Below, piece after piece: positions 1 through 64,000 of a DNA stretch of 64,000 nt (positions are counted from its first letter, which is position 1; each line of letters starts with the position of its first letter). The stretch is from Lacunisphaera limnophila. GTDB taxonomy: Bacteria > Verrucomicrobiota > Verrucomicrobiia > Opitutales > Opitutaceae. The position numbers were made by a program, and so were the translations under genes. A model generated the notes under the pieces. The model was not told where the DNA came from. It saw only the letters and a list, made by a program, of their open reading frames with translations, and did no database searches. Location of the stretch: the NCBI RefSeq assembly GCF_001746835.1, contig NZ_CP016094.1, positions 1,736,001-1,800,000 of the forward strand, given 5' to 3'.

Positions 1-29
1 GTGGGAGCGCGGGTCGATCGTCCCGCGCT
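1..29. repeat. GTGG-headed hairpin at the left edge
   Basis: AGCGCGGG and CCCGCGCT pair perfectly around eight bases, after a GTGGG head. Belongs to the dispersed hairpin group of the window; it may extend left of the window. Confidence 0.55.
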
Positions 30-82
30 TGGGAAGGGGGTGTAGCGCGGGCGGGAAGGCGGCGGGGCGGCGGAACGAGGGT

Positions 83-125
83 CCCCTGCGATTCGTCGTC
101 GCGGGAGCGCGGCTGGTCGCAGGGG
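83..125. repeat. Imperfect hairpin, 9-bp arms
   Basis: CCCCTGCGA and TCGCAGGGG, about 25 bases apart, upstream of the first gene. Confidence 0.45.
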
Positions 126-182
126 TCTGCCGGGCGGTCGCAAAACCAAAACTCCGGAGCGCCGGCTGCGTTATTTCCCGCA

Positions 183-887
183 ATGAAACGAATGCGCCTC
201 CCGGTATTCCTCCTCGGTTTGCTGTTGGCCGTCTCGCTCCGGGCGGGCTCGTTGGAGTCGGCGTACCAGGCGCGGGCGATGCTCGGGGCCGACGTATGGT
301 CGCGGGTGGTGCGGATTGAAAACGAGGCGTCAGGACGCGGCAGCCGGTATCCGGCGGAATTCCACGGCCTGGTCGTGGCGTTCGAGGGGATCCTCTGGCT
401 CTACACTGAGTACGACGGCACGCAGTCGATCTCCCGCTATGCCGGCCGGCTGGAGCAGGACCAGGCGGATCTCGGGCCGTTGCTGCAGGCGGTCGAGCCG
501 GGTTTGACGCGGTTCGAGGATGTGACGGCGCCGACCCCGTTCGCGATTCTAGGCCGGCCGCCGCCCTACGCGTGTTTTCCGGCGGCGGTGGCGCGTTGGC
601 AGCAGTTGCAGCGGGAGGCGAAGCCGCCGGCGCGCGCCCGGCTGCTCGCTATTTATCCCGAGGGTCATCGGCAGGGTCACATGGTGCTGGAATACTGGCG
701 CGAGGGGCGGCGTTATGTGTTCGACCCCGCCCGTCCCACAGTGGAACGGGAGCTTTCCCTGCGGCTGACGGAGGATCCGTTGAAGGTGGCGCGGGCGCTG
801 TTTGCGCCGCGCGACGGGAAGCGGCCGGTGCGGGCGATGCACCTCGATCTCGAGGGACCGGGGATCGATGGATCGGGGCAGGGTTGA
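183..887 (+). CDS. Exported protein with possible Cys-His-Asp (transglutaminase-like) triad
   Basis: A 234-residue protein that I cannot name. The start ATG is followed by a basic then hydrophobic stretch (residues 1-21), so it is probably secreted. Cys131 in YACFPAA, His166 in GHMVLEY and Asp181 in YVFDPARP fall in the order and rough spacing of the Cys-His-Asp triad of transglutaminase-like or papain-like folds, and the HMVLEY...YVFDP strand pair resembles the usual His/Asp strands. That reading is inference; a non-enzymatic member of the fold is equally possible. It stands alone, with a hairpin-rich 180 bases upstream and a convergent dehydrogenase downstream. Confidence 0.75.
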   Translation: MKRMRLPVFLLGLLLAVSLRAGSLESAYQARAMLGADVWSRVVRIENEASGRGSRYPAEFHGLVVAFEGILWLYTEYDGTQSISRYAGRLEQDQADLGPLLQAVEPGLTRFEDVTAPTPFAILGRPPPYACFPAAVARWQQLQREAKPPARARLLAIYPEGHRQGHMVLEYWREGRRYVFDPARPTVERELSLRLTEDPLKVARALFAPRDGKRPVRAMHLDLEGPGIDGSGQG

Positions 888-904
888 TCCGTTCCGGGCA
901 GCGC

Positions 905-1774
905 CTAGGCGCGCTCCGTGTAAAGCCGGAAGAGGGCCTGGGTGCCGGCATCTTCCCAGCCGCGGGCGGCGACCTGGTCGTAGAGTTTTTTGGCCTGCTT
1001 GGTGCCGGGGAGATCGAGCGACATCGCCTCGGCGGCCTCGAGGGCGAGGCGGAGATCCTTCAGGAAATGTTTCACGTAGAAACCGGGCGCGAAGTCGCCC
1101 TTGAGTGCGCGAGGGGCGAGCACGGTCATGCCGACGCTGCCCGCGGCGCCTCCGCCGATGCTCTCGAGGACACGCGCGGGATCGAGGCCGGCGGATTGCC
1201 CGAAGGCGAGGGCCTCGCACCAGGACATCATCACGGAGGCGATGCCGATCTGGTTGGCGAGTTTGCAGAGCTGGCCGCAGCCTGGGCCGCCGTGGTGGAC
1301 GATGATGCGGCCCATCAGGTCGAAAAACGGCCGGGCGTGGGCGAAGGCCGTCTCGTCGCCGCCAACCATGATCGAGAGACGGGCCTCGCGGGCGCCGACG
1401 TCACCGCCGGTCACCGGGGCATCGAGTGCGGCCAGGCCCTTGGTGGCGGCCGCCGCCGCGATGCGGCGGGCGAGGGCGGGGCTGGAGGTGGTCATGTCGA
1501 CGAGCACGGTGCCAGGTTTGGCCGCGGCGAGCACGCCGGTGGGATTGAAATAGGTTTCCTCCACATCCTGGGGGAAACCCACGATGGTGAAGACGAAGTC
1601 GGCCTTGGCCGCGGCGCTGCCGGGGGTGGCGTGCCAGTGGGCGCCGGCGTCGAGGAGCGGCTGGGCCTTGGCCGGGGTGCGGTTGTGGACGTGCAGGGTG
1701 TGTCCGGCCTTGAGCAGGTGTCCCGCCATGCTGCGGCCCATGACGCCCGTGCCGATGAATGCGATCGATGCCAT
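905..1774 (-). CDS. NAD(P)-dependent beta-hydroxyacid dehydrogenase (3-hydroxyisobutyrate dehydrogenase family)
   Basis: A 289-residue enzyme of the 3-hydroxyisobutyrate/tartronate semialdehyde reductase family, which interconverts short beta-hydroxy acids and semialdehydes with NAD(P). The Rossmann motif FIGTGVMG starts at residue 5, the substrate-loop region DAPVTGGDVGA is present, and the catalytic lysine lies in GQLCKLANQ. I chose the ATG before ASIAFIG because it places the nucleotide-binding loop at the N-terminus as in the family; the frame is open 26 codons further, but that part covers a hairpin repeat. The exact substrate cannot be read from the sequence; GLYR-type succinic semialdehyde/glyoxylate reductase is also possible. 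It converges on the exported protein gene. Confidence 0.88.
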   Translation of the reverse strand: MASIAFIGTGVMGRSMAGHLLKAGHTLHVHNRTPAKAQPLLDAGAHWHATPGSAAAKADFVFTIVGFPQDVEETYFNPTGVLAAAKPGTVLVDMTTSSPALARRIAAAAATKGLAALDAPVTGGDVGAREARLSIMVGGDETAFAHARPFFDLMGRIIVHHGGPGCGQLCKLANQIGIASVMMSWCEALAFGQSAGLDPARVLESIGGGAAGSVGMTVLAPRALKGDFAPGFYVKHFLKDLRLALEAAEAMSLDLPGTKQAKKLYDQVAARGWEDAGTQALFRLYTERA

Positions 1775-1820
1775 GGAGAGTGAAAGTGAGAGGGAGCGTG
1801 CAGGGGGCGAGACGAAAACC

Positions 1821-1852
1821 GTAGCCCAGACCGCGCGGAGCGCGGGCTCCAC
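1821..1852. repeat. GTAG/GTGG-headed palindrome upstream of the dehydrogenase
   Basis: The plus strand starts GTAGCCCAG and the minus strand GTGGAGCCC; inner stem CCGCG/CGCGG, outer AGCCC/GGGCT. It fills the space between the divergent dehydrogenase and AEC genes. Confidence 0.6.
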
Positions 1853-1913
1853 CTGTTTCGGTTCACCGTTTTCCGTCTAGACGGGTGGAGGCGGGGGGCG
1901 CATCGTCGGGGGC

Positions 1914-2849
1914 ATGTTGATTCTCAACACCCTGGCCCCGGTCTTCCTGCTGATCGCGGTCGGGGCGGGGTTGCAGCGGGGCGGCCTCGTGTCGGCGGGA
2001 TTTTTGAAGGAGGCGAACCGCGTCACCTATTGGCTGGGGTTGCCGGCGCTGTTGTTTTCTCAGCTGGCTGGATCCGTCCAGCAGGCGGTGGGCGGGGCGG
2101 CGCTCATGCTGACGGTCATGCTCGGCGCCACGGCCCTGGTGATTGTCGCGGGCTACGGCGTGGCCGGGCTGATGAAGGTGCCGGGGGCCGCAGCGGGGAC
2201 CTTTGTGCAAGGCGGGTTCCGGGGCAACCTGGCCTTTGTCGGGTTGCCCGTGCTGTTCTCGCTGCCCGATGCACCGCTGCCGGGTGGAATGTCAGCGCGG
2301 ACGGCCGCGGTGATCACCGTGGCGCCGATGATGGTCTTTTATAACATCGGCGGGGTGGTCGTGCTGTTGCTGAGCCAGCACCGTCTGGGCTGGGCGATGG
2401 TGAAACCTTTCCTGAAGCAGTTGGCCACGACGCCGCCGCTGCTGGCCACGCTGGCGGGCATCGGGTGGGCGGTAATGGGGTGGACGCTGCCGCCGGCGGT
2501 GGACAAGGCGCTCTTTGCGCTCGGCGAGATGGCGCTGCCTCTCGGACTTCTCGGGGTGGGCGGCGCGCTCGTGACCGTGAAGCTCGGCGCCGCGTGGCGG
2601 ACGCCGCTGGCTTCGGCGTTGGTGAAGACGGTTCTATCTCCCCTGCTCGGGTGGGCCGTGGGCCGCGGGCTGGGCCTCGGGGCGGTTGAGTTGAAAATGG
2701 TGCTGATCCTCATGGCCTGCCCGACGGCTATCATTTCCTACACGATGGCGCTCGAACTGAAAGGCGACGAGGCGCTGGCCAGCGGGGCGATCGCGCTGAG
2801 CGTGCTGGCATCGCTCGTATCGTTGGCGGTGATCGTGGGGTGGATGTGA
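1914..2849 (+). CDS. AEC family transporter (auxin efflux carrier fold)
   Basis: A 311-residue integral membrane protein with about ten hydrophobic segments and the AEC-family pattern: an N-terminal half (LILNTLAPVFLLIAVGAGL), a central loop, and a C-terminal half ending in SLVSLAVIVGWM. The GLPALLF and RGNLAFVGLPV segments are typical. Bacterial AEC proteins export or exchange organic acids such as malate, but the substrate here is unknown. A second AEC gene lies at 23445-24398, so the genome carries paralogues. It is divergent from the dehydrogenase, and the 139-base gap between them carries a palindromic repeat. Confidence 0.9.
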   Translation: MLILNTLAPVFLLIAVGAGLQRGGLVSAGFLKEANRVTYWLGLPALLFSQLAGSVQQAVGGAALMLTVMLGATALVIVAGYGVAGLMKVPGAAAGTFVQGGFRGNLAFVGLPVLFSLPDAPLPGGMSARTAAVITVAPMMVFYNIGGVVVLLLSQHRLGWAMVKPFLKQLATTPPLLATLAGIGWAVMGWTLPPAVDKALFALGEMALPLGLLGVGGALVTVKLGAAWRTPLASALVKTVLSPLLGWAVGRGLGLGAVELKMVLILMACPTAIISYTMALELKGDEALASGAIALSVLASLVSLAVIVGWM

Positions 2850-2883
2850 GGCGACGGGGCGAGGGCGCCCCGGGTCCAGCCGG

Positions 2884-2967
2884 TTGTAGGGCGGGGTCGC
2901 CGAGTACCGCCTTGAACCTGTTAACTCAACCGCACCAAGGCGGGGTTCGGCGACCCCGCCCTACAAC
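2884..2967. repeat. REPIN-like pair of GTAGGG hairpins (copy A1)
   Basis: TTGTAGGGCGGGGTCGCCG at the left is the reverse complement of the right end; each half is itself a hairpin (GGCGGGGT...ACCCCGCC, left one damaged). It lies between the AEC gene and the LysM protein gene and directly abuts the latter's stop codon region. Confidence 0.85.
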
Positions 2968-2977
2968 AAGGCGGGCG

Positions 2978-5900
2978 TTACGGGATGCGCAGCTCGGTGC
3001 CGATGCGGAGGACGCCGTTGGGGCCGAGCTTGTCGGCGTTGGCGGTGTAGATTTCCTGCCAGCGGGTGGCCGAGCCGTAGTAGCGCTGGCTGATGCGCGA
3101 GAGGGAATCGCCGCTGGCCACCACATGGATCCGCGCGCCCGGGGGTTGGACCGGGGCGGCGGGGGCAGTGACAGGGGAGGCCGGGGCCGGGCCACCGGCG
3201 TTGCGGGACAACATCGTCTTCAGTTGGTAGTTTTCCTGGGCCAGGACGGCGTTGGCGCCTTGGAGCTGCTGGGCGAGGGTGCGGAGGCCGGCGGCCTCGG
3301 TGCTGGATTGGCCGGTGGAGCGCTGCAGGGCGGCGAGGGACTCGCTGAGGCGGGCGACCTCGGCCTGGGCGTTGACCGCGGTGGTTTCCACCTGCGCGAG
3401 CCGGGCGGCGAGGGCATTGCGCTCGCCAGCGAGGGTGGTGGCGCTGTTGGCGGCCTCGTTCTGGTTGGCGGCGGCGGTGCGCAACTGCTCGATTTCCGAG
3501 GTGAGGGACGTCACCTGACGGGCGAGGGAGTCCTTCTCGGCGGCGATCGCCGCCGCGGATTCGCTGGCGCGATTCTGCAGGGCGTCGCGCTCCTTCTCGA
3601 GGAGTGAGTAGCCACGGAGAGCGGTGGCGAGCTTGTCCTCGGTATCCGCGAGGCGCTGCGCGAGGGCCTCGTCCGGAGCGGCGGCCGGCGCCGGCGCGGT
3701 GGTAATCTGGGCCTGGGCGGCAATCAATTGGGATTCCAGCTCAGCGACCCGGCCGGAGAGATCGGGATAAGCGGGGGTCGAGGCGGCCACGGGGCGGGCC
3801 AAACGGGCTTCGAGTTCGGCGACACGATCGGAGAGGTCGGGGTACGCGGGGGTGCGGCGCGCGTTGCGGGCGGCGGCCAGTTCGGCTTCCAAGCTGGCGA
3901 CGCGGTCCGATAGATCGGGATAGGCCGGGGCGGCGGGCCGGGCGGCTTGCAGGCGCTCGACATCGGCCTCGAGCTGGCCGATCCGGAGGGTGCGTTCGGA
4001 ATCTGTGTTGGTGCGGGCGAGCAGGGTGGCCTGCAGCGCCTGCAGATTGGTCGCGGCCTCGTCCGCGACCTGCGTGAGCCGGGCGATTTCCGCGCGGGCG
4101 GTCTCGGCGCCGGTGGTGGTTTCCGCGAGTTGGGTCTCGAGTTCCTTCACGCGCGCGGTGGCGGCGGTGGTGTCGCGCATCTGGCGGCCCGCATCGGCGA
4201 GGAGTTTCTGCATGCGCTCGCGATCGGCGCGGAGCTGGGCCACTTCGCCGGCCAGATCGCTCACGCGGGTCGAGAGCTCGTCGCGTTCGCGGCGGAGCTG
4301 GGCGTCGTCGGACTTGGCCGGGGCGGGGACTTCGGCGAGCTGGCGTTCGAGCGCTGCTTGCGCATTTTCGGCGGCGACCAGCTGGCGGGCGGAACCGGCC
4401 AGGGCGGATTCGAGCTCGGTGACACGGGCGGAGAGGTCGGGATAGGCCGGGGCCGACGGCGTGTTGGCGGCCTGCGCGAGTTGTGTCTCCAACTCCGTCA
4501 CGCGGCCCGAGAGATCGGGATAAGCGGGGGCGACGGGTTGGCGGGCGGCCGCCAGGGCGGATTCCAACTCGGCGATGCGATTGGTAAGCGCGAGCTTGGC
4601 CGCGGCTTCGTCGGCCTGGGCCTGGGCCAGCGTGGCCGATGCTTGCTGCGCACGATCAGCGGCGCTGGTGGCGGCCGCGAGCTGGGATTCCAGTTCGCTG
4701 ATGCGACCCGACAGATCAGGATAGGCGGGGGCGACGGGCTGGCGGGCGGCGGCGAGCTGCGTTTCGAGCTCGGTGACGCGGCCCGAGAGATCGGGGTAGG
4801 CCGGGGCCGCCGATTGGGCCGCGGCCAAGGCGGTCTCGGCCTGTTGCTGGGCGGCGAGCGCGGCGTCGCGGGCGCGGCTGGCGTCCAACGCCGTGGCGAC
4901 GAGGCCGGCTTTTTCCTGCGCGAGCTTGTCAACCGTGGTTGCGAGCTCGGCCTTGGCCGTGCTTTCGGCGCTCAGGCCGGACTGTGCGGCGGCGAGTTGC
5001 TTTTCCAGGGTGGACACCTGGCCGGAGAGGTCGGGGTAAGCCGGGGCGGCGGACCGGGCGGCGGACAATTGGGATTCCAGCTGGGCCACGCGTTCCGACA
5101 AGTCAGGATAGGCGGGGGCCACGGGCTGGCGGGCGGCGGTGAGATCGGTTTCGAGCTGGGCGACACGGTCGCGCAAGTCGGGGAAACCGGGGAGGGCGGG
5201 TTTCGCCGCGAGCTGATCCTTGAGGGTGGCGACCTGGGTGCGAAGTTGGGCGGCCTCGTTGCCGGCGGTCTCGGCCTGCCGGCGGAGGGAAGCCTTGTCG
5301 GATTCGAGCAGTTTGACGCTGGACTGGAGGGTGGTGCGCTCGCGGAGGGCGGCGGTGGTCGTGCCCTTGTAGTCCTCGAACTGCCGGGCGAGCGTGTCGC
5401 GGGATTTCTCGGCCTCGGCGCGGGCCTCGGTGAGCGTGGTGGTCTCGCGCTGGCGGAGGGCGGCCTCGGCGGTGAGGGCGGCGACGCGGGCGTCGAGTTC
5501 GCGGAGGCGGGGGGTGGCGTTTTCCGCGGCTTCCTGGGCGCGCGTGAGAGCGAGGGTCTGGGCGCGGGCGTTCTCGCGGCTGGCGGTGAGTTCCTGTTCC
5601 AGGGTGGCAACGCGGCCGGAGAGGTCGGGGTAGGCCGGAGTGGCGTTGCGGGCGGCGGTCAGCTGGCCCTCGAGCTCGGTGACGCGACCGGAGAGATCGG
5701 GATAGGCGGGCGCGACGGGTTGGCGGGCGGCGGTGAGATCGGACTCGAGCTGGGCCACGCGGTCGCGGAGATCAGGATAGGCCGGAGCCTTGGGCTGGTT
5801 GGCGGCGGCAAGGGCGGATTCGAGCTCGGCGACCTTGCCGGAAAGATCGGGGCGCGCGCTGAGCTTGTCGTTGGCCTGGGCGAGGGCGGCCTTGGTGGCG

Positions 5901-8182
5901 TCGAGTTCGCGGGCGAAAGTGCGTTGGGCGGCCTCGCTGCTCTGTGTCTGGCTCGCGAGCTGGGATTCCAGTTCGCGCACGCGGACGGTGAAGTCGGGGT
6001 AGGCCGGGGCGGCGTTGCGGGCGGCAGTCAGCTGGGTTTCGAGCTCCGTGACGCGACCGGACAGGTCGGGGTAGGAGGGGGCCTTGGGTTGGCGGGCGGC
6101 GGTGAGATCGGACTCGAGCTGGGCGACGCGATTGCGGAGATCAGGATACGCCGGGGCCTTGGGCTGGTTGGCGGCGGCGAGGGCGGATTCCAGCTCGGCG
6201 ACCTTGCCGGAAAGATCGGGACGCGCGTTGAGCTTGTCGTTGGCTTGGGCGAGAGACGTCTTGGTGGCGTCGAGTTCACGGGCGAGGGTGCGCTGGGCGG
6301 CCTCGCTGCTCTGCGACTGGCCGGCGAGCTGGGATTCCAGGTCGCGCACCCGACCGGACAGGTCGGGGTAGGCCGGAGCGGCGTTGCGCGCGGCGGAGAG
6401 GGCGGATTCGAGGTCGGCAACCTTGCCGGAGAGGTCGGGGTAGGCCGGGGCGGCGGCCGCGGCCTGGGTCAGGGCCGCGATGCGGGCGTCCGCGCGGGTC
6501 TGGGCGGCGGTAGCCGCGGCAAGGTCGGAGGTGCGGGCGGTGAGTTCCTGTTCCAGCGTGGCGACGCGCGGGCGCAGATCCGCATAGGTGGGTTTGGCGG
6601 CGAGATCCTTTTCCAAGGCGGCGACGCGGTCGCGCAGGTCGGGATAGGCGGGTTTGGCGGCCACGCGGGCCTCAAGTTCCGTCACGCGGGCGCGGAGATC
6701 GGGGTAGGCGGGGGCGACGGGCTGGCGGGCGCGGGAGAGTTCCTGTTCCAGGGTGGCGACGCGGCCGGAGAGATCGGGGTAGGCCGGGGCGGCGTTGCGG
6801 GCGGCGGTCAGCTGGCTCTCGAGCTCGGTGACGCGACCGGACAGATCGGGATAAGCGGGGGCCTTGGGTTGGCGGGCGGCAGTGAGATCGGACTCGAGCT
6901 GGGCGACGCGGTCGCGCAGATCTGGATAAGCCGGGGCGGCGGAGCGGGCGACCAGCTGGGCCTCGAGTGCGGCGAGCCGGGTCTGGGCGGCGGTGAGATC
7001 GCGCAGGTGGGTGGCGCGGGCCTGCTCGGCGGCACGCAGGGAGGACTCCAGCGTGGCGCGTTGGTCGGTGACCTGGTTGAGGGTGGATTCAACCTGCCGG
7101 CCGAAGCCCTGGGCGGCGACGAGTTCCTGTTCCAGGGTGGTGACGCGGTCGCGCAGGTCGGGGTAGGCGGGGCCGGCGGGCTGGCGGGCGACGGCCTCAC
7201 GAGCGGAGCGCAGCTGCGCCTCGAGGGTGGCTTTCTCGTCGTTGACGCGGTTGAGGGTGGCCTCGACCTGTTCGCCGAAGGCGCGGGCGGCCGTGAGTTC
7301 GGCGGCGGCGGCCTGGGTCGCGCGGGCTTTTTCCTCATTCACGCGGTTGAGCGTTTCCTCGACCTGGCGACCGAAGGTACGGGCGGATTCGAGTTCAGCC
7401 TGCACTGCCTGCAATTCGCGGTTTTTCTGGTCGAGGGCGGCGGCATCGGCGGCGGGGCGGGGGGCGTTCTCGAGGGTGGTCACGGCCAGGCGGGCGGTGT
7501 CGAGGGCGGCGGTGAGCTCGGCGACGCGCGCTTCCGTGGTACGGATCTGCGTCTGCAGGGTGCGGCTCGCCTCGGTGGCGGCCCGGGCGGCGTTTTCCTG
7601 CTCAGTGGAAAGGCGGAGGAGGCGGTCGCGCTCGGCGCGGAGATCCGCCATGTCGCCGGCGATCGAGTTGAGCCGGGAGGCGAGCGCATCGCGCTCGGCC
7701 TGGAGCCGGGTCAGCTCGCGGTCGTCACGGTCGGTCGCGGCGGGGCTGGTGGGGGCGGCGGGCTCGGACGGCGTGGGCGCGGGCGCGCGCGCGGGGAGTT
7801 CTTCCGCAGCGGTCGCGGCGGGCACGGTCGCGGCCGGGCGGGCCGGGGTAGCGGGACGAACCCCGAAAGCAGTGCGGCGCTCGGCGAGGCGAGCCTGGGC
7901 GGCGGCGAGGGAGTCGCGATCGAGGGCCGCGGACAGGTTGTCGAGCGCGCGACCGCGGGCGCCGTTGTCGCGGGCGAGGGAGAGCCACACGTAGGCCTCG
8001 ATGGGATCGCGGGCGATGCCGCGGCCCTCGGCGTAGGCCAGGCCGAGGTTATATTGGGCGATACCGTTGCCGCGCTGGGCCTTGGCGCGCAGGGAGGCGA
8101 CTTCGCCGCTCTCCTGGGTGAACGCAAACGGGGTGGCGAGCACAACAGCCAGCAGCAGGGCCGGCAGACGGAAAGTTTTCAT
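2978..8182 (-). CDS. Giant exported coiled-coil protein: Sel1-like N-terminus, about 27 PAYPDL repeats, C-terminal LysM
   Basis: A 1734-residue protein. Residues 1-22 form a signal peptide (MKTFRLPALLL...). Residues 30-66 match a Sel1/TPR-like repeat (AQYNLGLAYAEGRGIA). Residues 130-335 are Ala/Glu/Arg-rich coiled coil. From about 335 to 1485 runs a family of roughly 27 units built on PAYPDLSGRVTELESQL, about 24 residues each, singly or separated by plain coiled coil; variants include PTYADL and RPDLSGKV. The last 50 residues are a LysM domain (HVVASGDSLSRISQRYYG...), which binds peptidoglycan. A long rod anchored to the cell wall at its C-terminus is the natural reading; its job is unknown. 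A GTG three codons upstream could also start it. Long open frames on the opposite strand are compositional shadows. Confidence 0.85.
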   Translation of the reverse strand: MKTFRLPALLLAVVLATPFAFTQESGEVASLRAKAQRGNGIAQYNLGLAYAEGRGIARDPIEAYVWLSLARDNGARGRALDNLSAALDRDSLAAAQARLAERRTAFGVRPATPARPAATVPAATAAEELPARAPAPTPSEPAAPTSPAATDRDDRELTRLQAERDALASRLNSIAGDMADLRAERDRLLRLSTEQENAARAATEASRTLQTQIRTTEARVAELTAALDTARLAVTTLENAPRPAADAAALDQKNRELQAVQAELESARTFGRQVEETLNRVNEEKARATQAAAAELTAARAFGEQVEATLNRVNDEKATLEAQLRSAREAVARQPAGPAYPDLRDRVTTLEQELVAAQGFGRQVESTLNQVTDQRATLESSLRAAEQARATHLRDLTAAQTRLAALEAQLVARSAAPAYPDLRDRVAQLESDLTAARQPKAPAYPDLSGRVTELESQLTAARNAAPAYPDLSGRVATLEQELSRARQPVAPAYPDLRARVTELEARVAAKPAYPDLRDRVAALEKDLAAKPTYADLRPRVATLEQELTARTSDLAAATAAQTRADARIAALTQAAAAAPAYPDLSGKVADLESALSAARNAAPAYPDLSGRVRDLESQLAGQSQSSEAAQRTLARELDATKTSLAQANDKLNARPDLSGKVAELESALAAANQPKAPAYPDLRNRVAQLESDLTAARQPKAPSYPDLSGRVTELETQLTAARNAAPAYPDFTVRVRELESQLASQTQSSEAAQRTFARELDATKAALAQANDKLSARPDLSGKVAELESALAAANQPKAPAYPDLRDRVAQLESDLTAARQPVAPAYPDLSGRVTELEGQLTAARNATPAYPDLSGRVATLEQELTASRENARAQTLALTRAQEAAENATPRLRELDARVAALTAEAALRQRETTTLTEARAEAEKSRDTLARQFEDYKGTTTAALRERTTLQSSVKLLESDKASLRRQAETAGNEAAQLRTQVATLKDQLAAKPALPGFPDLRDRVAQLETDLTAARQPVAPAYPDLSERVAQLESQLSAARSAAPAYPDLSGQVSTLEKQLAAAQSGLSAESTAKAELATTVDKLAQEKAGLVATALDASRARDAALAAQQQAETALAAAQSAAPAYPDLSGRVTELETQLAAARQPVAPAYPDLSGRISELESQLAAATSAADRAQQASATLAQAQADEAAAKLALTNRIAELESALAAARQPVAPAYPDLSGRVTELETQLAQAANTPSAPAYPDLSARVTELESALAGSARQLVAAENAQAALERQLAEVPAPAKSDDAQLRRERDELSTRVSDLAGEVAQLRADRERMQKLLADAGRQMRDTTAATARVKELETQLAETTTGAETARAEIARLTQVADEAATNLQALQATLLARTNTDSERTLRIGQLEADVERLQAARPAAPAYPDLSDRVASLEAELAAARNARRTPAYPDLSDRVAELEARLARPVAASTPAYPDLSGRVAELESQLIAAQAQITTAPAPAAAPDEALAQRLADTEDKLATALRGYSLLEKERDALQNRASESAAAIAAEKDSLARQVTSLTSEIEQLRTAAANQNEAANSATTLAGERNALAARLAQVETTAVNAQAEVARLSESLAALQRSTGQSSTEAAGLRTLAQQLQGANAVLAQENYQLKTMLSRNAGGPAPASPVTAPAAPVQPPGARIHVVASGDSLSRISQRYYGSATRWQEIYTANADKLGPNGVLRIGTELRIP

Positions 8183-8294
8183 ACGGCGCACAACGGATTG
8201 GGAGGTCGGGCAGGATTGCCGGACCGGGGCCGGGCTGCAAGCCCCGCGGTGGGCGGCCTGTAAAAAAATTCGTGATAAACCCGGGCGGGTCTTT

Positions 8295-9776
8295 TCAGGC
8301 CCGCGCGCGGACGATGGCGGCCTGCCACTGGGCTTGGAGCCGGCGGACTTGTCGGGCCGGAGCCTGCGGGCGGAAGGTGCGCCCGGCGGTCCAGAGGCGG
8401 GCGATCTCGGCGCGGTTTTTCCAGAAGCCGGTGGCGAGGCCGGCGAGGTAGGCGGCGCCGAGCGCGGTGGTCTCGATCGTGCGCGGACGGATGACGGGCA
8501 CGCGGAGGAGATCGGACTGGAACTGCATGAGGGCGGGATTGACGGTCGCCCCGCCGTCGACGCGGAGCTCGCGCAGCGGGTGGCCGCAGTCGGCCTGCAT
8601 GGCGCCGAGCAGGTCGGCGCTTTGGTAGGCGATGCTTTCCACGGCGGCGCGGGCGAGGTGGCCGGCGGTGCTGCCGCGGGTGAGGCCGGTGATCAGGCCG
8701 CGGGCGCCGGCGTCCCAGTGCGGGGCGCCGAGCCCGGCGAAGGCGGGGACGAGGTAGACGCCGCCGTTGTCGGGGACGGTGGCGGCCAGGCGCTCGATGT
8801 CGGCGGACTGCGCGATGAGGCCGAGGCCGTCGCGGAGCCACTGGACGACGGCGCCGCCGATGAACACGGAGCCCTCGAGGGCGTACTCGGTTTGGCCGCC
8901 GATGCGCCAGGCGATCGTGGTGAGCAGGTTGTTTTTCGAGGCGACGGGTTTCGACCCGGTGTGGAGGAGCAGGAAGCAGCCGGTGCCGTAGGTGTTCTTG
9001 GCCATGCCCGGTTGCCAGCAGGCTTGGCCGAAGAGGGCGGCCTGTTGGTCGCCGGCGATCCCCGTGATCGGCACGCCGCGGAGGGCCGGCACGGTGGAGA
9101 CCTCGCCGAAGAAACCGCTGCTGTCGCGGACCTCGGGGAGGACCTCGGGCGGGATGCGGAGGAGGCGGAGGAGTTCGGGGTCCCAGGCGGCGGTGCGGAG
9201 GTTGAGCAGGAGAGTGCGGGAGGCGTTGGAGACGTCGGTGGCGTGAACGCGGCCGCCCGTGAGTTGCCAAAGTAGCCAGGTGTCGACGGTGCCGAAGGCG
9301 AGTTCGCCGCGTTCCGCGCGCCGGCGGGCACCGGGTACGTGGTCGAGGAGCCAGGCGAGCTTGGTGCCGGAGAAATAGGGATCGAGGAGCAGGCCGGTTT
9401 TGCGGCGGAAGAGCGGCTCGAGGCCGGCGCGCTTCAGTTTCGCGCACGCGGCCGCGGTGCGGCGGTCCTGCCAGACAAGCGCGCGGTGGAGCGGCCGGCC
9501 GGTGCGGCGGTCCCAGAGGAGGGTGGTTTCGCGCTGGTTGGTGAGACCGATCGCGGCGATGTCGCGCGCGGTGAGGTTCGCCTCGGCGAGGGCGGCGAGG
9601 GCGGTGCGGCGCGTGGAGGTCCAGAGATCGCGCGGGTCATGCTCGACCCAGCCGGGCGACGGAAAGTGCTGGGGAAATTCCTGCTGTGCGGAGCCGCGCG
9701 CGCGACCGCGGCGGTCGAAGACAATGGCGCGCGACGAGGTCGTGCCTTGGTCGAGGGCGAGGACGCAGCGGGGCAT
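8295..9776 (-). CDS. glpK: Glycerol kinase
   Basis: A 493-residue FGGY-family kinase that phosphorylates glycerol to glycerol 3-phosphate using ATP in the cytoplasm. The N-terminus [16 protein letters not shown] is the ATP-phosphate binding loop, GWVEHDP and GLTNQRETT are glycerol kinase signatures, and TYGTGCFLL and the C-terminal [19 protein letters not shown] are the second FGGY region. Length is normal for the family. No glpF or glpD lies next to it, so the operon usual in proteobacteria is absent. The 3' end is followed on the coding strand by a small GC hairpin and a T-run near 8263-8285 that may act as a weak terminator. Confidence 0.95.
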
Positions 9777-9836
9777 GGGGTGGGGAAGAAGAGACCTGAG
9801 ACTTGAAACCTGAGACCGGAGGAAGGGCGAGCGGGG

Positions 9837-10538
9837 TCAGGCCTTTGGCGGCAGGGCGGGCGGGACGTCGTCGTTCTCGAAGAGGCTGCCGGAGGAGACG
9901 GGGGCGGTGCGCCAGTTGAACGTGATCGTGAGGCTGCGGAGGACGAAAGTGAGGGCGACGGTGGCGATGGCGGCACGGTTCGCGGACCAGCCGAGGGTGG
10001 CGGTGCAGAACAGGAACACGACGGCGCCGCCGAGGGCGATGAGGAAGTAGAACTGGCCGGGCTTGAAGACGAGCGGTTCCTCGCGGCAGAGGAGGTCGCG
10101 CAGGATGCCGCCGCCGACGGCGTTGACGACGCCGACGAGGATGGCGGCTGGTGGGGCCAGGCCGGCGAGCAGGGATTTCTGCACGCCGAAGGCCGCATAG
10201 GCGCCGAGACCGAGCGCGTCCACGACCGGGATGAGCCGCGCGAAGCGGTGGATGCGGGCGCCAAACACCACGCCGCCGACGGCGGCGAGCACCACGGCCT
10301 CGAGGTAGTGGGGGTTGGTGAGGAGCGGGGTGGGGCCCTGCGCAAGGAAGAGGCCGTCACGTATGAGGCCGCCACCGAGGCCGGTCACCAGGGCCAGGGC
10401 GAGCACACCCACGATGTCGTAGTGGCGTTTGATGGCCGCGAGCGCGCCGGAGAGGGCGAAGGCAAAGGTGGCGCCGAGGTCGAAGAGCACGGGCAGGGCG
10501 AAGCTGCCCTGAAGCGAGAGCTGGGCGGAAGCGCTCAT
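9837..10538 (-). CDS. TRIC/UPF0126 (YicG-like) membrane channel protein
   Basis: A 233-residue membrane protein with two homologous three-helix halves, as in the trimeric intracellular cation channel family and UPF0126. The first half carries FALSGALAA and TGLGGGLIRD; the second repeats the glycine motif as NAVGGGILRDLL. Family members form trimeric K+-permeable channels; some bacterial relatives have been linked to amino acid handling. The last 45 residues are a soluble tail not shared with short homologues. Its start codon overlaps the stop of the upstream 120-residue membrane-anchored gene by four bases (ATGA), so the two are probably translated together. Confidence 0.88.
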   Translation of the reverse strand: MSASAQLSLQGSFALPVLFDLGATFAFALSGALAAIKRHYDIVGVLALALVTGLGGGLIRDGLFLAQGPTPLLTNPHYLEAVVLAAVGGVVFGARIHRFARLIPVVDALGLGAYAAFGVQKSLLAGLAPPAAILVGVVNAVGGGILRDLLCREEPLVFKPGQFYFLIALGGAVVFLFCTATLGWSANRAAIATVALTFVLRSLTITFNWRTAPVSSGSLFENDDVPPALPPKA

Positions 10539-10897
10539 GGTTTGGGCTCCGCAGGCGGGGGCGGCGGGGGCGGAGCGGTCTTGAACGTCACGCCTTGGGT
10601 GGCCTCGGCCAGATCCTTCGCCGCGGCGTCGATCGCGGCCTGGTCTTCGGGGGAGTTTTTCACGACCGGCTGGCCGCTGGAGAAGTCGATGGTCTGGCCG
10701 TCGTGCTTGGTCAGGTCCACCGGCGGGGCGGGTTGTCCCGTTCCAGCGGTCTGCGGAGCAACCGCCGGCAAAAGTACGGTGGCGGCGGGTGGCGCCGCGC
10801 GGTTCCGGGCGCGCCGGTCGATCACGTACCAGAGCACGAAGGCCATGGCCCCGAGCAGCAGGGCGAGCAGGACGATGATTTCCTTGGAACGGCGCAT
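10535..10897 (-). CDS. Small membrane-anchored protein of unknown function
   Basis: A 120-residue protein with one N-terminal transmembrane helix (IIVLLALLLGAMAFVLWYV) after a short basic start, then a periplasmic or cytoplasmic part rich in Ala and Pro and a Pro-rich end (PPPPPPPAEPKP). No family recognised. Its end overlaps the start of the TRIC-like gene by four bases, which suggests a shared transcript and perhaps a joint membrane role. The EamA gene lies 22 bases upstream on the same strand, so all three may be one unit. Confidence 0.75.
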   Translation of the reverse strand: MRRSKEIIVLLALLLGAMAFVLWYVIDRRARNRAAPPAATVLLPAVAPQTAGTGQPAPPVDLTKHDGQTIDFSSGQPVVKNSPEDQAAIDAAAKDLAEATQGVTFKTAPPPPPPPAEPKP

Positions 10898-10919
10898 GGG
10901 GGGCAGGATGCGAGGCGGA

Positions 10920-11786
10920 TCAGCCCAAGGCCAGCGCGATGATGCCGGCGACCATGGCGGCGGCGGCGAGGAGGCGACGGGGGGCGTCGGCTTCGCGGAG
11001 GAGTTTCGCGCCGAAGAAGGCGCCGATGAGGATGCTGATCTCGCGGGCGGGCGCCACGTAGCTGACCGGGGTGAAGCTCATGGCGTAGAGCACGAGCACG
11101 TAGGCGACCGGACTGAGCAGGCCGACGAGTGCGGCCTTGCCGCGGTGATCGCGCCAGGTCGCCGCGACCTCGTCGCGCCGGTGCAGGGCGAAGGGGGTGA
11201 GGATGGAGAAGAGCACGAGCTGCGTGCCGCCGTCATAGAGGATGGGCGGCAGCTGGAGGTGGGAGACGGCGCGCTGGTCCCACACGGTGTAGATGCCGAC
11301 GCAGGTCGCGCAGGCGAGCCCGTAGAGGATCCCCTGGCGCAGGTGGGCCCGGTCGGCTTGGAACATCCGGAGGCCGCCGGAGAGGAAGAAGACGCCCGCC
11401 ACGATCAAGCCGCCGCCGGCGAGGGCGAGCGGGGAGGGGCGTTCGCCGAAAAACGCGATGGCGCCGAGCGTGGCGAGCAGCGGAGCGGTGCCGCGGGTCA
11501 GCGGATAGACCAAGGAAAAGTCCCCGTGCCGGTAGGCGCGCTGGAGCAGGAGGGAGTAGATGGTCTTCAGGATGCCGCTCCCGACGACGACCCACCAGAG
11601 CCCGGCCGGCAGCACCGGCTGCCGCCAGAGCCAGTAGACCAGGCCGGCGACGGAGTAGAGGGCGAGCGCGAAGACGCTGGAGACCCACACGAAGGGCAGG
11701 CCGCCGCCGGAGCGCTTGGCCGCGTAGTTCCAGGTCGCGTGGGTGAACGCGGCGATGAGAACGAGGCCGAGGGCGAGGGGCGTCAT
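10920..11786 (-). CDS. EamA/DMT superfamily transporter
   Basis: A 288-residue membrane protein with ten predicted helices in two five-helix repeats, the layout of the drug/metabolite transporter superfamily. FTHATWNYAAKRSGGG at the start and the second-half segment ending in FGAKLLREADAPRRLLAAA are characteristic of EamA permeases. Substrate unknown; relatives export amino acids, sugars or drugs. It is divergent from the MATE gene; the 89-base gap between the two start codons is occupied by an imperfect ACCACAGAG-type inverted repeat. Confidence 0.88.
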   Translation of the reverse strand: MTPLALGLVLIAAFTHATWNYAAKRSGGGLPFVWVSSVFALALYSVAGLVYWLWRQPVLPAGLWWVVVGSGILKTIYSLLLQRAYRHGDFSLVYPLTRGTAPLLATLGAIAFFGERPSPLALAGGGLIVAGVFFLSGGLRMFQADRAHLRQGILYGLACATCVGIYTVWDQRAVSHLQLPPILYDGGTQLVLFSILTPFALHRRDEVAATWRDHRGKAALVGLLSPVAYVLVLYAMSFTPVSYVAPAREISILIGAFFGAKLLREADAPRRLLAAAAMVAGIIALALG

Positions 11787-11797
11787 GACAGTGCCGG

Positions 11798-11884
11798 TTT
11801 AACCACAGAGGCACAGAGACACGGAGCATGAATTAGCTTCAAACCAAAACCATTCTCTGTGACCTCTGTGTCCCCGTGGTTAAA
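11798..11884. repeat. ACCACAGAG-type imperfect inverted repeat between EamA and MATE
   Basis: TTTAACCACAGAGGCACAGA in the left arm is mirrored by TCTGTGTCCCCGTGGTTAAA on the right. The word is seen in many bacteria of this and related phyla. The MATE start codon lies in the right arm. A short degenerate copy (TTTAACCACAGATAG) is at 31480. Confidence 0.75.
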
Positions 11885-13189
11885 CTGTCCGCCATCACCC
11901 GCGAACTTCGCCTGACGCTGGCGCTGGCCCTGCCCATGATCGTGGGGCAGGTGAGCCAGATGCTGATCGGCATCACGGATGCGGCGTTAATTGGTCGCGT
12001 GGGCACGGTGGAGCTGGCGGCGGCGGCCTTCACACACGGGGTGTTCGGGCTGTTTTACATCGTGGGGATCGGGCTGTTGCTGCCGGTGGGAGTGTTCACC
12101 GCGCGCGACCATGGCGCCGGTGATCCCGCGGCCTGCGGTGGCTGGCTGAAGCACGGGCGGGCTCTGGCGCTGATGGCAGGAGGCGCCGCCTTCCTGCTGC
12201 TGGCCGGGCTGTCGACGCAGCTGCACCGGTTCGGCCAGCCGCCGGAAGTGGTGGCGGTGGTGCGGCCGTTTTTCCTGCTCTGTTCCCTGTCGCTGATCCC
12301 GGTGTTTTATTTCCAGGTGCAGCGCCAGTATCTGGATGCGCTGGGCCGGCCGTGGGTCGGCACGAGCATCATGCTGGCCGATGTGGCGCTCAACGCGCTG
12401 CTCAACTGGATGTTCATCTGGGGCAACCTGGGGGCGCCCGCGCTGGGGTTCACCGGCTCGGGGGTGGCGACGCTGTTGGCGCGGATCCTGGCCGTGGCGG
12501 CCATCGCGATCTGGCTGCGCCGGGAGCAGGCGCCGGCCGGCCGGCTGGAGCAGGCAAAATTCCGGGCGATGATGCAGATGGGCGTGCCCGCGGCCGGCAG
12601 TCTGCTGTTTGAATCGGGGGCCTTTACGGCGGCGGCGCTGATGATGGGCTGGCTGGGCGCGACTGCGCTGGCGGCGCACCAGATTGCGCTGAGCTGCGCG
12701 GCTTTCACCTTCATGGTGCCGCTGGGGCTGGCGATGGCCACTAGCATCCGCATCAGCAAGGCGCGGGGCGAGGGCCGGCCCGAGGTGCTGCGGGCGATTG
12801 GCTTCGGGTCGCTGGGGCTTTCCAGCCTGGTGATGCTGAGTTTCGCCACGGTCTTCACCCTGGCCGGGACGCTGCTGGCCCGGGGCTTCACGCCGGATGG
12901 CCCGGTGGTGGAACTGGCGGCGCGGCTGCTGGTGGTGGCGGCGGTATTCCAGTTGTTTGATGGCGGGCAGGTGGTGGCGGCCGGGGCGTTGCGCGGCATG
13001 ACCGACGTGAAGATCCCGACCGTGATCACCTTCATCGCCTACTGGGTGCTGTCGCTGCCGGTGGCCTACCTGCTGGCGTTCCACACCCCGCTCGGACCGA
13101 TCGGCATCTGGAGCGGCCTGGCAATCGGGCTGGCGTGCGCGGCGGTGTTGCTGGTGTGGCGGTTCCACCGGCTCACCCGCCTTCGCTAA
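11876..13189 (+). CDS. MATE family efflux transporter
   Basis: A 437-residue, twelve-helix multidrug and toxic compound extrusion protein that uses Na+ or H+ gradients to export cationic compounds. The opening LALPMIVGQVSQMLIGITDAALIGRVG and the middle GVPAAGSLLFESGAF and LAAHQIAL segments are typical of the family. The only sensible start is the GTG at the left end, because the first internal ATG would cut the first helix. That GTG, and the next codons, lie inside the right arm of the ACCACAGAG-type inverted repeat, and no ribosome binding site is visible, so the repeat appears to supply the initiation codon. Confidence 0.9.
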   Translation: MVKLSAITRELRLTLALALPMIVGQVSQMLIGITDAALIGRVGTVELAAAAFTHGVFGLFYIVGIGLLLPVGVFTARDHGAGDPAACGGWLKHGRALALMAGGAAFLLLAGLSTQLHRFGQPPEVVAVVRPFFLLCSLSLIPVFYFQVQRQYLDALGRPWVGTSIMLADVALNALLNWMFIWGNLGAPALGFTGSGVATLLARILAVAAIAIWLRREQAPAGRLEQAKFRAMMQMGVPAAGSLLFESGAFTAAALMMGWLGATALAAHQIALSCAAFTFMVPLGLAMATSIRISKARGEGRPEVLRAIGFGSLGLSSLVMLSFATVFTLAGTLLARGFTPDGPVVELAARLLVVAAVFQLFDGGQVVAAGALRGMTDVKIPTVITFIAYWVLSLPVAYLLAFHTPLGPIGIWSGLAIGLACAAVLLVWRFHRLTRLR

Positions 13190-13193
13190 AGCT

Positions 13194-13284
13194 TCGGCGC
13201 GGCGAGCCCGCCTGCTTTCGGGGAAGGGTTACGGCGCGGCGAGCCCGCCTTGCTTGGGAAGAAGCTCCGGCGCGGCGACATTGG
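13194..13284. repeat. Three degenerate tandem copies of CGGCGCGGCGAGCCCGCC
   Basis: Two nearly full copies and a third truncated one, spaced about 40 bases, between the MATE stop codon and the old yellow enzyme start. Nothing else is visible in that gap. Confidence 0.6.
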
Positions 13285-13363
13285 ACCGGGGGCAGGAGAG
13301 GGGATTGATTTTTGTGCGGGCGGCGACTGGCGAAACGGGACGGGTTGGGCATGGTTCGGGGCC

Positions 13364-14431
13364 ATGAAACTGCTCACGCCGCTTTCCGCCGGGGACCTGC
13401 TGCTGCCCAACCGCGTCCTGATGGCGCCGCTCACCCGGGTGCGCGCCGACACGCAGCACGTGCCGACGGACCTGATCGTGGAGCACTACCGCCAGCGCGC
13501 CGCGGCGGGGCTGCTGATCGCCGAGGCCACGATGGTGGCAGGCGACGCCCGGGCCTTCGGCTGGGAACCCGGCATCTATGGCCCCGCGCAGGTGGAAGGG
13601 TGGCGGAAGGTGACGACGGCGGTGCACGCCGCGGGCGGGCGCATCGCGCTGCAGCTCTGGCATCCAGGCCGGGCGACGCATCCGGACCTGAATGGCGGCC
13701 TGCAGCCGATCTCTTCGTCGAACAAAGCGATCCAAGGCGACACCATCCACACGCCGCAGGGCAAGCAGGCCTATCCGGTGCCGCGGCCGCTGCGGGCGGA
13801 CGAGTTGCCTGGGATCATCGCGCTTTTCCGCCGCGGCGCGGAGAACGCGCGGGCGGCCGGCTTCGACGCGGTGGAGCTGCACGGGGCGCACGGTTACCTG
13901 CTCGACCAGTTTTTGCGCGACGGGGTGAACGACCGGACGGATGAGTACGGCGGCAGCATCCCGAACCGGGCGCGGCTGCTCTTCGAAGCCATCGACGCCG
14001 CCATCGACGTGTTCGGCCCCGGACGGGTGGGTGTGCGGATTTCGCCGCTCGTGGCCTTCAATGACATGGTCGACAGCAATGCGCCGGCGCTGGTGGCGCA
14101 CGTGGCGGAGGAGCTGCAGTTGCGCGGCGCGGCCTACCTGCATCTGCGGCACGCGCGGCACGACGCGCCGGGTGAGGCGGAGCTGGCCCGGGTGGTGCGG
14201 CAGCATTATCGCGGCGCGCTGATCCTGAACGGCGGCTTCGACCGTGAGACCGGTGAGGCGGCGGTGCAGAGCGGTCGGGCGGACGCCATCGCGTACGGCC
14301 TGCCGTTCCTCGCCAACCCCGACCTGCCGCGGAGGTTTCTGCTGAACGCGCCGCTGAATGCGGTGGATGAGGCCCGGCTGTATTCGGCGGGGCCGCAGGG
14401 GTACATTGACTACCCGTTTCTGCCGGCGTGA
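13364..14431 (+). CDS. Old yellow enzyme family alkene reductase (NADH:flavin oxidoreductase)
   Basis: A 355-residue FMN-dependent ene-reductase (NemA/XenB group) acting on activated C=C bonds or nitro compounds with NAD(P)H. Visible signatures are LLLPNRVLMAPLTR, LWHPGRATHPD, ELHGAHGYLLDQFL and NDRTDEYGGSIPNRARLLFE, plus the late NGGFDRETGEAA phosphate-binding region. The ATG before KLLTPLSAGDLLLP is used because it matches the family N-terminus; upstream codons cover a tandem repeat. Stand-alone gene. No regulator is adjacent. Confidence 0.92.
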   Translation: MKLLTPLSAGDLLLPNRVLMAPLTRVRADTQHVPTDLIVEHYRQRAAAGLLIAEATMVAGDARAFGWEPGIYGPAQVEGWRKVTTAVHAAGGRIALQLWHPGRATHPDLNGGLQPISSSNKAIQGDTIHTPQGKQAYPVPRPLRADELPGIIALFRRGAENARAAGFDAVELHGAHGYLLDQFLRDGVNDRTDEYGGSIPNRARLLFEAIDAAIDVFGPGRVGVRISPLVAFNDMVDSNAPALVAHVAEELQLRGAAYLHLRHARHDAPGEAELARVVRQHYRGALILNGGFDRETGEAAVQSGRADAIAYGLPFLANPDLPRRFLLNAPLNAVDEARLYSAGPQGYIDYPFLPA

Positions 14432-14470
14432 GGGGCCCCCGTGGGCCGGAGGGTCAGACGGATCGGACGG

Positions 14471-14539
14471 GTGGGCGGCGGGCTTGCTCGCGCCATGGTC
14501 TTACAAGGTGCTCGTGGCGCCAGCAAGCTGGCCGCCCAC
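14471..14539. repeat. REPIN-like pair with GTGGGCGG heads
   Basis: GTGGGCGGCGGGCTTGCTCG on the left mirrors CAGCAAGCTGGCCGCCCAC on the right, each half with its own short hairpin containing GCTTGCT. Located between the convergent old yellow enzyme and DUF167 genes. Confidence 0.8.
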
Positions 14540-14549
14540 GGGGAGAGGA

Positions 14550-14852
14550 TCAGACCTGCAGTCTTTGCCGGACCGTCGCGGCATCGAGAGCGGTGATCTG
14601 CACGACCTTCTGGCGGGACTTGTCGCCGCGGAGGAGCGTGACGCTGCGGCGCGGGACGCCGAGCGTCTCGGCCAGAAAGGCGAGCAGTTCGTCGTTGGCG
14701 CGGCCCTCGAGGGCAGGGGCGTGGATCTTGACCTTCAACGCGGCGCCGAGCCACCCGACGACCTCGTTGCGCGGGGCGTTGGGGATGATCTTCAGCTCGA
14801 GGGTGCAGGCGTGGTCGGGCGAAGCAGGGACTTTGGCCACAGATTTCACCAT
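14550..14852 (-). CDS. DUF167 (YggU) family protein
   Basis: A 100-residue member of the small DUF167/YggU family (alpha/beta fold, function unknown, widespread). Diagnostic parts are LKIIPNAPRNEVVG, KVKIHAPALEGRAND and the core LAETLGVPRRSVTLLRGDKSRQKVV. The stop codon is close to the inverted repeat that fills the gap to the old yellow enzyme gene, and a strong hairpin lies between its start and the PLP-enzyme gene upstream on the same strand. Confidence 0.9.
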   Translation of the reverse strand: MVKSVAKVPASPDHACTLELKIIPNAPRNEVVGWLGAALKVKIHAPALEGRANDELLAFLAETLGVPRRSVTLLRGDKSRQKVVQITALDAATVRQRLQV

Positions 14853-14875
14853 CGATTCGAAGGGGAAGGGCGGGG

Positions 14876-14910
14876 CCCCAACATGTCACTTATTAAGTGA
14901 CGTGTTGGGG
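14876..14910. repeat. Near-perfect 17-bp-arm hairpin after the PLP-enzyme gene
   Basis: CCCCAACATGTCACTTA pairs with TAAGTGACGTGTTGGGG with one mismatch and almost no loop. It begins directly after the TGA of the PLP enzyme and precedes DUF167 on the same strand; no T-run, so either a repeat or an unusual terminator. Confidence 0.7.
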
Positions 14911-16428
14911 TCAGGCCAGAGCCTCGGACAGGGCGCGGATGATTTCGTCAACGGGCTCGGTCCCGACGCAGAGGCGCAGGAGGTCGGGGTCGAGCCGGCT
15001 GGCGGCGAGCTCGGCCAGGCCGGCGGGCGTGGTGACGAGGTCGTAGTGCGCAAGGTACATGAAGGGGCAGATGAGGGTGGTCTTCATGCCGAAGCTCGGG
15101 CCCTTGGGGAGGCGAAGGCGGTCGTAGAATTTCTCTAGCCCGCCCGGATTGCGCAGAGTGAAGGTGATCATACCGCCGGTAGCATCGGGGGTGCGGGCCA
15201 GCTTCAGGTAATTTTCGCGGCTGCCGGATTGCAGGGCCCAGAAGACCGCCTTCACGGCGGGGTGTTTTTCGAGGAAGGCGACGACCGACGGGGTGGCGGC
15301 CTGGATGCGGGCCAGCACAGCGGGGGTCTGGCCGATCTGCCAAGCGAGGCGGGCGGCATCCCGGGCGTAGAGCGGCTCGGCCGTGCCGGCGAGGGCGGAG
15401 CGGAGGGCCGCGGCGGCGGGAGCGGCGGGATTCACCGCGACGAGGCCGGCGGTGAGATCGCCCTCGCTGGCGGTGTATTTGGTGAGGCTGCTGACGACCA
15501 GGTCGGCGTGGGGCAGGACGTCGAGGGAGAACACCGAGCTCATCGAGGGATCCACGAGGAGGCGGGCGCCGTGTTCGCGGCAGAGGGCGGCGATGGCGGG
15601 CAGGTCGGGGGTTTGGATCAGCGGGTTGGTCGGTACCTCCGTGACCACGCCGGCGATGCGGGCGCCGTGCGCGGCAAAGATGCGACGCAGCGCGTCGAGG
15701 TCGGCCACCTCGCGCACGTAGACGTAGTCCGCCGGGTGAGCGGTGAACTTCTTGAGGATCGCGATGGTGTCGAGGTAGAGCCAGCCGAGCTGGAGCCAGA
15801 CGGTGCGGCCGCGCGGGGCCTGGAGGGAGTTGACGGCGCGGAAGGCGGCGTGCATCGCGCTCATGCCGCAGCTGGCGAGCAGGAGATCGGCGTCGGTCGT
15901 GCCGGGGAGCACGGTGCGCAGCTGGCGGCGAATCTCGGCCGGGGCGTCGCCCGCAAACACTTCCTCGGGATGGGGCGCGGGCAGGAGTTGCAGGGCCACG
16001 AGGTGATCCTCGGCCTCGCGGGAGGAGAGGAAACCGCCGAGGTTCTGGAGAAAGACCTTGGCCAGCGCGGCGGTCTCGGGGGATTCCGGATGGGACACGC
16101 CATGCAGGCCAGGCAGGGTGTATAGCTCGGCCCCGCGGGCCGGAGTGAGGTGGGCGAGCAAGGCCTGCGCCATCGCGCCGGAGGACGTCAGCCACAGCGT
16201 GCGTTGGCGCAGGGCCGGGGTGACGGTCGTGAGGTGCGCGACCAGTCGGCGGGTGAAAGGGTGGAGGACGAATCGCGGGTAGCCGTTGGTGAGCTGACGG
16301 ACGATCGCAGGATCCTTTTCCTCGTAACCCCGCACGGCGTGCATGGTGGGCAGGCTGCACGAGACGGCGTGTGGACTGGCCGGGATGGATTGCCCCAGGG
16401 GCAGCGGAGGAAAGTAGGCGGAGCTCAC
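14911..16428 (-). CDS. PLP-dependent cystathionine gamma-synthase-like enzyme
   Basis: A 505-residue Cys/Met-metabolism PLP enzyme (fold type I). DPSMSSVF carries the PLP-contacting Asp, and SSLTKYTASEGDLTAG holds the Schiff-base lysine. The N-terminal LPLGQSIPASPHAVSCSLPTM and GYPRFVLHPF resemble the long, fungal-type cystathionine gamma-synthase group rather than the short bacterial MetB, so I use the GTG just before SSAYFPPLPLG, which keeps that segment. A start at the internal ATG of SLPTM would lose it. It probably forms cystathionine from an activated homoserine and cysteine, but a gamma-lyase role cannot be excluded. A 35-base hairpin follows the stop directly. Confidence 0.85.
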   Translation of the reverse strand: MSSAYFPPLPLGQSIPASPHAVSCSLPTMHAVRGYEEKDPAIVRQLTNGYPRFVLHPFTRRLVAHLTTVTPALRQRTLWLTSSGAMAQALLAHLTPARGAELYTLPGLHGVSHPESPETAALAKVFLQNLGGFLSSREAEDHLVALQLLPAPHPEEVFAGDAPAEIRRQLRTVLPGTTDADLLLASCGMSAMHAAFRAVNSLQAPRGRTVWLQLGWLYLDTIAILKKFTAHPADYVYVREVADLDALRRIFAAHGARIAGVVTEVPTNPLIQTPDLPAIAALCREHGARLLVDPSMSSVFSLDVLPHADLVVSSLTKYTASEGDLTAGLVAVNPAAPAAAALRSALAGTAEPLYARDAARLAWQIGQTPAVLARIQAATPSVVAFLEKHPAVKAVFWALQSGSRENYLKLARTPDATGGMITFTLRNPGGLEKFYDRLRLPKGPSFGMKTTLICPFMYLAHYDLVTTPAGLAELAASRLDPDLLRLCVGTEPVDEIIRALSEALA

Positions 16429-16557
16429 AGGGTGGGGAGGATTCAGGGCGGGAGGGCGGATGACAACTGCGGGTTTTGTCACATGACCCGGAAGGCGGGA
16501 GGTTACGGTGGTCAATCGGACGACAATGAGGGCGATACAGCCGCCGGGCGGGGGGCC

Positions 16558-16583
16558 GTGGCGCGAGCAAGCTCGCCGTCCAC
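16558..16583. repeat. GTGG...CCAC palindrome with a GAGCAAGCTC core
   Basis: GTGGCGCGAGCAAGCTCGCC then GTCCAC; GTGG heads on both strands. A related core, GCGAGCAAGCTCGC, is at 25300. Lies upstream of the PLP enzyme and exonuclease III starts. Confidence 0.7.
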
Positions 16584-16682
16584 CCTGAGTCCAAGTCACG
16601 GGCCAGGGGCGCTGGCAGCCCGGGGAGGGCTTCGGGAGAAAAGGATTTGCGGGTCTGGCCTGATTCGCCCGGACTGTGCCTA

Positions 16683-17438
16683 ATGAAAATGCTTTCGTGG
16701 AACGTGAACGGGGTGCGCGCAGCACTGGGCAAGGGCCTGCTGGACTGGATGAACGCCAGTCGGGCCGACGTGATCTGCCTGCAGGAAGTCAAGGCGCAGC
16801 CCGGGGACGTCCAGGGCGTGGTCTGGCCGAAGGGGTATGAGATCGTGTGGAACGCCGCGCAGAAGAAAGGCTACAGCGGCACGGCGCTGTTTTCCCGGGA
16901 AAAACCGCTCAGCGTAACGCTCGGCCTCGGTTCGCCGGACCACGACGCCGAGGGCCGGGCCATCACGGCGGAGTTTGCCGACTGTTATTATGTGGGCGTG
17001 TACGTGCCGAATGCGCAGCCCGAGCTGGCGCGGCTCGGTTTCCGCCAGGCCTGGGACCGGGCGTTGCTGGCGCACGTGCGGAAGCTGGAGAAGAAGAAGC
17101 CGGTCGTGTTCAGCGGCGACCTCAACGTGGCGCACGAGGAGATCGACCTGGCGCGGCCGAAGGAGAACGTGGGCAACCCGGGTTTCTCCGACGAGGAGCG
17201 CGCGGGTTTCCGGGACTACCTGGCCGCCGGGTTCGTCGACACCTTCCGGCACTTTGAGAAAGGGCCGGGCCATTACAGCTGGTGGACGTACCGGGCCAAC
17301 GCCCGGGCCAACAACGTGGGGTGGCGCATCGACTACTGCATGGCGTCGGCGGCGCTGCAGCCGCGGTTCAAGCGCGCCTGGATCGAGGCCGGCGTGCAGG
17401 GCAGCGACCATTGTCCGGTGGGCCTGGAGCTGAAATGA
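16683..17438 (+). CDS. xth: Exodeoxyribonuclease III
   Basis: A 251-residue endonuclease/exonuclease/phosphatase-fold enzyme for base excision repair: AP endonuclease, 3'-5' exonuclease and 3'-phosphatase. The conserved series is complete: SWNVNGVRA, CLQEVKAQ (metal-binding Glu), GYSGTALFS, VFSGDLNVAHEEIDLA (Asp/Asn), WTYR and the final GSDHCPVGLEL (catalytic Asp-His). The ATG of MKMLSW is chosen because the motif begins directly after it. Its stop overlaps the ATG of the SET-domain gene (ATGA), so the two genes are translationally coupled. Confidence 0.95.
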   Translation: MKMLSWNVNGVRAALGKGLLDWMNASRADVICLQEVKAQPGDVQGVVWPKGYEIVWNAAQKKGYSGTALFSREKPLSVTLGLGSPDHDAEGRAITAEFADCYYVGVYVPNAQPELARLGFRQAWDRALLAHVRKLEKKKPVVFSGDLNVAHEEIDLARPKENVGNPGFSDEERAGFRDYLAAGFVDTFRHFEKGPGHYSWWTYRANARANNVGWRIDYCMASAALQPRFKRAWIEAGVQGSDHCPVGLELK

Positions 17439-17971
17439 GCCGCGCGCCGAAGAAGGGGAGGCCGGCGGTGGACACCAGTCAGGTGCGCCTGGCGCGCTCG
17501 GGCGTGCATGGCTACGGGTTGTTCGCGCGTGATTTCATCCCGACGGGCGAGCGGATCATCGAGTACGTCGGCGAGCGCGTGACGAAGGGTGAGGCCTGGC
17601 GGCGCGAGCAAAAGCGGCTCGCGCGGCTGGCGGCTGGCGGCGACGGGTGTGTCTATATATTCGATGTGACCAAACGGCACGACATCGACGGCGGGGTGAA
17701 GTGGAACCTTGCGCGGCGGATCAACCATTCCTGTGCGCCGAACTGCGAGGTGCAGATCGGGCGGGGACGCATCTGGATCGTGGCGATCCGGGACATCGCG
17801 GAGGGCGAGGAGCTGACCTACGACTACGGCTTTGATTACGTCGACTGGCGGGAGCATCCGTGCCGGTGCGGGGCGGCCACGTGCGTGGGGTTCATCGTCA
17901 ACGCGGCGCAACGCTGGCGGGTACGCCGGGTGCTCGCGGGCGGCAGTCGCGGGTTGAAACAACGCGGGTGA
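17435..17971 (+). CDS. SET domain protein (putative protein lysine methyltransferase)
   Basis: A 178-residue protein that is almost entirely a SET domain. HGYGLFARDFIPTGERIIEYVGE is the N-SET strand set, RRINHSCAPNCEV and GEELTYDYGFDY are the cofactor and knot motifs, and CRCGAATCVGFI is a post-SET zinc-binding Cys cluster. These catalytic features are intact, so it probably methylates a lysine with S-adenosylmethionine; the bacterial target is unknown. Its ATG overlaps the exonuclease III stop by four bases. SET genes of this short form occur in Chlamydiae and Verrucomicrobiota among others. Confidence 0.9.
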   Translation: MSRAPKKGRPAVDTSQVRLARSGVHGYGLFARDFIPTGERIIEYVGERVTKGEAWRREQKRLARLAAGGDGCVYIFDVTKRHDIDGGVKWNLARRINHSCAPNCEVQIGRGRIWIVAIRDIAEGEELTYDYGFDYVDWREHPCRCGAATCVGFIVNAAQRWRVRRVLAGGSRGLKQRG

Positions 17972-17980
17972 GGGTGTTGG

Positions 17981-17997
17981 GTGGGGTCATGCCCCAC
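17981..17997. repeat. GTGGGG hairpin containing the esterase start codon
   Basis: A short palindrome with a GTGG head; GTGGGG and CCCCAC flank TCATG, and the ATG of the downstream esterase is in the loop. A related word, GTGGGGTCAT, occurs at 20928 over another gene end. It may fold in the leader and hide the start codon, or may simply be another copy of the dispersed hairpins. Confidence 0.6.
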
Positions 17998-18909
17998 CCC
18001 CTGCGCAAGATTCTCGCCGGCCTGCTGCCGGCCTGGGTCGCGGTTTTCGCCGTGACCGCCGCCGCCCAAACCGCCCCCCAGCTGCTGCGCGTCTCGTACC
18101 ACAGCGCGGCGCTCAACGCCGAGCGGGATTATTTCGTCTATCTGCCACGGGGCTTCGACCAACAGGACAAGTGGCCGGTGATGCTCTTTCTCCACGGCAA
18201 CGGCGAACGGGGGGATGGCAAAGGCGAGCTCGATTACGTGCTGAAGCACGGCCCGTTGTTCGAGGCATGGGCGCAGAAACGGGATCTGCCGTTTGTCATC
18301 ATCTCGCCGCAGATGCCGATGCACGACCAGGGCGAGGTGAGCTACATCAAGAACCGCACGCGGGCCGAGATCCCGCAGCGCATGGCCGAAGGCATCCACC
18401 CGTACCCGCCCCACTACACCGGCCGCGACCCGATGGAGGGCCAGCTCTCCGCGGAGCTCCCGGCGAACCGGATCAACATAGAGAGCAACCCGCGGGGCTG
18501 GAACGTCCTCGCCGACGAGGTGATGAGCCAGCTGGACCGGGTCATGGCCGAGTACAAGGGAGACCCGCAACGCGTGTACCTCACCGGCATCAGCCTCGGT
18601 GGCTTCGGCACCTGGTACCTGGCGTCAAAGCATCCGGAAAAATTCGCGGCCATCGCCCCGGTCGTCGGGTACGGCGTGCCCGCGATGGCGGCGCCGATCG
18701 CGGAGGCGAAGCTGCCGCTGTGGGTCTTTGCGGGCGGGCGCGATGCCGGCGTACCGGTGCGGCATTTTTATCCGCTGCTAAACGAGCTGGAGAAACTCGG
18801 GCACCCGGACGTGCGATTCACGATCGAGGCCGACATGGGCCATGACACGTGGATCCGGACCTACGCGGGCGAGGATCTCTACCGCTGGTTCCTGTCCCAC
18901 TCCAAGTAA
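17989..18909 (+). CDS. Exported alpha/beta-hydrolase (prolyl oligopeptidase/esterase-like)
   Basis: A 306-residue secreted hydrolase. Residues 1-25 are a signal peptide ending in AAAQ. The oxyanion region VMLFLHGNGERGD, the nucleophile elbow GISLGGFGTW (serine) and the late GHDTW histidine form the usual triad of the family that includes feruloyl esterases, PHB depolymerases and predicted phospholipases. It probably cleaves an ester in the periplasm or outside the cell. Start ATG is the one before PHPLRKILAG; it lies inside a palindrome. The gene follows the SET gene by 17 bases. Confidence 0.88.
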   Translation: MPHPLRKILAGLLPAWVAVFAVTAAAQTAPQLLRVSYHSAALNAERDYFVYLPRGFDQQDKWPVMLFLHGNGERGDGKGELDYVLKHGPLFEAWAQKRDLPFVIISPQMPMHDQGEVSYIKNRTRAEIPQRMAEGIHPYPPHYTGRDPMEGQLSAELPANRINIESNPRGWNVLADEVMSQLDRVMAEYKGDPQRVYLTGISLGGFGTWYLASKHPEKFAAIAPVVGYGVPAMAAPIAEAKLPLWVFAGGRDAGVPVRHFYPLLNELEKLGHPDVRFTIEADMGHDTWIRTYAGEDLYRWFLSHSK

Positions 18910-18916
18910 GGTCGCC

Positions 18917-19387
18917 TCACTTCGCCGGGGCGAAGATCCCGGCGAGTTCCTTCTTCGGATTCAGGAAGCGGATCGCCGTGATCCGGCCGGCGGGATCGAG
19001 GCTGAGGACGGTCAGCTTGTCCTCCTGCTCCGGGTAGCGGGCGAGGAAGTTTTCGGCGTCGGCCAGCAGGATGCGGTGGGGGTACCGGCGCATCTTGGGC
19101 AGGGCGAAGGTGCGGCCGATGCCCGGCATGCCGTAGATGTTCGCGATGAAGACGGTCTGCTGTTTCGCGAGGAAATCGGCGGGCTGTTCCTCGAAGAAGC
19201 CGTTGGCCGCCTTGCCGACGCCCATTTCGAAGGAGACGACGATGAGGCGCGCCCCGCCCTCGTAAGTGTACGGGCGGTCATGCTGGTCCTTGGTGGTGAA
19301 AGGCTCGAAGGTGTCGCCCACGCGGTAGGGCGCGGCGCCGAGGGTGACGGCGGAAAGGAGGACAAGAAGGAGGACGTGGAGCTTCAT
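18917..19387 (-). CDS. Exported redoxin-like protein lacking active-site cysteines
   Basis: A 156-residue protein with a signal peptide (KLHVLLLVLLSAVTLGAAP). The mature part starts YRVGDTFEPFTTKDQHDRPY, the same lead-in as AhpC/TSA and TlpA-type redoxins, and the following strand LIVVSFEMGVGK sits where those proteins carry their Cys-x-x-Cys or peroxidatic Cys. No cysteine is present in the mature protein, so it is probably not a thiol enzyme; a binding or scaffold role is possible. Start ATG before KLHV is chosen from the signal peptide. It converges on the esterase gene. Confidence 0.75.
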   Translation of the reverse strand: MKLHVLLLVLLSAVTLGAAPYRVGDTFEPFTTKDQHDRPYTYEGGARLIVVSFEMGVGKAANGFFEEQPADFLAKQQTVFIANIYGMPGIGRTFALPKMRRYPHRILLADAENFLARYPEQEDKLTVLSLDPAGRITAIRFLNPKKELAGIFAPAK

Positions 19388-19471
19388 GAAGGGAGCCAAA
19401 CACGATTGGCGGGGAAAAGACACGGCGAAAACAGGCGTGCCTCCCGGGGCGGCGGACGCCAGCCTGCGGGC

Positions 19472-19972
19472 ATGAGCAACGCCGCCGACCTGAAGCCCCT
19501 TCTCCTGCGCCGCCCGGCGCTCACGCTGGCCGTGGCCGAAAGCCTAACCGCCGGGCACGTCCAGGCGCGCATTGCAGCGGTGGCGGGCGCGTCGGGGTAT
19601 TTCCTCGGCGGGGTGACGGCATACTCGCTGGCGCAGAAGGTCCGCCTGCTCGGGGTGAACCGGGCGCATGCGCGGGCGGTGGACTGCGTGTCGCAGCGCG
19701 TCGCGGTGGAGATGGCGGCGGGAGCGGCGAAGCTGTTCGGGGCCGACCTGGCGGTGGCAACGACGGGTTACGCGGAGCCAGCGCCGGGGAAGAAGATCCG
19801 GATCCCGCAGGCGTGGTGGGCGATTTGTCACCAGCGGCGCGGGGCAGCGGTGGTGCTGTCGGGGTTCATCGAGGTGCCGGGAGCGGACCGGGTGACGGTG
19901 CAGGAGCGGGTGGCCGAGGCGGTGCTGGTGGAACTGGTGAATTATTTGCGGGAAGTGCGGGCGGAGAATTGA
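19472..19972 (+). CDS. Degenerate CinA C-terminal (PncC-like) domain protein
   Basis: A 166-residue stand-alone CinA C-terminal domain, the family of NMN deamidase PncC in pyridine nucleotide recycling. AESLTAGHVQARI matches the catalytic serine region (usually AESCTGG) and YFLGGVTAYSLAQKVRLLGV keeps the lysine of the active site. The family GIAGP motif is replaced by TGYAEPAPGK, so activity is uncertain. The ATG before SNAADLKPLL is used. An unusually long palindromic repeat starts 8 bases after the stop. Confidence 0.8.
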   Translation: MSNAADLKPLLLRRPALTLAVAESLTAGHVQARIAAVAGASGYFLGGVTAYSLAQKVRLLGVNRAHARAVDCVSQRVAVEMAAGAAKLFGADLAVATTGYAEPAPGKKIRIPQAWWAICHQRRGAAVVLSGFIEVPGADRVTVQERVAEAVLVELVNYLREVRAEN

Positions 19973-19980
19973 CTCTGAGT

Positions 19981-20090
19981 GTAGGGCGGGGTCGCCGAAC
20001 CCCGCCTTTGTTCGAACGCGATATCACGTTCGCGGCGGGGTTCAGCCGTCGCCGAGGCTATGGCTGACACGGTCGGCGACCCCGCCCTAC
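19981..20090. repeat. REPIN-like pair of GTAGGG hairpins (copy A2)
   Basis: GTAGGGCGGGGTCGCCG at one end and its reverse complement at the other; both halves fold on their own (GGCGGGGT/ACCCCGCC). The right half is homologous to 56199-56254. Sits between the CinA-like stop and the terminator of the SYLF gene. Confidence 0.88.
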
Positions 20091-20095
20091 AGGCA

Positions 20096-20125
20096 CAAAA
20101 AAACCCGCCGGGGTGCGGCGGGTTT
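20096..20125 (-). terminator. Intrinsic terminator of the SYLF gene
   Basis: Read on the minus strand, AAACCCGCCG pairs with CGGCGGGTTT around a five-base loop and continues into a run of T. It sits 18 bases past the SYLF stop codon. Confidence 0.85.
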
Positions 20126-20142
20126 GAGAGGGGTGGGGCGGC

Positions 20143-20829
20143 TCAGTTGGTGAGACGCGTCACGTAGTCCATCAGGAAGCGGGCGTCCTGCGGGGGCGTG
20201 ACCCAGTCGCTGTAGAGCAGCTCGGGCATGCGGTGCTTGGCGTTGTAGAACAGCTCGTTGGCCTGCTGGTTGGGCGAGAGGTAGCCGGTCTTGATCGTGG
20301 CGCCGAGGTAGAGGCCTTCCTGGGTGGAGTAGATGTAGACGTTGGCGTCGCCGGGGAGGGCCTTGCTGACGGCTTCGCGCTCGCTGGCGCGGATGCCGGC
20401 GACGGCGCGGGCGTCGGCGCCGAGGTTCATGCGGTTGCGGAAGAGCAGACGGGCGGTGTCGTCGTCCATGAGGACGTAGACGGCATTGATCGCCTTGGCG
20501 CCGGCTTGGAGACCGAAGCTGAATTCACCGGCCTTGAGGAAGGCGGGAACGGACCACTTGCCATTGGGGCGGCGGACGAGGGCGACGCCGTAGCCGTCCT
20601 TGATGCCGAAGATGAAGCCGCCCTGGAATTGGTTGACGATGATGATGCCCTTGGCGCGGCGGAGGACCTCGGCCGGGATGGCGGTCTTCACGTTGCCTTG
20701 GATTTCCTGGAGGATGGCTTCGCAGGAATCGAGCTGGGTGATGACGCTGTCACGCGAAAGACCGCTGGCGGCGGGCAGGGTGACCGCGAGGGCGGCGAGG
20801 GAAAGGAGGGCGAGGAGAAACTTCTTCAT
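20143..20829 (-). CDS. Exported SYLF-domain lipid-binding protein
   Basis: A 228-residue protein: signal peptide at residues 1-21, then a SYLF domain (DUF500), a family that binds phosphoinositides in eukaryotes and occurs as exported proteins in bacteria. Typical stretches are IPAEVLRRAKGIIIV, FQGGFIFGIKDGYGVALVR, WSVPAFLKAGEFSFGLQAGA and DANVYIYSTQEGLYLGATI. The tail HRMPELLYSDWVTPPQDARF is shared with verrucomicrobial homologues as far as I can recall. A clear intrinsic terminator follows. Role in the envelope unknown. Confidence 0.9.
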   Translation of the reverse strand: MKKFLLALLSLAALAVTLPAASGLSRDSVITQLDSCEAILQEIQGNVKTAIPAEVLRRAKGIIIVNQFQGGFIFGIKDGYGVALVRRPNGKWSVPAFLKAGEFSFGLQAGAKAINAVYVLMDDDTARLLFRNRMNLGADARAVAGIRASEREAVSKALPGDANVYIYSTQEGLYLGATIKTGYLSPNQQANELFYNAKHRMPELLYSDWVTPPQDARFLMDYVTRLTN

Positions 20830-20927
20830 TGGTTGAGAGGACAGCAAGCCGGCCACGGGGTGCCGGGTTACTTGCTGGGACTAAACACATTCGTCCCGGG
20901 AATGCTAGCCCTAGTTGGCCGCCCGGG

Positions 20928-20947
20928 GTGGGGTCATTCCAGACCCC
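20928..20947. repeat. GTGG-headed hairpin over the zincin stop codon
   Basis: GGGGT pairs with ACCCC; the TGA of the metallopeptidase lies in the stem and loop. Shares the word GTGGGGTCAT with 17981. Confidence 0.5.
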
Positions 20948-21308
20948 GGCTGGCGACCTCATCCTCGTCCCAGCCGAGGTAATGGCCGAGTTCGTGGAGG
21001 TAGGTGAGGCGGACCTCGTCGCGGTAGAGGGTCTCGTCGCCCTCGGCGTAGTCCCAGAGGTTCTCGAGGAAGAGGAGGATCTGGGGCGGGAGGGGTGTTT
21101 CGTCGGACTGGAGGCCGGCCCCGTGGGTGTGGCCGACAAACAGGCCAAGGATGTCGGGTTCCCAGCCCTCGGCGACGATGGCCTCGTTGGGGAAGGGTTC
21201 GTAGCAGACGGGCACCTGGGCGGCGGCGGCCCGCACCTCGGCCGGCAGGCGGCGCTCGGCGGCGGTGACGACCTCGCGGGCGAGGGTGGTGAGGCGGTCA
21301 AAATTCAC
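20934..21308 (-). CDS. Minimal zincin-type metallopeptidase (DUF1025/MMP-like)
   Basis: A 124-residue protein of the short metallopeptidase family (minimal MMP-like). The zinc site LHELGHYLGWDEDE matches HExxHxxGxxE, and upstream GLFVGHTHG and PQILLFLENLWD are family features. The GTG before NFDRLTTLAREVV is chosen because the family begins there; a start 18 codons upstream is possible. The stop codon lies in a GTGGGG-headed hairpin. Physiological substrate unknown. Confidence 0.83.
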   Translation of the reverse strand: MNFDRLTTLAREVVTAAERRLPAEVRAAAAQVPVCYEPFPNEAIVAEGWEPDILGLFVGHTHGAGLQSDETPLPPQILLFLENLWDYAEGDETLYRDEVRLTYLHELGHYLGWDEDEVASRGLE

Positions 21309-21465
21309 AGGTGAGGCAGGGGGGCCAGTAACAAGGATCAACCAATCGGAGCCAAGGCGCAAACGAGTCTGGGCGGACCAGGGGGGGGCGCGGGAGGGAT
21401 AATCTTTCGGCCCGCGAAACCAGCGGGGAGGGCCGGCGTCTCGGTGCCCGAACCAAATTCAATCC

Positions 21466-21888
21466 ATGAAAAATCAACGTATGGCCCTGCTCCTCCTGGG
21501 AGCCACCCTAGCCGCCCTGCCCGCCCTGCGGGCCGCGGACAAACCCGAAGCCCCCATGGGGGAACGCCGCGAGCGCCTGCACCAGGGCGCCGAAAGAATG
21601 GCCGAGAAACTCGGCCTCGATGAGACCCAGAAGGTGAAGATGAAGGAAATCACCCAGCAGGAAAAAGCCGAGCTGGACGCGCTGCGCGCCAGTGCGGCGG
21701 GCGCAAAGGAAGAGCACCGCGCCAAGGCCAAGGCGATTCACGAGAAGTATCGCGACCAGCGCCATGCGATCCTCACGCCCGAGCAAAAGGTCAAGGCCGA
21801 CGAGATGCGCGCGCAGATGGAGGAACGCGCCGGCAAGTGGGAGAAACGCAAGGAACGGCGGGAGCACCGCCAGGAAGGGCGCGAGTAA
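21466..21888 (+). CDS. Exported Spy/CpxP-like helical protein
   Basis: A 140-residue secreted protein: signal peptide to about residue 23, then an all-helical, strongly charged region with KLGLDETQKVKMKEI and a later HAILTPEQKVKADEM. These resemble the two LTxxQ motifs of periplasmic Spy/CpxP chaperones, although only the second is close to consensus. The C-terminal KRKERREHRQEGRE is very basic. A periplasmic chaperone or metal sensor role is inferred from the family only. A strong intrinsic terminator follows. Confidence 0.8.
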   Translation: MKNQRMALLLLGATLAALPALRAADKPEAPMGERRERLHQGAERMAEKLGLDETQKVKMKEITQQEKAELDALRASAAGAKEEHRAKAKAIHEKYRDQRHAILTPEQKVKADEMRAQMEERAGKWEKRKERREHRQEGRE

Positions 21889-21935
21889 GCGGGCGCCGGT
21901 TATTTTCCCCGGCGAGCCTGGGAGCCACCGACACG

Positions 21936-21969
21936 AGCACCGCAGCCGGGAGCTGCGGTGCTTTTATTT
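21936..21969 (+). terminator. Intrinsic terminator after the Spy-like gene
   Basis: AGCACCGCAGC pairs perfectly with GCTGCGGTGCT around CGGGA and is followed by TTTTATTT. It lies about 50 bases after the stop codon and separates this gene from the flavoprotein gene. Confidence 0.85.
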
Positions 21970-22012
21970 GGACAATGGACAACCCGCCCGGGCCGCCGCA
22001 CGCTGTCTGGAC

Positions 22013-23329
22013 ATGGGCAAACGGCACATCGCGATCGTCGGGGGCGGGGCGGCGGGCTTTTTCGCGGCCATCACGGCGGCGGAGGCGGCCCCGGAAAGCA
22101 CCGTGACGATCTACGAGGCCACCGCGCATCTGCTGGCGAAAGTGAAGGTGTCGGGCGGCGGGCGGTGCAACGTGACGCATGCGTGTTTCGAGCCGCGCGA
22201 GCTGGTGAAGCGCTACCCGCGCGGGGCGCGGGAGCTGCTCGGGGCGTTCTCGCGCTGGCAGCCGCGGGACACGGTCGAGTGGTTCGAGACGCGGGGCGTG
22301 AAACTTAAAACGGAGGCGGACGGGCGGATGTTTCCGGTGACCGACAGCTCGCAGACGATCGTTGACTGCCTGCTGGGTGCCGCGCGGCAGGCCGGCGTCG
22401 TGATCCGGACGAATTGCGGGGTGAAGGGCGTGGAGCGGGTGGTCGCCGACGGGGCGACCAAAGAAAACGCGTTGGGGGCAACGCGCTCCACCTTCCGACT
22501 GACGCTCAGCACGGGTGAGACGGTCGCATGCGACCGTCTGCTTTTGGCGGCGGGCGGGAACCGGTCCAACGCGGGGTTCACCGTCGCAGAGCAGTTCGGG
22601 CATGCCATCGAGCTGCCGGTGCCGTCGTTGTTCACCTTCAACATCAAGGATCCGCGGCTGGCAGATTTGGCGGGGGTGTCGGTGGAGGAGGCGGCCACGG
22701 AGGTGGTGGGCCAGAAACCCATCGACAGGCTCAGGGCCCCGGGCAAAGCCGAGGGGCTGAAAGAGCGCGGCCCGGTGCTGGTGACGCATTGGGGTTTAAG
22801 CGGGCCGGGGATCCTGAAACTTTCGGCCTGGGGGGCCCGGTCGTTGCACGACTGCGGTTACAAGTTCACGCTGCGGGTAAACTGGGCGCCGAAATACAAC
22901 CCGGAGACGGCGCGGGCCGCGCTGGAGCAGGCGCGGGCGGCGAACCCGAAGAAGCAGATCACCACCTGGTGTCCGGTGGGTCTGCCGTCGCGGTTGTGGG
23001 AAAAGCTGGTGGCGGCGGCCGGGCTCGCGCCCGAGGCGATCTGGACGGGGATCGGGAACCCGGCGTTGCGCGGACTGGCGGCCCAGGTGTGTGAGGCGGA
23101 GTTCGCCGTGGACGGGAAGAGCACGTTCAAGGAGGAGTTCGTGACCTGTGGCGGCGTGCGGCGGAGTGAGGTGGATTTCAAGACGATGGAGAGCCGGCTC
23201 GTGCCGGGGCTGTATTTCGCCGGGGAGTTCCTCGACGTGGATGGCGTCACGGGCGGGTTTAATTTTCAGAACGCGTGGACGACGGGGTATCTGGCGGGGG
23301 TGGCGATGAGCGCGGCGACGGAAGTCTGA
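22013..23329 (+). CDS. BaiN/HI0933-like NAD(P)/FAD-dependent oxidoreductase
   Basis: A 438-residue flavoprotein of the HI0933/YhiN/BaiN family. The FAD-binding GGGAAGFFAAITAA starts at residue 9; KVKVSGGGRCNVTH, FETRGVKLKTEADGRMFP and the C-terminal CGGVRRSEVDFKTMESR and FAGEFLDVDGVTGGFNFQNAW are family signatures. Physiological reaction unknown. Oddity: residues about 150-160 (ATKENALGATRSTFR) are encoded by a palindromic element inserted in frame; the same element is intergenic at 59843-59867. The start ATG precedes GKRHIAIVGGG. The upstream terminator marks this as its own unit. Confidence 0.92.
   Translation: MGKRHIAIVGGGAAGFFAAITAAEAAPESTVTIYEATAHLLAKVKVSGGGRCNVTHACFEPRELVKRYPRGARELLGAFSRWQPRDTVEWFETRGVKLKTEADGRMFPVTDSSQTIVDCLLGAARQAGVVIRTNCGVKGVERVVADGATKENALGATRSTFRLTLSTGETVACDRLLLAAGGNRSNAGFTVAEQFGHAIELPVPSLFTFNIKDPRLADLAGVSVEEAATEVVGQKPIDRLRAPGKAEGLKERGPVLVTHWGLSGPGILKLSAWGARSLHDCGYKFTLRVNWAPKYNPETARAALEQARAANPKKQITTWCPVGLPSRLWEKLVAAAGLAPEAIWTGIGNPALRGLAAQVCEAEFAVDGKSTFKEEFVTCGGVRRSEVDFKTMESRLVPGLYFAGEFLDVDGVTGGFNFQNAWTTGYLAGVAMSAATEV
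22466..22491. repeat. Hairpin repeat inside the BaiN-like gene (copy B1)
   Basis: CGCGTTG-GGGG-CAACGCG with a GTGG head on the minus strand. Identical over 24 bases to the intergenic copy at 59843-59867. It is read in frame as codons of the flavoprotein. Confidence 0.88.
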
Positions 23330-23358
23330 GGATAGAGGACGGGGTGGCTGAGCAAGCC

Positions 23359-23382
23359 AACCTGCCCGAGGTCAGGTTCCAC
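23359..23382. repeat. GTGG-headed hairpin AACCTG/CAGGTT (family C)
   Basis: On the minus strand GTGG then AACCTG ... CAGGTT; downstream of the BaiN-like gene. Confidence 0.75.
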
Positions 23383-23444
23383 CGGAGGAGACGGGGAAAT
23401 TGGAGTTGTTTCCGGCGGCCGTCGTCTGTCCTCTGTCCTCCTGC

Positions 23445-24398
23445 ATGATGTCCTACGGCCAGTTGTTCCTCGCGGTGGCGCCGGTGATCGCGCTGATCGG
23501 GCTGGGCCTGCCGTTGCGGCGGATGAACTGGATCTCGGAGGCGGGGGAGGAGACGCTGCTGAACCTGATCGTGCGCGTGCTGACGCCCTGCCTGATTTTC
23601 GAGTCGGTCGTGCGCCGGGCCAGCGTCAGCGGGGCGGGTGATGTTCTCCTGCCGCCGCTGATGGGCTTCCTGCTGACTTCCTTTTCCCTCGGGGTGGGCT
23701 GGTATGTGGCGCGGGCGCTCGGGCTGACGATCGGGCACGGGCTGCGGACGTTTGCGCTGGCGGTCGGACTGACCAACTACGGTTACCTGCCGCTGCCGCT
23801 GATGGACACGCTGTTCGGCCCGGAGAGCCGGGCCTGGCTGTTCATGCACAACGCGGGCGTCGAGGCGGCCATCTGGACGACGGGCGTGCTGATCGTGACG
23901 GGCGAGTCGCCGCGGGCGGCCTGGCGCAAGTTGCTGAACGCCCCGTTGCTGGCGCTGGCGGTGGCGCTGGTGGTGAAGCTCACCGGGGCGGGCGTTTATA
24001 TACCCGAGGTGGTGTGGACCTTCGTGCATGCCCTGGCCGTGTGCGCGGTGCCGCTGGGCCTGCTGATGACCGGGGCCAGCTTCGCCCCGCACCTGAATGA
24101 TCCCAAGCAGCTGGCCAATCCGCGGATTATCCTGACCGCGTGGCTGGTGCGGCTGGCGGTACTGCCCTGGGTGTTCCTGCTGGCGGCCCGCTACCTGCCG
24201 GTGACTACCGAGTTGAAGCAGGTGCTGGTGGTCCAGGCGGCGATGCCGGCGGCGGTCATCTCGGTGATCGTGGCCCGCATTTATGGCGGGCGGCCGCTCA
24301 TCGCCGTGCAGATCATCCTCGGCACGACGGCCCTGGCGGTGTTCACGATCCCCGCATGGATCAAGTTCGGGCTGGCCTTCGCGGGGCTGGCGCCGTGA
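23445..24398 (+). CDS. AEC family transporter
   Basis: A 317-residue membrane protein, second AEC-family member in the window, with about ten helices. The N-half shows GQLFLAVAPVIALIGLGLPLRR and VRVLTPCLIFESV; the middle GLTNYGYLPLPLMDTLFGP and the late VQAAMPAAVISVIVARIYGG fit the bacterial malonate/organic-acid efflux group. Substrate unknown. Two ATG codons in a row offer the start; I use the first. A repeat with GTGG head and an inverted GAGGATAGAGGAC / GTCCTCTGTCCTC pair fill the gap to the flavoprotein. Confidence 0.87.
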   Translation: MMSYGQLFLAVAPVIALIGLGLPLRRMNWISEAGEETLLNLIVRVLTPCLIFESVVRRASVSGAGDVLLPPLMGFLLTSFSLGVGWYVARALGLTIGHGLRTFALAVGLTNYGYLPLPLMDTLFGPESRAWLFMHNAGVEAAIWTTGVLIVTGESPRAAWRKLLNAPLLALAVALVVKLTGAGVYIPEVVWTFVHALAVCAVPLGLLMTGASFAPHLNDPKQLANPRIILTAWLVRLAVLPWVFLLAARYLPVTTELKQVLVVQAAMPAAVISVIVARIYGGRPLIAVQIILGTTALAVFTIPAWIKFGLAFAGLAP

Positions 24399-24495
24399 GG
24401 AACCGGACCGGCCGGTTTGGTCACGAACCGGGGGACGGGATGGCGGATTGACGGGGCGGGGGGGTTCGGGCTGACTCCGCGACCACCACACCACC

Positions 24496-25239
24496 ATGGA
24501 ATTTCTCGCTGACCCCCAAATCTGGATATCGCTGCTGACGCTGACCGCGCTCGAGATCGTACTCGGCATCGACAACGTCATCTTCATCTCGATCCTGGCC
24601 GGCAAGCTGCCCAAGGACCAGCAGGCCAAGGCCCGCCAGACGGGGCTCATGCTGGCGCTCGTCACCCGGATCCTGCTGCTGTGCAGCATCACCTGGGTCA
24701 TGAGCCTCACCAAGGTGCTCTTTGTGCTGCCGGTCATGCAGGTGGATGTGACGGGCAAGAGCCTGATCCTGCTGATCGGCGGCCTGTTCCTGATCGGCAA
24801 GAGCGTGATGGAGATCCATGAAAAGCTCGAAGGGGAGGACGGCCACGCCACGAGTGGCAGCAAGGGGGCCTCCTTTCAGTCCACGATCATCCAGATCCTC
24901 CTGCTCGACATCGTATTCTCGCTCGACTCGGTCATCACAGCGGTGGGCATGGCCAACCAGCTGTGGGTGATGATCACCGCGGTTGTCATCGCGCTGGGCG
25001 TGATGCTCGCCTTCGCGGGAGCGATCAGCGATTTTGTGAACCGGCACCCGACGCTGAAGATGCTGGCGCTGTCCTTCCTGATCCTGATCGGCGTGATGCT
25101 GGTGGGCGATTCGCTCGGGCATCACATCCCGAAGGGTTACATCTACTTCTCCATGGCCTTCGCCTTCGGCGTCGAGATGCTCAACCTGAAGCTGCGCGCC
25201 AAGGCCAAGCCGGTCGAGCTGCATCAGCCGTACCGGTGA
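24496..25239 (+). CDS. TerC family membrane protein (YgdQ/YoaE-like)
   Basis: A 247-residue TerC-superfamily protein with about seven helices. LEIVLGIDNVIFISILAGKLP and LLDIVFSLDSVITAVGMANQ hold the two acidic intramembrane motifs (GIDN and SLDS) thought to handle metal ions. No CBS domains follow, so it is the short form. TerC proteins are tied to tellurite resistance and manganese export to secreted proteins; the role here is open. A second, different TerC protein is encoded at 56261-57226. Confidence 0.9.
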   Translation: MEFLADPQIWISLLTLTALEIVLGIDNVIFISILAGKLPKDQQAKARQTGLMLALVTRILLLCSITWVMSLTKVLFVLPVMQVDVTGKSLILLIGGLFLIGKSVMEIHEKLEGEDGHATSGSKGASFQSTIIQILLLDIVFSLDSVITAVGMANQLWVMITAVVIALGVMLAFAGAISDFVNRHPTLKMLALSFLILIGVMLVGDSLGHHIPKGYIYFSMAFAFGVEMLNLKLRAKAKPVELHQPYR

Positions 25240-25299
25240 TGGGGAAAGGGTCGCCGCAAGCGGCGACCCCCCGGTGGCGGCAGCGCCCGGGCCCAGGCC

Positions 25300-25323
25300 G
25301 AGCGCGAGCAAGCTCGCTGGCTC
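25300..25323. repeat. GCGAGCAAGCTCGC palindrome
   Basis: Perfect 14-base palindrome in the gap between TerC and HPF genes; same core as 16558. Confidence 0.6.
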
Positions 25324-25337
25324 TCTGCGGCGACGGC

Positions 25338-25721
25338 TCAGACCTTCGGGAGATCGGAGTCGAGCTCGGCGGCGTGCGGGTGGTTGCGCTTGTCCTTGCG
25401 CAGGCCGTGGCGCTCGCGGAGGAGGGCGTCGAGCTTGGTTACCAGCAGGTCGATCGACTTGTAGGCGTCGTCGCTGTGGGCGCTGGCGATGAGGTCGGGA
25501 CCACCGATCTCGATCCGGCCCTTGGCGATGAACTGGTCGGCGTTGCCGCGGGTCTTGTCGTGCTCGAGGTCGAGGCGGATGCGGATGATGTGGTCGTTGT
25601 GGCGGAGGAGGCGCCCGGCCTTCTCCATGGCGATCTGGCGAAGGGCGTCGGTCAGGTCCAGATGGACGCCGCGGATGATGAACTTTGATTCGTCGATGGC
25701 GTGGGGTTTATCGGGGGTCAT
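25338..25721 (-). CDS. hpf: Ribosome hibernation promoting factor (short HPF/RaiA type)
   Basis: A 127-residue protein with the beta-alpha-beta-beta-beta-alpha pattern of the short HPF/RaiA (sigma-54 modulation) family, which binds the 30S decoding centre in stationary phase. FIIRGVHLDLTDALRQIAMEKAGRLLRH is the first half and KGRIEIGGPDLIASAHSDDAYKSIDLLVTKLDALL the second; the basic RERHGLRKDKR patch follows. The long-form dimerisation domain is missing. It sits 173 bases downstream of the tex stop on the same strand. Confidence 0.9.
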   Translation of the reverse strand: MTPDKPHAIDESKFIIRGVHLDLTDALRQIAMEKAGRLLRHNDHIIRIRLDLEHDKTRGNADQFIAKGRIEIGGPDLIASAHSDDAYKSIDLLVTKLDALLRERHGLRKDKRNHPHAAELDSDLPKV

Positions 25722-25868
25722 ACCCAGATCCTGACCCGGCTACCGGGGAAAGGTGGCGTGGAATCGTCGCCGCGAATTCAAGTTGCAGGATTTGGAATAT
25801 GGCAGATCAGGCGGGCTTGTGCGGGAAAAAGGGCGCGGGTGGCGTGAGCGCGGCCCCGGCCGGAGAGC

Positions 25869-25894
25869 GAACCCGTGCTTCGCGCGGGTTCCAC

Positions 25895-25898
<4 letters not shown>
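25869..25898. repeat. GTAG/GTGG-headed hairpin over the tex stop codon
   Basis: On the minus strand GTAGGTGGAACCCG ... CGGGTTC; the TAG of the GTAG head is the tex stop codon. Confidence 0.75.
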
Positions 25899-28225
<2,327 letters not shown>

Positions 28226-28440
28226 GAGGGGAAGCCGCCGAGTGGAGCGGGCGGGGCGCCGCGTGCAACCGGGAAATCGCCCCGATGGGGGCAATAATCC
28301 AAGCGCCAAAGGCCCATGGCCGAAGCAACCCGATCAGCAAGATTTGAAAGTCGGGCCGGGGTTTTGCACGGGACTCATGAGTGTGGGGATTTATGCGGGG
28401 CGACCATTGACGGCGTCCCCCGGCGGGCTTCACTCGCCTT

Positions 28441-29463
28441 ATGGCCAAAAAGCTGAACTGGGGCATCCTCACCACGGGGTGGATCGCGCGGAAATTTGTC
28501 ACCGACCTGCTCCAGTCGCAGACCGGGCGGCTGGCGGCGGTGGGGGCCCGGCAGCTGGCGGATGCCAAGAAATTCGCCGCGGATTTCGGCGGGGTGCGGG
28601 CGCACGGCAGCTATGAGGCATTGCTGGCCGACCCGGAGGTCGAGGCGGTCTACATCGGCACGCCGCATCCGTGGCACGCGGAGTGGGCGATCAAGGCGGC
28701 GCAGGCGGGCAAGCACATCCTGTGCGAAAAGCCGCTGACGCTGAGCCTGGCCGACACCGAGCGCGTGCTGGCGGCGGCGAAGCAGCACGATGTGCTGCTG
28801 ATGGAAGCGTTTATGTATCGCTTTCACCCGCAGACGCGGAAGGTGGTCGAGCTGGTGCGGAGCGGGGCGATTGGCGAGGTGCGGTTGATCCGGGCCTCGT
28901 TCAACATCATGATGGGCTTCAACCCGGAGCACCGGATGTTCAAGAAGGAGCTCGGGGGCGGCACGATCCTGGATCTCGGCTGCTACCCGGTCACGTACTC
29001 GCGGCACATCGCGGGGGCGGTGCACGGGCAGGATTTCGTCGAGCCGGAGGAATTCCACGGCACCGGGCACGTGCGCCCGGAGGTGGGGACGGATGATTTT
29101 GCCACGGCGGTGGCGAAGTTCCCGGGCAACATCGTGGCCGAGCTCTCGTGCGGGGCGACCGTGCTCAACGACAACTCGGTGCAGATCCACGGCACCACCG
29201 GGTGGATAGATGTACCCCAGCCCTTCGTCCCGGGCCTGCTCGGGCAGGACGAGAGAATCAGCCTGCACCGGCGCGACGGGGCGACGGAGGAGATCGTCAT
29301 CCGGAGCCCGGGAGTGGGCTTGTACGCCTACGAGGCCGATGCCTTCGCCGCGACCCTCGCCCGCGGGGCGCGTGAGGTGCCGCTGGCGACGCATGCCGAC
29401 ACGCTGGGCACGGCGCGGCTGCTGGACCGGTGGCTGCGGGAGGTCGGGGTGAGGTATGCCTGA
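28441..29463 (+). CDS. Gfo/Idh/MocA family oxidoreductase
   Basis: A 340-residue NAD(P)-dependent dehydrogenase, often acting on sugars or trans-dihydrodiols. LNWGILTTGWIARKF is the Rossmann start (GxxxxA-type loop), VYIGTPHPWHAEWAIKAAQAGKHILCEKPL holds the family EKP motif, and LLMEAFMYRFHPQ and GGTILDLGCYPVTYSRHIAG match the C-terminal domain. It resembles the dimeric dihydrodiol dehydrogenase subgroup. Substrate unknown. The 215-base gap to the divergent tex gene shows no clear promoter to me. Confidence 0.9.
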   Translation: MAKKLNWGILTTGWIARKFVTDLLQSQTGRLAAVGARQLADAKKFAADFGGVRAHGSYEALLADPEVEAVYIGTPHPWHAEWAIKAAQAGKHILCEKPLTLSLADTERVLAAAKQHDVLLMEAFMYRFHPQTRKVVELVRSGAIGEVRLIRASFNIMMGFNPEHRMFKKELGGGTILDLGCYPVTYSRHIAGAVHGQDFVEPEEFHGTGHVRPEVGTDDFATAVAKFPGNIVAELSCGATVLNDNSVQIHGTTGWIDVPQPFVPGLLGQDERISLHRRDGATEEIVIRSPGVGLYAYEADAFAATLARGAREVPLATHADTLGTARLLDRWLREVGVRYA

Positions 29464-29473
29464 CCGTTTCCGC

Positions 29474-29501
29474 GGAGGGTCGGCCGGAGGACCGATCCTC
29501 C
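29474..29501. repeat. GGAG-headed hairpin before the DUF885 gene
   Basis: GGAGGGTCGG and CCGATCCTCC pair with one mismatch. Confidence 0.6.
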
Positions 29502-29567
29502 CGCAGGCCCGCCGTTCATCGCACCGGGCTTGCCGCGGGGGTGGCAGGTGCCCCACAATCCCGGCCA

Positions 29568-31409
29568 ATGAAATTTCGTTCCCTGTGCACCGGTGCGGCG
29601 CTGGCGGCCGCGATCACCCTGAATCTGGCCGCGACGTCGGCGATCACCCGGGAGGCGGTCACGGCCGAGCGGATCGCCGCCGAATCGGCGAAGGCCAACG
29701 CCTTCTTCGACCGGGTGTTTGACGAGAGCGTGGACCGCAGCCCGCTCATGCAGGGCTACCTCGGGCTGAAGAAGGACCAGGACAAGTGGGATGATTTCTC
29801 GGAGGCCAACCGGCTGGCCGAGCTGGCGATCACGGTGCGGGAGCTGGCGGCGCTGAAGGCCACGATCGATTTCGACCGGCTGGATGAGCAGACGCAGATG
29901 AGCTACCGGCTGTTCGTGACGCAGGCCGAGCAGACTATCGAGGGCTGGAAGTGGCGCAACCACGACTACGTGTTCACGCAGATGGGCGGCCAGCACACCG
30001 ACGCGCCGGCCTTCCTGATCAACTTTCACACCGTGGAGACCGTGGCCGACGCCCGCGCCTACATCGCCCGCCTGCGGGCAATGCCCCGGATGTTCGACCA
30101 ACTGATCGCCCGGGCCGAAGCTCAGGCCGCGCGGGGCATCCAGCCACCGAAATTCGTCTATCCGCTGCTGATCGAGTCATGCCGGGAAATCCTGACGGGC
30201 ATGCCGTTCGACGCCTCGGAGACGAGGAATGTCCTGCTGGAGGACTTCCAGGGCAAGGTGGCGGCGCTCCCCGAGACCGAGGCCGACGTCAAGCCGCAGT
30301 TGGTCGACGAGGCGCGGACGGCGCTGCTCGGGTCGGTCCGGCCCGCCTATGAGAAGCTCATCGCGCTGTTCGAGGCGCAGGCGAAAGTCGCGACGGACGA
30401 CGACGGTGTCTGGAAGCACCCCGAGGGGCGCGACTACTACAACTTCATGCTACGCAGCCACACGACCACGGCGCTGAGCGCCGACGAAGTGCATACGCTG
30501 GGCGTGCGGGAAGTTGCCCGCATCCATGCGGGGATGATGGCGATTGCGCGGCAGACCGGTTTCACGGGGGATTTGGCGGCGTTTCTGAAATTCATGCGCG
30601 ACGACCCGCAGTTCAGCTACCCGAGCACCGAGGAGGGCCGTGCCGCCTACATCCAGCGGGCGGAGGCGGCCATCGCCACGATGACGGCGCGGCTGGATGA
30701 GTTCTTCGGCGTGAAGCCCAAGGCCCCGCTGGTGGTGAAGAAGGTCGAGCCCTTCCGCGAGAAAGGCTCGGCCGCGGCGTTCTACAACCAGCCATCGGCG
30801 GACGGCTCGCGGCCGGGCATCTATTACGTCAACACCCACGACATGCGCGGCCTGCCGATCTGGGAGCTGGAGACGCTGGCGCACCATGAGGCCATCCCCG
30901 GCCACCACATGCAGATCGCGATCGCGCAGGAGCTCGAGAACATGCCGAAGTTCCGGCGCTTCGGCGGCTACAACGCCTACGCCGAGGGCTGGGCGCTGTA
31001 TGCGGAGTATTTCCCGAAGGAGTTCGGTTTCTATGCGGATCCGTACCAGGATTTCGGCCGGCTCTCGGACGAGCTGCTACGCGCCGTGCGCCTGGTGGTG
31101 GACACGGGCGTGCACGCCAAGGGCTGGACGCGGCAGCAGGTGCTGGATTACTTCGGCGCCAACACGGCCGCCTCGGCGGTGGAGACGCTGGCCGAGACCA
31201 ACCGGTACATCGTGTGGCCGGGCCAGGCCACGGGTTACAAGGTCGGCATGCTCAAGATCCTCGAACTGCGGGAGCAGGCTAAGGCCGAGCTGGGCGCGAA
31301 GTTCGACCTGCGGGCGTACCACGACCTCGTGCTGAAAAACGGGGCGCTGCCGCTGAACCTGCTCGAGGAGAATGTACGGGCGTGGATCGCGGCGCGGAAG
31401 CAGGGCTGA
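29568..31409 (+). CDS. Exported DUF885 family protein (putative zinc metallopeptidase)
   Basis: A 613-residue protein with a short signal peptide (CTGAALAAAITLNLAATSA). The DUF885 signature is clear: AHHEAIPGHHMQIAIAQEL carries the HExxPGHH zinc motif, and FGGYNAYAEGWALYAEYFPKE gives the downstream Glu of the site. Family members are large helical metallopeptidase-like proteins, in part carboxypeptidases. The ATG before KFRSLCTG is chosen for the signal peptide. Promoter not evident; a GGAG-headed hairpin lies just upstream at 29474-29501. Confidence 0.9.
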   Translation: MKFRSLCTGAALAAAITLNLAATSAITREAVTAERIAAESAKANAFFDRVFDESVDRSPLMQGYLGLKKDQDKWDDFSEANRLAELAITVRELAALKATIDFDRLDEQTQMSYRLFVTQAEQTIEGWKWRNHDYVFTQMGGQHTDAPAFLINFHTVETVADARAYIARLRAMPRMFDQLIARAEAQAARGIQPPKFVYPLLIESCREILTGMPFDASETRNVLLEDFQGKVAALPETEADVKPQLVDEARTALLGSVRPAYEKLIALFEAQAKVATDDDGVWKHPEGRDYYNFMLRSHTTTALSADEVHTLGVREVARIHAGMMAIARQTGFTGDLAAFLKFMRDDPQFSYPSTEEGRAAYIQRAEAAIATMTARLDEFFGVKPKAPLVVKKVEPFREKGSAAAFYNQPSADGSRPGIYYVNTHDMRGLPIWELETLAHHEAIPGHHMQIAIAQELENMPKFRRFGGYNAYAEGWALYAEYFPKEFGFYADPYQDFGRLSDELLRAVRLVVDTGVHAKGWTRQQVLDYFGANTAASAVETLAETNRYIVWPGQATGYKVGMLKILELREQAKAELGAKFDLRAYHDLVLKNGALPLNLLEENVRAWIAARKQG

Positions 31410-31425
31410 GCCGGGGTGCGGATCC

Positions 31426-31453
31426 GTGGCCGGGGCCGACCTTGGTCGGTCCT
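31426..31453. repeat. GTGG-headed hairpin after the DUF885 gene
   Basis: GGCCGACC and GGTCGGTCC pair, two-base loop. Confidence 0.55.
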
Positions 31454-31567
31454 TTCCGGGCTGGTACCCAGGGCCGCTTTAACCACAGATAGACCCAACG
31501 AACACAGAGCGATCGGATCGGCGCTTCACCCCGAAGAACTCATCGTCCGGTCGCCCCCCCCATACCC

Positions 31568-32044
31568 ATGATCCTCTCCCTTCGACTTCTCCCGCTCTAC
31601 CTCAGCCTGATGGTCTTTGCCTCCGGCGAGGCGCCGCCGTTGGCTACGGGCCTGTTTGATGAAGCCCAGTTTGCGCGGATACGGTTCTTGGAAGGTCGCT
31701 GGAAGGGCATCGGTCCCGACGGAAAGGAGTTCTTCGAGGAGTATGTTCTGACCGGTCCGACGCGGTTCGAGGCGAACCGGCATGGCGACGCCAGCTTCAG
31801 CGAGCGCAAGGACGGCAGCACGGTGACGCTGCAGGACGGCGTGATCCTCTCGACTTGGGGTCGGTATACCTGGAAGGCGGTGTCGCTGACCGATACCAAG
31901 GCCTGTTTCGAGCCGATGAACGCCCCGAGCTCGTTCTGTTGGGAGCGGATCTCGCCGGAAACGGTCACGGTCACCCAGCGCTGGAACGGGGAGGATGGCA
32001 AGGAACAGTCCTATGTGTTGACGCTGACACGGGTGAGCAAGTGA
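31568..32044 (+). CDS. Small exported protein, DUF6265-like
   Basis: A 158-residue protein with a signal peptide (ILSLRLLPLYLSLMVFASG). The mature part begins ARIRFLEGRWKGIGPDGKEFFEEYV and goes on as a beta-rich, lipocalin-like stretch, a pattern I associate with DUF6265 and related small barrel proteins. Function unknown. Base composition is slightly less GC-rich than its neighbours. It has its own promoter region with remnants of the ACCACAGA-type repeat. Confidence 0.7.
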   Translation: MILSLRLLPLYLSLMVFASGEAPPLATGLFDEAQFARIRFLEGRWKGIGPDGKEFFEEYVLTGPTRFEANRHGDASFSERKDGSTVTLQDGVILSTWGRYTWKAVSLTDTKACFEPMNAPSSFCWERISPETVTVTQRWNGEDGKEQSYVLTLTRVSK

Positions 32045-32161
32045 GGCCGCGAAAGGATCCCAAAGCCCGGACCAGCATACCGCGAAGGGCGGGCAGAGTG
32101 GGAATAGGGCGGCTGTGATCCGCTGGACCATCCGGTGAAGCGCGGCCGGCAAACGCCAGCA

Positions 32162-32184
32162 GGCCGGTCGGAGACCGGCCCTAC
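32162..32184. repeat. GTAG-headed perfect hairpin over the hydrolase stop codon
   Basis: Minus strand GTAG, then GGCCGGTC-TCC-GACCGGCC. The TAG of the head is the stop codon of the exported hydrolase. Confidence 0.85.
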
Positions 32185-33098
32185 GGCAGGCCCAGTTCGC
32201 GGATCAGCCAGGCCATCCGGTCGGCGGCGACTTCGGGTGGGTGCAGGCCGTGGTCGGCGGCGTAGGTGGCCATGTGCTTGCGCGGGCCGGCGGCGGCGTA
32301 GAACTCGGCGGCCTCCTCGGCGGTGACGTAGAAATCCTTCGCTGCGAATTGGAAAAACACCGGCGCGGGCGCGAGGCGGCCGACGAAGTTCACCGGGTCC
32401 AGCGGGGCGAGCTGGGCGGAATAGGCCGCGAGATCCTTGGGTTGCTGGCGGAAGAGGAACCAGTCGATGAAGTGGGGCGTGGGGGCCAGGAAGACATAGG
32501 TCCGGGCGCGGCGGTCCTGGGCCTCGGCGATCATCCCGTACATGGCGCCGAAATCGTGGGCGACGAAGGCAACGCGGGCAGGGTCGATGCCGGGCTGGGC
32601 GAGGAGCAGGTCCATGGCGCGGCGGAGTTCGATGACCTGGCGGACCGCGTGCGCATGGTCCTGCTCGGGGACTCGATTTTTGTACCAATCGGGCTGGGCC
32701 CACATGCCCTCGACCAGTAGGGACACCACGCCGCGGCCGGCGAGGGCAATGGCCTCGGCGAGGAACTGCGTGCGGTTGGTCGTGGCCGGGTCGCCGAGCC
32801 AGTGGACGTAGAGGATGGCGGCGTGCGGGCCGGCGGAAGTGACTGGGGAAACGACGTAGGCCTTCACCGGCTGGCCGGCCGGGGTGAACGTGATGTCACG
32901 GACCAGGGCGGCGCCGCGGGTTTCGCGCCCGGCCTCCTGCACGTTGAAGGAGGCGGTGCGGTCGTAGGCGAAGATAGCGGGGTCGGGTTCGGCGGCAACG
33001 GCGGAGGACCCGCCTACGCAGATGGCCACGGCGAGGCTGCGCAGGAGACCGAGGGAAAAGAACGACGCGCGGTGGGCGGAAGACGAAGGGCGGTTCAT
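32181..33098 (-). CDS. Exported alpha/beta-hydrolase with aspartate at the nucleophile position
   Basis: A 305-residue protein: signal peptide to about residue 38, then an alpha/beta-hydrolase fold. ILYVHWLGDPATTNR is the oxyanion region, VAFVAHDFGAMYG the nucleophile elbow, and ADHGLHPPEVAADR the likely His. The elbow carries Asp (HDFG), as in haloalkane dehalogenases and epoxide hydrolases, not Ser. Substrate unknown. The ATG before NRPSSSAHR is used. The TAG stop is the TAG of a GTAG-headed perfect hairpin. Confidence 0.82.
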   Translation of the reverse strand: MNRPSSSAHRASFFSLGLLRSLAVAICVGGSSAVAAEPDPAIFAYDRTASFNVQEAGRETRGAALVRDITFTPAGQPVKAYVVSPVTSAGPHAAILYVHWLGDPATTNRTQFLAEAIALAGRGVVSLLVEGMWAQPDWYKNRVPEQDHAHAVRQVIELRRAMDLLLAQPGIDPARVAFVAHDFGAMYGMIAEAQDRRARTYVFLAPTPHFIDWFLFRQQPKDLAAYSAQLAPLDPVNFVGRLAPAPVFFQFAAKDFYVTAEEAAEFYAAAGPRKHMATYAADHGLHPPEVAADRMAWLIRELGLP

Positions 33099-33201
33099 GG
33101 GCGGGTGGTTAGGGTAACACCGCGGGGCAGACAATCCCGTCGCGATGAAGGGCGGGATACGTGCGACGGGCGGAGGGGGCCACTCCGGGCCGGTGCCGAA
33201 A

Positions 33202-33226
33202 AACCTGCCCGGAGGTCAGGTTCCAC
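33202..33226. repeat. Family C hairpin holding the trmH-like stop codon
   Basis: Minus strand GTGG, then AACCTG ... CAGGTT. The TGA stop of the methyltransferase overlaps the end of the first stem arm. Confidence 0.85.
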
Positions 33227-34019
33227 CGGGCGACACCCGGCGAAGGTTGTCGCAGACGATGGCGGCGGCCGTGGCGGCGTTAAGGGATTCGGCGCCGCCA
33301 TACTTGGGAATGGTCACGAAATCCGTGACCAAGGGTCGGACGGCGACGGAGATCCCGCGGCCCTCGCTGCCGATGACCACGATCGCGTCGCGCCGAGGTT
33401 GCATGGAGTGCACGTCCGCGCCCGACAGGTCGCAGCCGAGCACCGGGGCGGTCACGCCGGCGAGGGCGTCGGCCAGCGGCGCGGTGTGGCAGGTGACGCG
33501 GGCGAAGGAACCCATGCTGGCGTTGATGACCTTTTGGGAAAAGAGGTCGGCGGAGTCGGGGGAGAGTAGCACGCGGTCGAAGGCGAACCAGTCGGCGAGG
33601 CGGAGGAGCGTGCCGACGTTGCCGGGGTCCTGGATACCGTCGAGGGCGAGGGTGAGGCCCCGGTTGAGGACGCCGGCGGCCAGCGGGGGGCGGTTGATTG
33701 TGCCGACGGCGAGGACCGTCGACGGGGTGGGATAGTGGCTGAGGCGCGCCATCTCGGCCTCGGTGATGCTGGTCGCTTGGAGGCGGGGTGCCCTCACCCC
33801 GCGGGATGCGTCATCCGGAGCCGATGCCTTGCGGGGTGGGGGCACCCCGCCTCCACCGGTCCATGCGTCCGTGGCGTAGAGTTCCGTGAACGGAAATCCG
33901 GCGGCGAGGAGCTCGCCGACGACCTTCTCGCCCTCGACCACGAAGAGACCGAGAGACTCGCGGGACTTCTTCTCCTGCAGGGAGCGCAGGCGCGTGATCT
34001 CGGCTTTGGGGAGCGGCAT
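33216..34019 (-). CDS. TrmH/SpoU family RNA 2'-O-methyltransferase with in-frame repeat
   Basis: A 267-residue SPOUT-class methyltransferase. GLFVVEGEKVVGELL is the N-terminal substrate-binding domain, LALDGIQDPGNVGTLLRLADWF, IVVIGSEGRGIS and IPKYGGAESLNAATAAAI are motifs 1-3 forming the trefoil knot and SAM site. It probably 2'-O-methylates rRNA or tRNA. Residues after ATDAW (GGGGVPPPRKASAPDDASRG) are encoded by a double-hairpin element inserted between the two domains without breaking the frame, and the stop codon lies in a second element. The ATG before PLPKAEITRLR is chosen. Confidence 0.9.
   Translation of the reverse strand: MPLPKAEITRLRSLQEKKSRESLGLFVVEGEKVVGELLAAGFPFTELYATDAWTGGGGVPPPRKASAPDDASRGVRAPRLQATSITEAEMARLSHYPTPSTVLAVGTINRPPLAAGVLNRGLTLALDGIQDPGNVGTLLRLADWFAFDRVLLSPDSADLFSQKVINASMGSFARVTCHTAPLADALAGVTAPVLGCDLSGADVHSMQPRRDAIVVIGSEGRGISVAVRPLVTDFVTIPKYGGAESLNAATAAAIVCDNLRRVSPGGT
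33779..33856. repeat. REPIN-like double hairpin inside the trmH-like gene
   Basis: Terminal inverted repeats of 24 bases (GGAGGCGGGGTGCCCTCACC and four more) match at 23 positions; each arm is itself a hairpin (GCGGGGT/ACCCCGC). The interior is 28 bases. The whole is read in frame. Confidence 0.9.
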
Positions 34020-34225
34020 GACCGCGAGCAAACAGGGCGGGTGGGATTTGGCAACTGTGGCGGCGGGAGGGATCTGCGTGATTAAAAGGGGGGCGGGCAT
34101 TGCGAGGCGGGCCCGCGCGCACGGGTTTTGTGACGGCCGTGTTTCGCCGGGGTAACGTTTTGGCGACGCCACGGGTCGCGCGTTGACCGCGGAAAAAATG
34201 TCCGTGCAGGTTCACCCCACACCTT

Positions 34226-37033
34226 ATGCACACCACGACTCCACGCGCGGGATTCCGCGCTTTTTCCCTGTTTATGCGCGCCGCGGTTGCGGCGCTCGCC
34301 TGCACCGGGCTCACCCTGGCGGCCCAGACCGCCGGCTCGCTCTCCGGCCGCGTGACCGATGCCTCGACCGGCCTCAGTCTCTCCGGCGCGCGCGTGACCA
34401 TCGCGGATACGGGACTCGAGACCTTTACCGGTCCCTCGGGTGACTACTCCTTCGGTAGCGTGCCGGCAGGTGCGGCCATCGTGGAGGTCAACTACGTGGG
34501 TTATCCGGTCGTTTCCCGTAACGTGGAGATTGGCGGCGTGACACGGTTGAACGTCGTTTTCAACAGCGAGACGGTTGAGCTGGACAAGCTGGTGATCGAG
34601 GGCGCCGCGGTCGGCACCGCGCGCGCCATCAACCAGCAGCGCGCCGCCGCCACCTACACGAACATCATCGCCTCCGACGAGATCGGCAACTTTGCCGACC
34701 AGAACGCGGCCGAGGCCATCCAGCGCATTCCCGGCGTGTCGCTCTACCGCGACCAGGGCGAGGGCCGCTACATCGTGCTGCGCGGGCTCAACTACACCTT
34801 CACCTCGGTCAAGGTGAACGGCGGCTCCTTCGCTGGCGCCGACCTCGGCGAGCGCGCCACGGCGCTCGACGTGATCCCCGCCGATGCGCTCTCCGCCATC
34901 GAGGTCACCAAGGTGCCGACGCCCGACATGGATGGCGAGGGGCTGGGCGGACAGGTGAACATCCGCACCAAGAGCCCCTTTGAGTCCGATGGGCTGGCGG
35001 CCAGCTTCTCGGCGCAGGGCCAGTATGCCGACCAGAGCGGCGAGTATTCCAAGAAATTCAATGGCTACGTCTCGCAGTTGTTTGGCGCGGACAAGCAGTA
35101 CGGCTTCCTCATCGCCCCGACCTGGCAGGAGCGCAAGTTCGGCTCGTACAATTTCGAGAACGGGGGGGCCTGGTTGTCGCCCGCCGACAACGGCACGGCC
35201 TTCTATACCATGTCCGAGCTCGCATTCCGCGATTACGTGATCAATCGCGAACGTTACGGGGTGAATGCCGCCTTCGAGGCCCGCCCGGACAGCACCACCT
35301 CCTTCTACGTCCACGGCGGCTTCAACCGCTTCACCGACACCGAGAGCCGTCATCTCACGCTTTTCGACTTCACCGAGGCCACCCTTAATCGAAGCTCAGT
35401 GACGGCGAACTCGGCCACCTACACGGGCATGCGCCGCTACGCCCGCCGGCTCCGCATCCGCGAGAAGGATCAGGATGTGACCACGTTCAGCGCCGGCGGC
35501 GCGAAGCAGCTCGGCGCCTGGAAGGTTGAGGTGCAGGCCGGGTACACCAAGGGCGACGAGCGCCGGCCCGACGAGCTTACCGCGCGCTTCCGCCGCAACA
35601 CCCGCGACACCTCCGTCCGTTACGACACGGACGGCGCCTACAACGTCAGCGTCACCCAACTGGCCGGCGCGAGTTTCTTCGAGCCCTCGTCCTACGCCTA
35701 CCAGCGCATCGACCTGGTTAACGAAAGCGGGTCCGAGACCGAGACGGATCTGGGTTTCCATGCCCGTTATGATTTCACCGGCCGTCCGGCCTACCTGAAG
35801 TTCGGCGCCCTGTTCCGCGCCAAGGAGAAGGAGTCCGAAGGCGAGGCTTACGAGCTCGGCTCCGCCCCGGCCACCTTCACCTTCGCCAACCTGGCCGAGC
35901 CGGCCAGCGATTATCCCTACCTGCGGGTCCCGCGCATCAGCACCGCCGCCGTCAAGGAGGCGTTTTATGCCAACCGCGCCGGCTTCACCGGGGGCCGCGT
36001 GTTTGAGGACAGCGAGTTTGAGGATTTCTCCCTCAACGAGGATGTGCTTTCCGGTTACGTGATGGGCGGCTCGCAGTTCGGCCAGCTCAATGTGCTCGGC
36101 GGCGTGCGCGTGGAGCGCACGGAGTTCGAGACGACGGGCAATGAGCTCGATCTGGTCAACGAGGTTTCCACGGCCCGCACGGCGAAGCAGAGTTACACGA
36201 ACGTGCTGCCCGGCGTCCACTTCCGCTACGACCTCACCAAGAGCGTCGTGCTGCGCGCTTCCTGGTCGAACTCGCTCGCCCGGCCGTCCTTCAGCGACAC
36301 CGCCTTCCGCTCGCTGGTGAACAGCGATGATTTCGAGATCACCCGGGGCAACCCGGCGCTCGACGCGCTCGAGGCGACGAACTGGGATGCGTCGGTCGAG
36401 TACTACCTGCCCTCGCTGGGCGTGCTCTCGGCCGCCGTGTTCCACAAGGAGATCGAGAACTTCTCCTATGAGTACGAGGACCCGTCCCCGCTGGTGATCA
36501 ACGGCGACAGCTACGACCTGACCACGTACGCCAACGGATCCGACGGCAAGATCACGGGCCTCGAGCTGGCCTACCAGCAGCAGCTGCGGATGCTGCCCTC
36601 GCCCTTTGACGGACTCGGGCTGATGGCGAACATCACCTTCCTCGACAGCAAGGCGGACTACCCGACGCGCCCCGGCGAGAACGTGCCCTTTGTCGGCCAG
36701 AGCGACCGCACGGGCAACCTGGCGCTCACTTACGAGAAAGCCGGCCTGTTCCTGCGTCTCGCGCTGAATTTCCGCACGGAGCGCCTGCGCGAGGACGAGC
36801 CGATCGGTGGCGCGGCCTGGCAAGACATCTACGTCGACGACTTCAAGCAGCTCGACCTCACCGCCCGTTACAAGTTGACCAAGAACTGGGAGCTTTACGG
36901 CGAGATGCTGAACCTCACCGACGAGCCCTTCCGTGTCTACCTGAACAGCCCCGGCACGACGCAGGGGAAGCGCCTCGGCCAGGTGGAGGAATATGGCTGG
37001 AGTGCCAACTTCGGCGTCCGCTGGAAACTCTAA
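34226..37033 (+). CDS. TonB-dependent receptor with carboxypeptidase-regulatory-like domain
   Basis: A 935-residue outer-membrane receptor. Signal peptide ends near residue 33 (AAQT); residues 37-115 are a CarboxypepD_reg-like beta-sandwich (GSLSGRVTDASTGLSLSGARV, GNVEIGG region); the plug follows (NAAEAIQRIPGVSLYRDQGEG, YIVLRGL), then a 22-strand barrel ending in WSANFGVRWKL. It takes up a ligand with energy from TonB. The next gene, 158 bases downstream on the same strand, is a phytase, so an inositol phosphate or a released organophosphate complex is a reasonable guess for the ligand. This receptor style is abundant in Opitutaceae. Confidence 0.93.
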   Translation: MHTTTPRAGFRAFSLFMRAAVAALACTGLTLAAQTAGSLSGRVTDASTGLSLSGARVTIADTGLETFTGPSGDYSFGSVPAGAAIVEVNYVGYPVVSRNVEIGGVTRLNVVFNSETVELDKLVIEGAAVGTARAINQQRAAATYTNIIASDEIGNFADQNAAEAIQRIPGVSLYRDQGEGRYIVLRGLNYTFTSVKVNGGSFAGADLGERATALDVIPADALSAIEVTKVPTPDMDGEGLGGQVNIRTKSPFESDGLAASFSAQGQYADQSGEYSKKFNGYVSQLFGADKQYGFLIAPTWQERKFGSYNFENGGAWLSPADNGTAFYTMSELAFRDYVINRERYGVNAAFEARPDSTTSFYVHGGFNRFTDTESRHLTLFDFTEATLNRSSVTANSATYTGMRRYARRLRIREKDQDVTTFSAGGAKQLGAWKVEVQAGYTKGDERRPDELTARFRRNTRDTSVRYDTDGAYNVSVTQLAGASFFEPSSYAYQRIDLVNESGSETETDLGFHARYDFTGRPAYLKFGALFRAKEKESEGEAYELGSAPATFTFANLAEPASDYPYLRVPRISTAAVKEAFYANRAGFTGGRVFEDSEFEDFSLNEDVLSGYVMGGSQFGQLNVLGGVRVERTEFETTGNELDLVNEVSTARTAKQSYTNVLPGVHFRYDLTKSVVLRASWSNSLARPSFSDTAFRSLVNSDDFEITRGNPALDALEATNWDASVEYYLPSLGVLSAAVFHKEIENFSYEYEDPSPLVINGDSYDLTTYANGSDGKITGLELAYQQQLRMLPSPFDGLGLMANITFLDSKADYPTRPGENVPFVGQSDRTGNLALTYEKAGLFLRLALNFRTERLREDEPIGGAAWQDIYVDDFKQLDLTARYKLTKNWELYGEMLNLTDEPFRVYLNSPGTTQGKRLGQVEEYGWSANFGVRWKL

Positions 37034-37099
37034 GACAAGTTTGGCCATCCGGGCCGGTGGGTGCAAACCTGCCGGCCTGCGGCGTTTTCGCTCAAAGGC

Positions 37100-37172
37100 A
37101 GGAGCATGCTTCTCGGTGATGCAGTCTTTTGCTGGCGGCGAATGATCCTGAGTCGCCTGCGAGCAGGCTCCT
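37100..37172. repeat. REPIN-like inverted pair upstream of the phytase
   Basis: AGGAGCATGCTTCTCG on the left mirrors AGGAGCCTGCTCGCAGG on the right with several mismatches. It fills most of the gap between the TonB receptor and the phytase gene. Confidence 0.6.
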
Positions 37173-37191
37173 ATGACCAATCCCCTACCAA

Positions 37192-38862
37192 ATGAACAAA
37201 GCCCTTTCTCTTTTTGCTCTCCTGTTGGTGTCTCTGATCGCGGCCCGTGCCCAGCCGGACGGCCATCTCCCGTTCCGACCGGATCTGGCCGCGGGCGCCG
37301 CCTACCGAATCGAGGCGAGCGCGCTGCACCCGACGCAGTTTTCCCATGGCTGGCGCGAGGTCGTTTACAAAGCGGCCAAGATCAACGCCATGACACCCGC
37401 GGAGGTGAAGGCCTACCTCATCGACAAGGACGTGCCGGTCGTCATCGGCCCCGGCGGCGTGCCCTACATGACCGACGGCCATCACACGCTGCGCTCGCTG
37501 CTGGAGTCGAGCGCGCCGGACAAGACCGCGTATGGCCACATCCTCGCCAACTGGTCGGCCCTGCCGCCGGAAGAATTTTGGTCCCGCATGCAGGCGAACA
37601 ATTACACCTACCTGCAAGATGCCGCCGGTCAGGTGCAGCCGCCCTCGGCCCTGCCGGCGAGCCTGCTTGTCATGCAGCGCGATGCCTGGCGCGGGCTCGC
37701 CTGGGGCGTGATGAAGGCGAACGGCTTTCACGAGCGGAAAGATATATACTTCCAGGAGTTCCGCTGGGCAGATTATTTCAGGACGCGGATCCAGTGGGAT
37801 GACGCGGACGACGATGCCTTCGATGACGCGGTGAAGGCCGCCTGCGTGCTGGCCCAGGCCCCGGCCGCCGCGGCCCTGCCGGGCTATCGGACGACGGCGG
37901 TCCACCCCCGGGTGATCACGGAGCCGGCGAAGCATGACACCGACGACCCGGCCATCTGGATCAACCCGGCGGATCCGGCGCAGAGCCTGGTGCTCGGCAC
38001 GGACAAGAACTCCGACGGCGCGTTGCTGGCCTATGACCTTGCGGGCCGGATCGTCCGCTCCGTAACCGGACTCAAGCGGCCCAACAACGTGGATCTGGTC
38101 AGCGGCTTCAAACTCGGCGGCCGCACGGTGGCCATCGCGGTTGTCACCGAGCGGGAAATGAAGCGCCTGCGGGTCTTCACCGTACCGGATCTCGCCGCCG
38201 CCGACCGGGGCGACCTGGTGGTGTTTGGCGGTGACCCGGAGCGCGCCCCGATGGGCGTCGCCCTGTACCAGCGGCCCCGCGACGGCGCGGTGTTTGCCAT
38301 CGTCGGCGGCAAGTCCGGTCCGGCGGAAGGTTATCTCGCGCAATACCGGCTGGAGGATGACGGCACCGGCCAGGTCAAGATGACCCTGGTGCGCGAGTTT
38401 GGGGCCTACAGTGGCCGGGCCGAGATCGAGGCGATCGGCGTCGATGCCGAGCTTGGTTTTATCTACTATTCCGACGAGACCTTTGGCGTGCGCAAATACG
38501 CCGCCGATCCCGATGCGCCCGACGCGAACCGGGAGCTTGCGCTCTTTGGCACCACCGGATTCGCCTCCGATCACGAGGGCATCTCCTTCTACAAGCGTGC
38601 GGACGGCACCGGATATCTGCTGGTGTCCGACCAGCAGGCGCATCGGTTTCAGATTTTTCCCCGCGAAGGTGTCGCCGGGCGACCACACGAGCACCCGATG
38701 ATCAAAGCCGTCGACGTGGCTGCCATTGAGAGCGACGGCAGCGAGCTCACCTCGACAGTGCTGCCGGGATTTCCCGGCGGCCTTTTCGTGGCGATGACGG
38801 AGGGCAAGGTGTTCCACTTCTACGCGTGGGATGACATCGCCAAGGCCGCGGGGTTGGAGTGA
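37192..38862 (+). CDS. Exported ParB-like domain / beta-propeller 3-phytase fusion
   Basis: A 556-residue secreted protein. Signal peptide ends at residue 20 (ARAQ). Residues 35-200 match the ParB-like nuclease domain found in secreted proteins (ParBc_2): TPAEVKAYLIDKDVPVVIG, then YMTDGHHTLRSLL at residue 93, and YTYLQDAAGQ. Residues 235-556 are a beta-propeller phytase: KHDTDDPAIWINP, TDKNSDGALLAYDL, LKRPNNVDLV, EIEAIGVDAELGFIYYSDE and DHEGISFY keep the calcium and phosphate ligands of Bacillus PhyC. The phytase half should release phosphate from phytate; the role of the ParB-like half is unknown. It lies behind the TonB receptor. Confidence 0.9.
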   Translation: MNKALSLFALLLVSLIAARAQPDGHLPFRPDLAAGAAYRIEASALHPTQFSHGWREVVYKAAKINAMTPAEVKAYLIDKDVPVVIGPGGVPYMTDGHHTLRSLLESSAPDKTAYGHILANWSALPPEEFWSRMQANNYTYLQDAAGQVQPPSALPASLLVMQRDAWRGLAWGVMKANGFHERKDIYFQEFRWADYFRTRIQWDDADDDAFDDAVKAACVLAQAPAAAALPGYRTTAVHPRVITEPAKHDTDDPAIWINPADPAQSLVLGTDKNSDGALLAYDLAGRIVRSVTGLKRPNNVDLVSGFKLGGRTVAIAVVTEREMKRLRVFTVPDLAAADRGDLVVFGGDPERAPMGVALYQRPRDGAVFAIVGGKSGPAEGYLAQYRLEDDGTGQVKMTLVREFGAYSGRAEIEAIGVDAELGFIYYSDETFGVRKYAADPDAPDANRELALFGTTGFASDHEGISFYKRADGTGYLLVSDQQAHRFQIFPREGVAGRPHEHPMIKAVDVAAIESDGSELTSTVLPGFPGGLFVAMTEGKVFHFYAWDDIAKAAGLE

Positions 38863-38873
38863 GGGGAGTTAGG

Positions 38874-38895
38874 GCCGGACTTTGACCGGTCCGGC
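38874..38895. repeat. GCCGGAC/GTCCGGC hairpin after the phytase gene
   Basis: Perfect 7-base arms, 11 bases past the phytase stop. No T-run. Confidence 0.5.
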
Positions 38896-38944
38896 ACGGC
38901 ATTTGCGGGCTTTCCAAAGTGCTGCGGATTCCTAGGTTCGCGGC

Positions 38945-40174
38945 ATGAAACGTTATGCCCCCTTGGTGGCCCTCGCGCTTTGTCTGACCCTGCTGAGCCT
39001 GCCGTTGCTGGCGCAGGGCACGGCGAAAGCCGAGACCAAGACGGCCAAGACGCCCGGCCTGGAACTGGCGGCGATGGCCACGCAGGTCACGGGTATCGCC
39101 ATCTCGCCTCTGCTGGGCGTGAGCGCCGTGGGTGCGTACCAGTACTTCAAGGCGGCGACCCCGGAGGAGAAGGCGGCGCTGCCCTGGTTTGCCAATCCGT
39201 CCTTCTGGGCGCTGGGCGTGCTGATGGTGGCGGCGGTGGCCTTCAAGGACGCGGCCGGCGCCACGTTGCCCCCGGGCTGGAAGAAGCCGTTGGATGTCCT
39301 CGAGACGATTGAGAACAAGGCCAGCGGGCTGGTCGCGGCCGGCGCGGTTATTCCCTCGCTGATCACCTTTGGGTCGAAACTCTTCATGGATTCCGCCGGG
39401 TTCGGTGGCACGGTGGAGCTGCATTACACTGGTCTGGCGATGCTGCCGGTGGCGTCCATCGACACGGGCTGGCTGCTGAGTCTGCTGATGGTGCCGCTGT
39501 CGGTGGCGGTTTTCGCCGTAGTGTGGCTGACCGCGCATGCGATCAACGTGTTGATCCTGCTCAGCCCCTGGGGCGCGATCGATGCGGCGCTCAAAGGCGT
39601 GCGCACGGGCGTGCTCGGGCTGGTGACCGCCACGGCTTGGATCGACCCGGTGGTCGGCGCGACGCTGTCGGTGGTGATCATCATATTCGCCTATTTCACG
39701 GCGGGCTGGGCGTTCCGGCTAATGACCTTCGGCTCGGTGTTCTGCTGGGATTTCTTCACGGTGCGGCGCAAGCGGTTCAAGCTGCTGGCGGACGGCAACA
39801 AACTGTTTACCGGCGCGGAATTTGAAGGCGTGCCCCCGCGCACCTACGGCCGGCTGCATCAGGCGGCGGATGGCGGCCTGACGCTGAAGTTCCGGCCGTG
39901 GCTCGTGTTCCCGGCGCGCGAGGTGCCGGTGCCGCGGGCGGGTCTCGTGGTTGGGCGCGGGGTGTTTTTTTCCGAGGTGCTCGGGCACGACGCGAAGCGG
40001 GACCAGAACCGCACGCTGCTGCTGCTGCCGCCGCGTTACCTGGGACACGAGGAACTCTTCGCCCGCACCTACCATATCTCCGGCACCTGCGAGGTCGGGT
40101 TGCGCAAGGCCTGGAGTTGGATCAAGGAAGCGGTGGGCTTGGGCACAAAAAAGACCGCCACCACGGCGGTCTGA
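38945..40174 (+). CDS. Exported/membrane protein of unknown function (possibly DUF4126-related)
   Basis: A 409-residue protein with a cleavable signal peptide (LALCLTLLSLPLLAQG) and about six further hydrophobic segments, followed by a soluble C-terminal half (residues 270-395) with no motif I know. The stretch LLGVSAVGAYQYFKAATPEEKAALPWFANP and the glycine-rich helices remind me of DUF4126 membrane proteins, a weak match. Its last eight residues (TKKTATTAV region) are encoded by the terminator hairpin of the convergent DUF3185 gene. Confidence 0.7.
   Translation: MKRYAPLVALALCLTLLSLPLLAQGTAKAETKTAKTPGLELAAMATQVTGIAISPLLGVSAVGAYQYFKAATPEEKAALPWFANPSFWALGVLMVAAVAFKDAAGATLPPGWKKPLDVLETIENKASGLVAAGAVIPSLITFGSKLFMDSAGFGGTVELHYTGLAMLPVASIDTGWLLSLLMVPLSVAVFAVVWLTAHAINVLILLSPWGAIDAALKGVRTGVLGLVTATAWIDPVVGATLSVVIIIFAYFTAGWAFRLMTFGSVFCWDFFTVRRKRFKLLADGNKLFTGAEFEGVPPRTYGRLHQAADGGLTLKFRPWLVFPAREVPVPRAGLVVGRGVFFSEVLGHDAKRDQNRTLLLLPPRYLGHEELFARTYHISGTCEVGLRKAWSWIKEAVGLGTKKTATTAV
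40147..40172 (-). terminator. Intrinsic terminator of the DUF3185 gene, inside the convergent coding end
   Basis: On the minus strand AGACCGCC pairs with GGCGGTCT and is followed by TTTTTT. It ends the DUF3185 transcript 20 bases past its stop while encoding the last codons of the plus-strand gene, which suggests a compact convergent arrangement. Confidence 0.85.
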
Positions 40175-40192
40175 GGGGCCGGCCGGGTGGCG

Positions 40193-40402
40193 TCAGTCGG
40201 CGGATTTCGAACCGCGCAGCAGGCCGCCGGCGCCGATGGCGGTGACGACGATGCCGCCGAGGAGCAGCCAGATGCTCTCGTCGGTGGGCTTGCCGGTGAA
40301 GAGGCGGGAGAACTCGGAGCCGAGGGACTCGGAGGCGCTGAGGCCGTAGATCAGGAGCAGGATGCCGATGACGAGCACGGCGAGGGAAAGGGTCTTATTC
40401 AT
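40193..40402 (-). CDS. DUF3185 family small membrane protein
   Basis: A 69-residue protein with two transmembrane helices: SLAVLVIGILLLIYGLSAS at the start and WLLLGGIVVTAIGAGGLL near the end, joined by SEFSRLFTGKPTDESI. This is the DUF3185 pattern. Function unknown; homologues often lie near BON-domain and stress genes, as here (the BON protein is 253 bases upstream on the same strand). A strong terminator follows. Confidence 0.88.
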   Translation of the reverse strand: MNKTLSLAVLVIGILLLIYGLSASESLGSEFSRLFTGKPTDESIWLLLGGIVVTAIGAGGLLRGSKSAD

Positions 40403-40601
40403 GGGAATTGCGGTTGGAGGAGGAGGGGGGGAAGGGAGGCAGGAGTGAAGCGACCGGGTGCCGGGCGGGGCGCGCCGTCGTGCGGAGCACGGATTTTCCG
40501 GCAGCGACCAGGGCCTTGCGGCCGAGGGGACGGCCAGGTGTGACAGGCGGCTTTGATGGCGATTGGTCCGGAGGGGGCATCAGGAGGAGGCGGGCATGAA
40601 A

Positions 40602-40627
40602 TGCGGCCAACCGGTAAGTTGGCCGCA
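40602..40627. terminator. Perfect 9-bp hairpin downstream of the BON gene
   Basis: TGCGGCCAA and TTGGCCGCA enclose an eight-base loop, 28 bases past the stop of the BON-domain gene on the minus strand. No T-run follows, so it is at best a weak or Rho-assisted terminator. The rest of the 253-base gap to the DUF3185 gene shows nothing else convincing. Confidence 0.4.
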
Positions 40628-40655
40628 GAGGGAGGCAGGAGGCGAAGCGGATCGA

Positions 40656-41414
40656 TCAGGCCTTCGCGACCGTCATGTTGTTGGTCACGGAGAGGACGCC
40701 GCGGACATCCTGGGCAAGCTTGGTGACGAGGGACTTCTCGGCATCGGAGGCCGCTTCGCCGGAGATGACGGTGGCGCCATCGTTGGTGGTGACCTTGGTC
40801 TTCAGCATACTGGTGGACTTGTGGCTGAGGAGGGCGAACTTCACCTGACTGGTGATCGAGGCGTCATCCATCTTCTCGCCCATGGTCTGCTTGGCGCCGG
40901 GGGACGGGATGGACGGATCCTTGATGGTGATCTCGTTCTTCACGGACTTCACGCCGTCGATCTCCTGGGCGTAGATCCCGGTGAGTTCCTTCTGGGCCAG
41001 GTTGTCGGCCGTGCCGCCGAGGGTGGCGACGCCGTCCTTGACGTCGACCGTGGTGGTGGCGGCGCTGACGTTGCCCTTCACGAGCAGACGGCCGCGGATC
41101 TTGAGGGCCATCCAGCCGTCGGACTTCTCGGGGTAGGTGGACTTGACGGTGATCTCGTTGCGGACGCTGGTGACGCCGGGGAGGTTTTCCACGGTATCGA
41201 CGGCGAGGGCGCGGTCGTCCTTGTCCTGGACGGTGCCGGTGAGGGTGACGATGCCGTCCTTGGCCTTCACCTTGACGTGGTCCTCAAGGACGGTGCGGTA
41301 GTTGTAGGAAGCCTCGGCGGCCTCCTCGATCTTGCGGTCGGTGGCGGCGGAAGCGAACATCACGGCGGGAGCGGTGACGAGGGCGAGGAGAACGGACAGA
41401 TGTTTGTGTTTCAT
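40656..41414 (-). CDS. Exported protein with three BON domains
   Basis: A 252-residue periplasmic protein: signal peptide (VLLALVTAPAVMFASA) then three BON repeats, at roughly residues 45-90, 105-160 and 185-250. Each has the pattern of VKVKAKDGIVTLTGTVQDKDDRALA or TKVTTNDGATVISGEAASDAEKSL followed by V..V.N.I. BON proteins such as OsmY bind membranes and answer osmotic or envelope stress. The two-component genes upstream on the same strand may control it. No lipobox. Confidence 0.92.
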   Translation of the reverse strand: MKHKHLSVLLALVTAPAVMFASAATDRKIEEAAEASYNYRTVLEDHVKVKAKDGIVTLTGTVQDKDDRALAVDTVENLPGVTSVRNEITVKSTYPEKSDGWMALKIRGRLLVKGNVSAATTTVDVKDGVATLGGTADNLAQKELTGIYAQEIDGVKSVKNEITIKDPSIPSPGAKQTMGEKMDDASITSQVKFALLSHKSTSMLKTKVTTNDGATVISGEAASDAEKSLVTKLAQDVRGVLSVTNNMTVAKA

Positions 41415-41526
41415 AAGCGAGCCGGGACAATACGCGTTCCACGACGGGGCGGGTATGGGGCGTTGCCCTACTCGCCAGCGGCCATAAAAACCCCCGGCCC
41501 GGGCGGGGCGGGTCGGGCCATGAGGC

Positions 41527-42213
41527 TCAGATGATGGTGAGCTGCACGCTGCTCTCGATGATGCCGTTGGCGATGGCGTAGCGGGTGAGGCCGGCGGTCT
41601 CGTGGATGTTGAGCTTGTCCATGAGGTGCTGGCGGTGCTTTTCGACGGTCTTGATGCTGATGCCGAGCGCGGCGGCGACCTGCTTGTTGGCCGAGCCCTC
41701 GGCCACGAGTTGCAGGACCTCGGTTTCACGGGAGGTGAGACGATTGCCGTGCGCCTTGGGGCGGCCTTCACGATCGCGGGGCCGGGCTTGGCTGTCGCGG
41801 AGCCGTTTCGCGATGGAAGGACTGAAAAAAGTGCGACCGAGGGCGACCTCGCGGATGCCCTTGGTGAGGATCTCGGCGGAGGTTTGCTTCTCGATGAAGC
41901 CGGCCACACCAGCTTCGGTCATGCGCTCGACGTAGACGTCGTCGCTGTGGGCCGAGAGGATGACGACCCGAGCGGTGGGGTTGGCGGCGAGGATCTGGCG
42001 GGTGGCCTCGAGGCCGTTAAGCACGGGCATGGCGATATCCATCAGGATGACGTCGGGTCGGAGGGTCCGCGCCAGCTCGACCGCTTCGCGGCCGGTGCGG
42101 GCCTCGCCGACGATGTGAAAGTGGCCGTCCATCTTGAGCAGGCCGCAGAGGCCCTGCCGGACGATGGCGTGGTCCTCGGCCAGGAGGATGGTAATTTTCT
42201 GATCGGTGATCAT
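41527..42213 (-). CDS. NarL/FixJ-type response regulator
   Basis: A 228-residue regulator. The receiver domain (residues 1-125) has the acidic pair ED at 13-14, phospho-acceptor Asp59 in ILMDIAMP and a Lys near 108 (FIEKQTS). The C-terminal LuxR-type helix-turn-helix is NRLTSRETEVLQLVAEGSANKQVAAALGISIKTVEKHRQHLMDKL. Its start overlaps the end of the histidine kinase gene by four bases, so they form one two-component unit. Target genes unknown; the BON gene next downstream is a candidate. Confidence 0.94.
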   Translation of the reverse strand: MITDQKITILLAEDHAIVRQGLCGLLKMDGHFHIVGEARTGREAVELARTLRPDVILMDIAMPVLNGLEATRQILAANPTARVVILSAHSDDVYVERMTEAGVAGFIEKQTSAEILTKGIREVALGRTFFSPSIAKRLRDSQARPRDREGRPKAHGNRLTSRETEVLQLVAEGSANKQVAAALGISIKTVEKHRQHLMDKLNIHETAGLTRYAIANGIIESSVQLTII

Positions 42214-43388
42214 GGGGAGGGGATTTCCGCGGGGAAAGGGAGCTCGGCGCGCACAGTGGTGCCCTGGCCAAGGGCGGATTCGATCGTGAGGCTGCCGCCG
42301 ACCATCTCGACGCGCTCACGCATGCCGACCAGGCCGAGGCGCTTGTGGCCCTTGGCGCCGAAGACCTGCTGAACCGGGAAGGATTTCCCGTTGTCCGCGA
42401 TTTCCATCCGGATCGCGGCGGGCAGGCGGCTGATGGTCAGCCGGACGTGGGTGGCGCGGGCATGGCGGGCGACGTTGGTGAGCGCCTCCTGGGCCACGCG
42501 GAAGAGCACGGTGCGTTTGTCGCCGGCGAGGGTCTCGACGCCGCCGAAGGCGGTCAGGTGGATCCGGAATTTCTTCCGCTCCGCAAGGCTCTCGCAGTAG
42601 GTGCGCAGCGCCGGGATCAGACCGAGGTCGTCCAGCACGGCGGGGCGGAGCTCGCGGGCGAAGCGGTGTACCGCCTCGACCGAGTGCTCCACGAGCCGCT
42701 GGGTGCGGGTGATCTTGTCCTTGAGGTGGGGCAGGTCCGGGGAGTTGCCGTAAGTCAGGGTGGAGAGCTCGACATTGATGCCGACGAGAATCTGCACGAC
42801 CTCGTCGTGCAGCTCGCGGCTGATTTTTTTGCGCTCCTCCTCCTGGGCGGTGAGAATCTGGCGGGTGAGCTGACGCAGGCGCTTCTGCATGATCTGGGAC
42901 CCGAGGAAGAGGGTTTGGTAGTGGGCGCGACCCTGGCGCACGGCAGTCTCGCTGGTCTCGCGGCGCGCGACCTCGCGCTCGAGACGGCGGTTGGCCTGGG
43001 CGAGGGCGGTGGTGTGGGCGTGGAGGGTGGCGTTACGCTGCTGTAGCTGGGTGTTGATCTCGCGGCGGGAGCGTTGGGACACCTCGAGCGGGATGAGGGC
43101 CTCGGTGAAAAACGCGCCTGCCTGGAAAAGGGCGCCGTTGCGGATGCGGGCGAAATCAAAGGATGGGGCGAGGGCGACGACCGCCTGCTGGTGCATGATG
43201 GCCAGGTCGAGGGTGACCATGCCCTTGCCGAGGGCGGCGTGCCCGAGGTTCCGGGCCGCGGCAGCCGGTTCCGGGCCGGGATTGGCGAGGTGGGTACGGA
43301 GGGCGGTAAGGTAGCGTGCGGACAGGCGCGCGCGGCCCGCCTTCATGGCCCGGGCATCCCGTTCGAACTTCCTGAGTGGGGTGTTCAC
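42210..43388 (-). CDS. NarX-type sensor histidine kinase (HisKA_3)
   Basis: A 392-residue soluble kinase. Residues 20-105 form a helical domain like the RsbU N-terminal/KaiA-type sensor (RYLTALRTHL, MHQQAVVALAPSFDF). A coiled coil (105-180) leads to the HisKA_3 box ISRELHDEVVQILVGINVEL with His194, and the HATPase follows: VAQEALTNVARHARA, EIADNGKSF, GLVGMRERVEMVGGSLTIES. No transmembrane segments, so it senses a cytoplasmic or partner-relayed signal. Partner is the overlapping response regulator. Confidence 0.92.
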   Translation of the reverse strand: MNTPLRKFERDARAMKAGRARLSARYLTALRTHLANPGPEPAAAARNLGHAALGKGMVTLDLAIMHQQAVVALAPSFDFARIRNGALFQAGAFFTEALIPLEVSQRSRREINTQLQQRNATLHAHTTALAQANRRLEREVARRETSETAVRQGRAHYQTLFLGSQIMQKRLRQLTRQILTAQEEERKKISRELHDEVVQILVGINVELSTLTYGNSPDLPHLKDKITRTQRLVEHSVEAVHRFARELRPAVLDDLGLIPALRTYCESLAERKKFRIHLTAFGGVETLAGDKRTVLFRVAQEALTNVARHARATHVRLTISRLPAAIRMEIADNGKSFPVQQVFGAKGHKRLGLVGMRERVEMVGGSLTIESALGQGTTVRAELPFPAEIPSP

Positions 43389-43523
43389 ATTCCCTCCGTT
43401 GGCTTGAGGATGGCACGGGCAGGGAATCGCCGGGGTGGCGAGGCCTCCGTCAGTGACATTAAACGCGCGGGCCTGATGGATAGCGATAAGGGATTCGCCG
43501 GCCCGCCGGCGGGCCGGGGCGGG

Positions 43524-43955
43524 TCAGTTGGTTGTACTGGCCTTGACCTTGCCGCAGGCGTCTTGCGTCCGGACCCAGGCGAGGCCGACCTGGTCCTTCA
43601 GTTGGTCCCAGTTTTCGCGGTCGGCGTTGATGAGGTCGTCGCTGCTGGACATGAGGTGGATCCGCGACCGGGCCAGTTCCTGCATCGCGAAATCCCAGGC
43701 CTGGGTGCTGATGTTCTTGGCACCCATGGTTGTGCGTTTGGCATTCAGGGCGGCGATCTGGGCATCCACGTGGTCCGCGAGGCCGGGCAGGCCGGCGTAG
43801 AGCACGGCGCGGTTGTCGTAGGTGCAAACCTTGAGGGCGGTCCAGAGGTCGGCCGGAGCGGCGGCGGGTGCGGGAGGTTTATCCGCGCCGGGGACCAGGA
43901 CCGGAGTGAGGAGGGAGAGAAGGCAGACGAGCAGGGCGGAAGGCGTCGGTTTCAT
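43524..43955 (-). CDS. Small exported helical protein of unknown function
   Basis: A 143-residue protein with a signal peptide (ALLVCLLSLLTPVLVPGA), a short Pro/Ala linker and a mainly helical mature part with two cysteines (VCTYDNR and QDACGKV) that could form a disulfide. No family recognised. It lies 47 bases after the ECF sigma factor gene on the same strand and may belong to its transcript. A strongly palindromic GC stretch follows the stop codon. Confidence 0.7.
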   Translation of the reverse strand: MKPTPSALLVCLLSLLTPVLVPGADKPPAPAAAPADLWTALKVCTYDNRAVLYAGLPGLADHVDAQIAALNAKRTTMGAKNISTQAWDFAMQELARSRIHLMSSSDDLINADRENWDQLKDQVGLAWVRTQDACGKVKASTTN

Positions 43956-44002
43956 GAAATCAGGCGGTTGGGGGTGGAGTGTGGCGAGGCGGGGGCGCGG
44001 GC

Positions 44003-44749
44003 TCAGTCCCCAACGCGCTGGAGCAAGCCGGCGGGGCGGGTGGATTCAAACCAGGACGGGGTCGGCGAGCTGCCGGTTCCGGCCTGGTTGGCGTAAAACG
44101 GGACCACGAGCAGGCGGAGATTTTCGCGGGCGCGGGCAACGCGGCTTTTGACGGTGCCGATGGTGATGCCGAGCAAGCCGGCGATTTCGCGGTAGGAGAG
44201 CTGGCGCACGTTGCGCAGCTGGAGGATTTCCCGCTGGGCGGGTTGCAGCCGGGCCATGCAGCCGGCCACGATCACGGCAAACTCGTTGGTCGCGGCCGCG
44301 TGGGCCGGGCCGGGCTCGTCGCAGGCGACGAGATCGGCGAAGCTGGCGCGACTGGTGTCGCTGAAGGAGGCGTCGAGCGGCAGGGTGGCGTGCCGCTGGC
44401 GGCGCGAGAAATACCAGTAGCGGTTGCGGGAGAGATTCAGCGCGATGCGGTGCAGCCAGGCGGCGAGGGAGGCGTCGCCGCGGAACTTCGCGAGGGCGCG
44501 GTGGGCGCGGATGAAGGTGTCCTGCGCGATCTCCTCCGCGTCGGCGTGGTTGCGCAGGACGAGCACGGCGACCCGATGCATCTTGGCGTGGTAGCGCCCG
44601 ACGATCTCCACAAAGGCGGTCTCGTCGCCGGAGTTGAAGCGGTGCACGAGACCGGCGTCATGCTCCGCCTCCGTGCGGGCCCGGGCGGCGTCGGCGGCGC
44701 GTTGCAGGCTGGGGGCGGAGGGGACTAGAGTGGAATAGAGGGCAACCAT
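44003..44749 (-). CDS. ECF-type sigma-70 family RNA polymerase sigma factor
   Basis: A 248-residue sigma factor with region 2 (FVEIVGRYHAKMHRVAVLVLRNHADAEEIAQDTFIRAHRAL, giving the core-binding and -10 contacts) and region 4 (LQPAQREILQLRNVRQLSYREIAGLLGITIGTVKSRVARARENLR). It has an N-terminal extension of about 30 residues and a C-terminal tail of 35. No anti-sigma gene is directly adjacent, though the PAS protein at 47853 has an anti-sigma-like N-terminus. Target promoter unknown. Confidence 0.93.
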   Translation of the reverse strand: MVALYSTLVPSAPSLQRAADAARARTEAEHDAGLVHRFNSGDETAFVEIVGRYHAKMHRVAVLVLRNHADAEEIAQDTFIRAHRALAKFRGDASLAAWLHRIALNLSRNRYWYFSRRQRHATLPLDASFSDTSRASFADLVACDEPGPAHAAATNEFAVIVAGCMARLQPAQREILQLRNVRQLSYREIAGLLGITIGTVKSRVARARENLRLLVVPFYANQAGTGSSPTPSWFESTRPAGLLQRVGD

Positions 44750-44796
44750 GGGCGGAGACTACCGGCAAAGTCCGGCGGGCAAAATGGGGTCTAGTG

Positions 44797-45102
44797 CTAC
44801 TCGCGCCGGGCGGCAGTGAGGCCGCGGACCGCGCCGAGAACGACGGGGGCCCAGCGCAGGAGCGTGCCCAGCAGGCGCGGGCGCGGGGCGGGGGAGCGCT
44901 TGAGCAGCAAGCCGAGCGGGATCGCGGCGAGACCGGCGAAGGGAGCCACGCCGCGCCACAGGTCCCGCAGCCGATCCAGCCAGGCCACGGGCCGGAGCGC
45001 GCGGGTGGCGAGCGCGGCCGCGAGGGTGCGCCGGCCAGCGATGCGCCCGCGCAGCGCGGCCTTGTGGGCCGACAGCCGGCTCAGTTCCCGGTGCGAATAC
45101 AT
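44797..45102 (-). CDS. Small basic membrane-associated protein of unknown function
   Basis: A 101-residue, Arg/Leu/Ala-rich protein (many arginines in ALRGRIAGRRTLAAALATRA) with one or two short hydrophobic stretches (VAPFAGLAAIPLGLLL, WAPVVLGAVRGL). It overlaps the DUF1469 gene upstream by 22 bases, so it is probably translated from the same mRNA; this triad with the DUF883 gene occurs as an operon in other bacteria (YqjK/YqjE/YqjD order in E. coli), and this protein sits in the YqjK position. Confidence 0.72.
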   Translation of the reverse strand: MYSHRELSRLSAHKAALRGRIAGRRTLAAALATRALRPVAWLDRLRDLWRGVAPFAGLAAIPLGLLLKRSPAPRPRLLGTLLRWAPVVLGAVRGLTAARRE

Positions 45103-45473
45103 GCGCGATCCTCCTTCAGCTCCTGCAGGGTGGCGGCGAAGGGCTGCGGCTGGCGGGCCAGGAAGCGGCGGAATGCGATCACGATGACCGCGAGTGCGCC
45201 GGCGTAGAGCAGGGTCAAGCCGCCGAGGGCGGCGAGCCGGGCGCTCTCCCAGAAAAGATACACCACGGTGAGGCTGGCGAAGGCCAGCGTCATCATGGCG
45301 GTGAACACGGCCGCGCTGATCCAGAGGAAGATCAGGATCAGGCGGAATTTTTCCTCCTGCAACTCGACCGAGAGCAGCTCGAGCCGATCCTGGAGACCGG
45401 CGACGAGGGTGTCGCCGAGCAGGCGGAGCGAGTCGAGCAGGCCCGGCGGGGAGGGGGGAGGGGTCGGGTCCAT
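45081..45473 (-). CDS. DUF1469 / phage-holin-superfamily (YqjE-like) protein
   Basis: A 130-residue membrane protein: a Pro-rich N-terminus, an amphipathic helix (LGDTLVAGLQDRLELLSVELQEEKFRLI) and two transmembrane helices (LIFLWISAAVFTAMMTLAF and LGGLTLLYAGALAVIVIAF). This matches DUF1469/YqjE, placed in a holin superfamily though not lytic. In E. coli the yqjD-yqjE-yqjK genes are stress-induced and YqjD binds ribosomes at the membrane; the same order is present here. The ATG before DPTPPPSPP is used; a TTG six codons upstream is possible. Confidence 0.85.
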   Translation of the reverse strand: MDPTPPPSPPGLLDSLRLLGDTLVAGLQDRLELLSVELQEEKFRLILIFLWISAAVFTAMMTLAFASLTVVYLFWESARLAALGGLTLLYAGALAVIVIAFRRFLARQPQPFAATLQELKEDRACIRTGN

Positions 45474-45516
45474 GGGGACGGGGAAGGGCAACGGCAGGCG
45501 CCGTCGCCCGCGGGGG

Positions 45517-45834
45517 TTACTGGCTGCGGCGGCCGAGGAGGACGCCGACCAGAAGGCCCACGCCAGCTGCGACCGCGAGGGATTGGTAAGGATGGGCGCG
45601 GATCGTCTCGTCGGTGTATTTCGCCCCGGCGACGACGTTCTTCTTGGCGCCGGCGTAGAGGACGCCGAGTCGTTCCTGGGCGGCCTCGTAACGGGTACGG
45701 AGGGCTTGCAGGGCCTCGCCGGAGTGCTCGGTGACGGAGGACTCGAGCATCTGCTCGGCCTCGACGACGAGGGTGCGGAGATCGTTGAGCAAGTCGGTGG
45801 GGGTGGCGGATTCGGCGGTGTGGCGGTTTTTCAT
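45517..45834 (-). CDS. DUF883 (YqjD/ElaB-like) membrane-anchored protein
   Basis: A 105-residue protein of the DUF883 family: a long helical, acidic body (LLNDLRTLVVEAEQMLESSV to AAQERLGVLYAGAK) and a C-terminal glycine-zipper transmembrane segment (SLAVAAGVGLLVGVLLGRRSQ). Homologues YqjD and ElaB tether ribosomes to the inner membrane in stationary phase. It is the first gene of the three-gene unit running to 44797. The ATG before KNRHTAES matches the family start. Confidence 0.9.
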   Translation of the reverse strand: MKNRHTAESATPTDLLNDLRTLVVEAEQMLESSVTEHSGEALQALRTRYEAAQERLGVLYAGAKKNVVAGAKYTDETIRAHPYQSLAVAAGVGLLVGVLLGRRSQ

Positions 45835-45987
45835 GGGAGGGGAGGTTGGATTAATAGTCGGACCTGGTTGCCGGCTGGCGAAGTTGCCGCGGCGTAGAGG
45901 TCCCACGCCCGCAGCATACCGGCGGGCCGGGGTGGCGGCTATGGGGTGTTCAGGGCACAGGCGACGGGCGCGGGCCGGATGCGGGCG

Positions 45988-46015
45988 AAAAAAAGGCCGT
46001 CCCATCGGACGGCCT
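45988..46015 (-). terminator. Intrinsic terminator of the 39-residue basic protein gene
   Basis: On the minus strand AGGCCGTCC pairs with GGACGGCCT around a four-base loop, followed by seven T. It lies 27 bases past the TGA of the small gene, supporting that this gene is transcribed. Confidence 0.85.
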
Positions 46016-46041
46016 CGTTGATCCGAGCGCAGGCAACCGGC

Positions 46042-46161
46042 TCAGGTCTTCATTATGTTGCGGCCGGCGGGGCGGTTTTTGACCGGGCCTTTGCCGCCTT
46101 TGGTTTTGGCGGCGCGATTCTTGGCGGCGGTCATGCGACCGCCTCGGGATTTTTTGGACAT
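46042..46161 (-). CDS. 39-residue highly basic protein, too short for usual gene calling
   Basis: The minus strand reads ATG, then MSKKSRGGRMTAAKNRAA, KTKGGKGPVKNR, PAGRNIMKT, then TGA. Over a third of residues are Lys or Arg and there are no acidic residues, so it should bind nucleic acid or ribosomes. I know of no named family. Support comes from the well-formed intrinsic terminator just behind it, the otherwise unexplained space between two genes, and Lys codon use (AAA/AAG) unlike a random GC-rich frame. It could alternatively start at the second Met. No Shine-Dalgarno is evident. Confidence 0.62.
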   Translation of the reverse strand: MSKKSRGGRMTAAKNRAAKTKGGKGPVKNRPAGRNIMKT

Positions 46162-46363
46162 GGGATGGGGGTGGGTTGGTTGACGGCTGAGGGAATGCCG
46201 CAGCATGCCTGAAGCACCGGCCGCGGGACATACCGGGAAACCCTACCCGGACAAAGGCGCAGGGGCCGGTAGGCTTTGACCCCATGGTTCGGATGGCGGG
46301 GTTCGGGCACACTCATCGCTTCACCCCCTGCCAGTTCAACCCTCCGACATCCGGTCCTGCCTT

Positions 46364-46801
46364 ATGAAATCCCTCCTGTCCTCCTCCCTCCCGACGTGGA
46401 TCCGCTCCACGGCCGCACTGCTCGCGCTCTCCTTTGGTCTGCACGCCATCGCTCCGTCCGCGCTGGCCGGCCCGATCTCCTCTGTCGAAATGCTGGCCGG
46501 ATCCACCCGCACGGCCGACCTCGCCAAAATACAGCAGGCCCTGGAGCACAAGGTGGTCAACCAGCGCCTGGGTGAGCTCGGCTTCACCTCGGCGGAAATC
46601 CAGCTGCGCCTGGCCCAGGCCAGCGACGCGGAGCTGCACCAGCTCGCCACCGAATCCGAAAAGGTGATGGCGGGTGGCGTGACCGGCCTGTTGATCTCGC
46701 TGCTCGTGATCATCCTGCTGGTGTTTTTGATCCTGCGGGTCAGCGAGAACGGGACCCTGCCCGCTGCGCACGGTCTGCGTGCGGACCAGATGATGGCCTG
46801 A
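46364..46801 (+). CDS. PA2779 family protein
   Basis: A 145-residue exported membrane protein. The signal segment (STAALLALSFGLHAIAPSALAG) is followed by MLAGSTRTADLAKIQQALEHKVVNQRLGELGFTSAEIQLRL, the hallmark of PA2779-family proteins, then one transmembrane helix (VTGLLISLLVIILLVFLIL). Function unknown. In pseudomonads PA2779 and the cysteine-peptidase-like PA2778 are neighbours; the same order occurs here, with the next gene three bases downstream. Confidence 0.9.
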   Translation: MKSLLSSSLPTWIRSTAALLALSFGLHAIAPSALAGPISSVEMLAGSTRTADLAKIQQALEHKVVNQRLGELGFTSAEIQLRLAQASDAELHQLATESEKVMAGGVTGLLISLLVIILLVFLILRVSENGTLPAAHGLRADQMMA

Positions 46802-46804
46802 GTC

Positions 46805-47329
46805 GTGCGATCGCGCCTCTGCATCACCGTCGGGTTTTTTCTCGGCGGCCTCGGGCCGGCCGGTTGGTCCGCGCCCGCGGAGCAGCCGGCCCACCTGCGG
46901 GTGGCGCCGCAATCCACCGCGTTGTACCAATGCGGGCCGACCACGCTGGCGGCCGTGCTGGCGTTTCACGGGACGGTCGTGCCGGAGGAGACGATCTCCA
47001 CGGCGATCTACAGTCCCACCGCCCGGGGCGTGTTGTTGATGGACCTCGCCTGGTATGCTCGCAGCCGGGGATTCAAGACCGAGCTGCGCACCGGCACGCC
47101 CGCGGACCTGCAGCAAGCGGTCGCCGCCGGGCAGCCGCCCATCGTGTTGCTGGATTTGGGCCTCGCCTCGATCCGACAGCCGCATTTCACCGCCGTCACG
47201 GGGTGGGATGAGCGCGGGGTGCGGTATCAAGGCCGCAAACCGGCCGGTGTTCTGCTCACCCACAAAAAATTCATCCGCCAATGGCAACGCGCCGGAAACC
47301 AATTTCTCCTTATCACGCCGGGTTCCTGA
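46805..47329 (+). CDS. PA2778-like C39-type cysteine peptidase domain protein
   Basis: A 174-residue exported protein starting with GTG three bases after the PA2779 stop. The signal peptide ends near residue 24; the body is a C39-like papain-fold domain with Cys in YQCGPTTLAAVLAFHG, His in IRQPHFTAVTGWD, and the oxyanion Gln in front of the Cys. The classic PA2778 family protein is longer and carries TPR repeats; here those are encoded by a separate gene overlapping the end by 49 bases. Substrate unknown. Confidence 0.87.
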   Translation: MRSRLCITVGFFLGGLGPAGWSAPAEQPAHLRVAPQSTALYQCGPTTLAAVLAFHGTVVPEETISTAIYSPTARGVLLMDLAWYARSRGFKTELRTGTPADLQQAVAAGQPPIVLLDLGLASIRQPHFTAVTGWDERGVRYQGRKPAGVLLTHKKFIRQWQRAGNQFLLITPGS

Positions 47330-47760
47330 TCCTGCTGCTGGCGGGCGGCGGGCTGACCGGCTGCGCGCTGCTGCCGGGTGGGCGGCCGGCGGCCGATGCG
47401 CTGACCCCGGCGGAGCACCTGCAGCTGGGGATGACGTATGAGCAGGACGGCAAGCCCGACCTGGCTTTGCGCGAGTACGGCCGGGCGGCAGTCGGACCGG
47501 AGCGGAGCGTGGCGTTGACCTGTCAGGGCAACGTGCAGGCCGCGCAGGGGCGCCCGCTGGAGGCGGAGGCAAGTTACCGCGCCGCCCTCGGGGCGAAGCC
47601 CGACAATGCGATGGCCCTGAACAACCTGGCTTGGTTGCTGGCGCAGGAAAATCGGGACCTGGACGAGGCGGAGCGGTTGATCCGGCAGGCGCTGGCGCTC
47701 GGGGCGGAGCCGCGGGCGACCTACGAAGACACCCTCGCATTCATCCTTCGCCGGCGGTGA
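47281..47760 (+). CDS. TPR lipoprotein (split C-terminal half of a PA2778-type protein)
   Basis: A 159-residue protein with a lipobox (LLLAGGGLTGC, Cys about 28), so membrane anchored. The rest holds two to three TPR-like repeats (AEHLQLGMTYEQDGKPDLALREYGRA, AEASYRAALGAKPDNAMALNNLAWLLAQ, DEAERLIRQALALGAEPRA). Its first 49 bases overlap the end of the peptidase gene in another frame. It corresponds to the TPR half of longer PA2778 proteins, so the two probably act as a complex. Confidence 0.85.
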   Translation: MATRRKPISPYHAGFLILLLAGGGLTGCALLPGGRPAADALTPAEHLQLGMTYEQDGKPDLALREYGRAAVGPERSVALTCQGNVQAAQGRPLEAEASYRAALGAKPDNAMALNNLAWLLAQENRDLDEAERLIRQALALGAEPRATYEDTLAFILRRR

Positions 47761-47852
47761 GCCACGGGTGGGACGGCCCGGTGCCGCCGCTGGTCCGGGG
47801 AATCCGGCTTTGACTGTCGGACGTAGCAGTCTAGGTGAATCGACCTTCCCCC

Positions 47853-48428
47853 ATGCTTCCTGAAAACGTCCAAGACCGGGCCGCCCTGTATGTGGCTGGC
47901 GAGCTGACCCCGGCGGAGCGCGAGAGCCTGGAGGTGGTACTGGAATTTCATGAGGAACTGCGGGCCCTCGTGGCCGGGTTGCAGGAGACGGTGGCCGCGG
48001 TGGCTCTGGCCCCGATCCCCTCCGCCGCCCTGGCCCCGGCGGGGCTGAAGGCCCGGCTGTTGCAGGCGCTCGACGCCCTGCCGCCGGAGCCGGAACCGGA
48101 AGCCTTGGTGGTGACCGATCCCGCCGGCCGGATCGAATGGGTGAACCCGGTTTTCACGGCGATGTGCGGCTACTCGATCGAGGAGCTGCGCGGGCGCAAG
48201 CCAGGCGAGCTGTTGCAGGGACCAGACACCGAAGCGGCCGCCGTGGCCCGGATCCGGGCGGCCGTTGCCAGTCGGCGCAGCTGCCGGGAGACTCTGGTCA
48301 ATTATCACAAGGACGGCTCACCCTACCGCGCGGATGTGCGGATTTCCCCGGTACTGGATGAGGGGGGCCACCCCCTCTGGTTTGTGGCGCGCGAGCGGAA
48401 GCTGGCGGCGGCTGGTTGCGCCGGGTAA
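47853..48428 (+). CDS. PAS-domain protein with anti-sigma-like N-terminus
   Basis: A 191-residue cytoplasmic protein. The N-terminal 70 residues (ENVQDRAALYVAGELTPAERESLEVVLEFHEELRALVAGLQE) resemble zinc-less anti-sigma domains. Residues 85-185 are a PAS domain (ALVVTDPAGRIEWVNPVFTAMCGYSIEELRGRKPGELLQG). The cysteine expected of a LOV photosensor in this loop is replaced (KPGEL), so it is not LOV. It precedes a PAS histidine kinase. A GTG 18 bases upstream could also start it. Confidence 0.82.
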   Translation: MLPENVQDRAALYVAGELTPAERESLEVVLEFHEELRALVAGLQETVAAVALAPIPSAALAPAGLKARLLQALDALPPEPEPEALVVTDPAGRIEWVNPVFTAMCGYSIEELRGRKPGELLQGPDTEAAAVARIRAAVASRRSCRETLVNYHKDGSPYRADVRISPVLDEGGHPLWFVARERKLAAAGCAG

Positions 48429-48571
48429 AGCCGGTCTGCGGGACGGGAGATGCGGTCTGTTATGCCCCGGTGGGGTGTTTTTACGGCTGCGTAATTGGCA
48501 ACTGGTCAACGGCTTCAACCGATCTGCGTCTGGGTGCAAGACCGGACCTCAGGTTTGTCCGCGGGGAGTCG

Positions 48572-50269
48572 ATGCTCAGGGGTCGCATGAGCTCCATCCA
48601 CGTCCAAACCCCGCGGGGGCAGACCGCCCTTGAGGCAGACACCAACCTCAGTTGGGTCCGGCAGGGCGTGATCCTCGCCGGCGCCGCCTATGGCCTGGTG
48701 GCGCTCTTCCTGATTTTCATGGGTTACGCCTACCGCGATGTGGTTGAACAGGTCTTGGTCGCCCTGGTCTGCCTGGTTTCGCTGCGGTGGGTCCGGGCCT
48801 GGCCCCGGCGGGTGGGCGTGGTGGTGATGGTGGTGATCTGGTGCGAGGTGATGTACATTCTCTTCAGTACCGCGGCGCTGGAACCCTCCTCGCTGCTGGT
48901 GCTGCCCGTGCTGGTGGTGGTGGGCGGGCTGCTGCTGGACAAGAACTGGTCGATTGCCTGGGCCGTGCTGACCGGCGTGGCCATTCCGGTCGCCCAGTAC
49001 GCCGGTCGCCAGCTGGCGCCGGCGCTTCCGCCGACCCCGGCCAACCCCGTCGTCGCAACCATTGTCGTCGAGATCACGCTGGTGGCGTCCCTGGTTTTTG
49101 CGCGCACCCTCATCGGCCACTACCGGCAACGCCACGTGGAAACGGAACGACAGCGGCAGCGGTTCACGCAGCTTTTTGACCAGGTACCGGATTGTTTGGT
49201 GGAGCTCGACGAGCAGCAGGTCCTGCGTGAGATCAACGCCGCGGGCGAGCAGCTGCTCGGGGCCCCGCGGGCCGAGCTCATCGGGCGGTCCTTTCCGGCC
49301 TTGCTGCAGGCGCGCGGCTTTGTGGTGCCGGAGACGATCGGGGCGACCACGCCGGGACAGCCGCTGGCGTTGACCGCCGCCGCGGGGCCCGCGGGGGTGC
49401 GGCATCTGGAACTGGCCGGGCGCGCGGGCGCCGCGGGACCCGGATCGACTTTGCTGGTGGTGCGTGACGTGACCAGCCAGCGGCTGCTGGCGGAACGGCA
49501 GGCCGACATCCAGCGCCTGGAAACGGTCGGCCGCCTGGCCGCGGGCATCGCCCATGATTTCAACAACGTGTTCACGGCCATCCAGGGCCATGCCAGCCTG
49601 CTGCGCGACCACGCGGATCCGGAGGTGCGGGATTTCTCCGGGCACATCATCACGGCCCAGCAGCGGGGCGCCCGCCTCACGCGGCAGATGCTGTCGTTTG
49701 CCCGGCACGACTACCGGCAGCCCGAGGTGATCCTGCTTGCGCAGGAGATGCTGGACTGGTCGGAGATATTCCGCCGCATGCTGGGGACGGATTGCACGCT
49801 CGAGTTGAAAGGCGAGGGCGGTTGCCTGATCGAGGCGGACAAGGTGCAGATCGAACAGATCCTGCTGAACCTGTTGGCGAATGCCCGCGATGCGAGCCCG
49901 GCGGGCGGCACGGTGGTGTTGGAGGTCGTGCGCTTGCGGCAGGCCGAGGCCACGCGTCTGGGCTCCCAACTCGAAGCCGCGCGCCAGGTCATGTTTGTGG
50001 TGGCGGATCGCGGGTCGGGCATGGGCCCCGAGGTGAAGCGCCACCTCTTTGAACCGTTCTTCACCACCAAGCCTCCGGGCAAGGGCACGGGCATGGGTCT
50101 GGCCGCCACCTACGGCTTGGTCACCCAGAATCGCGGGTCGATCACGATCGAGAGCGAGCCGGGCCAGGGCACGACCGTGCGGGTTTTCTTCAGCGAGAGC
50201 CCGGCCCCGCCCCGGGACGGATCGCGGCACCCCGCCTCGACCCGCTCACGGGACCAGAATCCGGGTTGA
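48572..50269 (+). CDS. Membrane-bound PAS sensor histidine kinase
   Basis: A 565-residue sensor kinase. Six or so transmembrane helices fill residues 25-185 ([15 protein letters not shown] to [16 protein letters not shown]). A PAS domain follows ([33 protein letters not shown]), then the dimerisation box [25 protein letters not shown] with His328 and an HATPase with [24 protein letters not shown] and [15 protein letters not shown]. No receiver domain or response regulator is adjacent. The start is the ATG before LRGRMSSIH, which has a GGGGAG just upstream; the next ATG is five codons later. Confidence 0.9.
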
Positions 50270-50415
50270 ACCGGGTGATGCGGCGGAGTCTGGCGCGTCG
50301 GGGCCCCGCACCGGTGGGCGCCCGGACGGTGTTTTCCTCGGTCCGGGATGATTTCCGGCGGAGATGACGACGCTTTTTGATTCCGCTCGCCCCTGAAATT
50401 GGTACGGTCTCGGGC

Positions 50416-51621
50416 ATGAGCGACGATAACGCGCCCAAGCTCCGCCTGAAGCCCAAGCTGAACACGGATCCCGCCGTCGCTCCCCAAGCCCCGGCCGAGC
50501 CGGCCGCCGTCGCCCCGGAGGCCGCGGCCCCCGCCACTGCGGAGGCGCCGAAGCTGGTGCGTCTCAAGCCGAAGCTGACCCCCGCACCTGCGGCTGCGGC
50601 CGAAGCGGCCCAACCGGACGCGGCGGTGAGCATGCCCGAAGCGCCAGTCCCGCCGTCGGAGCCGGTGGTGGAGGCGCGGCCCAAGCCCCGTTTGTCCGCC
50701 CCGCCGATGGAAGTACCGGCCCCGGCCCCCGCTCCGGTTGAAGCGGGTCCGGTCATGCCCCCGCCGATGCCGGCGGCCCTGGCGCCCGAGGTGCCGCCCG
50801 CCGCCGTGACGGACGCGGCCAAGCCGACGGCGAAGTTCAGTTTGAAACCCAAGGCGGCTGGAGCGGCGATGCCCGCGCCGGCGGCCCCGGCGGTGGTGGC
50901 CGAACCGGCCCCGGCGGGAGCCGAGCCACCGGTGCTGGATGCACCCCCGCCGGTTCCCACGGAGACCGACCGCGGTGAGCAGGGTGAACCAGGGGAAATC
51001 ACGGCGATGCGCAAGGCCTCGGCCGCCCCCTTCCCTCCGCCCGGGGGTAATTTCCCTCCGCCGCCCGGCCTGAAGCAGGCGCTGGCCGAGGCGAGCCAGG
51101 AAGTAGCGGCGAAGGGTAAATCCAAATCCAAACCCGCCACCAAAAAACAGAAACTGATGCTGCTGGGAGGCGGTTTGGCGGCCTTGTTGGTGCTGGGCGG
51201 AGGTGGGTTCGTCTACCTTTCCCTGTCCGAGGAACCGCCGCCGCCGCCGCCCGAGCGGCCGGCGCCGGCCGCCGTGGTCCCGGTGACGCCGGTGGTGACA
51301 GCCGAGGTCAAGCCCGAGGCCGAGCCTGCGGCGCCCGCGGCGGAGGCTGCGGTGGTTGAGACGGCCCCAGCCCCGGTTGTGCCCGAGGCCCCGCCGCCAC
51401 CCCCGCCGCCCAGCGTGGCGTTCCGGGCGTGGGTGGAGAATCTCAAGATCAGCGGCCTGCGCGGCGGGGCCAACCCCCGCATCTTTGTTGGCGGCACGGC
51501 CTACCAGAAGGGCGACCTGGTCAACCCGCAGCTGGGCATCGTGCTCGAGGGCTACAACGACACCACGCGCACCCTGCTTTTCCGGGACAAGACGGGGGCA
51601 ACGGTCGAGCGCCGCCAGTAA
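50416..51621 (+). CDS. Pro/Ala-rich single-pass membrane protein with repeated LKPK motifs
   Basis: A 401-residue protein. The first 245 residues are low-complexity Pro/Ala/Glu, punctuated by KLRLKPKLNTD, LVRLKPKLTPAP, RPKPRLSAPP and FSLKPKAAG, a repeated short LKPK-type motif. A single transmembrane helix (LMLLGGGLAALLVLGGGGFVYLSL, about 248-271) is followed by a Pro/Glu linker and a 60-residue folded end (LKISGLRGGANPRIFVGGTAYQKGDLVN, ... LLFRDKTGATVERR), which resembles the small periplasmic beta domain of GspC/PilP-type proteins. Function unknown; I recall similar proteins in Opitutaceae. Confidence 0.78.
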   Translation: MSDDNAPKLRLKPKLNTDPAVAPQAPAEPAAVAPEAAAPATAEAPKLVRLKPKLTPAPAAAAEAAQPDAAVSMPEAPVPPSEPVVEARPKPRLSAPPMEVPAPAPAPVEAGPVMPPPMPAALAPEVPPAAVTDAAKPTAKFSLKPKAAGAAMPAPAAPAVVAEPAPAGAEPPVLDAPPPVPTETDRGEQGEPGEITAMRKASAAPFPPPGGNFPPPPGLKQALAEASQEVAAKGKSKSKPATKKQKLMLLGGGLAALLVLGGGGFVYLSLSEEPPPPPPERPAPAAVVPVTPVVTAEVKPEAEPAAPAAEAAVVETAPAPVVPEAPPPPPPPSVAFRAWVENLKISGLRGGANPRIFVGGTAYQKGDLVNPQLGIVLEGYNDTTRTLLFRDKTGATVERRQ

Positions 51622-51645
51622 GGCGTCGGTGGTGTAATGCCTGGC

Positions 51646-51700
51646 GCCCCGGCGACTGCGCCGGGGTGCGGGGAACATTCACGGCGTGATTGCCGTGAAT
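51646..51700. terminator. Two perfect hairpins between convergent genes
   Basis: CCCCGGCG/CGCCGGGG (loop ACTG) and ATTCACGGC/GCCGTGAAT lie between the convergent ends of the Pro-rich protein and the MarC gene. No clear T-run on either side, so they are tentative bidirectional terminators. Confidence 0.5.
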
Positions 51701-51720
51701 CCAAGGAGACCGTTCGCCGA

Positions 51721-52401
51721 TTAGAGTCCGGCCAGGCCGTCCTTGATGCTGCGCAGCAGGACGGGATCGGTGGCGATGCCCACGATGCCGTTCACGACGA
51801 ACTGCACGCCGATGCTCATGATCATGAAACCCATGATCTTCGTCATGGCATTGACGCCGACGGGACCGATGAACCGGACCAGGCTGCCGGACATCCGGAG
51901 CACGGAGTAGGTCAGCAGCGCGACCGTGATGATGCCGGCGATGATTGCGGCGTAGTCGATCCAGCTGGTGGCAAGGGAGGTGAAGCCGAGCGTCACGGCG
52001 ATCGAGCCAGGGCCGCTGAGCATCGGCATGGCGAGGGGGGAAAAGGAGATGTCCACCTTGCGGCGCGCCGCTTCCTGCTGAGCAGCCTCGCTGGCGGCGT
52101 CGGCGCGGGGGGCGAGCAGCATGTTCATGCCGATGCCGGTGACGAGGATGCCGCCGGCGATACGCAGACCGGGGATCGAGATGCCGAAGAAAGTCATGAT
52201 GAACGTGCCGCCGATGAGGAAGCTCACGAGGATCGCCACCATATAGACACAACCCTTCAAGGCCTGCTCGCGGCGGCGCTCGTCGCTGTCACCTTCCGTG
52301 ATCGCGAGAAAAGTGGGTCCAGCGGACAGCGGATTGATGATCGGCAGGAGGCCGATCAACGTGCCGAGGTAGATGCCCCAAAGATGGAGGAGGTCTGACA
52401 T
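51721..52401 (-). CDS. MarC family integral membrane protein
   Basis: A 226-residue protein with six transmembrane segments. IYLGTLIGLLPIINPLSAGPTFLAIT is the N-terminal signature, GILVTGIGMNMLL and FSPLAMPMLSGPGSIAVTLGF are typical later parts. MarC proteins were named for a link to multiple antibiotic resistance that was later withdrawn; their function is unknown. Stand-alone gene; 89 bases separate it from the dus stop upstream on the same strand. Confidence 0.9.
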   Translation of the reverse strand: MSDLLHLWGIYLGTLIGLLPIINPLSAGPTFLAITEGDSDERRREQALKGCVYMVAILVSFLIGGTFIMTFFGISIPGLRIAGGILVTGIGMNMLLAPRADAASEAAQQEAARRKVDISFSPLAMPMLSGPGSIAVTLGFTSLATSWIDYAAIIAGIITVALLTYSVLRMSGSLVRFIGPVGVNAMTKIMGFMIMSIGVQFVVNGIVGIATDPVLLRSIKDGLAGL

Positions 52402-52470
52402 CGGGCGTACGTTAGGGGTCGAGCCGGGTTTGGCGAGCCTCGCTTATGACACGGAGGCGGCGGCGCAACG

Positions 52471-52494
52471 GGACCGTTCGGTGACCGGTCCTAC
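52471..52494. repeat. GTAG-headed hairpin over the dus stop codon
   Basis: Minus strand GTAG, then GACCG ... CGGTC; the TAG is the dusB stop codon. Confidence 0.7.
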
Positions 52495-53603
52495 CACGTG
52501 TCCACTGGGCCCTTGGGCACGGGGATGGCGTCGCGGCGCAGGGCGGCGGGATCGTTGGGATCCAGCATGAAGGACGCCACCATGGGATCAGGCCGGTATT
52601 GGGCGCGGAGCTCGCCGTGTTCATCGAGGAACTGGGCGCGCCATTTTTCGTAGTGCGCGAGGAGCGTCTCGAACTCGGCGCGGGTGCGGAAGGCGGTGAC
52701 GCCCTGTTTGAACTCACGGGCGGGGCCGAAGCGCTTCGCGTACCACGAGGCGGGCTTGCGGAAAAGGCGGCAGCCGTGGTCCTCGCCGAAGACCTCGATC
52801 ATCAGGTCGAGGTGGCGGCGCATGACCTGGGCGCGCTCGGGGTAGCCGGCCTCGGGGCGCAGCTCGCCCGTCGCGAGGTAGTGCCGGGTGTCGCGGAAGA
52901 TCCACGGGTTGTAGAAGGCGCCGCGGCCGATGCTCACACCGGCGCATCCGGTCTCGTCGAGCATCATCTTCGCGGCGGCGGACGTGGTGACGTCGCCGTT
53001 GCCGATGACGGGGATATTCTTGACCGCCTGCACGACGGCGCGGATCCCGGCGAGGTTGACGGTGCCACTGAAGCCCTGGGCGCGGGTGCGGCCGTGGACG
53101 AAGATGGCCGCGACGCCGGCGTCCTCGAGCACGCGGGCTAGGTCGGGGGCGGTGAGGTTGTTCTCGTCCCAGCCGAGGCGCATCTTCGCGGTGACGGGAA
53201 TCTTCACGGCGGCGACCATGCCGCGGACGAGGGCGGCGGTCTTGGCGAGCTCGGTCATCATGGCCGAGCCGCCGCCGACGTTGACCACCTTCTTCACGGG
53301 GCAGCCCATGTTGATGTCGACGGAAGCGATGCCGAGGGACTCGACGACGAGGGCGGCGTCGCGCATTTCTTCCGGCACGGAACCAAAGAGCTGGACCGCG
53401 AGGAGTTTCTCCGCCGGGCAGGTGCGGATCAGGGAGAGGCCGCGCGGGTTCTTCTCGAGGAGCGAGCGGGCGTTGACGAGGTCGGTCGTGGTCCAGTCGA
53501 GGCCGCCGATCTCGCGCACGACGAGCCGGAAGGGCAGGTTGGTGTAGCCTGCCAGCGGGGAGAGGAAGAGATTGGACTGCAGCTCGTAGGGCCCGATGCG
53601 CAC
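52491..53603 (-). CDS. dusB: tRNA-dihydrouridine synthase (DusB type)
   Basis: A 370-residue flavoenzyme that reduces specific uridines in tRNA to dihydrouridine using FMN and NADPH. LFLSPLAGYTNLPFR is the FMN-binding start, ASVDINMGCPVKKVVNVGGGSAMM carries catalytic Cys101, and KMRLGWDE, VHGRTRAQGFSG and PVIGNGDVTT follow in order. The C-terminal domain is somewhat longer than in E. coli DusB (321 residues). Its TAG stop is the TAG of a GTAG-headed hairpin. No fis gene is attached. Confidence 0.93.
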   Translation of the reverse strand: MRIGPYELQSNLFLSPLAGYTNLPFRLVVREIGGLDWTTTDLVNARSLLEKNPRGLSLIRTCPAEKLLAVQLFGSVPEEMRDAALVVESLGIASVDINMGCPVKKVVNVGGGSAMMTELAKTAALVRGMVAAVKIPVTAKMRLGWDENNLTAPDLARVLEDAGVAAIFVHGRTRAQGFSGTVNLAGIRAVVQAVKNIPVIGNGDVTTSAAAKMMLDETGCAGVSIGRGAFYNPWIFRDTRHYLATGELRPEAGYPERAQVMRRHLDLMIEVFGEDHGCRLFRKPASWYAKRFGPAREFKQGVTAFRTRAEFETLLAHYEKWRAQFLDEHGELRAQYRPDPMVASFMLDPNDPAALRRDAIPVPKGPVDTW

Positions 53604-53702
53604 CCCGCCATGGTTCCGCCAGATGGGCGTGTGGCAACCGGTTTCAGCAGCGGGGGGCCGGGGCGGGGACGGACTGGGCGGTCGGGCCGGCGCCGACGTT
53701 CG

Positions 53703-54854
53703 TCAGCGGGCGGCCACGGCGCGTTGCATGCGTTGGAGCGCGGTGGTGAGCGTGGCGCGGGTGCAGCCGAAGTTGAGGCGGACGAAGTGGCCGGCGGGGG
53801 CACCGTACTGCGCGCCGTCGGCGAGGCCGACGCCGTGCTGCTCGAAGAATGCCCCGGCGTCCGTCAGCTTGAGCGCGGAGACGTCGAGCCAGGCGAGGTA
53901 GGTGGCCTGACACGGCGTCATGGTGATCATGGGCAGGTGCTCGCGGAGGAAGGCCGCGAGGAAGTCGCGGTTGCCCCGCAGGTAAGCCAGGAGGGCCTGG
54001 CGCCAGGGTTCGCCTTCGCGGAACGCGGCCTCGCAGGCGGCGTAACCGAGCGGGCTCATCTCCGGCACGATCCCGGCCATGGCCGACACGAACTGCTGGC
54101 GGCGGCGGCTGTCGGGAATGATGGCCAGCGAGCAGGCGAGGCCGGCGATGTTGTAGGTCTTGCTCGGGGCGAGGAGCGTGATGGAGCGGGCGGCGGTCTC
54201 CGCCGAGAGCGTGGCGATGGGGAGGTGCGGCAGATCGTCGAGGATGAGGTCGCAATGGATGTCATCGGAGACGAGCACGAGGTCGTGCTTGGCGCAGAAG
54301 GCGGCGACCTGTTCCAATTCGGGACGGGTGAAGACGCGGCCGACGGGGTTGTGCGGGCTGCAGAGGAAGAAAACTTTCGTGCGCGGGGTGACGGCGCGTT
54401 CCATGGCGGGCCAGTCGAACTCGTGGCGGCCGTCGGCACGCACGGCGAGGGGGACCATGATCGTCTCAAGGCCCTGATTCCGCGGCGCGCTCATGAAGGG
54501 CGGGTAGATCGGCGTAGCGGTGAGCACGGCATCACCCGCGGCGCCCATGGAGCGGGCGGCCAGGTTAAGGGCGGTGACGAGGCCCGGCAGCCACACGATC
54601 CAGGACGGCTCGATCTTCCAGCCGTAGCGGGCCGCACAGTAGGCGACGGTCGCCTCGGTGAGGGAAGGCAGGGGGCCGGCGTAGCCGAAGACCCCGTGGT
54701 CCACGCGACGGTGCAGGGCCGCGAGCACGGCCGGCGGGGCGGCGAAGTCCATGTCGGCCACCCAGAGGGGAAGGATGTCACGGCCGGCATATTTGCGCCA
54801 CTTGCGGCTGTCGCTCGGGGCGCGGTCGATCACGGTGTCGAAGTCAAAAGTCAT
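53703..54854 (-). CDS. PatB/MalY-type aminotransferase or C-S lyase
   Basis: A 383-residue fold type I PLP enzyme. LPLWVADMDFAAPPAVLAAL is the N-terminal PatB/MalY signature, SPHNPVGRVFTRPELEQVAAF holds the cofactor Asn, DDIHCDLIL the Asp/Tyr site, and LLAPSKTYNIAGLACSLAII the Schiff-base lysine. Such enzymes cleave cystathionine or cysteine C-S bonds; some act as aminotransferases. The ATG before TFDFDTVIDRAPSD is chosen because the family starts there. It is divergent from the Hsp20 genes. Confidence 0.9.
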   Translation of the reverse strand: MTFDFDTVIDRAPSDSRKWRKYAGRDILPLWVADMDFAAPPAVLAALHRRVDHGVFGYAGPLPSLTEATVAYCAARYGWKIEPSWIVWLPGLVTALNLAARSMGAAGDAVLTATPIYPPFMSAPRNQGLETIMVPLAVRADGRHEFDWPAMERAVTPRTKVFFLCSPHNPVGRVFTRPELEQVAAFCAKHDLVLVSDDIHCDLILDDLPHLPIATLSAETAARSITLLAPSKTYNIAGLACSLAIIPDSRRRQQFVSAMAGIVPEMSPLGYAACEAAFREGEPWRQALLAYLRGNRDFLAAFLREHLPMITMTPCQATYLAWLDVSALKLTDAGAFFEQHGVGLADGAQYGAPAGHFVRLNFGCTRATLTTALQRMQRAVAAR

Positions 54855-54922
54855 GGGCAGGGGCTGATTCAAACCACCCCGTCAGGGCTGGCCACGGTAA
54901 AAGTGTCAACCTGTCGGACTTT

Positions 54923-55027
54923 CCCGGCCGGTTTGGCGCACAGCGGGGCGAAATTTCCCACCCGGTTTGTGCGACGCCGTCGGCAAGTCGCGGACTTTTC
55001 GCGGGTTGCGCGCCAAAACCGGCCGGG
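54923..55027. repeat. Imperfect inverted repeat upstream of the Hsp20 genes
   Basis: CCCGGCCGGTTTGGCGCA at the left is mirrored by TGCGCGCCAAAACCGGCCGGG at the right (three extra bases), about 65 bases apart. The right arm abuts the sigma-54 -24 element, so it may be a regulator target; this is speculative. Confidence 0.5.
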
Positions 55028-55040
55028 CACGAGCTGTGCA
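55025..55040 (+). promoter_or_regulatory. Sigma-54 (RpoN) -24/-12 promoter for the Hsp20 pair
   Basis: The stretch GGGCACGAGCTGTGCA matches the consensus TGGCACG-N4-TTGCA except the first base and the first T of the -12 box; GG and GC are exactly ten bases apart. It lies about 48 bases upstream of the first Hsp20 start codon, a normal leader length. Confidence 0.65.
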
Positions 55041-55087
55041 GTGGGGTCGCGTACGTTTCATTTTAACCACCAACCCATCGAAATACC

Positions 55088-55516
55088 ATGAACCGCATTA
55101 TCCGTTACACCTATCCCCGCAGCGCGAACCTGTTCGCCAACCGCAATCCCTGGGCCGGCCTCGAGTCCGAGGTCGACCGTCTGTTCGAATCCGCCCTCGC
55201 GGACCTAGCCGCCCCGGCCCGGGCCCCGCGCTTCCCGGTCGATCTCTACGAGGACAAGGACAACACCTATGTCCGCGCCGAGCTCCCGGGCGTGAGTCGC
55301 GAGGCCATCGCCGTCGAGATGGTGGATGGTTACCTGACCATCGCCGCCACGCGCAAGCAGGGGGAGGAGACCTTCAGCCTCAACCGCTCCGTGGCGATTC
55401 CCGAGGCGGTGCAGGCCGACAAGGTCACCGCCGCCTACGAAAACGGCGTACTCACCGTCACCCTGCCCAAGCAGGAGCAGGTGAAGCCGCGCAAGATCAA
55501 CGTCTCGGTCAACTGA
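55088..55516 (+). CDS. Hsp20/alpha-crystallin small heat shock protein
   Basis: A 142-residue small heat shock protein that holds unfolding proteins in the cytoplasm. The alpha-crystallin domain (residues 48-135) shows FPVDLYEDKDNTYVRAELPGVSREAIAVEM and YENGVLTVTLPKQEQVKPRKINV with the A-x-x-n-GVL signature; the N-terminus NLFANRNPWAGLESEVDRLFES is usual. The C-terminal I-x-V anchoring motif is INV. First gene of a pair; the partner starts 53 bases downstream. A sigma-54-like promoter lies upstream. Confidence 0.93.
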   Translation: MNRIIRYTYPRSANLFANRNPWAGLESEVDRLFESALADLAAPARAPRFPVDLYEDKDNTYVRAELPGVSREAIAVEMVDGYLTIAATRKQGEETFSLNRSVAIPEAVQADKVTAAYENGVLTVTLPKQEQVKPRKINVSVN

Positions 55517-55569
55517 ACCGGCCGGACTCCATCCCACCCACCTACCTTCAACCACAGGAGAATATCACC

Positions 55570-55986
55570 ATGAGCATCCTCAACCAGATCGTTCCCCGTC
55601 TGTCCCGCACGCTGTCCGGCCGTTCGGATAGCACCGCATCGGCGGCGGCCAGCCAGCCCGAGTTCACCCTCAAGCCCGCCTATGAGATCACCGAGAACAC
55701 CGAAGCCTGGGGCCTGATCGCCCAGTTGCCGGGCGTGACGAAGGAAGGTCTCGAGCTGACGGCCGAGGAGGGCCGCGTCACGGTGCGCGGCCGCCGGGCC
55801 TGGCAGAAGCCGGAGGCGTGGACCGCGGTCTACCGCGAATCCGTCGACGCGCCTTACGAACTCACCCTGGAGCACGACAACACCGTGGATGCCGACAAGA
55901 TCCATGCCGAGCTCAAGGACGGGGTTTTGCGGGTCTCCCTACCCAAGGCGGAGGCCCTGAAGCCCCGTAAGATCGCTGTAAATTGA
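55570..55986 (+). CDS. Second Hsp20/alpha-crystallin small heat shock protein
   Basis: A 138-residue Hsp20 paralogue. The alpha-crystallin domain has AYEITENTEAWGLIAQLPGVTKEGLELTAEEGRVTVRGRR, ELTLEHDNTVDADKIHAELKDGVLRVSLPKAEALKPRKIAV; the C-terminal motif is IAV. Similarity to the first copy is limited outside the domain, so this is an old duplication or two recruited subtypes, probably forming mixed oligomers like IbpA and IbpB. It has a good ribosome binding site (CACAGGAGAATATCACC before the ATG). Confidence 0.93.
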   Translation: MSILNQIVPRLSRTLSGRSDSTASAAASQPEFTLKPAYEITENTEAWGLIAQLPGVTKEGLELTAEEGRVTVRGRRAWQKPEAWTAVYRESVDAPYELTLEHDNTVDADKIHAELKDGVLRVSLPKAEALKPRKIAVN

Positions 55987-55993
55987 GCTTTTT

Positions 55994-56029
55994 CGTGCCA
56001 AAGCACAAAACCGTCAGGTTTTCGGCACG
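55994..56029 (+). terminator. Imperfect hairpin after the Hsp20 pair
   Basis: CGTGCC/GGCACG outside and AAAACC/GGTTTT inside form a long stem just 8 bases past the second stop. No T-run follows, so it may stabilise the 3' end or end transcription weakly. Confidence 0.45.
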
Positions 56030-56104
56030 GAACCAGCTTTTAGGGATCTCAATCAATCCGGTGGCTTAGGGGTAGGTCACCGGGTTAATGACCGCCTCGT
56101 GCGG

Positions 56105-56150
56105 CAAATCGCCGGGAGCTCGTTCACGGGCCCCGGCGATTTTATTTTTT
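56105..56150 (+). terminator. Intrinsic terminator downstream of the Hsp20 pair
   Basis: AAATCGCCGGG pairs with CCCCGGCGATTT across a 14-base loop and is followed by TTATTTTTT. About 120 bases after the second hsp20 stop; probably the main terminator of the pair. The 270-base gap also holds a palindromic repeat. Confidence 0.75.
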
Positions 56151-56156
56151 GGGGTC

Positions 56157-56255
56157 GGGAGGGCGGTTGCCGGGCTCCCCCGGCCCGACCCAAACCAGCG
56201 GGGTTCAGCCGTCGCCAAGGCTATGGCTGAGGCAGTCGGCAACCCCGCCCTACAA
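56157..56255. repeat. REPIN-like pair, degenerate copy A3
   Basis: The right half (GCGGGGTTCAGCCGTCGCC to AACCCCGCCCTAC) is homologous to 20037-20090 over about 55 bases; the left half (GGGCGGTTGCCGG) is weaker. Lies between the Hsp20 terminator and the TerC stop. Confidence 0.8.
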
Positions 56256-56260
56256 CGGGC

Positions 56261-57226
56261 TTACTTCTTCGCCTTCTCGGGGATGAGGATGGAGGCGAGG
56301 ATGGAGGCGGTGAGGACGGTGCCGATGATGCTGAGCGACCAGCCGATCGGGACGTGGAAGTGGAAGTAGGTGGCGAGCATCTTGCTGCCGACAAAGATGA
56401 GGATGACCGACAGCCCGATGTTGATGAAGCGGAAGAGCTTCATCACGCCCGACACGGCGAAGTACAGCGACCGCAGGCCGAGGATCGCAAAGATGTTCGA
56501 GGTGAAGATGATGAATTCGTTGCGGGTGATCGCGATGACGGCGGGGATGGAGTCGAGGGCGAACATGACGTCGGTGGTCTCGACGATCAGCAGGACCAGG
56601 AACATCGGGGTGGCGTGGATCTTGCCGTGGATGCGGGTGAAGAAAGCGCCGCCGTGGAAGTGCGGGGAGACCGGCATGATGCGGCGGGCCAGTTTGACCG
56701 CGGGGTTCTTCTCGGGCTGGAAGCCGTCCTCCTTCTTCGGCTGGGCCAGCTTGATGCCCGTGTAGATGAGGAAGGCGCCGAAGATATAGATGATCCAGTG
56801 GAAGCGGTTGATCAGTGAGACGCCGGCAAAGATGAAGAGGGCGCGCATCACCACCGCACCGATGATGCCCCAGAAGAGCACGCGGTGCTGGTAGCGCGGC
56901 TCGACCCGGAAGTACTGGAAGATGACGATGAAGACGAAGACGTTGTCCACGCTCAGGCAGAGCTCGATCAGGTAGCCGGTGAAGAACTCGAGCGCCGGCC
57001 GGCTGGTCGCGGTGGCCGGCATCTGGAACGCGATGAGGAGGTTGAAGGCCATCGCCAGGCTGAACCAGACCGCGCACCAACCCAGGGCCTCCTTGAGGGA
57101 GACCTCGTGGGCCTTGCGGTTGAACACGCCGAGGTCGAGGGCCAGCATGGCGGCGACAAAGGCGATGAAACCGGCCCAGGCCCACCAGGGCATGGCACTG
57201 AACATGGCGGCAAGCGGGAGAAGCAT
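56261..57226 (-). CDS. TerC family membrane protein (Alx-like)
   Basis: A 321-residue TerC protein of the longer Alx/TerC subgroup, with about nine helices. The acidic intramembrane motifs are LCLSVDNVFVFIVIFQYF and IVETTDVMFALDSIPAVIAI; FVAAMLALDLGVFNRKAHEVSLKEAL is the N-terminal signature. Such proteins export manganese and are often governed by the yybP-ykoY riboswitch; I see no such riboswitch upstream (57227-57357). It is divergent from the MscS gene. Confidence 0.93.
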   Translation of the reverse strand: MLLPLAAMFSAMPWWAWAGFIAFVAAMLALDLGVFNRKAHEVSLKEALGWCAVWFSLAMAFNLLIAFQMPATATSRPALEFFTGYLIELCLSVDNVFVFIVIFQYFRVEPRYQHRVLFWGIIGAVVMRALFIFAGVSLINRFHWIIYIFGAFLIYTGIKLAQPKKEDGFQPEKNPAVKLARRIMPVSPHFHGGAFFTRIHGKIHATPMFLVLLIVETTDVMFALDSIPAVIAITRNEFIIFTSNIFAILGLRSLYFAVSGVMKLFRFINIGLSVILIFVGSKMLATYFHFHVPIGWSLSIIGTVLTASILASILIPEKAKK

Positions 57227-57357
57227 GAGCGGCGGAGTGTGGGCGGGCCCTTCGCGGGGGCAAGGAGGGAGTGATTGGTGGGTGCCGGGTTCACCCCCAT
57301 CGCCCGGGGAAGTGAAGGTTTTGACAAGCCGGGGTGGGGCGGTTGAGTGGCCGACGC

Positions 57358-58623
57358 ATGAAGCTGATCGTTCACCTGCTTTTCCTCGCCAGTCTCGCCA
57401 TCACGGCCGCCGCCCAGGCCCCCGCCCCCGCGGGCGCGCCCGAAGCCGCCGCCGGGCCGGACGTGACCACGCAGGCCGCCGCGGCCGTCGCCGCGGGCCA
57501 GTCGCCGGCGCCGCAGACCCCGGATTTTCTCGAGCACCTCGTCGACCTGATCCTCCAGGCCTTCGACATCCGCAGCAGCGAGAACACGGTGACGCACTAC
57601 GCCATCGCGCTCCTGATCACCCTGATCGCCTACGTGCTCCGGAAGGTGGTCACGACCTTCATCTTCGGCTTCTTCAAGCGCCTGGCCTCGCGCACCACGA
57701 CGACACTGGACGACAAGCTGTTCCCCGCCCTCGAGGGTCCGGTGAAGGCGAGTATCGTCGTGGTGGGCACGATGCTCTCGCTCAAGGTGCTGAAGCTGTC
57801 GCCCACGGCGGACCAGACGCTGGGTTACACCTACACCGCCGCGTTCTCCCTGGTGCTGTTCTGGGGATTCCTGCGCGCCTTCGATACGGTGCTCGACCAC
57901 CTGCAGGAGGTCGCGCACGAGAAGCACCTCGGCCTGGCCCCGTTCATGCCGTGGATCAAGAAGTCGCTGCTCACGATCGTCTTTGTGTTCGGCGTGCTGA
58001 TGATCGCGCAGAGCCTTGGCGCCGACGTGAAGGCCTTCCTCGCCGGCCTCGGCATCGGCGGCCTGGCCTTCGCCCTCGCGGCGCAGGACACGATCGCCAA
58101 TCTCTTCGGCTCGGTGGTCGTGGCGATCGACCAGCCATTCAAGATCGGCGAGACGATCCGGATCGCCGGCAGCATCGGCACGGTGGAGGACATCGGCCTT
58201 CGCTCCACCAAGCTGCGGCTGGTGGACCGGTCGCTGATGATCATCCCGAACAAGACGGTCGCGGCCGAGGCCATCACCAATCTCTCGCGCTTCACCGCGC
58301 GGCGGGTCGAGCAGGTCTTCGGCCTGACCTATGACGCGACGCCCGCCCAGCTGGAGGCCATCACCGCGGAGATCCGCCGGATGATCGAGGCGGAGCCGGA
58401 GGTCAACGCCCCCGACACTCACGTCTATTTCCGCGATTTCAGCGCCTCGTCGCTCGACCTCTGGGTCGTGTACGTGACGAAGGATCCGGATTTCGCGAAG
58501 CACATGGCGCTGCGCCAGCGGCTCAATCTGGCGATCATGCGCGCCATCCAAGCCCGCGGGCTGGCCTTTGCGTACCCGACGCAGACGGTTTACTCGGTCG
58601 CGGCGCCGGAGAAGAAAGGGTAG
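57358..58623 (+). CDS. MscS-type mechanosensitive ion channel
   Basis: A 421-residue channel. Signal peptide to about residue 19, an Ala/Pro-rich periplasmic stretch, then four or five membrane helices; the pore helix and beta domain are FLAGLGIGGLAFALAAQDTIANLFGSVVVAIDQPFKIGE and SIGTVEDIGLRSTKLRLVDRSLMIIPNK. It opens under hypo-osmotic tension. The C-terminal alpha/beta domain is normal. The ATG before KLIVHLLFL is chosen for the signal peptide. The TAG stop is the TAG of a GTAGGGCGG repeat head. Confidence 0.93.
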   Translation: MKLIVHLLFLASLAITAAAQAPAPAGAPEAAAGPDVTTQAAAAVAAGQSPAPQTPDFLEHLVDLILQAFDIRSSENTVTHYAIALLITLIAYVLRKVVTTFIFGFFKRLASRTTTTLDDKLFPALEGPVKASIVVVGTMLSLKVLKLSPTADQTLGYTYTAAFSLVLFWGFLRAFDTVLDHLQEVAHEKHLGLAPFMPWIKKSLLTIVFVFGVLMIAQSLGADVKAFLAGLGIGGLAFALAAQDTIANLFGSVVVAIDQPFKIGETIRIAGSIGTVEDIGLRSTKLRLVDRSLMIIPNKTVAAEAITNLSRFTARRVEQVFGLTYDATPAQLEAITAEIRRMIEAEPEVNAPDTHVYFRDFSASSLDLWVVYVTKDPDFAKHMALRQRLNLAIMRAIQARGLAFAYPTQTVYSVAAPEKKG

Positions 58624-58658
58624 GGCGGACTTCTGCAGGGCGGAGACCCCGCCCTGCA
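58620..58658. repeat. GTAG-headed hairpin over the mscS stop codon
   Basis: GTAGGGCGGACTTCT, then GCAGGGCGG-AGA-CCCCGCCCTGC; the TAG of the head is the mscS stop. Confidence 0.7.
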
Positions 58659-58661
58659 TCC

Positions 58662-59795
58662 TCAGTCCAGCGTCTGCCGGTAGCGTTTCACGCCGATGGT
58701 CATGGCCACGGTGAGGAAGAGAAGCAGGGGCCAGAGGTGGGGCAGGATTTCGTCGACGCCATTGCCCTTGAGCAGAATGCCGCGGGCGATGCGGAGGAAG
58801 TGGGTGTTGGGCAAACAGGAGCCGATCCATTGGGCCCATTCCGGCATGCCGCGGAAGGGAAACATGAAGCCGGAGAGCAGGATCGAGGGCAGGAAGAAGA
58901 AGAACGCCATCTGCACGGCCTGGAGCTGGTTTTTGGCCAGCGTCGAGAAGGTGATGCCCATCGCCAGGTTGGCGGCGATGAAGAAGAACGCCACGAGGTA
59001 GAGCAGCGGCAGGCTGCCGGTCATCGGGACGTGGAAGACGAAGCGGGCGGCCAGAAGGATCAGCGTGACCTGGATGTAGCCGACCACGATGTAGGGCAGG
59101 ATCTTGCCGAGCATGACCTCGAAGGGGCGCACGGGCGTGGCGAGGAGGTTCTCCATCGTGCCCCGCTCGCGTTCGCGCGTGATGGCGAGGGCGGTGATGA
59201 CGACCATCGTCATGGTCAGTACTACGCCCATGAGGCCGGGGACGATGTTGTACTGCGTGATGTTCTCCGGGTTGTAGTGCGCGTGGACCTGGAAGGCGAC
59301 GGGCCCGGGGGTGCCGCGTAGCCGCGCGAGCGGGCCGGTCAGGTCGCGGTTGAACACGCTGTCGGCCAGCGCGCGCGTGGCCGAGACGGCCGGACCCACG
59401 GCGGCGGGGTCGGTGGCGTCGGCCTCGATCAGCACGGTCGGCCGCTCGCCGCGGAGCAGGGTGCGGGTGAAATCCTCGGGGATGTTGATGACGAACTGCA
59501 CCTCGCCGAGCTGGAGCATCTGGTGCGCTTCCGCCTCGGTGGCGGCCTCGCGCACGAGGGTGAAGTAGCCGCTGTTTTTCAGGGCGGCGACGAGGGTGCG
59601 CGCGTAGGGTCCCTGGTCGGCGGCGCGCAGGGCGGCGGGCAGGTGCTTCGGGTCGGAGTTGATGGCGAAGCCGAAGACGATGAGCTGCATCAGCGGGATG
59701 CCGACCATCATGCCGAAGGTCACGCGGTCGCGCTTCATCTGGATGAACTCCTTGAGCACGATGGCCCAGAGGCGGTGGAAGGTGAAGCGGCTCAT
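58662..59795 (-). CDS. ABC-2 type efflux permease (YbhS/YbhR-like)
   Basis: A 377-residue permease with one N-terminal helix, a large periplasmic domain (residues 45-175) and five C-terminal helices. FHRLWAIVLKEFIQMKRDRVTFGMM and the later LAITRERERGTMENLLATPVRPFEVMLGKILPY are diagnostic of the YbhR/S drug-efflux permease group. Third gene of a four-gene efflux operon with the ATPase, HlyD-type adaptor and TetR regulator. Only one permease is present, so it should form a homodimer. Confidence 0.92.
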   Translation of the reverse strand: MSRFTFHRLWAIVLKEFIQMKRDRVTFGMMVGIPLMQLIVFGFAINSDPKHLPAALRAADQGPYARTLVAALKNSGYFTLVREAATEAEAHQMLQLGEVQFVINIPEDFTRTLLRGERPTVLIEADATDPAAVGPAVSATRALADSVFNRDLTGPLARLRGTPGPVAFQVHAHYNPENITQYNIVPGLMGVVLTMTMVVITALAITRERERGTMENLLATPVRPFEVMLGKILPYIVVGYIQVTLILLAARFVFHVPMTGSLPLLYLVAFFFIAANLAMGITFSTLAKNQLQAVQMAFFFFLPSILLSGFMFPFRGMPEWAQWIGSCLPNTHFLRIARGILLKGNGVDEILPHLWPLLLFLTVAMTIGVKRYRQTLD

Positions 59796-59842
59796 GGGCG
59801 GGTGCCGCGCAGGGAGGGCCGGCGGATCGGGGGCTCGGGAAA

Positions 59843-59867
59843 GCGCGTTGGGGGCAACGCGCTCCAC
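59843..59867. repeat. Hairpin repeat upstream of the ABC permease (copy B2)
   Basis: GCGCGTTG-GGGG-CAACGCGC, perfect 8-base arms, GTGG head on the minus strand; twin of 22466-22491. Confidence 0.85.
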
Positions 59868-59886
59868 CGCGATGAGGGAGCGGCGG

Positions 59887-60819
59887 TCATTTGAAATTGT
59901 CCTCCGCGCGGTCCATCAGGCTGATGAAGACATCCTCGAGGCCGGCGTTGATCCGGCGCCATTCGTGCCGCGGGTCGTGCAGGCTGGTGATCGTGGCGTC
60001 GAGGGCGGTGGCGTCATGGCCGCTGACATGCAGCAGGCTGCCGAAGGGCACGACCTGCTCAATGCCGGGCCGGCCGCGCAGGGCGGCGGCCAGTTCGCGC
60101 AGATCCGGTCCGCGCACGCTCCAGGTGATGAGCTGCGCGGCGGCGACCACGTCGGCCACGGTGCCGCGCGCGAGCAGGTTACCGTAGGCGAGGTAGGCGA
60201 GGCGGTGGCAGCGTTCGGCCTCGTCCATGTAGTGGGTGGTGATGAGCACGGTCAGCCCGTCGGCGGCGAGTTGGTGGATCTCGTCCCAGAATTCACGCCG
60301 GGCCTTCGGGTCCACGCCGGCGGTGGGTTCGTCGAGGAGGAGCAACTGCGGCGAGTGGATGAGCGACGCCGCGAGGGCGAGGCGTTGCTTCCAGCCGCCG
60401 GAGAGCTGGCCGGCAAGCTGGTGGCTGCGGTTGGCCAGACCGAGGCGCTCGAGGCTACGTTGGACGGCGGCGGCGCGGTCGGGCACGTCGTAGACGCGGG
60501 CGATGAAATCCAGGTTTTCGCGGAGCGTGAGGTCCTCGTAATAGCTGAACTTCTGCGTCATGTAGCCGACGTGCCGCTTGATGTCGGGTTGTTGCGTGCG
60601 CAGGTCGTAGCCGAGGCAGGTGCCGGTCCCCGCGTCCGGCGTGAGCAGGCCGCAGAGCATGCGGATGAAGGTGGTTTTGCCGGAGCCATTGGGGCCGAGG
60701 AAGCCGTAGATCTCCCCGCGGGCGACCTGCAGGTCGATGGCGTTCACGACGGTCTTCGTGCCGAAGCGCTTGGTGACGCCGGTGACGTCGATCGCGAGGG
60801 GGGCGGGCGGGGCGGACAT
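59887..60819 (-). CDS. ABC transporter ATP-binding protein of the efflux operon
   Basis: A 310-residue ATPase. Walker A is GPNGSGKTT (residues 42-50), the Q-loop follows, the signature is QLSGGWKQRLALA, and Walker B is LLLLDEPTAG with a switch His in VLITTHYMDEAERC. A C-terminal extension after residue 225 is typical of drug-export ATPases. It powers the permease downstream. YbhF of E. coli is a tandem double ATPase; this one is single. The 91-base gap to the permease contains a GTGG-headed hairpin. Confidence 0.94.
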   Translation of the reverse strand: MSAPPAPLAIDVTGVTKRFGTKTVVNAIDLQVARGEIYGFLGPNGSGKTTFIRMLCGLLTPDAGTGTCLGYDLRTQQPDIKRHVGYMTQKFSYYEDLTLRENLDFIARVYDVPDRAAAVQRSLERLGLANRSHQLAGQLSGGWKQRLALAASLIHSPQLLLLDEPTAGVDPKARREFWDEIHQLAADGLTVLITTHYMDEAERCHRLAYLAYGNLLARGTVADVVAAAQLITWSVRGPDLRELAAALRGRPGIEQVVPFGSLLHVSGHDATALDATITSLHDPRHEWRRINAGLEDVFISLMDRAEDNFK

Positions 60820-60889
60820 GGCGGGAGAGTGGGCGGTGAGCTACCTCACGCCACGGGGCGGCCGACGCCGGAGATGGAGGCGGCCGATT

Positions 60890-61852
60890 TCATGGCAGCG
60901 TCACATCCACGGGCTGGCCGGGGTGGAGGTCGCGGGCGACCTCGTCGGCCAGGGTGGCTTCGACCAGGAAGACGAGTTTACTGCGGTTCTCGCGGTTATA
61001 GAGTACGGGCGGCGTGTATTCCGGCTGCGGTGAAAGGTAGCTGACGCGGGCCTCGAGTGGGGTGGGGCGGCCGCTGAGGGTGACAAGGACGGTGGCGCCG
61101 GCCTTGATGGCGACGAACTCCGCCTCGGGCACGAAGAAGCGGACCTTGAGGTTCTCCGGGGGCAGGAGCAGCACGACCGGGGCGCCGGCGGCGACGAATT
61201 CGCCGGCACGGTAGAGGGTGTCGGCGATGAGGCCGGCGCGCGGGGCCGACTGGCTTTTCTGGGCCACGGCCCAGCCGGCGCGGTCGAGGGCGGCCTGGGC
61301 GGCGGCGGCCTCGGCCTCGGCGGCGGCGACGACATCCGGGCGGGCGCCGAGCTGCGCGGTGACGAGTTGCGCGGCAATTTCCGTGATCAGGGTGGTGTTG
61401 GTCACGTGGTTCAGGCGCACGCGGTCGTAGTCGTCGTCGGAGAGCACGGCGGTCTCGCGGAGCTTGGTGGCGCGGGCGAGTTCGAGGCCGGAGAGCTCGG
61501 CGGCGGTCCGGACCTGGGTCAGGCGGGCTTCGAGGGCTGCGAGTTCGGACGGGCGCTGGCCCTTGCGCAGGTCGGTGAGGCGGGCCTGGGCGGAGCGGAG
61601 GCGCTCGGCGGCCTCGCGGAGGGCGGCGAGCTCGGCGCCCTGTTCCAGCCGGAAGAGTTCCGTGCCGGCGGTGACGCGGGTGCCCTTCGGGGCGGCGAGT
61701 TGCTCAAGGCGCCCGGCGAGGGGGGCGGCGATGGCGACGAACTCGCCCTCGAGGTAGCCTTGGTACGCGGCGGTCCGGTGCGGTTGACAGCCGGCGAGGG
61801 CCAGGGCGGCGAGGAGGAGGGAGAGGGCGTTAGCGGGGAAAAAGCTTTTCAT
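60890..61852 (-). CDS. HlyD-family periplasmic adaptor lipoprotein
   Basis: A 320-residue membrane fusion protein. Its lipobox is LALAGC (Cys about 22), so it is anchored as a lipoprotein. The lipoyl-half motifs flank a long alpha-hairpin (ERLRSAQARLTDLRKGQRPSELAALEARLTQVRTAAELSGLELARATKLRETAVLS region), followed by the barrel domain (PPENLKVRFFVPEAEFVAIKAGATVLVTL). It links the ABC permease to an outer-membrane channel. Its start overlaps the TetR gene end by 23 bases, so translation is coupled. Confidence 0.92.
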   Translation of the reverse strand: MKSFFPANALSLLLAALALAGCQPHRTAAYQGYLEGEFVAIAAPLAGRLEQLAAPKGTRVTAGTELFRLEQGAELAALREAAERLRSAQARLTDLRKGQRPSELAALEARLTQVRTAAELSGLELARATKLRETAVLSDDDYDRVRLNHVTNTTLITEIAAQLVTAQLGARPDVVAAAEAEAAAAQAALDRAGWAVAQKSQSAPRAGLIADTLYRAGEFVAAGAPVVLLLPPENLKVRFFVPEAEFVAIKAGATVLVTLSGRPTPLEARVSYLSPQPEYTPPVLYNRENRSKLVFLVEATLADEVARDLHPGQPVDVTLP

Positions 61853-62471
61853 GTTCTTTGCGTCCGGCGGGGGTGAGGAGGCCGCCAAAGAAGAGTTCGA
61901 TGGCGCGGGGCAGGAGTTCGGGCGGGGTCAGGTTCAGGCGGTCGAGGGTGGCGGGTTGCAGGAGGCCCTGCATGGCTTGGAGGAAGAATTCCGTGGCGAA
62001 GACGGGGCTCACGTCGGTGCGCACCTTGCCCGTCAGCTGGCCCTCCTCGATGAAACGACCGAAGATGTAAGGGATGTTTTTCTGCCGCATCTCGACGGTG
62101 AGCTGGTAGAGTTCGGGGGCGAAACGCTGGAGGTCGCGCAGCGTGCGGGGATTGAGGAGGGCGAGGCGCTGCACCATGCCCTCGGCGAAACCGCGGAGCT
62201 TTTCGGCGAAGCCGAGGTGGCGGTTGGCCAGCAGGGCCTCGGCGTCGGCGCGGACCTCGCGGCCGAGCTGGTCGAGGACGGCGCGCATGATCTCCTCCTT
62301 GCCGGAGAAATGCACATAGAGCGTCTTCTTGCTCATGCCGAGCTCGGCGGCGAGGTCGTCCATGGTGCAGGCGGAGTACCCGTGGGCGAAGAAGTGCTCG
62401 CGCGCGAGGCGCAGGATGCGTTCGACGGCGGGATCGCGGGTGACGGAGGAGGGGGCGGGGGCGGCAGACAT
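61830..62471 (-). CDS. TetR family repressor of the efflux operon
   Basis: A 213-residue regulator. The N-terminal helix-turn-helix AREHFFAHGYSACTMDDLAAELGMSKKTLYVHFSGKEEIM is the standard TetR DNA-binding domain; the C-terminal helical ligand domain is similar to the YbhH/CecR group. It heads the operon TetR-HlyD-ATPase-permease and very likely represses it until an efflux substrate binds. A candidate operator was not identified. A palindromic repeat lies in the 170 bases upstream. Confidence 0.94.
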   Translation of the reverse strand: MSAAPAPSSVTRDPAVERILRLAREHFFAHGYSACTMDDLAAELGMSKKTLYVHFSGKEEIMRAVLDQLGREVRADAEALLANRHLGFAEKLRGFAEGMVQRLALLNPRTLRDLQRFAPELYQLTVEMRQKNIPYIFGRFIEEGQLTGKVRTDVSPVFATEFFLQAMQGLLQPATLDRLNLTPPELLPRAIELFFGGLLTPAGRKEHEKLFPR

Positions 62472-62562
62472 GGAAGGCTTAGGAAACCCAAATGGTTTCT
62501 GCAGTTTCCAGCGTCAAGCCGGAAGTTTCCATGGGGGGGCGGCGAGGGGAAAGACCAGAGCG

Positions 62563-62587
62563 AACCGGCCCGGAGATCAGGTTCCAC
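62563..62587. repeat. Family C hairpin between TetR and DCC genes
   Basis: Minus strand GTGG, then AACCTGATCTCCGGGCCGGTT; one stem mismatch. Confidence 0.75.
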
Positions 62588-62642
62588 CTTGGTTGGCGGC
62601 GGGCGGGATTGCCAAGGGTGGGTTGGGTTCTAGGGTGGCGTG

Positions 62643-63068
62643 ATGTCCTCCCGCGTACCCATGCCGGTCCTGTTGTTCGATGGCGAATGCGGGCTGTGCA
62701 ACCACATCGTGCGGCTGATGCTGCGGGCGGATCGGGCCGGGCGGTTGCGGTATGCGCCGTTGCAGGGAGCGGAGGCACAGGCGTATTTGCGGGCGCAGGG
62801 GCTGCCGACGGCGGATTTCGACTCGCTGGTGTTTGTGGCGGATTGGACGGATCCGGTACCGGGCGGGTATGCGTTGCGCACCGACGGGGCCCTGGCGGCG
62901 GCCGCGGTGGTCGGTGGGGCCTGGCGACCGGTCACGTGGCTGCGGGTGTTGCCGCGGGGCCTGCGGGATTTCGGCTACAAGCTGGTGGCGCGTTCGCGGT
63001 ATGCGCTGTTCGGCGAGTACCGGCCGACGCCGTTGCCGAAACCGGCGTGGGCGGAGCGGTTTCTCTAG
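62643..63068 (+). CDS. DCC-family thiol-disulfide oxidoreductase (DUF393)
   Basis: A 141-residue thioredoxin-like protein with the DCC signature VLLFDGECGLCNHIV, whose CGLC forms the redox pair. LRADRAGRLRYAPLQGAEA and the late LRDFGYKLVARSRYALFG, with the tail usually carrying a further Cys, follow the family. Physiological partner unknown; often near lipid or carotenoid genes. The ATG before SSRVPMPVLLF is used; a GTG directly precedes it. It converges on the RRM gene. Confidence 0.9.
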   Translation: MSSRVPMPVLLFDGECGLCNHIVRLMLRADRAGRLRYAPLQGAEAQAYLRAQGLPTADFDSLVFVADWTDPVPGGYALRTDGALAAAAVVGGAWRPVTWLRVLPRGLRDFGYKLVARSRYALFGEYRPTPLPKPAWAERFL

Positions 63069-63100
63069 GACCGATACGGCCTATTGGCCTTAGGGGATAA

Positions 63101-63131
63101 AATAAAAAAGGCCGGACGAATCGTCCGGCCT
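63101..63131 (-). terminator. Intrinsic terminator of the RRM gene
   Basis: On the minus strand AGGCCGGACGA pairs with TCGTCCGGCCT, one base apart, followed by TTTTTTATTTTATCC. It lies 26 bases past the RRM gene stop. Confidence 0.9.
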
Positions 63132-63156
63132 GGGAAATGACAACTGGGGCGAAGGC

Positions 63157-63609
63157 TTATTCGCGGCCGTAGCCGCCGCCGCCGTCGCCGCCGCGATCGC
63201 CACGGTAACCGCCGCCGCCACCGCGATCCCCGCGATAGCCGCCACCGCCGCCGCGACCACCGCGGAAGCCGCCGCGACCACCGCGACCGCCACCGCCGAA
63301 GCCGCCGCGACCGCCGCCGCCGCCATAACCACCGCCGCCGCCGGGAGGACGTTCCTCACGCGGACGGGCGATGTTCACCGCGAGGGCCCGGCCCTCGATC
63401 TGGTGGCCGTGGAACTTCTCCACGGCCTGTTGGGCCTCTTCGCCGCTGCCCATGGTGACGAAGGCAAAACCACGCGAACGGCCGGTGAACTTGTCGAAGA
63501 TGATCTCGACGACGCTGACGGTGCCGACCTCGCCGAACAGGGCCTCGAGGTCCTGCGCGGTGCTGGCGAAGGGGAGGTTCCCCACGTAGAGCTTGGAGTT
63601 TTCTGACAT
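63157..63609 (-). CDS. Glycine-rich RNA-binding protein with one RRM
   Basis: A 150-residue protein: one RNA recognition motif at residues 5-83 (RNP2 KLYVGNLPF, RNP1 RGFAFVTM) and a Gly/Arg-rich tail (residues 88-150) made of GGGG, GRGG and YRGDRGG units. It resembles the RNA-binding proteins of cyanobacteria and Verrucomicrobiota, thought to work as cold-shock or RNA chaperones. RGG-type tails promote RNA binding and condensate formation. Transcribed towards a strong terminator; divergent from the SWIB gene. Confidence 0.93.
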   Translation of the reverse strand: MSENSKLYVGNLPFASTAQDLEALFGEVGTVSVVEIIFDKFTGRSRGFAFVTMGSGEEAQQAVEKFHGHQIEGRALAVNIARPREERPPGGGGGYGGGGGRGGFGGGGRGGRGGFRGGRGGGGGYRGDRGGGGGYRGDRGGDGGGGYGRE

Positions 63610-63820
63610 GTAATGATGCGAGCGGATGCTGCTGCCTGGCCGCCCGTCCCCGGCTGTCGGATTTCAAATCATCACTGAACAGGGCGCTCACCTGACAATT
63701 TTCCGTGGCGGCAGGATACTGACAAACAACCAACCCAACGGCGCGAGGCTGGCCGCGCCGAGGTTGTTAGCAAGCGATTATTGACCGGCCCGCCGGGGTG
63801 GGCGGAGGCGCCGCCGGCCG

Positions 63821-63860
63821 GATTCTCCCTCTGAGAAAATGAATTCTCCCTCTAGAAAAT
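63821..63860 (+). promoter_or_regulatory. Pair of direct repeats, possible operator, upstream of the SWIB gene
   Basis: ATTCTCCCTCTGAGAAAAT and ATTCTCCCTCTAGAAAAT stand 21 bases apart, two helical turns, just upstream of the gene start. Each copy is weakly palindromic (ATTCTC...GAGAAAAT). This is an AT-richer island in GC-rich DNA, as expected of a regulator site, but the factor is unknown. Confidence 0.5.
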
Positions 63861-63900
63861 CGTTGCATTGGGGTAAGCGGCATCTATGACGAATGCCACT

Positions 63901-64000
63901 ATGGCTAAAAAAACCACCCGTAAACCCAACGCCGCTTTCATGAAGCCGGTCACTCCCGATGCCGCCCTCGCTCCGATCGTCGGCTCGAACCCACTGCCCC
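63901..64000 (+). CDS. SWIB/MDM2-domain protein, 5' part (cut by the window edge)
   Basis: The first 33 residues, MAKKTTRKPNAAFMKPVT, then PDAALAPIVGSNPLP, match the N-terminus of short bacterial SWIB-domain proteins known from Verrucomicrobiota and Chlamydiae (basic lysine start, then AFMKP and the SWIB helix). In Chlamydia the domain is also found fused to topoisomerase I. An in-frame ATG 15 bases upstream could also be the start. The rest lies beyond the window. Two direct repeats precede it. Confidence 0.8.
   Translation, partial: MAKKTTRKPNAAFMKPVTPDAALAPIVGSNPLP

Follow-up and report, generated by a model that had tools for sequence, protein, structure and literature searches.

An exported ParB-like domain fused to a beta-propeller phytase behind a TonB-dependent receptor suggests a phosphate-scavenging role for ParBc_2 in Opitutaceae

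The window analysed here, a stretch of 64,000 nucleotides from Lacunisphaera limnophila (contig NZ_CP016094.1, positions 1,736,001 to 1,800,000 of the forward strand), carries the gene of a TonB-dependent receptor, followed by that of an exported protein in which a ParBc_2 (PF08857) domain is joined to a beta-propeller phytase (Table 1). The fusion is a new combination of domains from known families. Together with its importer and a switch in common with the phosphate-uptake genes, it suggests that this soil/freshwater bacterium uses a widespread ParB-like domain as a tool to scavenge phosphate. Our preferred, still tentative, explanation is that the locus forms an operon for the use of organic phosphate during phosphate starvation, with the ParBc_2 half as a second phosphate-handling enzyme.

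Table 1. Features of the receptor-fusion locus, in positions of the window
Feature	Position	Strand	Basis
Pho-box-like array of 11-bp units, GTGACGGCCGT GTTTCGCCGGG GTAACGTTTTG GCGAC	34130..34167	+	genome-wide pattern search
TonB-dependent receptor, 935 aa: carboxypeptidase-regulatory-like N-terminal domain, plug, barrel	34226..37033	+	PF13715, PF07715, PF00593, TIGR01782
Exported ParBc_2-phytase fusion protein, 556 aa	37192..38862	+	profile matches, PDB relatives, orthologous fusions
Signal peptide, residues 1-20, no lipobox	37192..37251	+	read from sequence
ParBc_2 (PF08857) domain, residues 40-197	37309..37782	+	E 2.9e-46; 2HWJ homologue
DGHHT, residues 95-99, candidate phosphate-binding (P) motif	37474..37488	+	conservation, motif alignment
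Beta-propeller phytase domain, residues 232-537	37885..38802	+	PF02333 E 3.2e-37; Foldseek; active-site map
Conserved 409-aa gene, possible operon member	38945..40174	+	adjoins fusion gene in 5/7 fused loci

In profile searches, the window ORF matched PF08857 with 157.9 bits (curated cut-off 23.6) and PF02333 with 128.9 bits (curated cut-off 21), while a PDB search with the fusion returned the Bacillus beta-propeller phytases (E 1.7e-27) as well as Atu1540 (2HWJ, E 2e-23). The signal peptide, MNKALSLFALLLVSLIAARA, shows a positively charged N-end, a hydrophobic core and ARA preceding the mature protein. Domain matches and signal peptide thus confirm the original prediction of a receptor gene followed by an exported ParB-like and phytase protein, whose coordinates and DGHHT motif were also correct; a lack of ParB similarity in the N-terminal half, which had been set as its refutation, was not found, since PF08857 was matched there. 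The receptor (TIGR01782, E 9e-168) possesses both the plug and the beta-barrel of TonB-dependent receptors, and its ORF is separated from that of the fusion by 158 bp. The 409-aa protein encoded downstream had no match in Pfam or NCBIfam, and its gene is located elsewhere in some other genomes; its N-end is signal-like and it contains hydrophobic stretches.

The phytase half had been described as complete, which is almost correct, as the profile match spans positions 28-332 of 375 and most of the active-site residues are present, with two of them replaced. Among the positions which we take to be the Ca- and phosphate-binding residues of the phytase (D55, D56, K76, R122, Y159, K179, E180, E211, E227, E260 and D314), Y159 is substituted by M354, which is invariant in the family, and E180 by S375, with equivalents of the other nine retained. 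The model of this half, with a pLDDT mostly between 80 and 95, matched 1qlg in Foldseek (E 1.3e-17, prob 1.00). Judging from these residues, activity on phytate is likely, although its efficiency is uncertain. Elsewhere, a 696-aa protein (L061:1329-3419, G341) carries two phytase domains in tandem.

In an alignment of 26 ParBc_2 proteins, residues P47, T48, Q49, G53, D95, H97, H98, F129, W130, R167, F190 and W192 were invariant, and all of them are kept in the seven fusions known to us. The homologue 2HWJ presumably belongs to the ParB/Srx fold; AlphaFold2 gave the ParBc_2 half a pLDDT of 48 when modelled alone and of about 30-80, mostly below 60, in the full model, and fold matches for this half were not used because of the low pLDDT and shallow alignments. 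The DGHHT motif aligns with the DGHHR of the ADP-dependent free serine kinase, a match that covers the motif region only and is sub-threshold (E 0.25-0.33), although three of the six top-ranking sequences out of 177,635 were such kinases. Canonical chromosome-segregation ParB was considered and rejected, i.e. the protein has a signal peptide and DGHHT instead of a GERR-type CTP motif, the Pfam scan found no HTH domain, no parA lies among the flanking genes scanned, and a receptor gene is located upstream. The name 'ParB' implies no DNA segregation here.

A search for other proteins with both domains, as the original prediction had proposed, found six further assemblies of Opitutaceae/Verrucomicrobia (G170, G182, G380, G411, G425 and that of L008; loci L007, in G411, L008, L009, in G380, L057, L062 and L063), in all of which a receptor gene lies upstream on the same strand. 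The three orthologues aligned over their full length are 65-76 % identical to the window protein. Since seven assemblies share the same gene order, an assembly error is ruled out; the window genome itself is a single 4.2-Mb contig. In most of the Opitutaceae loci examined, the receptor gene is kept directly 5' of the phytase gene, and in one genome (G430, L103) a split version occurs, with receptor, phytase and ParBc_2 as three consecutive genes. No plasmid record spanned the whole fusion and no phage record matched it. The genome search covered the phylum of the window and the contig scan used peptide patterns specific to the window fusion, so that distant fusions would be missed.

Exported ParBc_2 domains also occur with other partners. 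On two plasmids of Vibrio pelagius (L107:5992-7536 and L118:6001-7545), the exported domain (residues 33-225, E 2e-36) is followed in the same protein by an inorganic pyrophosphatase (residues 348-511, E 2e-34), and exported ParBc_2 is thus joined to two unrelated phosphate-releasing enzymes. The Vibrio protein is annotated only as 'ParB-like protein'. ParBc_2 lipoproteins are present in V. coralliilyticus and Cupriavidus, and G330 (L100, L101) harbours a free exported ParBc_2 directly after a different receptor, with no phytase. In G085 (L064:4136-6313), the protein continues beyond its exported ParBc_2 with a passenger-type repeat and a PEP-CTERM-like end, which suggests attachment to the cell surface. 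In two genomes of one genus (L102, L104), a free exported ParBc_2 lies beside genes for a dicarboxylate symporter-like protein and a secreted M14 peptidase. Many members are cytoplasmic and without phosphate context, often beside a gene with a YetF domain, so that activity on phosphate compounds need not hold for ParBc_2 as a whole; on Burkholderiales plasmids (L023, L025, L093, L105), a ParBc_2 gene without signal peptide followed by a YetF/DUF421-domain gene forms a conserved pair. A scan of viral contigs yielded five ParBc_2 relatives, none of them seen to be exported.

Phosphate-starvation control, earlier no more than a guess, gains real support from the promoter. PhoB/PhoP boxes are direct repeats with eleven-bp spacing, and upstream of the receptor genes we found GTNAC units at a period of 11 bp. 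A near-perfect GTCAC pair at this period was present in 12 of 21 receptor loci, against a background mean of 0.29 (maximum 2), while control periods of 9, 10, 12 and 13 bp gave 4, 0, 1 and 1 loci of 21, respectively. A four-unit array with 13-15 of 16 matches, near-unique within its locus, is present in the split operon and in each of the six fused loci for which sufficient upstream sequence was available. The pattern search of the whole window genome returned this four-unit pattern at only three places, i.e. before the receptor gene, at the start (L126:3434-3471) of a porin (PF16930, Porin_5)-pstS-pstC-pstA-pstB-phoU operon (3483-10299; G000:C1:2744433), and at a third site (L127), which was rejected as a Pho site, as it adjoins no gene of evident phosphate function and is probably due to chance. 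Across 100 Opitutaceae genomes, 44 pattern sites were found vs 4 for the reversed control, and of 26 sites examined, 8 lie next to pstS, pstC or a porin gene and a further 2 next to a receptor gene. PF16930 porins are Pi-responsive in Pseudomonas (PMC5082522).

Two-unit boxes precede five of nine ParBc_2 genes without phytase partner (background 1.7 % each), a pattern selected after inspection in loci of which some are related. Two Cupriavidus ParBc_2 lipoprotein genes are preceded by canonical Pho-box-like CTGTCAT-type boxes, the Vibrio fusions showed no clear Pho box, and no classical E. coli Pho box was found in the window with up to 3 mismatches allowed. A first PhoB scan had given a weak signal, from which the 11-bp GTNAC form was derived; as this core was settled on only once the sequences had been inspected, independent evidence comes from the controls for period and for reversed pattern and from the match at pst. 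In box orientation (flanking G or C), the receptor promoter is unlike the pst promoter. Taken together, the array, the pst match and the boxes before other ParBc_2 genes argue that the receptor-fusion operon is very probably Pho-regulated, and make the 11-bp GTNAC array a candidate Pho box of Opitutaceae.

On this basis, a PhoB-type regulator would switch on receptor and fusion at phosphate scarcity, as the common promoter array suggests. The phytase half, judging from its family and residues, would strip phosphates from phytate-like Ca-inositol polyphosphates. The ParBc_2 half would most likely be a second phosphate-handling enzyme, whose DGHH may grip the di- or polyphosphate of a nucleotide, a pyrophosphate-containing compound or an inositol polyphosphate; it would cleave or transfer phosphate, leaving the partner domain to finish the products to Pi. 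Uptake into the periplasm, either of the organic phosphate or of a partly dephosphorylated product, is the probable task of the receptor. A role of ParBc_2 in phosphate acquisition is backed by the pyrophosphatase fusion, by the split operon and by the secretion of a PF08857 lipoprotein by P. fluorescens SBW25 under Pi starvation (PMC5082522), and exported ParBc_2 very probably takes part in phosphate scavenging. The original interpretation, in which the ParB-like half may bind or hydrolyse a nucleotide or phosphoester, is thereby supported in part. As for the kind of activity, we rank a putative phosphohydrolase or phosphotransferase acting on nucleotides or polyphosphates first, with a binding module and a nuclease behind it. 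Speaking against the preferred explanation are the sub-threshold kinase match, the cytoplasmic members without phosphate context, the small share of genomes with unfused ParBc_2 that have a phytase, the Vibrio fusions with no clear Pho box, and the difference in box orientation between the receptor and pst promoters.

A binding module would capture phytate or polyphosphates in the pocket formed by DGHH, PTQ and R167 and perform no chemistry itself, concentrating substrate for the attached hydrolase much as carbohydrate-binding modules do on glycosidases. Phosphate-gripping motifs are present, and both fusion partners are complete hydrolases, so that a second activity would not be needed. However, the free exported ParBc_2 proteins with Pho-like boxes have no attached enzyme and need a job of their own, and the set of invariant residues (D, two H, R and T/Q) resembles that of a catalytic site, which leaves this alternative rather unlikely.

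The ParBc_2 half could also be an exported nuclease that degrades extracellular DNA or RNA for phosphorus while the phytase covers inositol phosphates. This would agree with the Pfam family label, with the view of the SBW25 authors, who describe their lipoprotein as carrying a ParB-like nuclease domain and as an extracellular nuclease responsive to Pi (PMC5082522), and with the exported nucleases found in other Pho regulons, such as that of Caulobacter (PMC11208175). The label, however, is by similarity only. The free serine kinase, an archaeal protein, had itself been annotated as ParB, and its close relative from P. furiosus had been reported as a 'ParB-like nuclease' (PMC5120207), so that little weight can be given to the corresponding label of PF08857; moreover, the products of a nuclease would be unsuited to both phytase and pyrophosphatase, and we consider this explanation unlikely.

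In a sample of 200 Opitutaceae genomes, phytase was found in 54, ParBc_2 in 14 and the fusion in 6; co-occurrence of phytase and ParBc_2 at the genome level had an odds ratio of 4 (p 0.02), which is not independent evidence, as six of the eight genomes concerned are the fusions themselves. Unfused ParBc_2 occurs in 8 genomes of the family, only 2 of which also have a phytase. Unfused phytases of the family have a signal peptide of their own, in many cases including a lipobox (e.g. LAGC in L012), and the part shared with the fusion starts at PRVVTEP...DTDDPAIW, while free ParBc_2 proteins terminate in ...SPAAAxLPGY. In the fusion, the phytase leader is replaced by a whole ParBc_2 protein, including its signal peptide and LPGY end. 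The fused phytases fall within one well-supported clade of 17 that includes unfused members, so that the fusion was either gained once and lost or gained repeatedly; the ParBc_2 tree allows a single origin, with weak support.

The patchy distribution, the mixture of fused and unfused phytases and the joining of a full-length ParBc_2 would all agree with a neutral read-through of two neighbouring Pho-regulated exported genes, with halves that remain independent. Yet the gene order of the split operon is reversed (phytase, then ParBc_2), so that read-through of this operon cannot directly have given rise to the fusion, ParBc_2 has been fused a second time, to pyrophosphatase, and the fusion persists although the ParBc_2 halves are only 56-75 % identical, which makes a chance fusion improbable. 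That the locus is an ordinary phytate receptor-phytase operon with the ParBc_2 half as degenerate baggage is very improbable, since, although most phytases of the family lack ParBc_2 and receptor-phytase gene neighbours are already known (PMC3400609), with a further pair seen on a plasmid, the invariant ParBc_2 residues are all intact in the seven fusions.

Returning to an enzymatic ParBc_2, its exported members might, with somewhat less than even likelihood, form a new class of Pho-regulated extracellular phosphohydrolases or phosphotransferases of the ParB/sulfiredoxin fold, repeatedly joined to Pi-finishing enzymes, i.e. phytase in Opitutaceae and pyrophosphatase in Vibrio. Our literature search found no paper linking PF08857 to phytase as a fusion, and the architecture may be present without comment in domain databases; a survey of the ParB-CTPase fold from 2025 was based on PF02195 and made no mention of PF08857/ParBc_2 or of exported members (PMC12704722). 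PF08857 is widespread and known only as a 'putative nuclease', and the two fusions, the split operon, the boxes common to pst and the secretion published for Pi starvation indicate a function in phosphorus acquisition; with these independent lines, the substrate of ParBc_2 becomes directly testable. If the domain is an enzyme, the ParB/sulfiredoxin fold would enter extracellular phosphorus cycling, and the analysis further yields a candidate Pho box for the family.

Compared with known systems, the window phytase has the propeller fold and most active-site residues in common with Bacillus TS-Phy/PhyC (1H6L/3AMR), but is only about 29 % identical, differs at Y159 (M) and E180 (S) and bears an extra exported ParBc_2 domain at its N-terminus. 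The receptor-phytase loci of Citromicrobium and Sphingomonas likewise combine an exported phytase with a receptor encoded immediately ahead of it, but lack ParBc_2. Atu1540 (PF08857, 2HWJ) shares the whole domain and the invariant PTQ, G, D-x-HH, FW, R and F-x-W with the window protein; however, the window protein is exported and has phytase as fusion partner, whereas neither a fusion partner nor an evident signal peptide is present in Atu1540 and in many plasmid members. SerK, the ADP-dependent free serine kinase of the ParB/Srx fold, has the same DGHH motif of phosphate-binding type, but overall similarity is not significant, and SerK acts on a known substrate in the metabolism of the cytoplasm. 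The PF08857 lipoprotein of SBW25 resembles the window fusion as an exported ParBc_2 tied to Pi starvation, but no phytase part is mentioned for it (PMC5082522).
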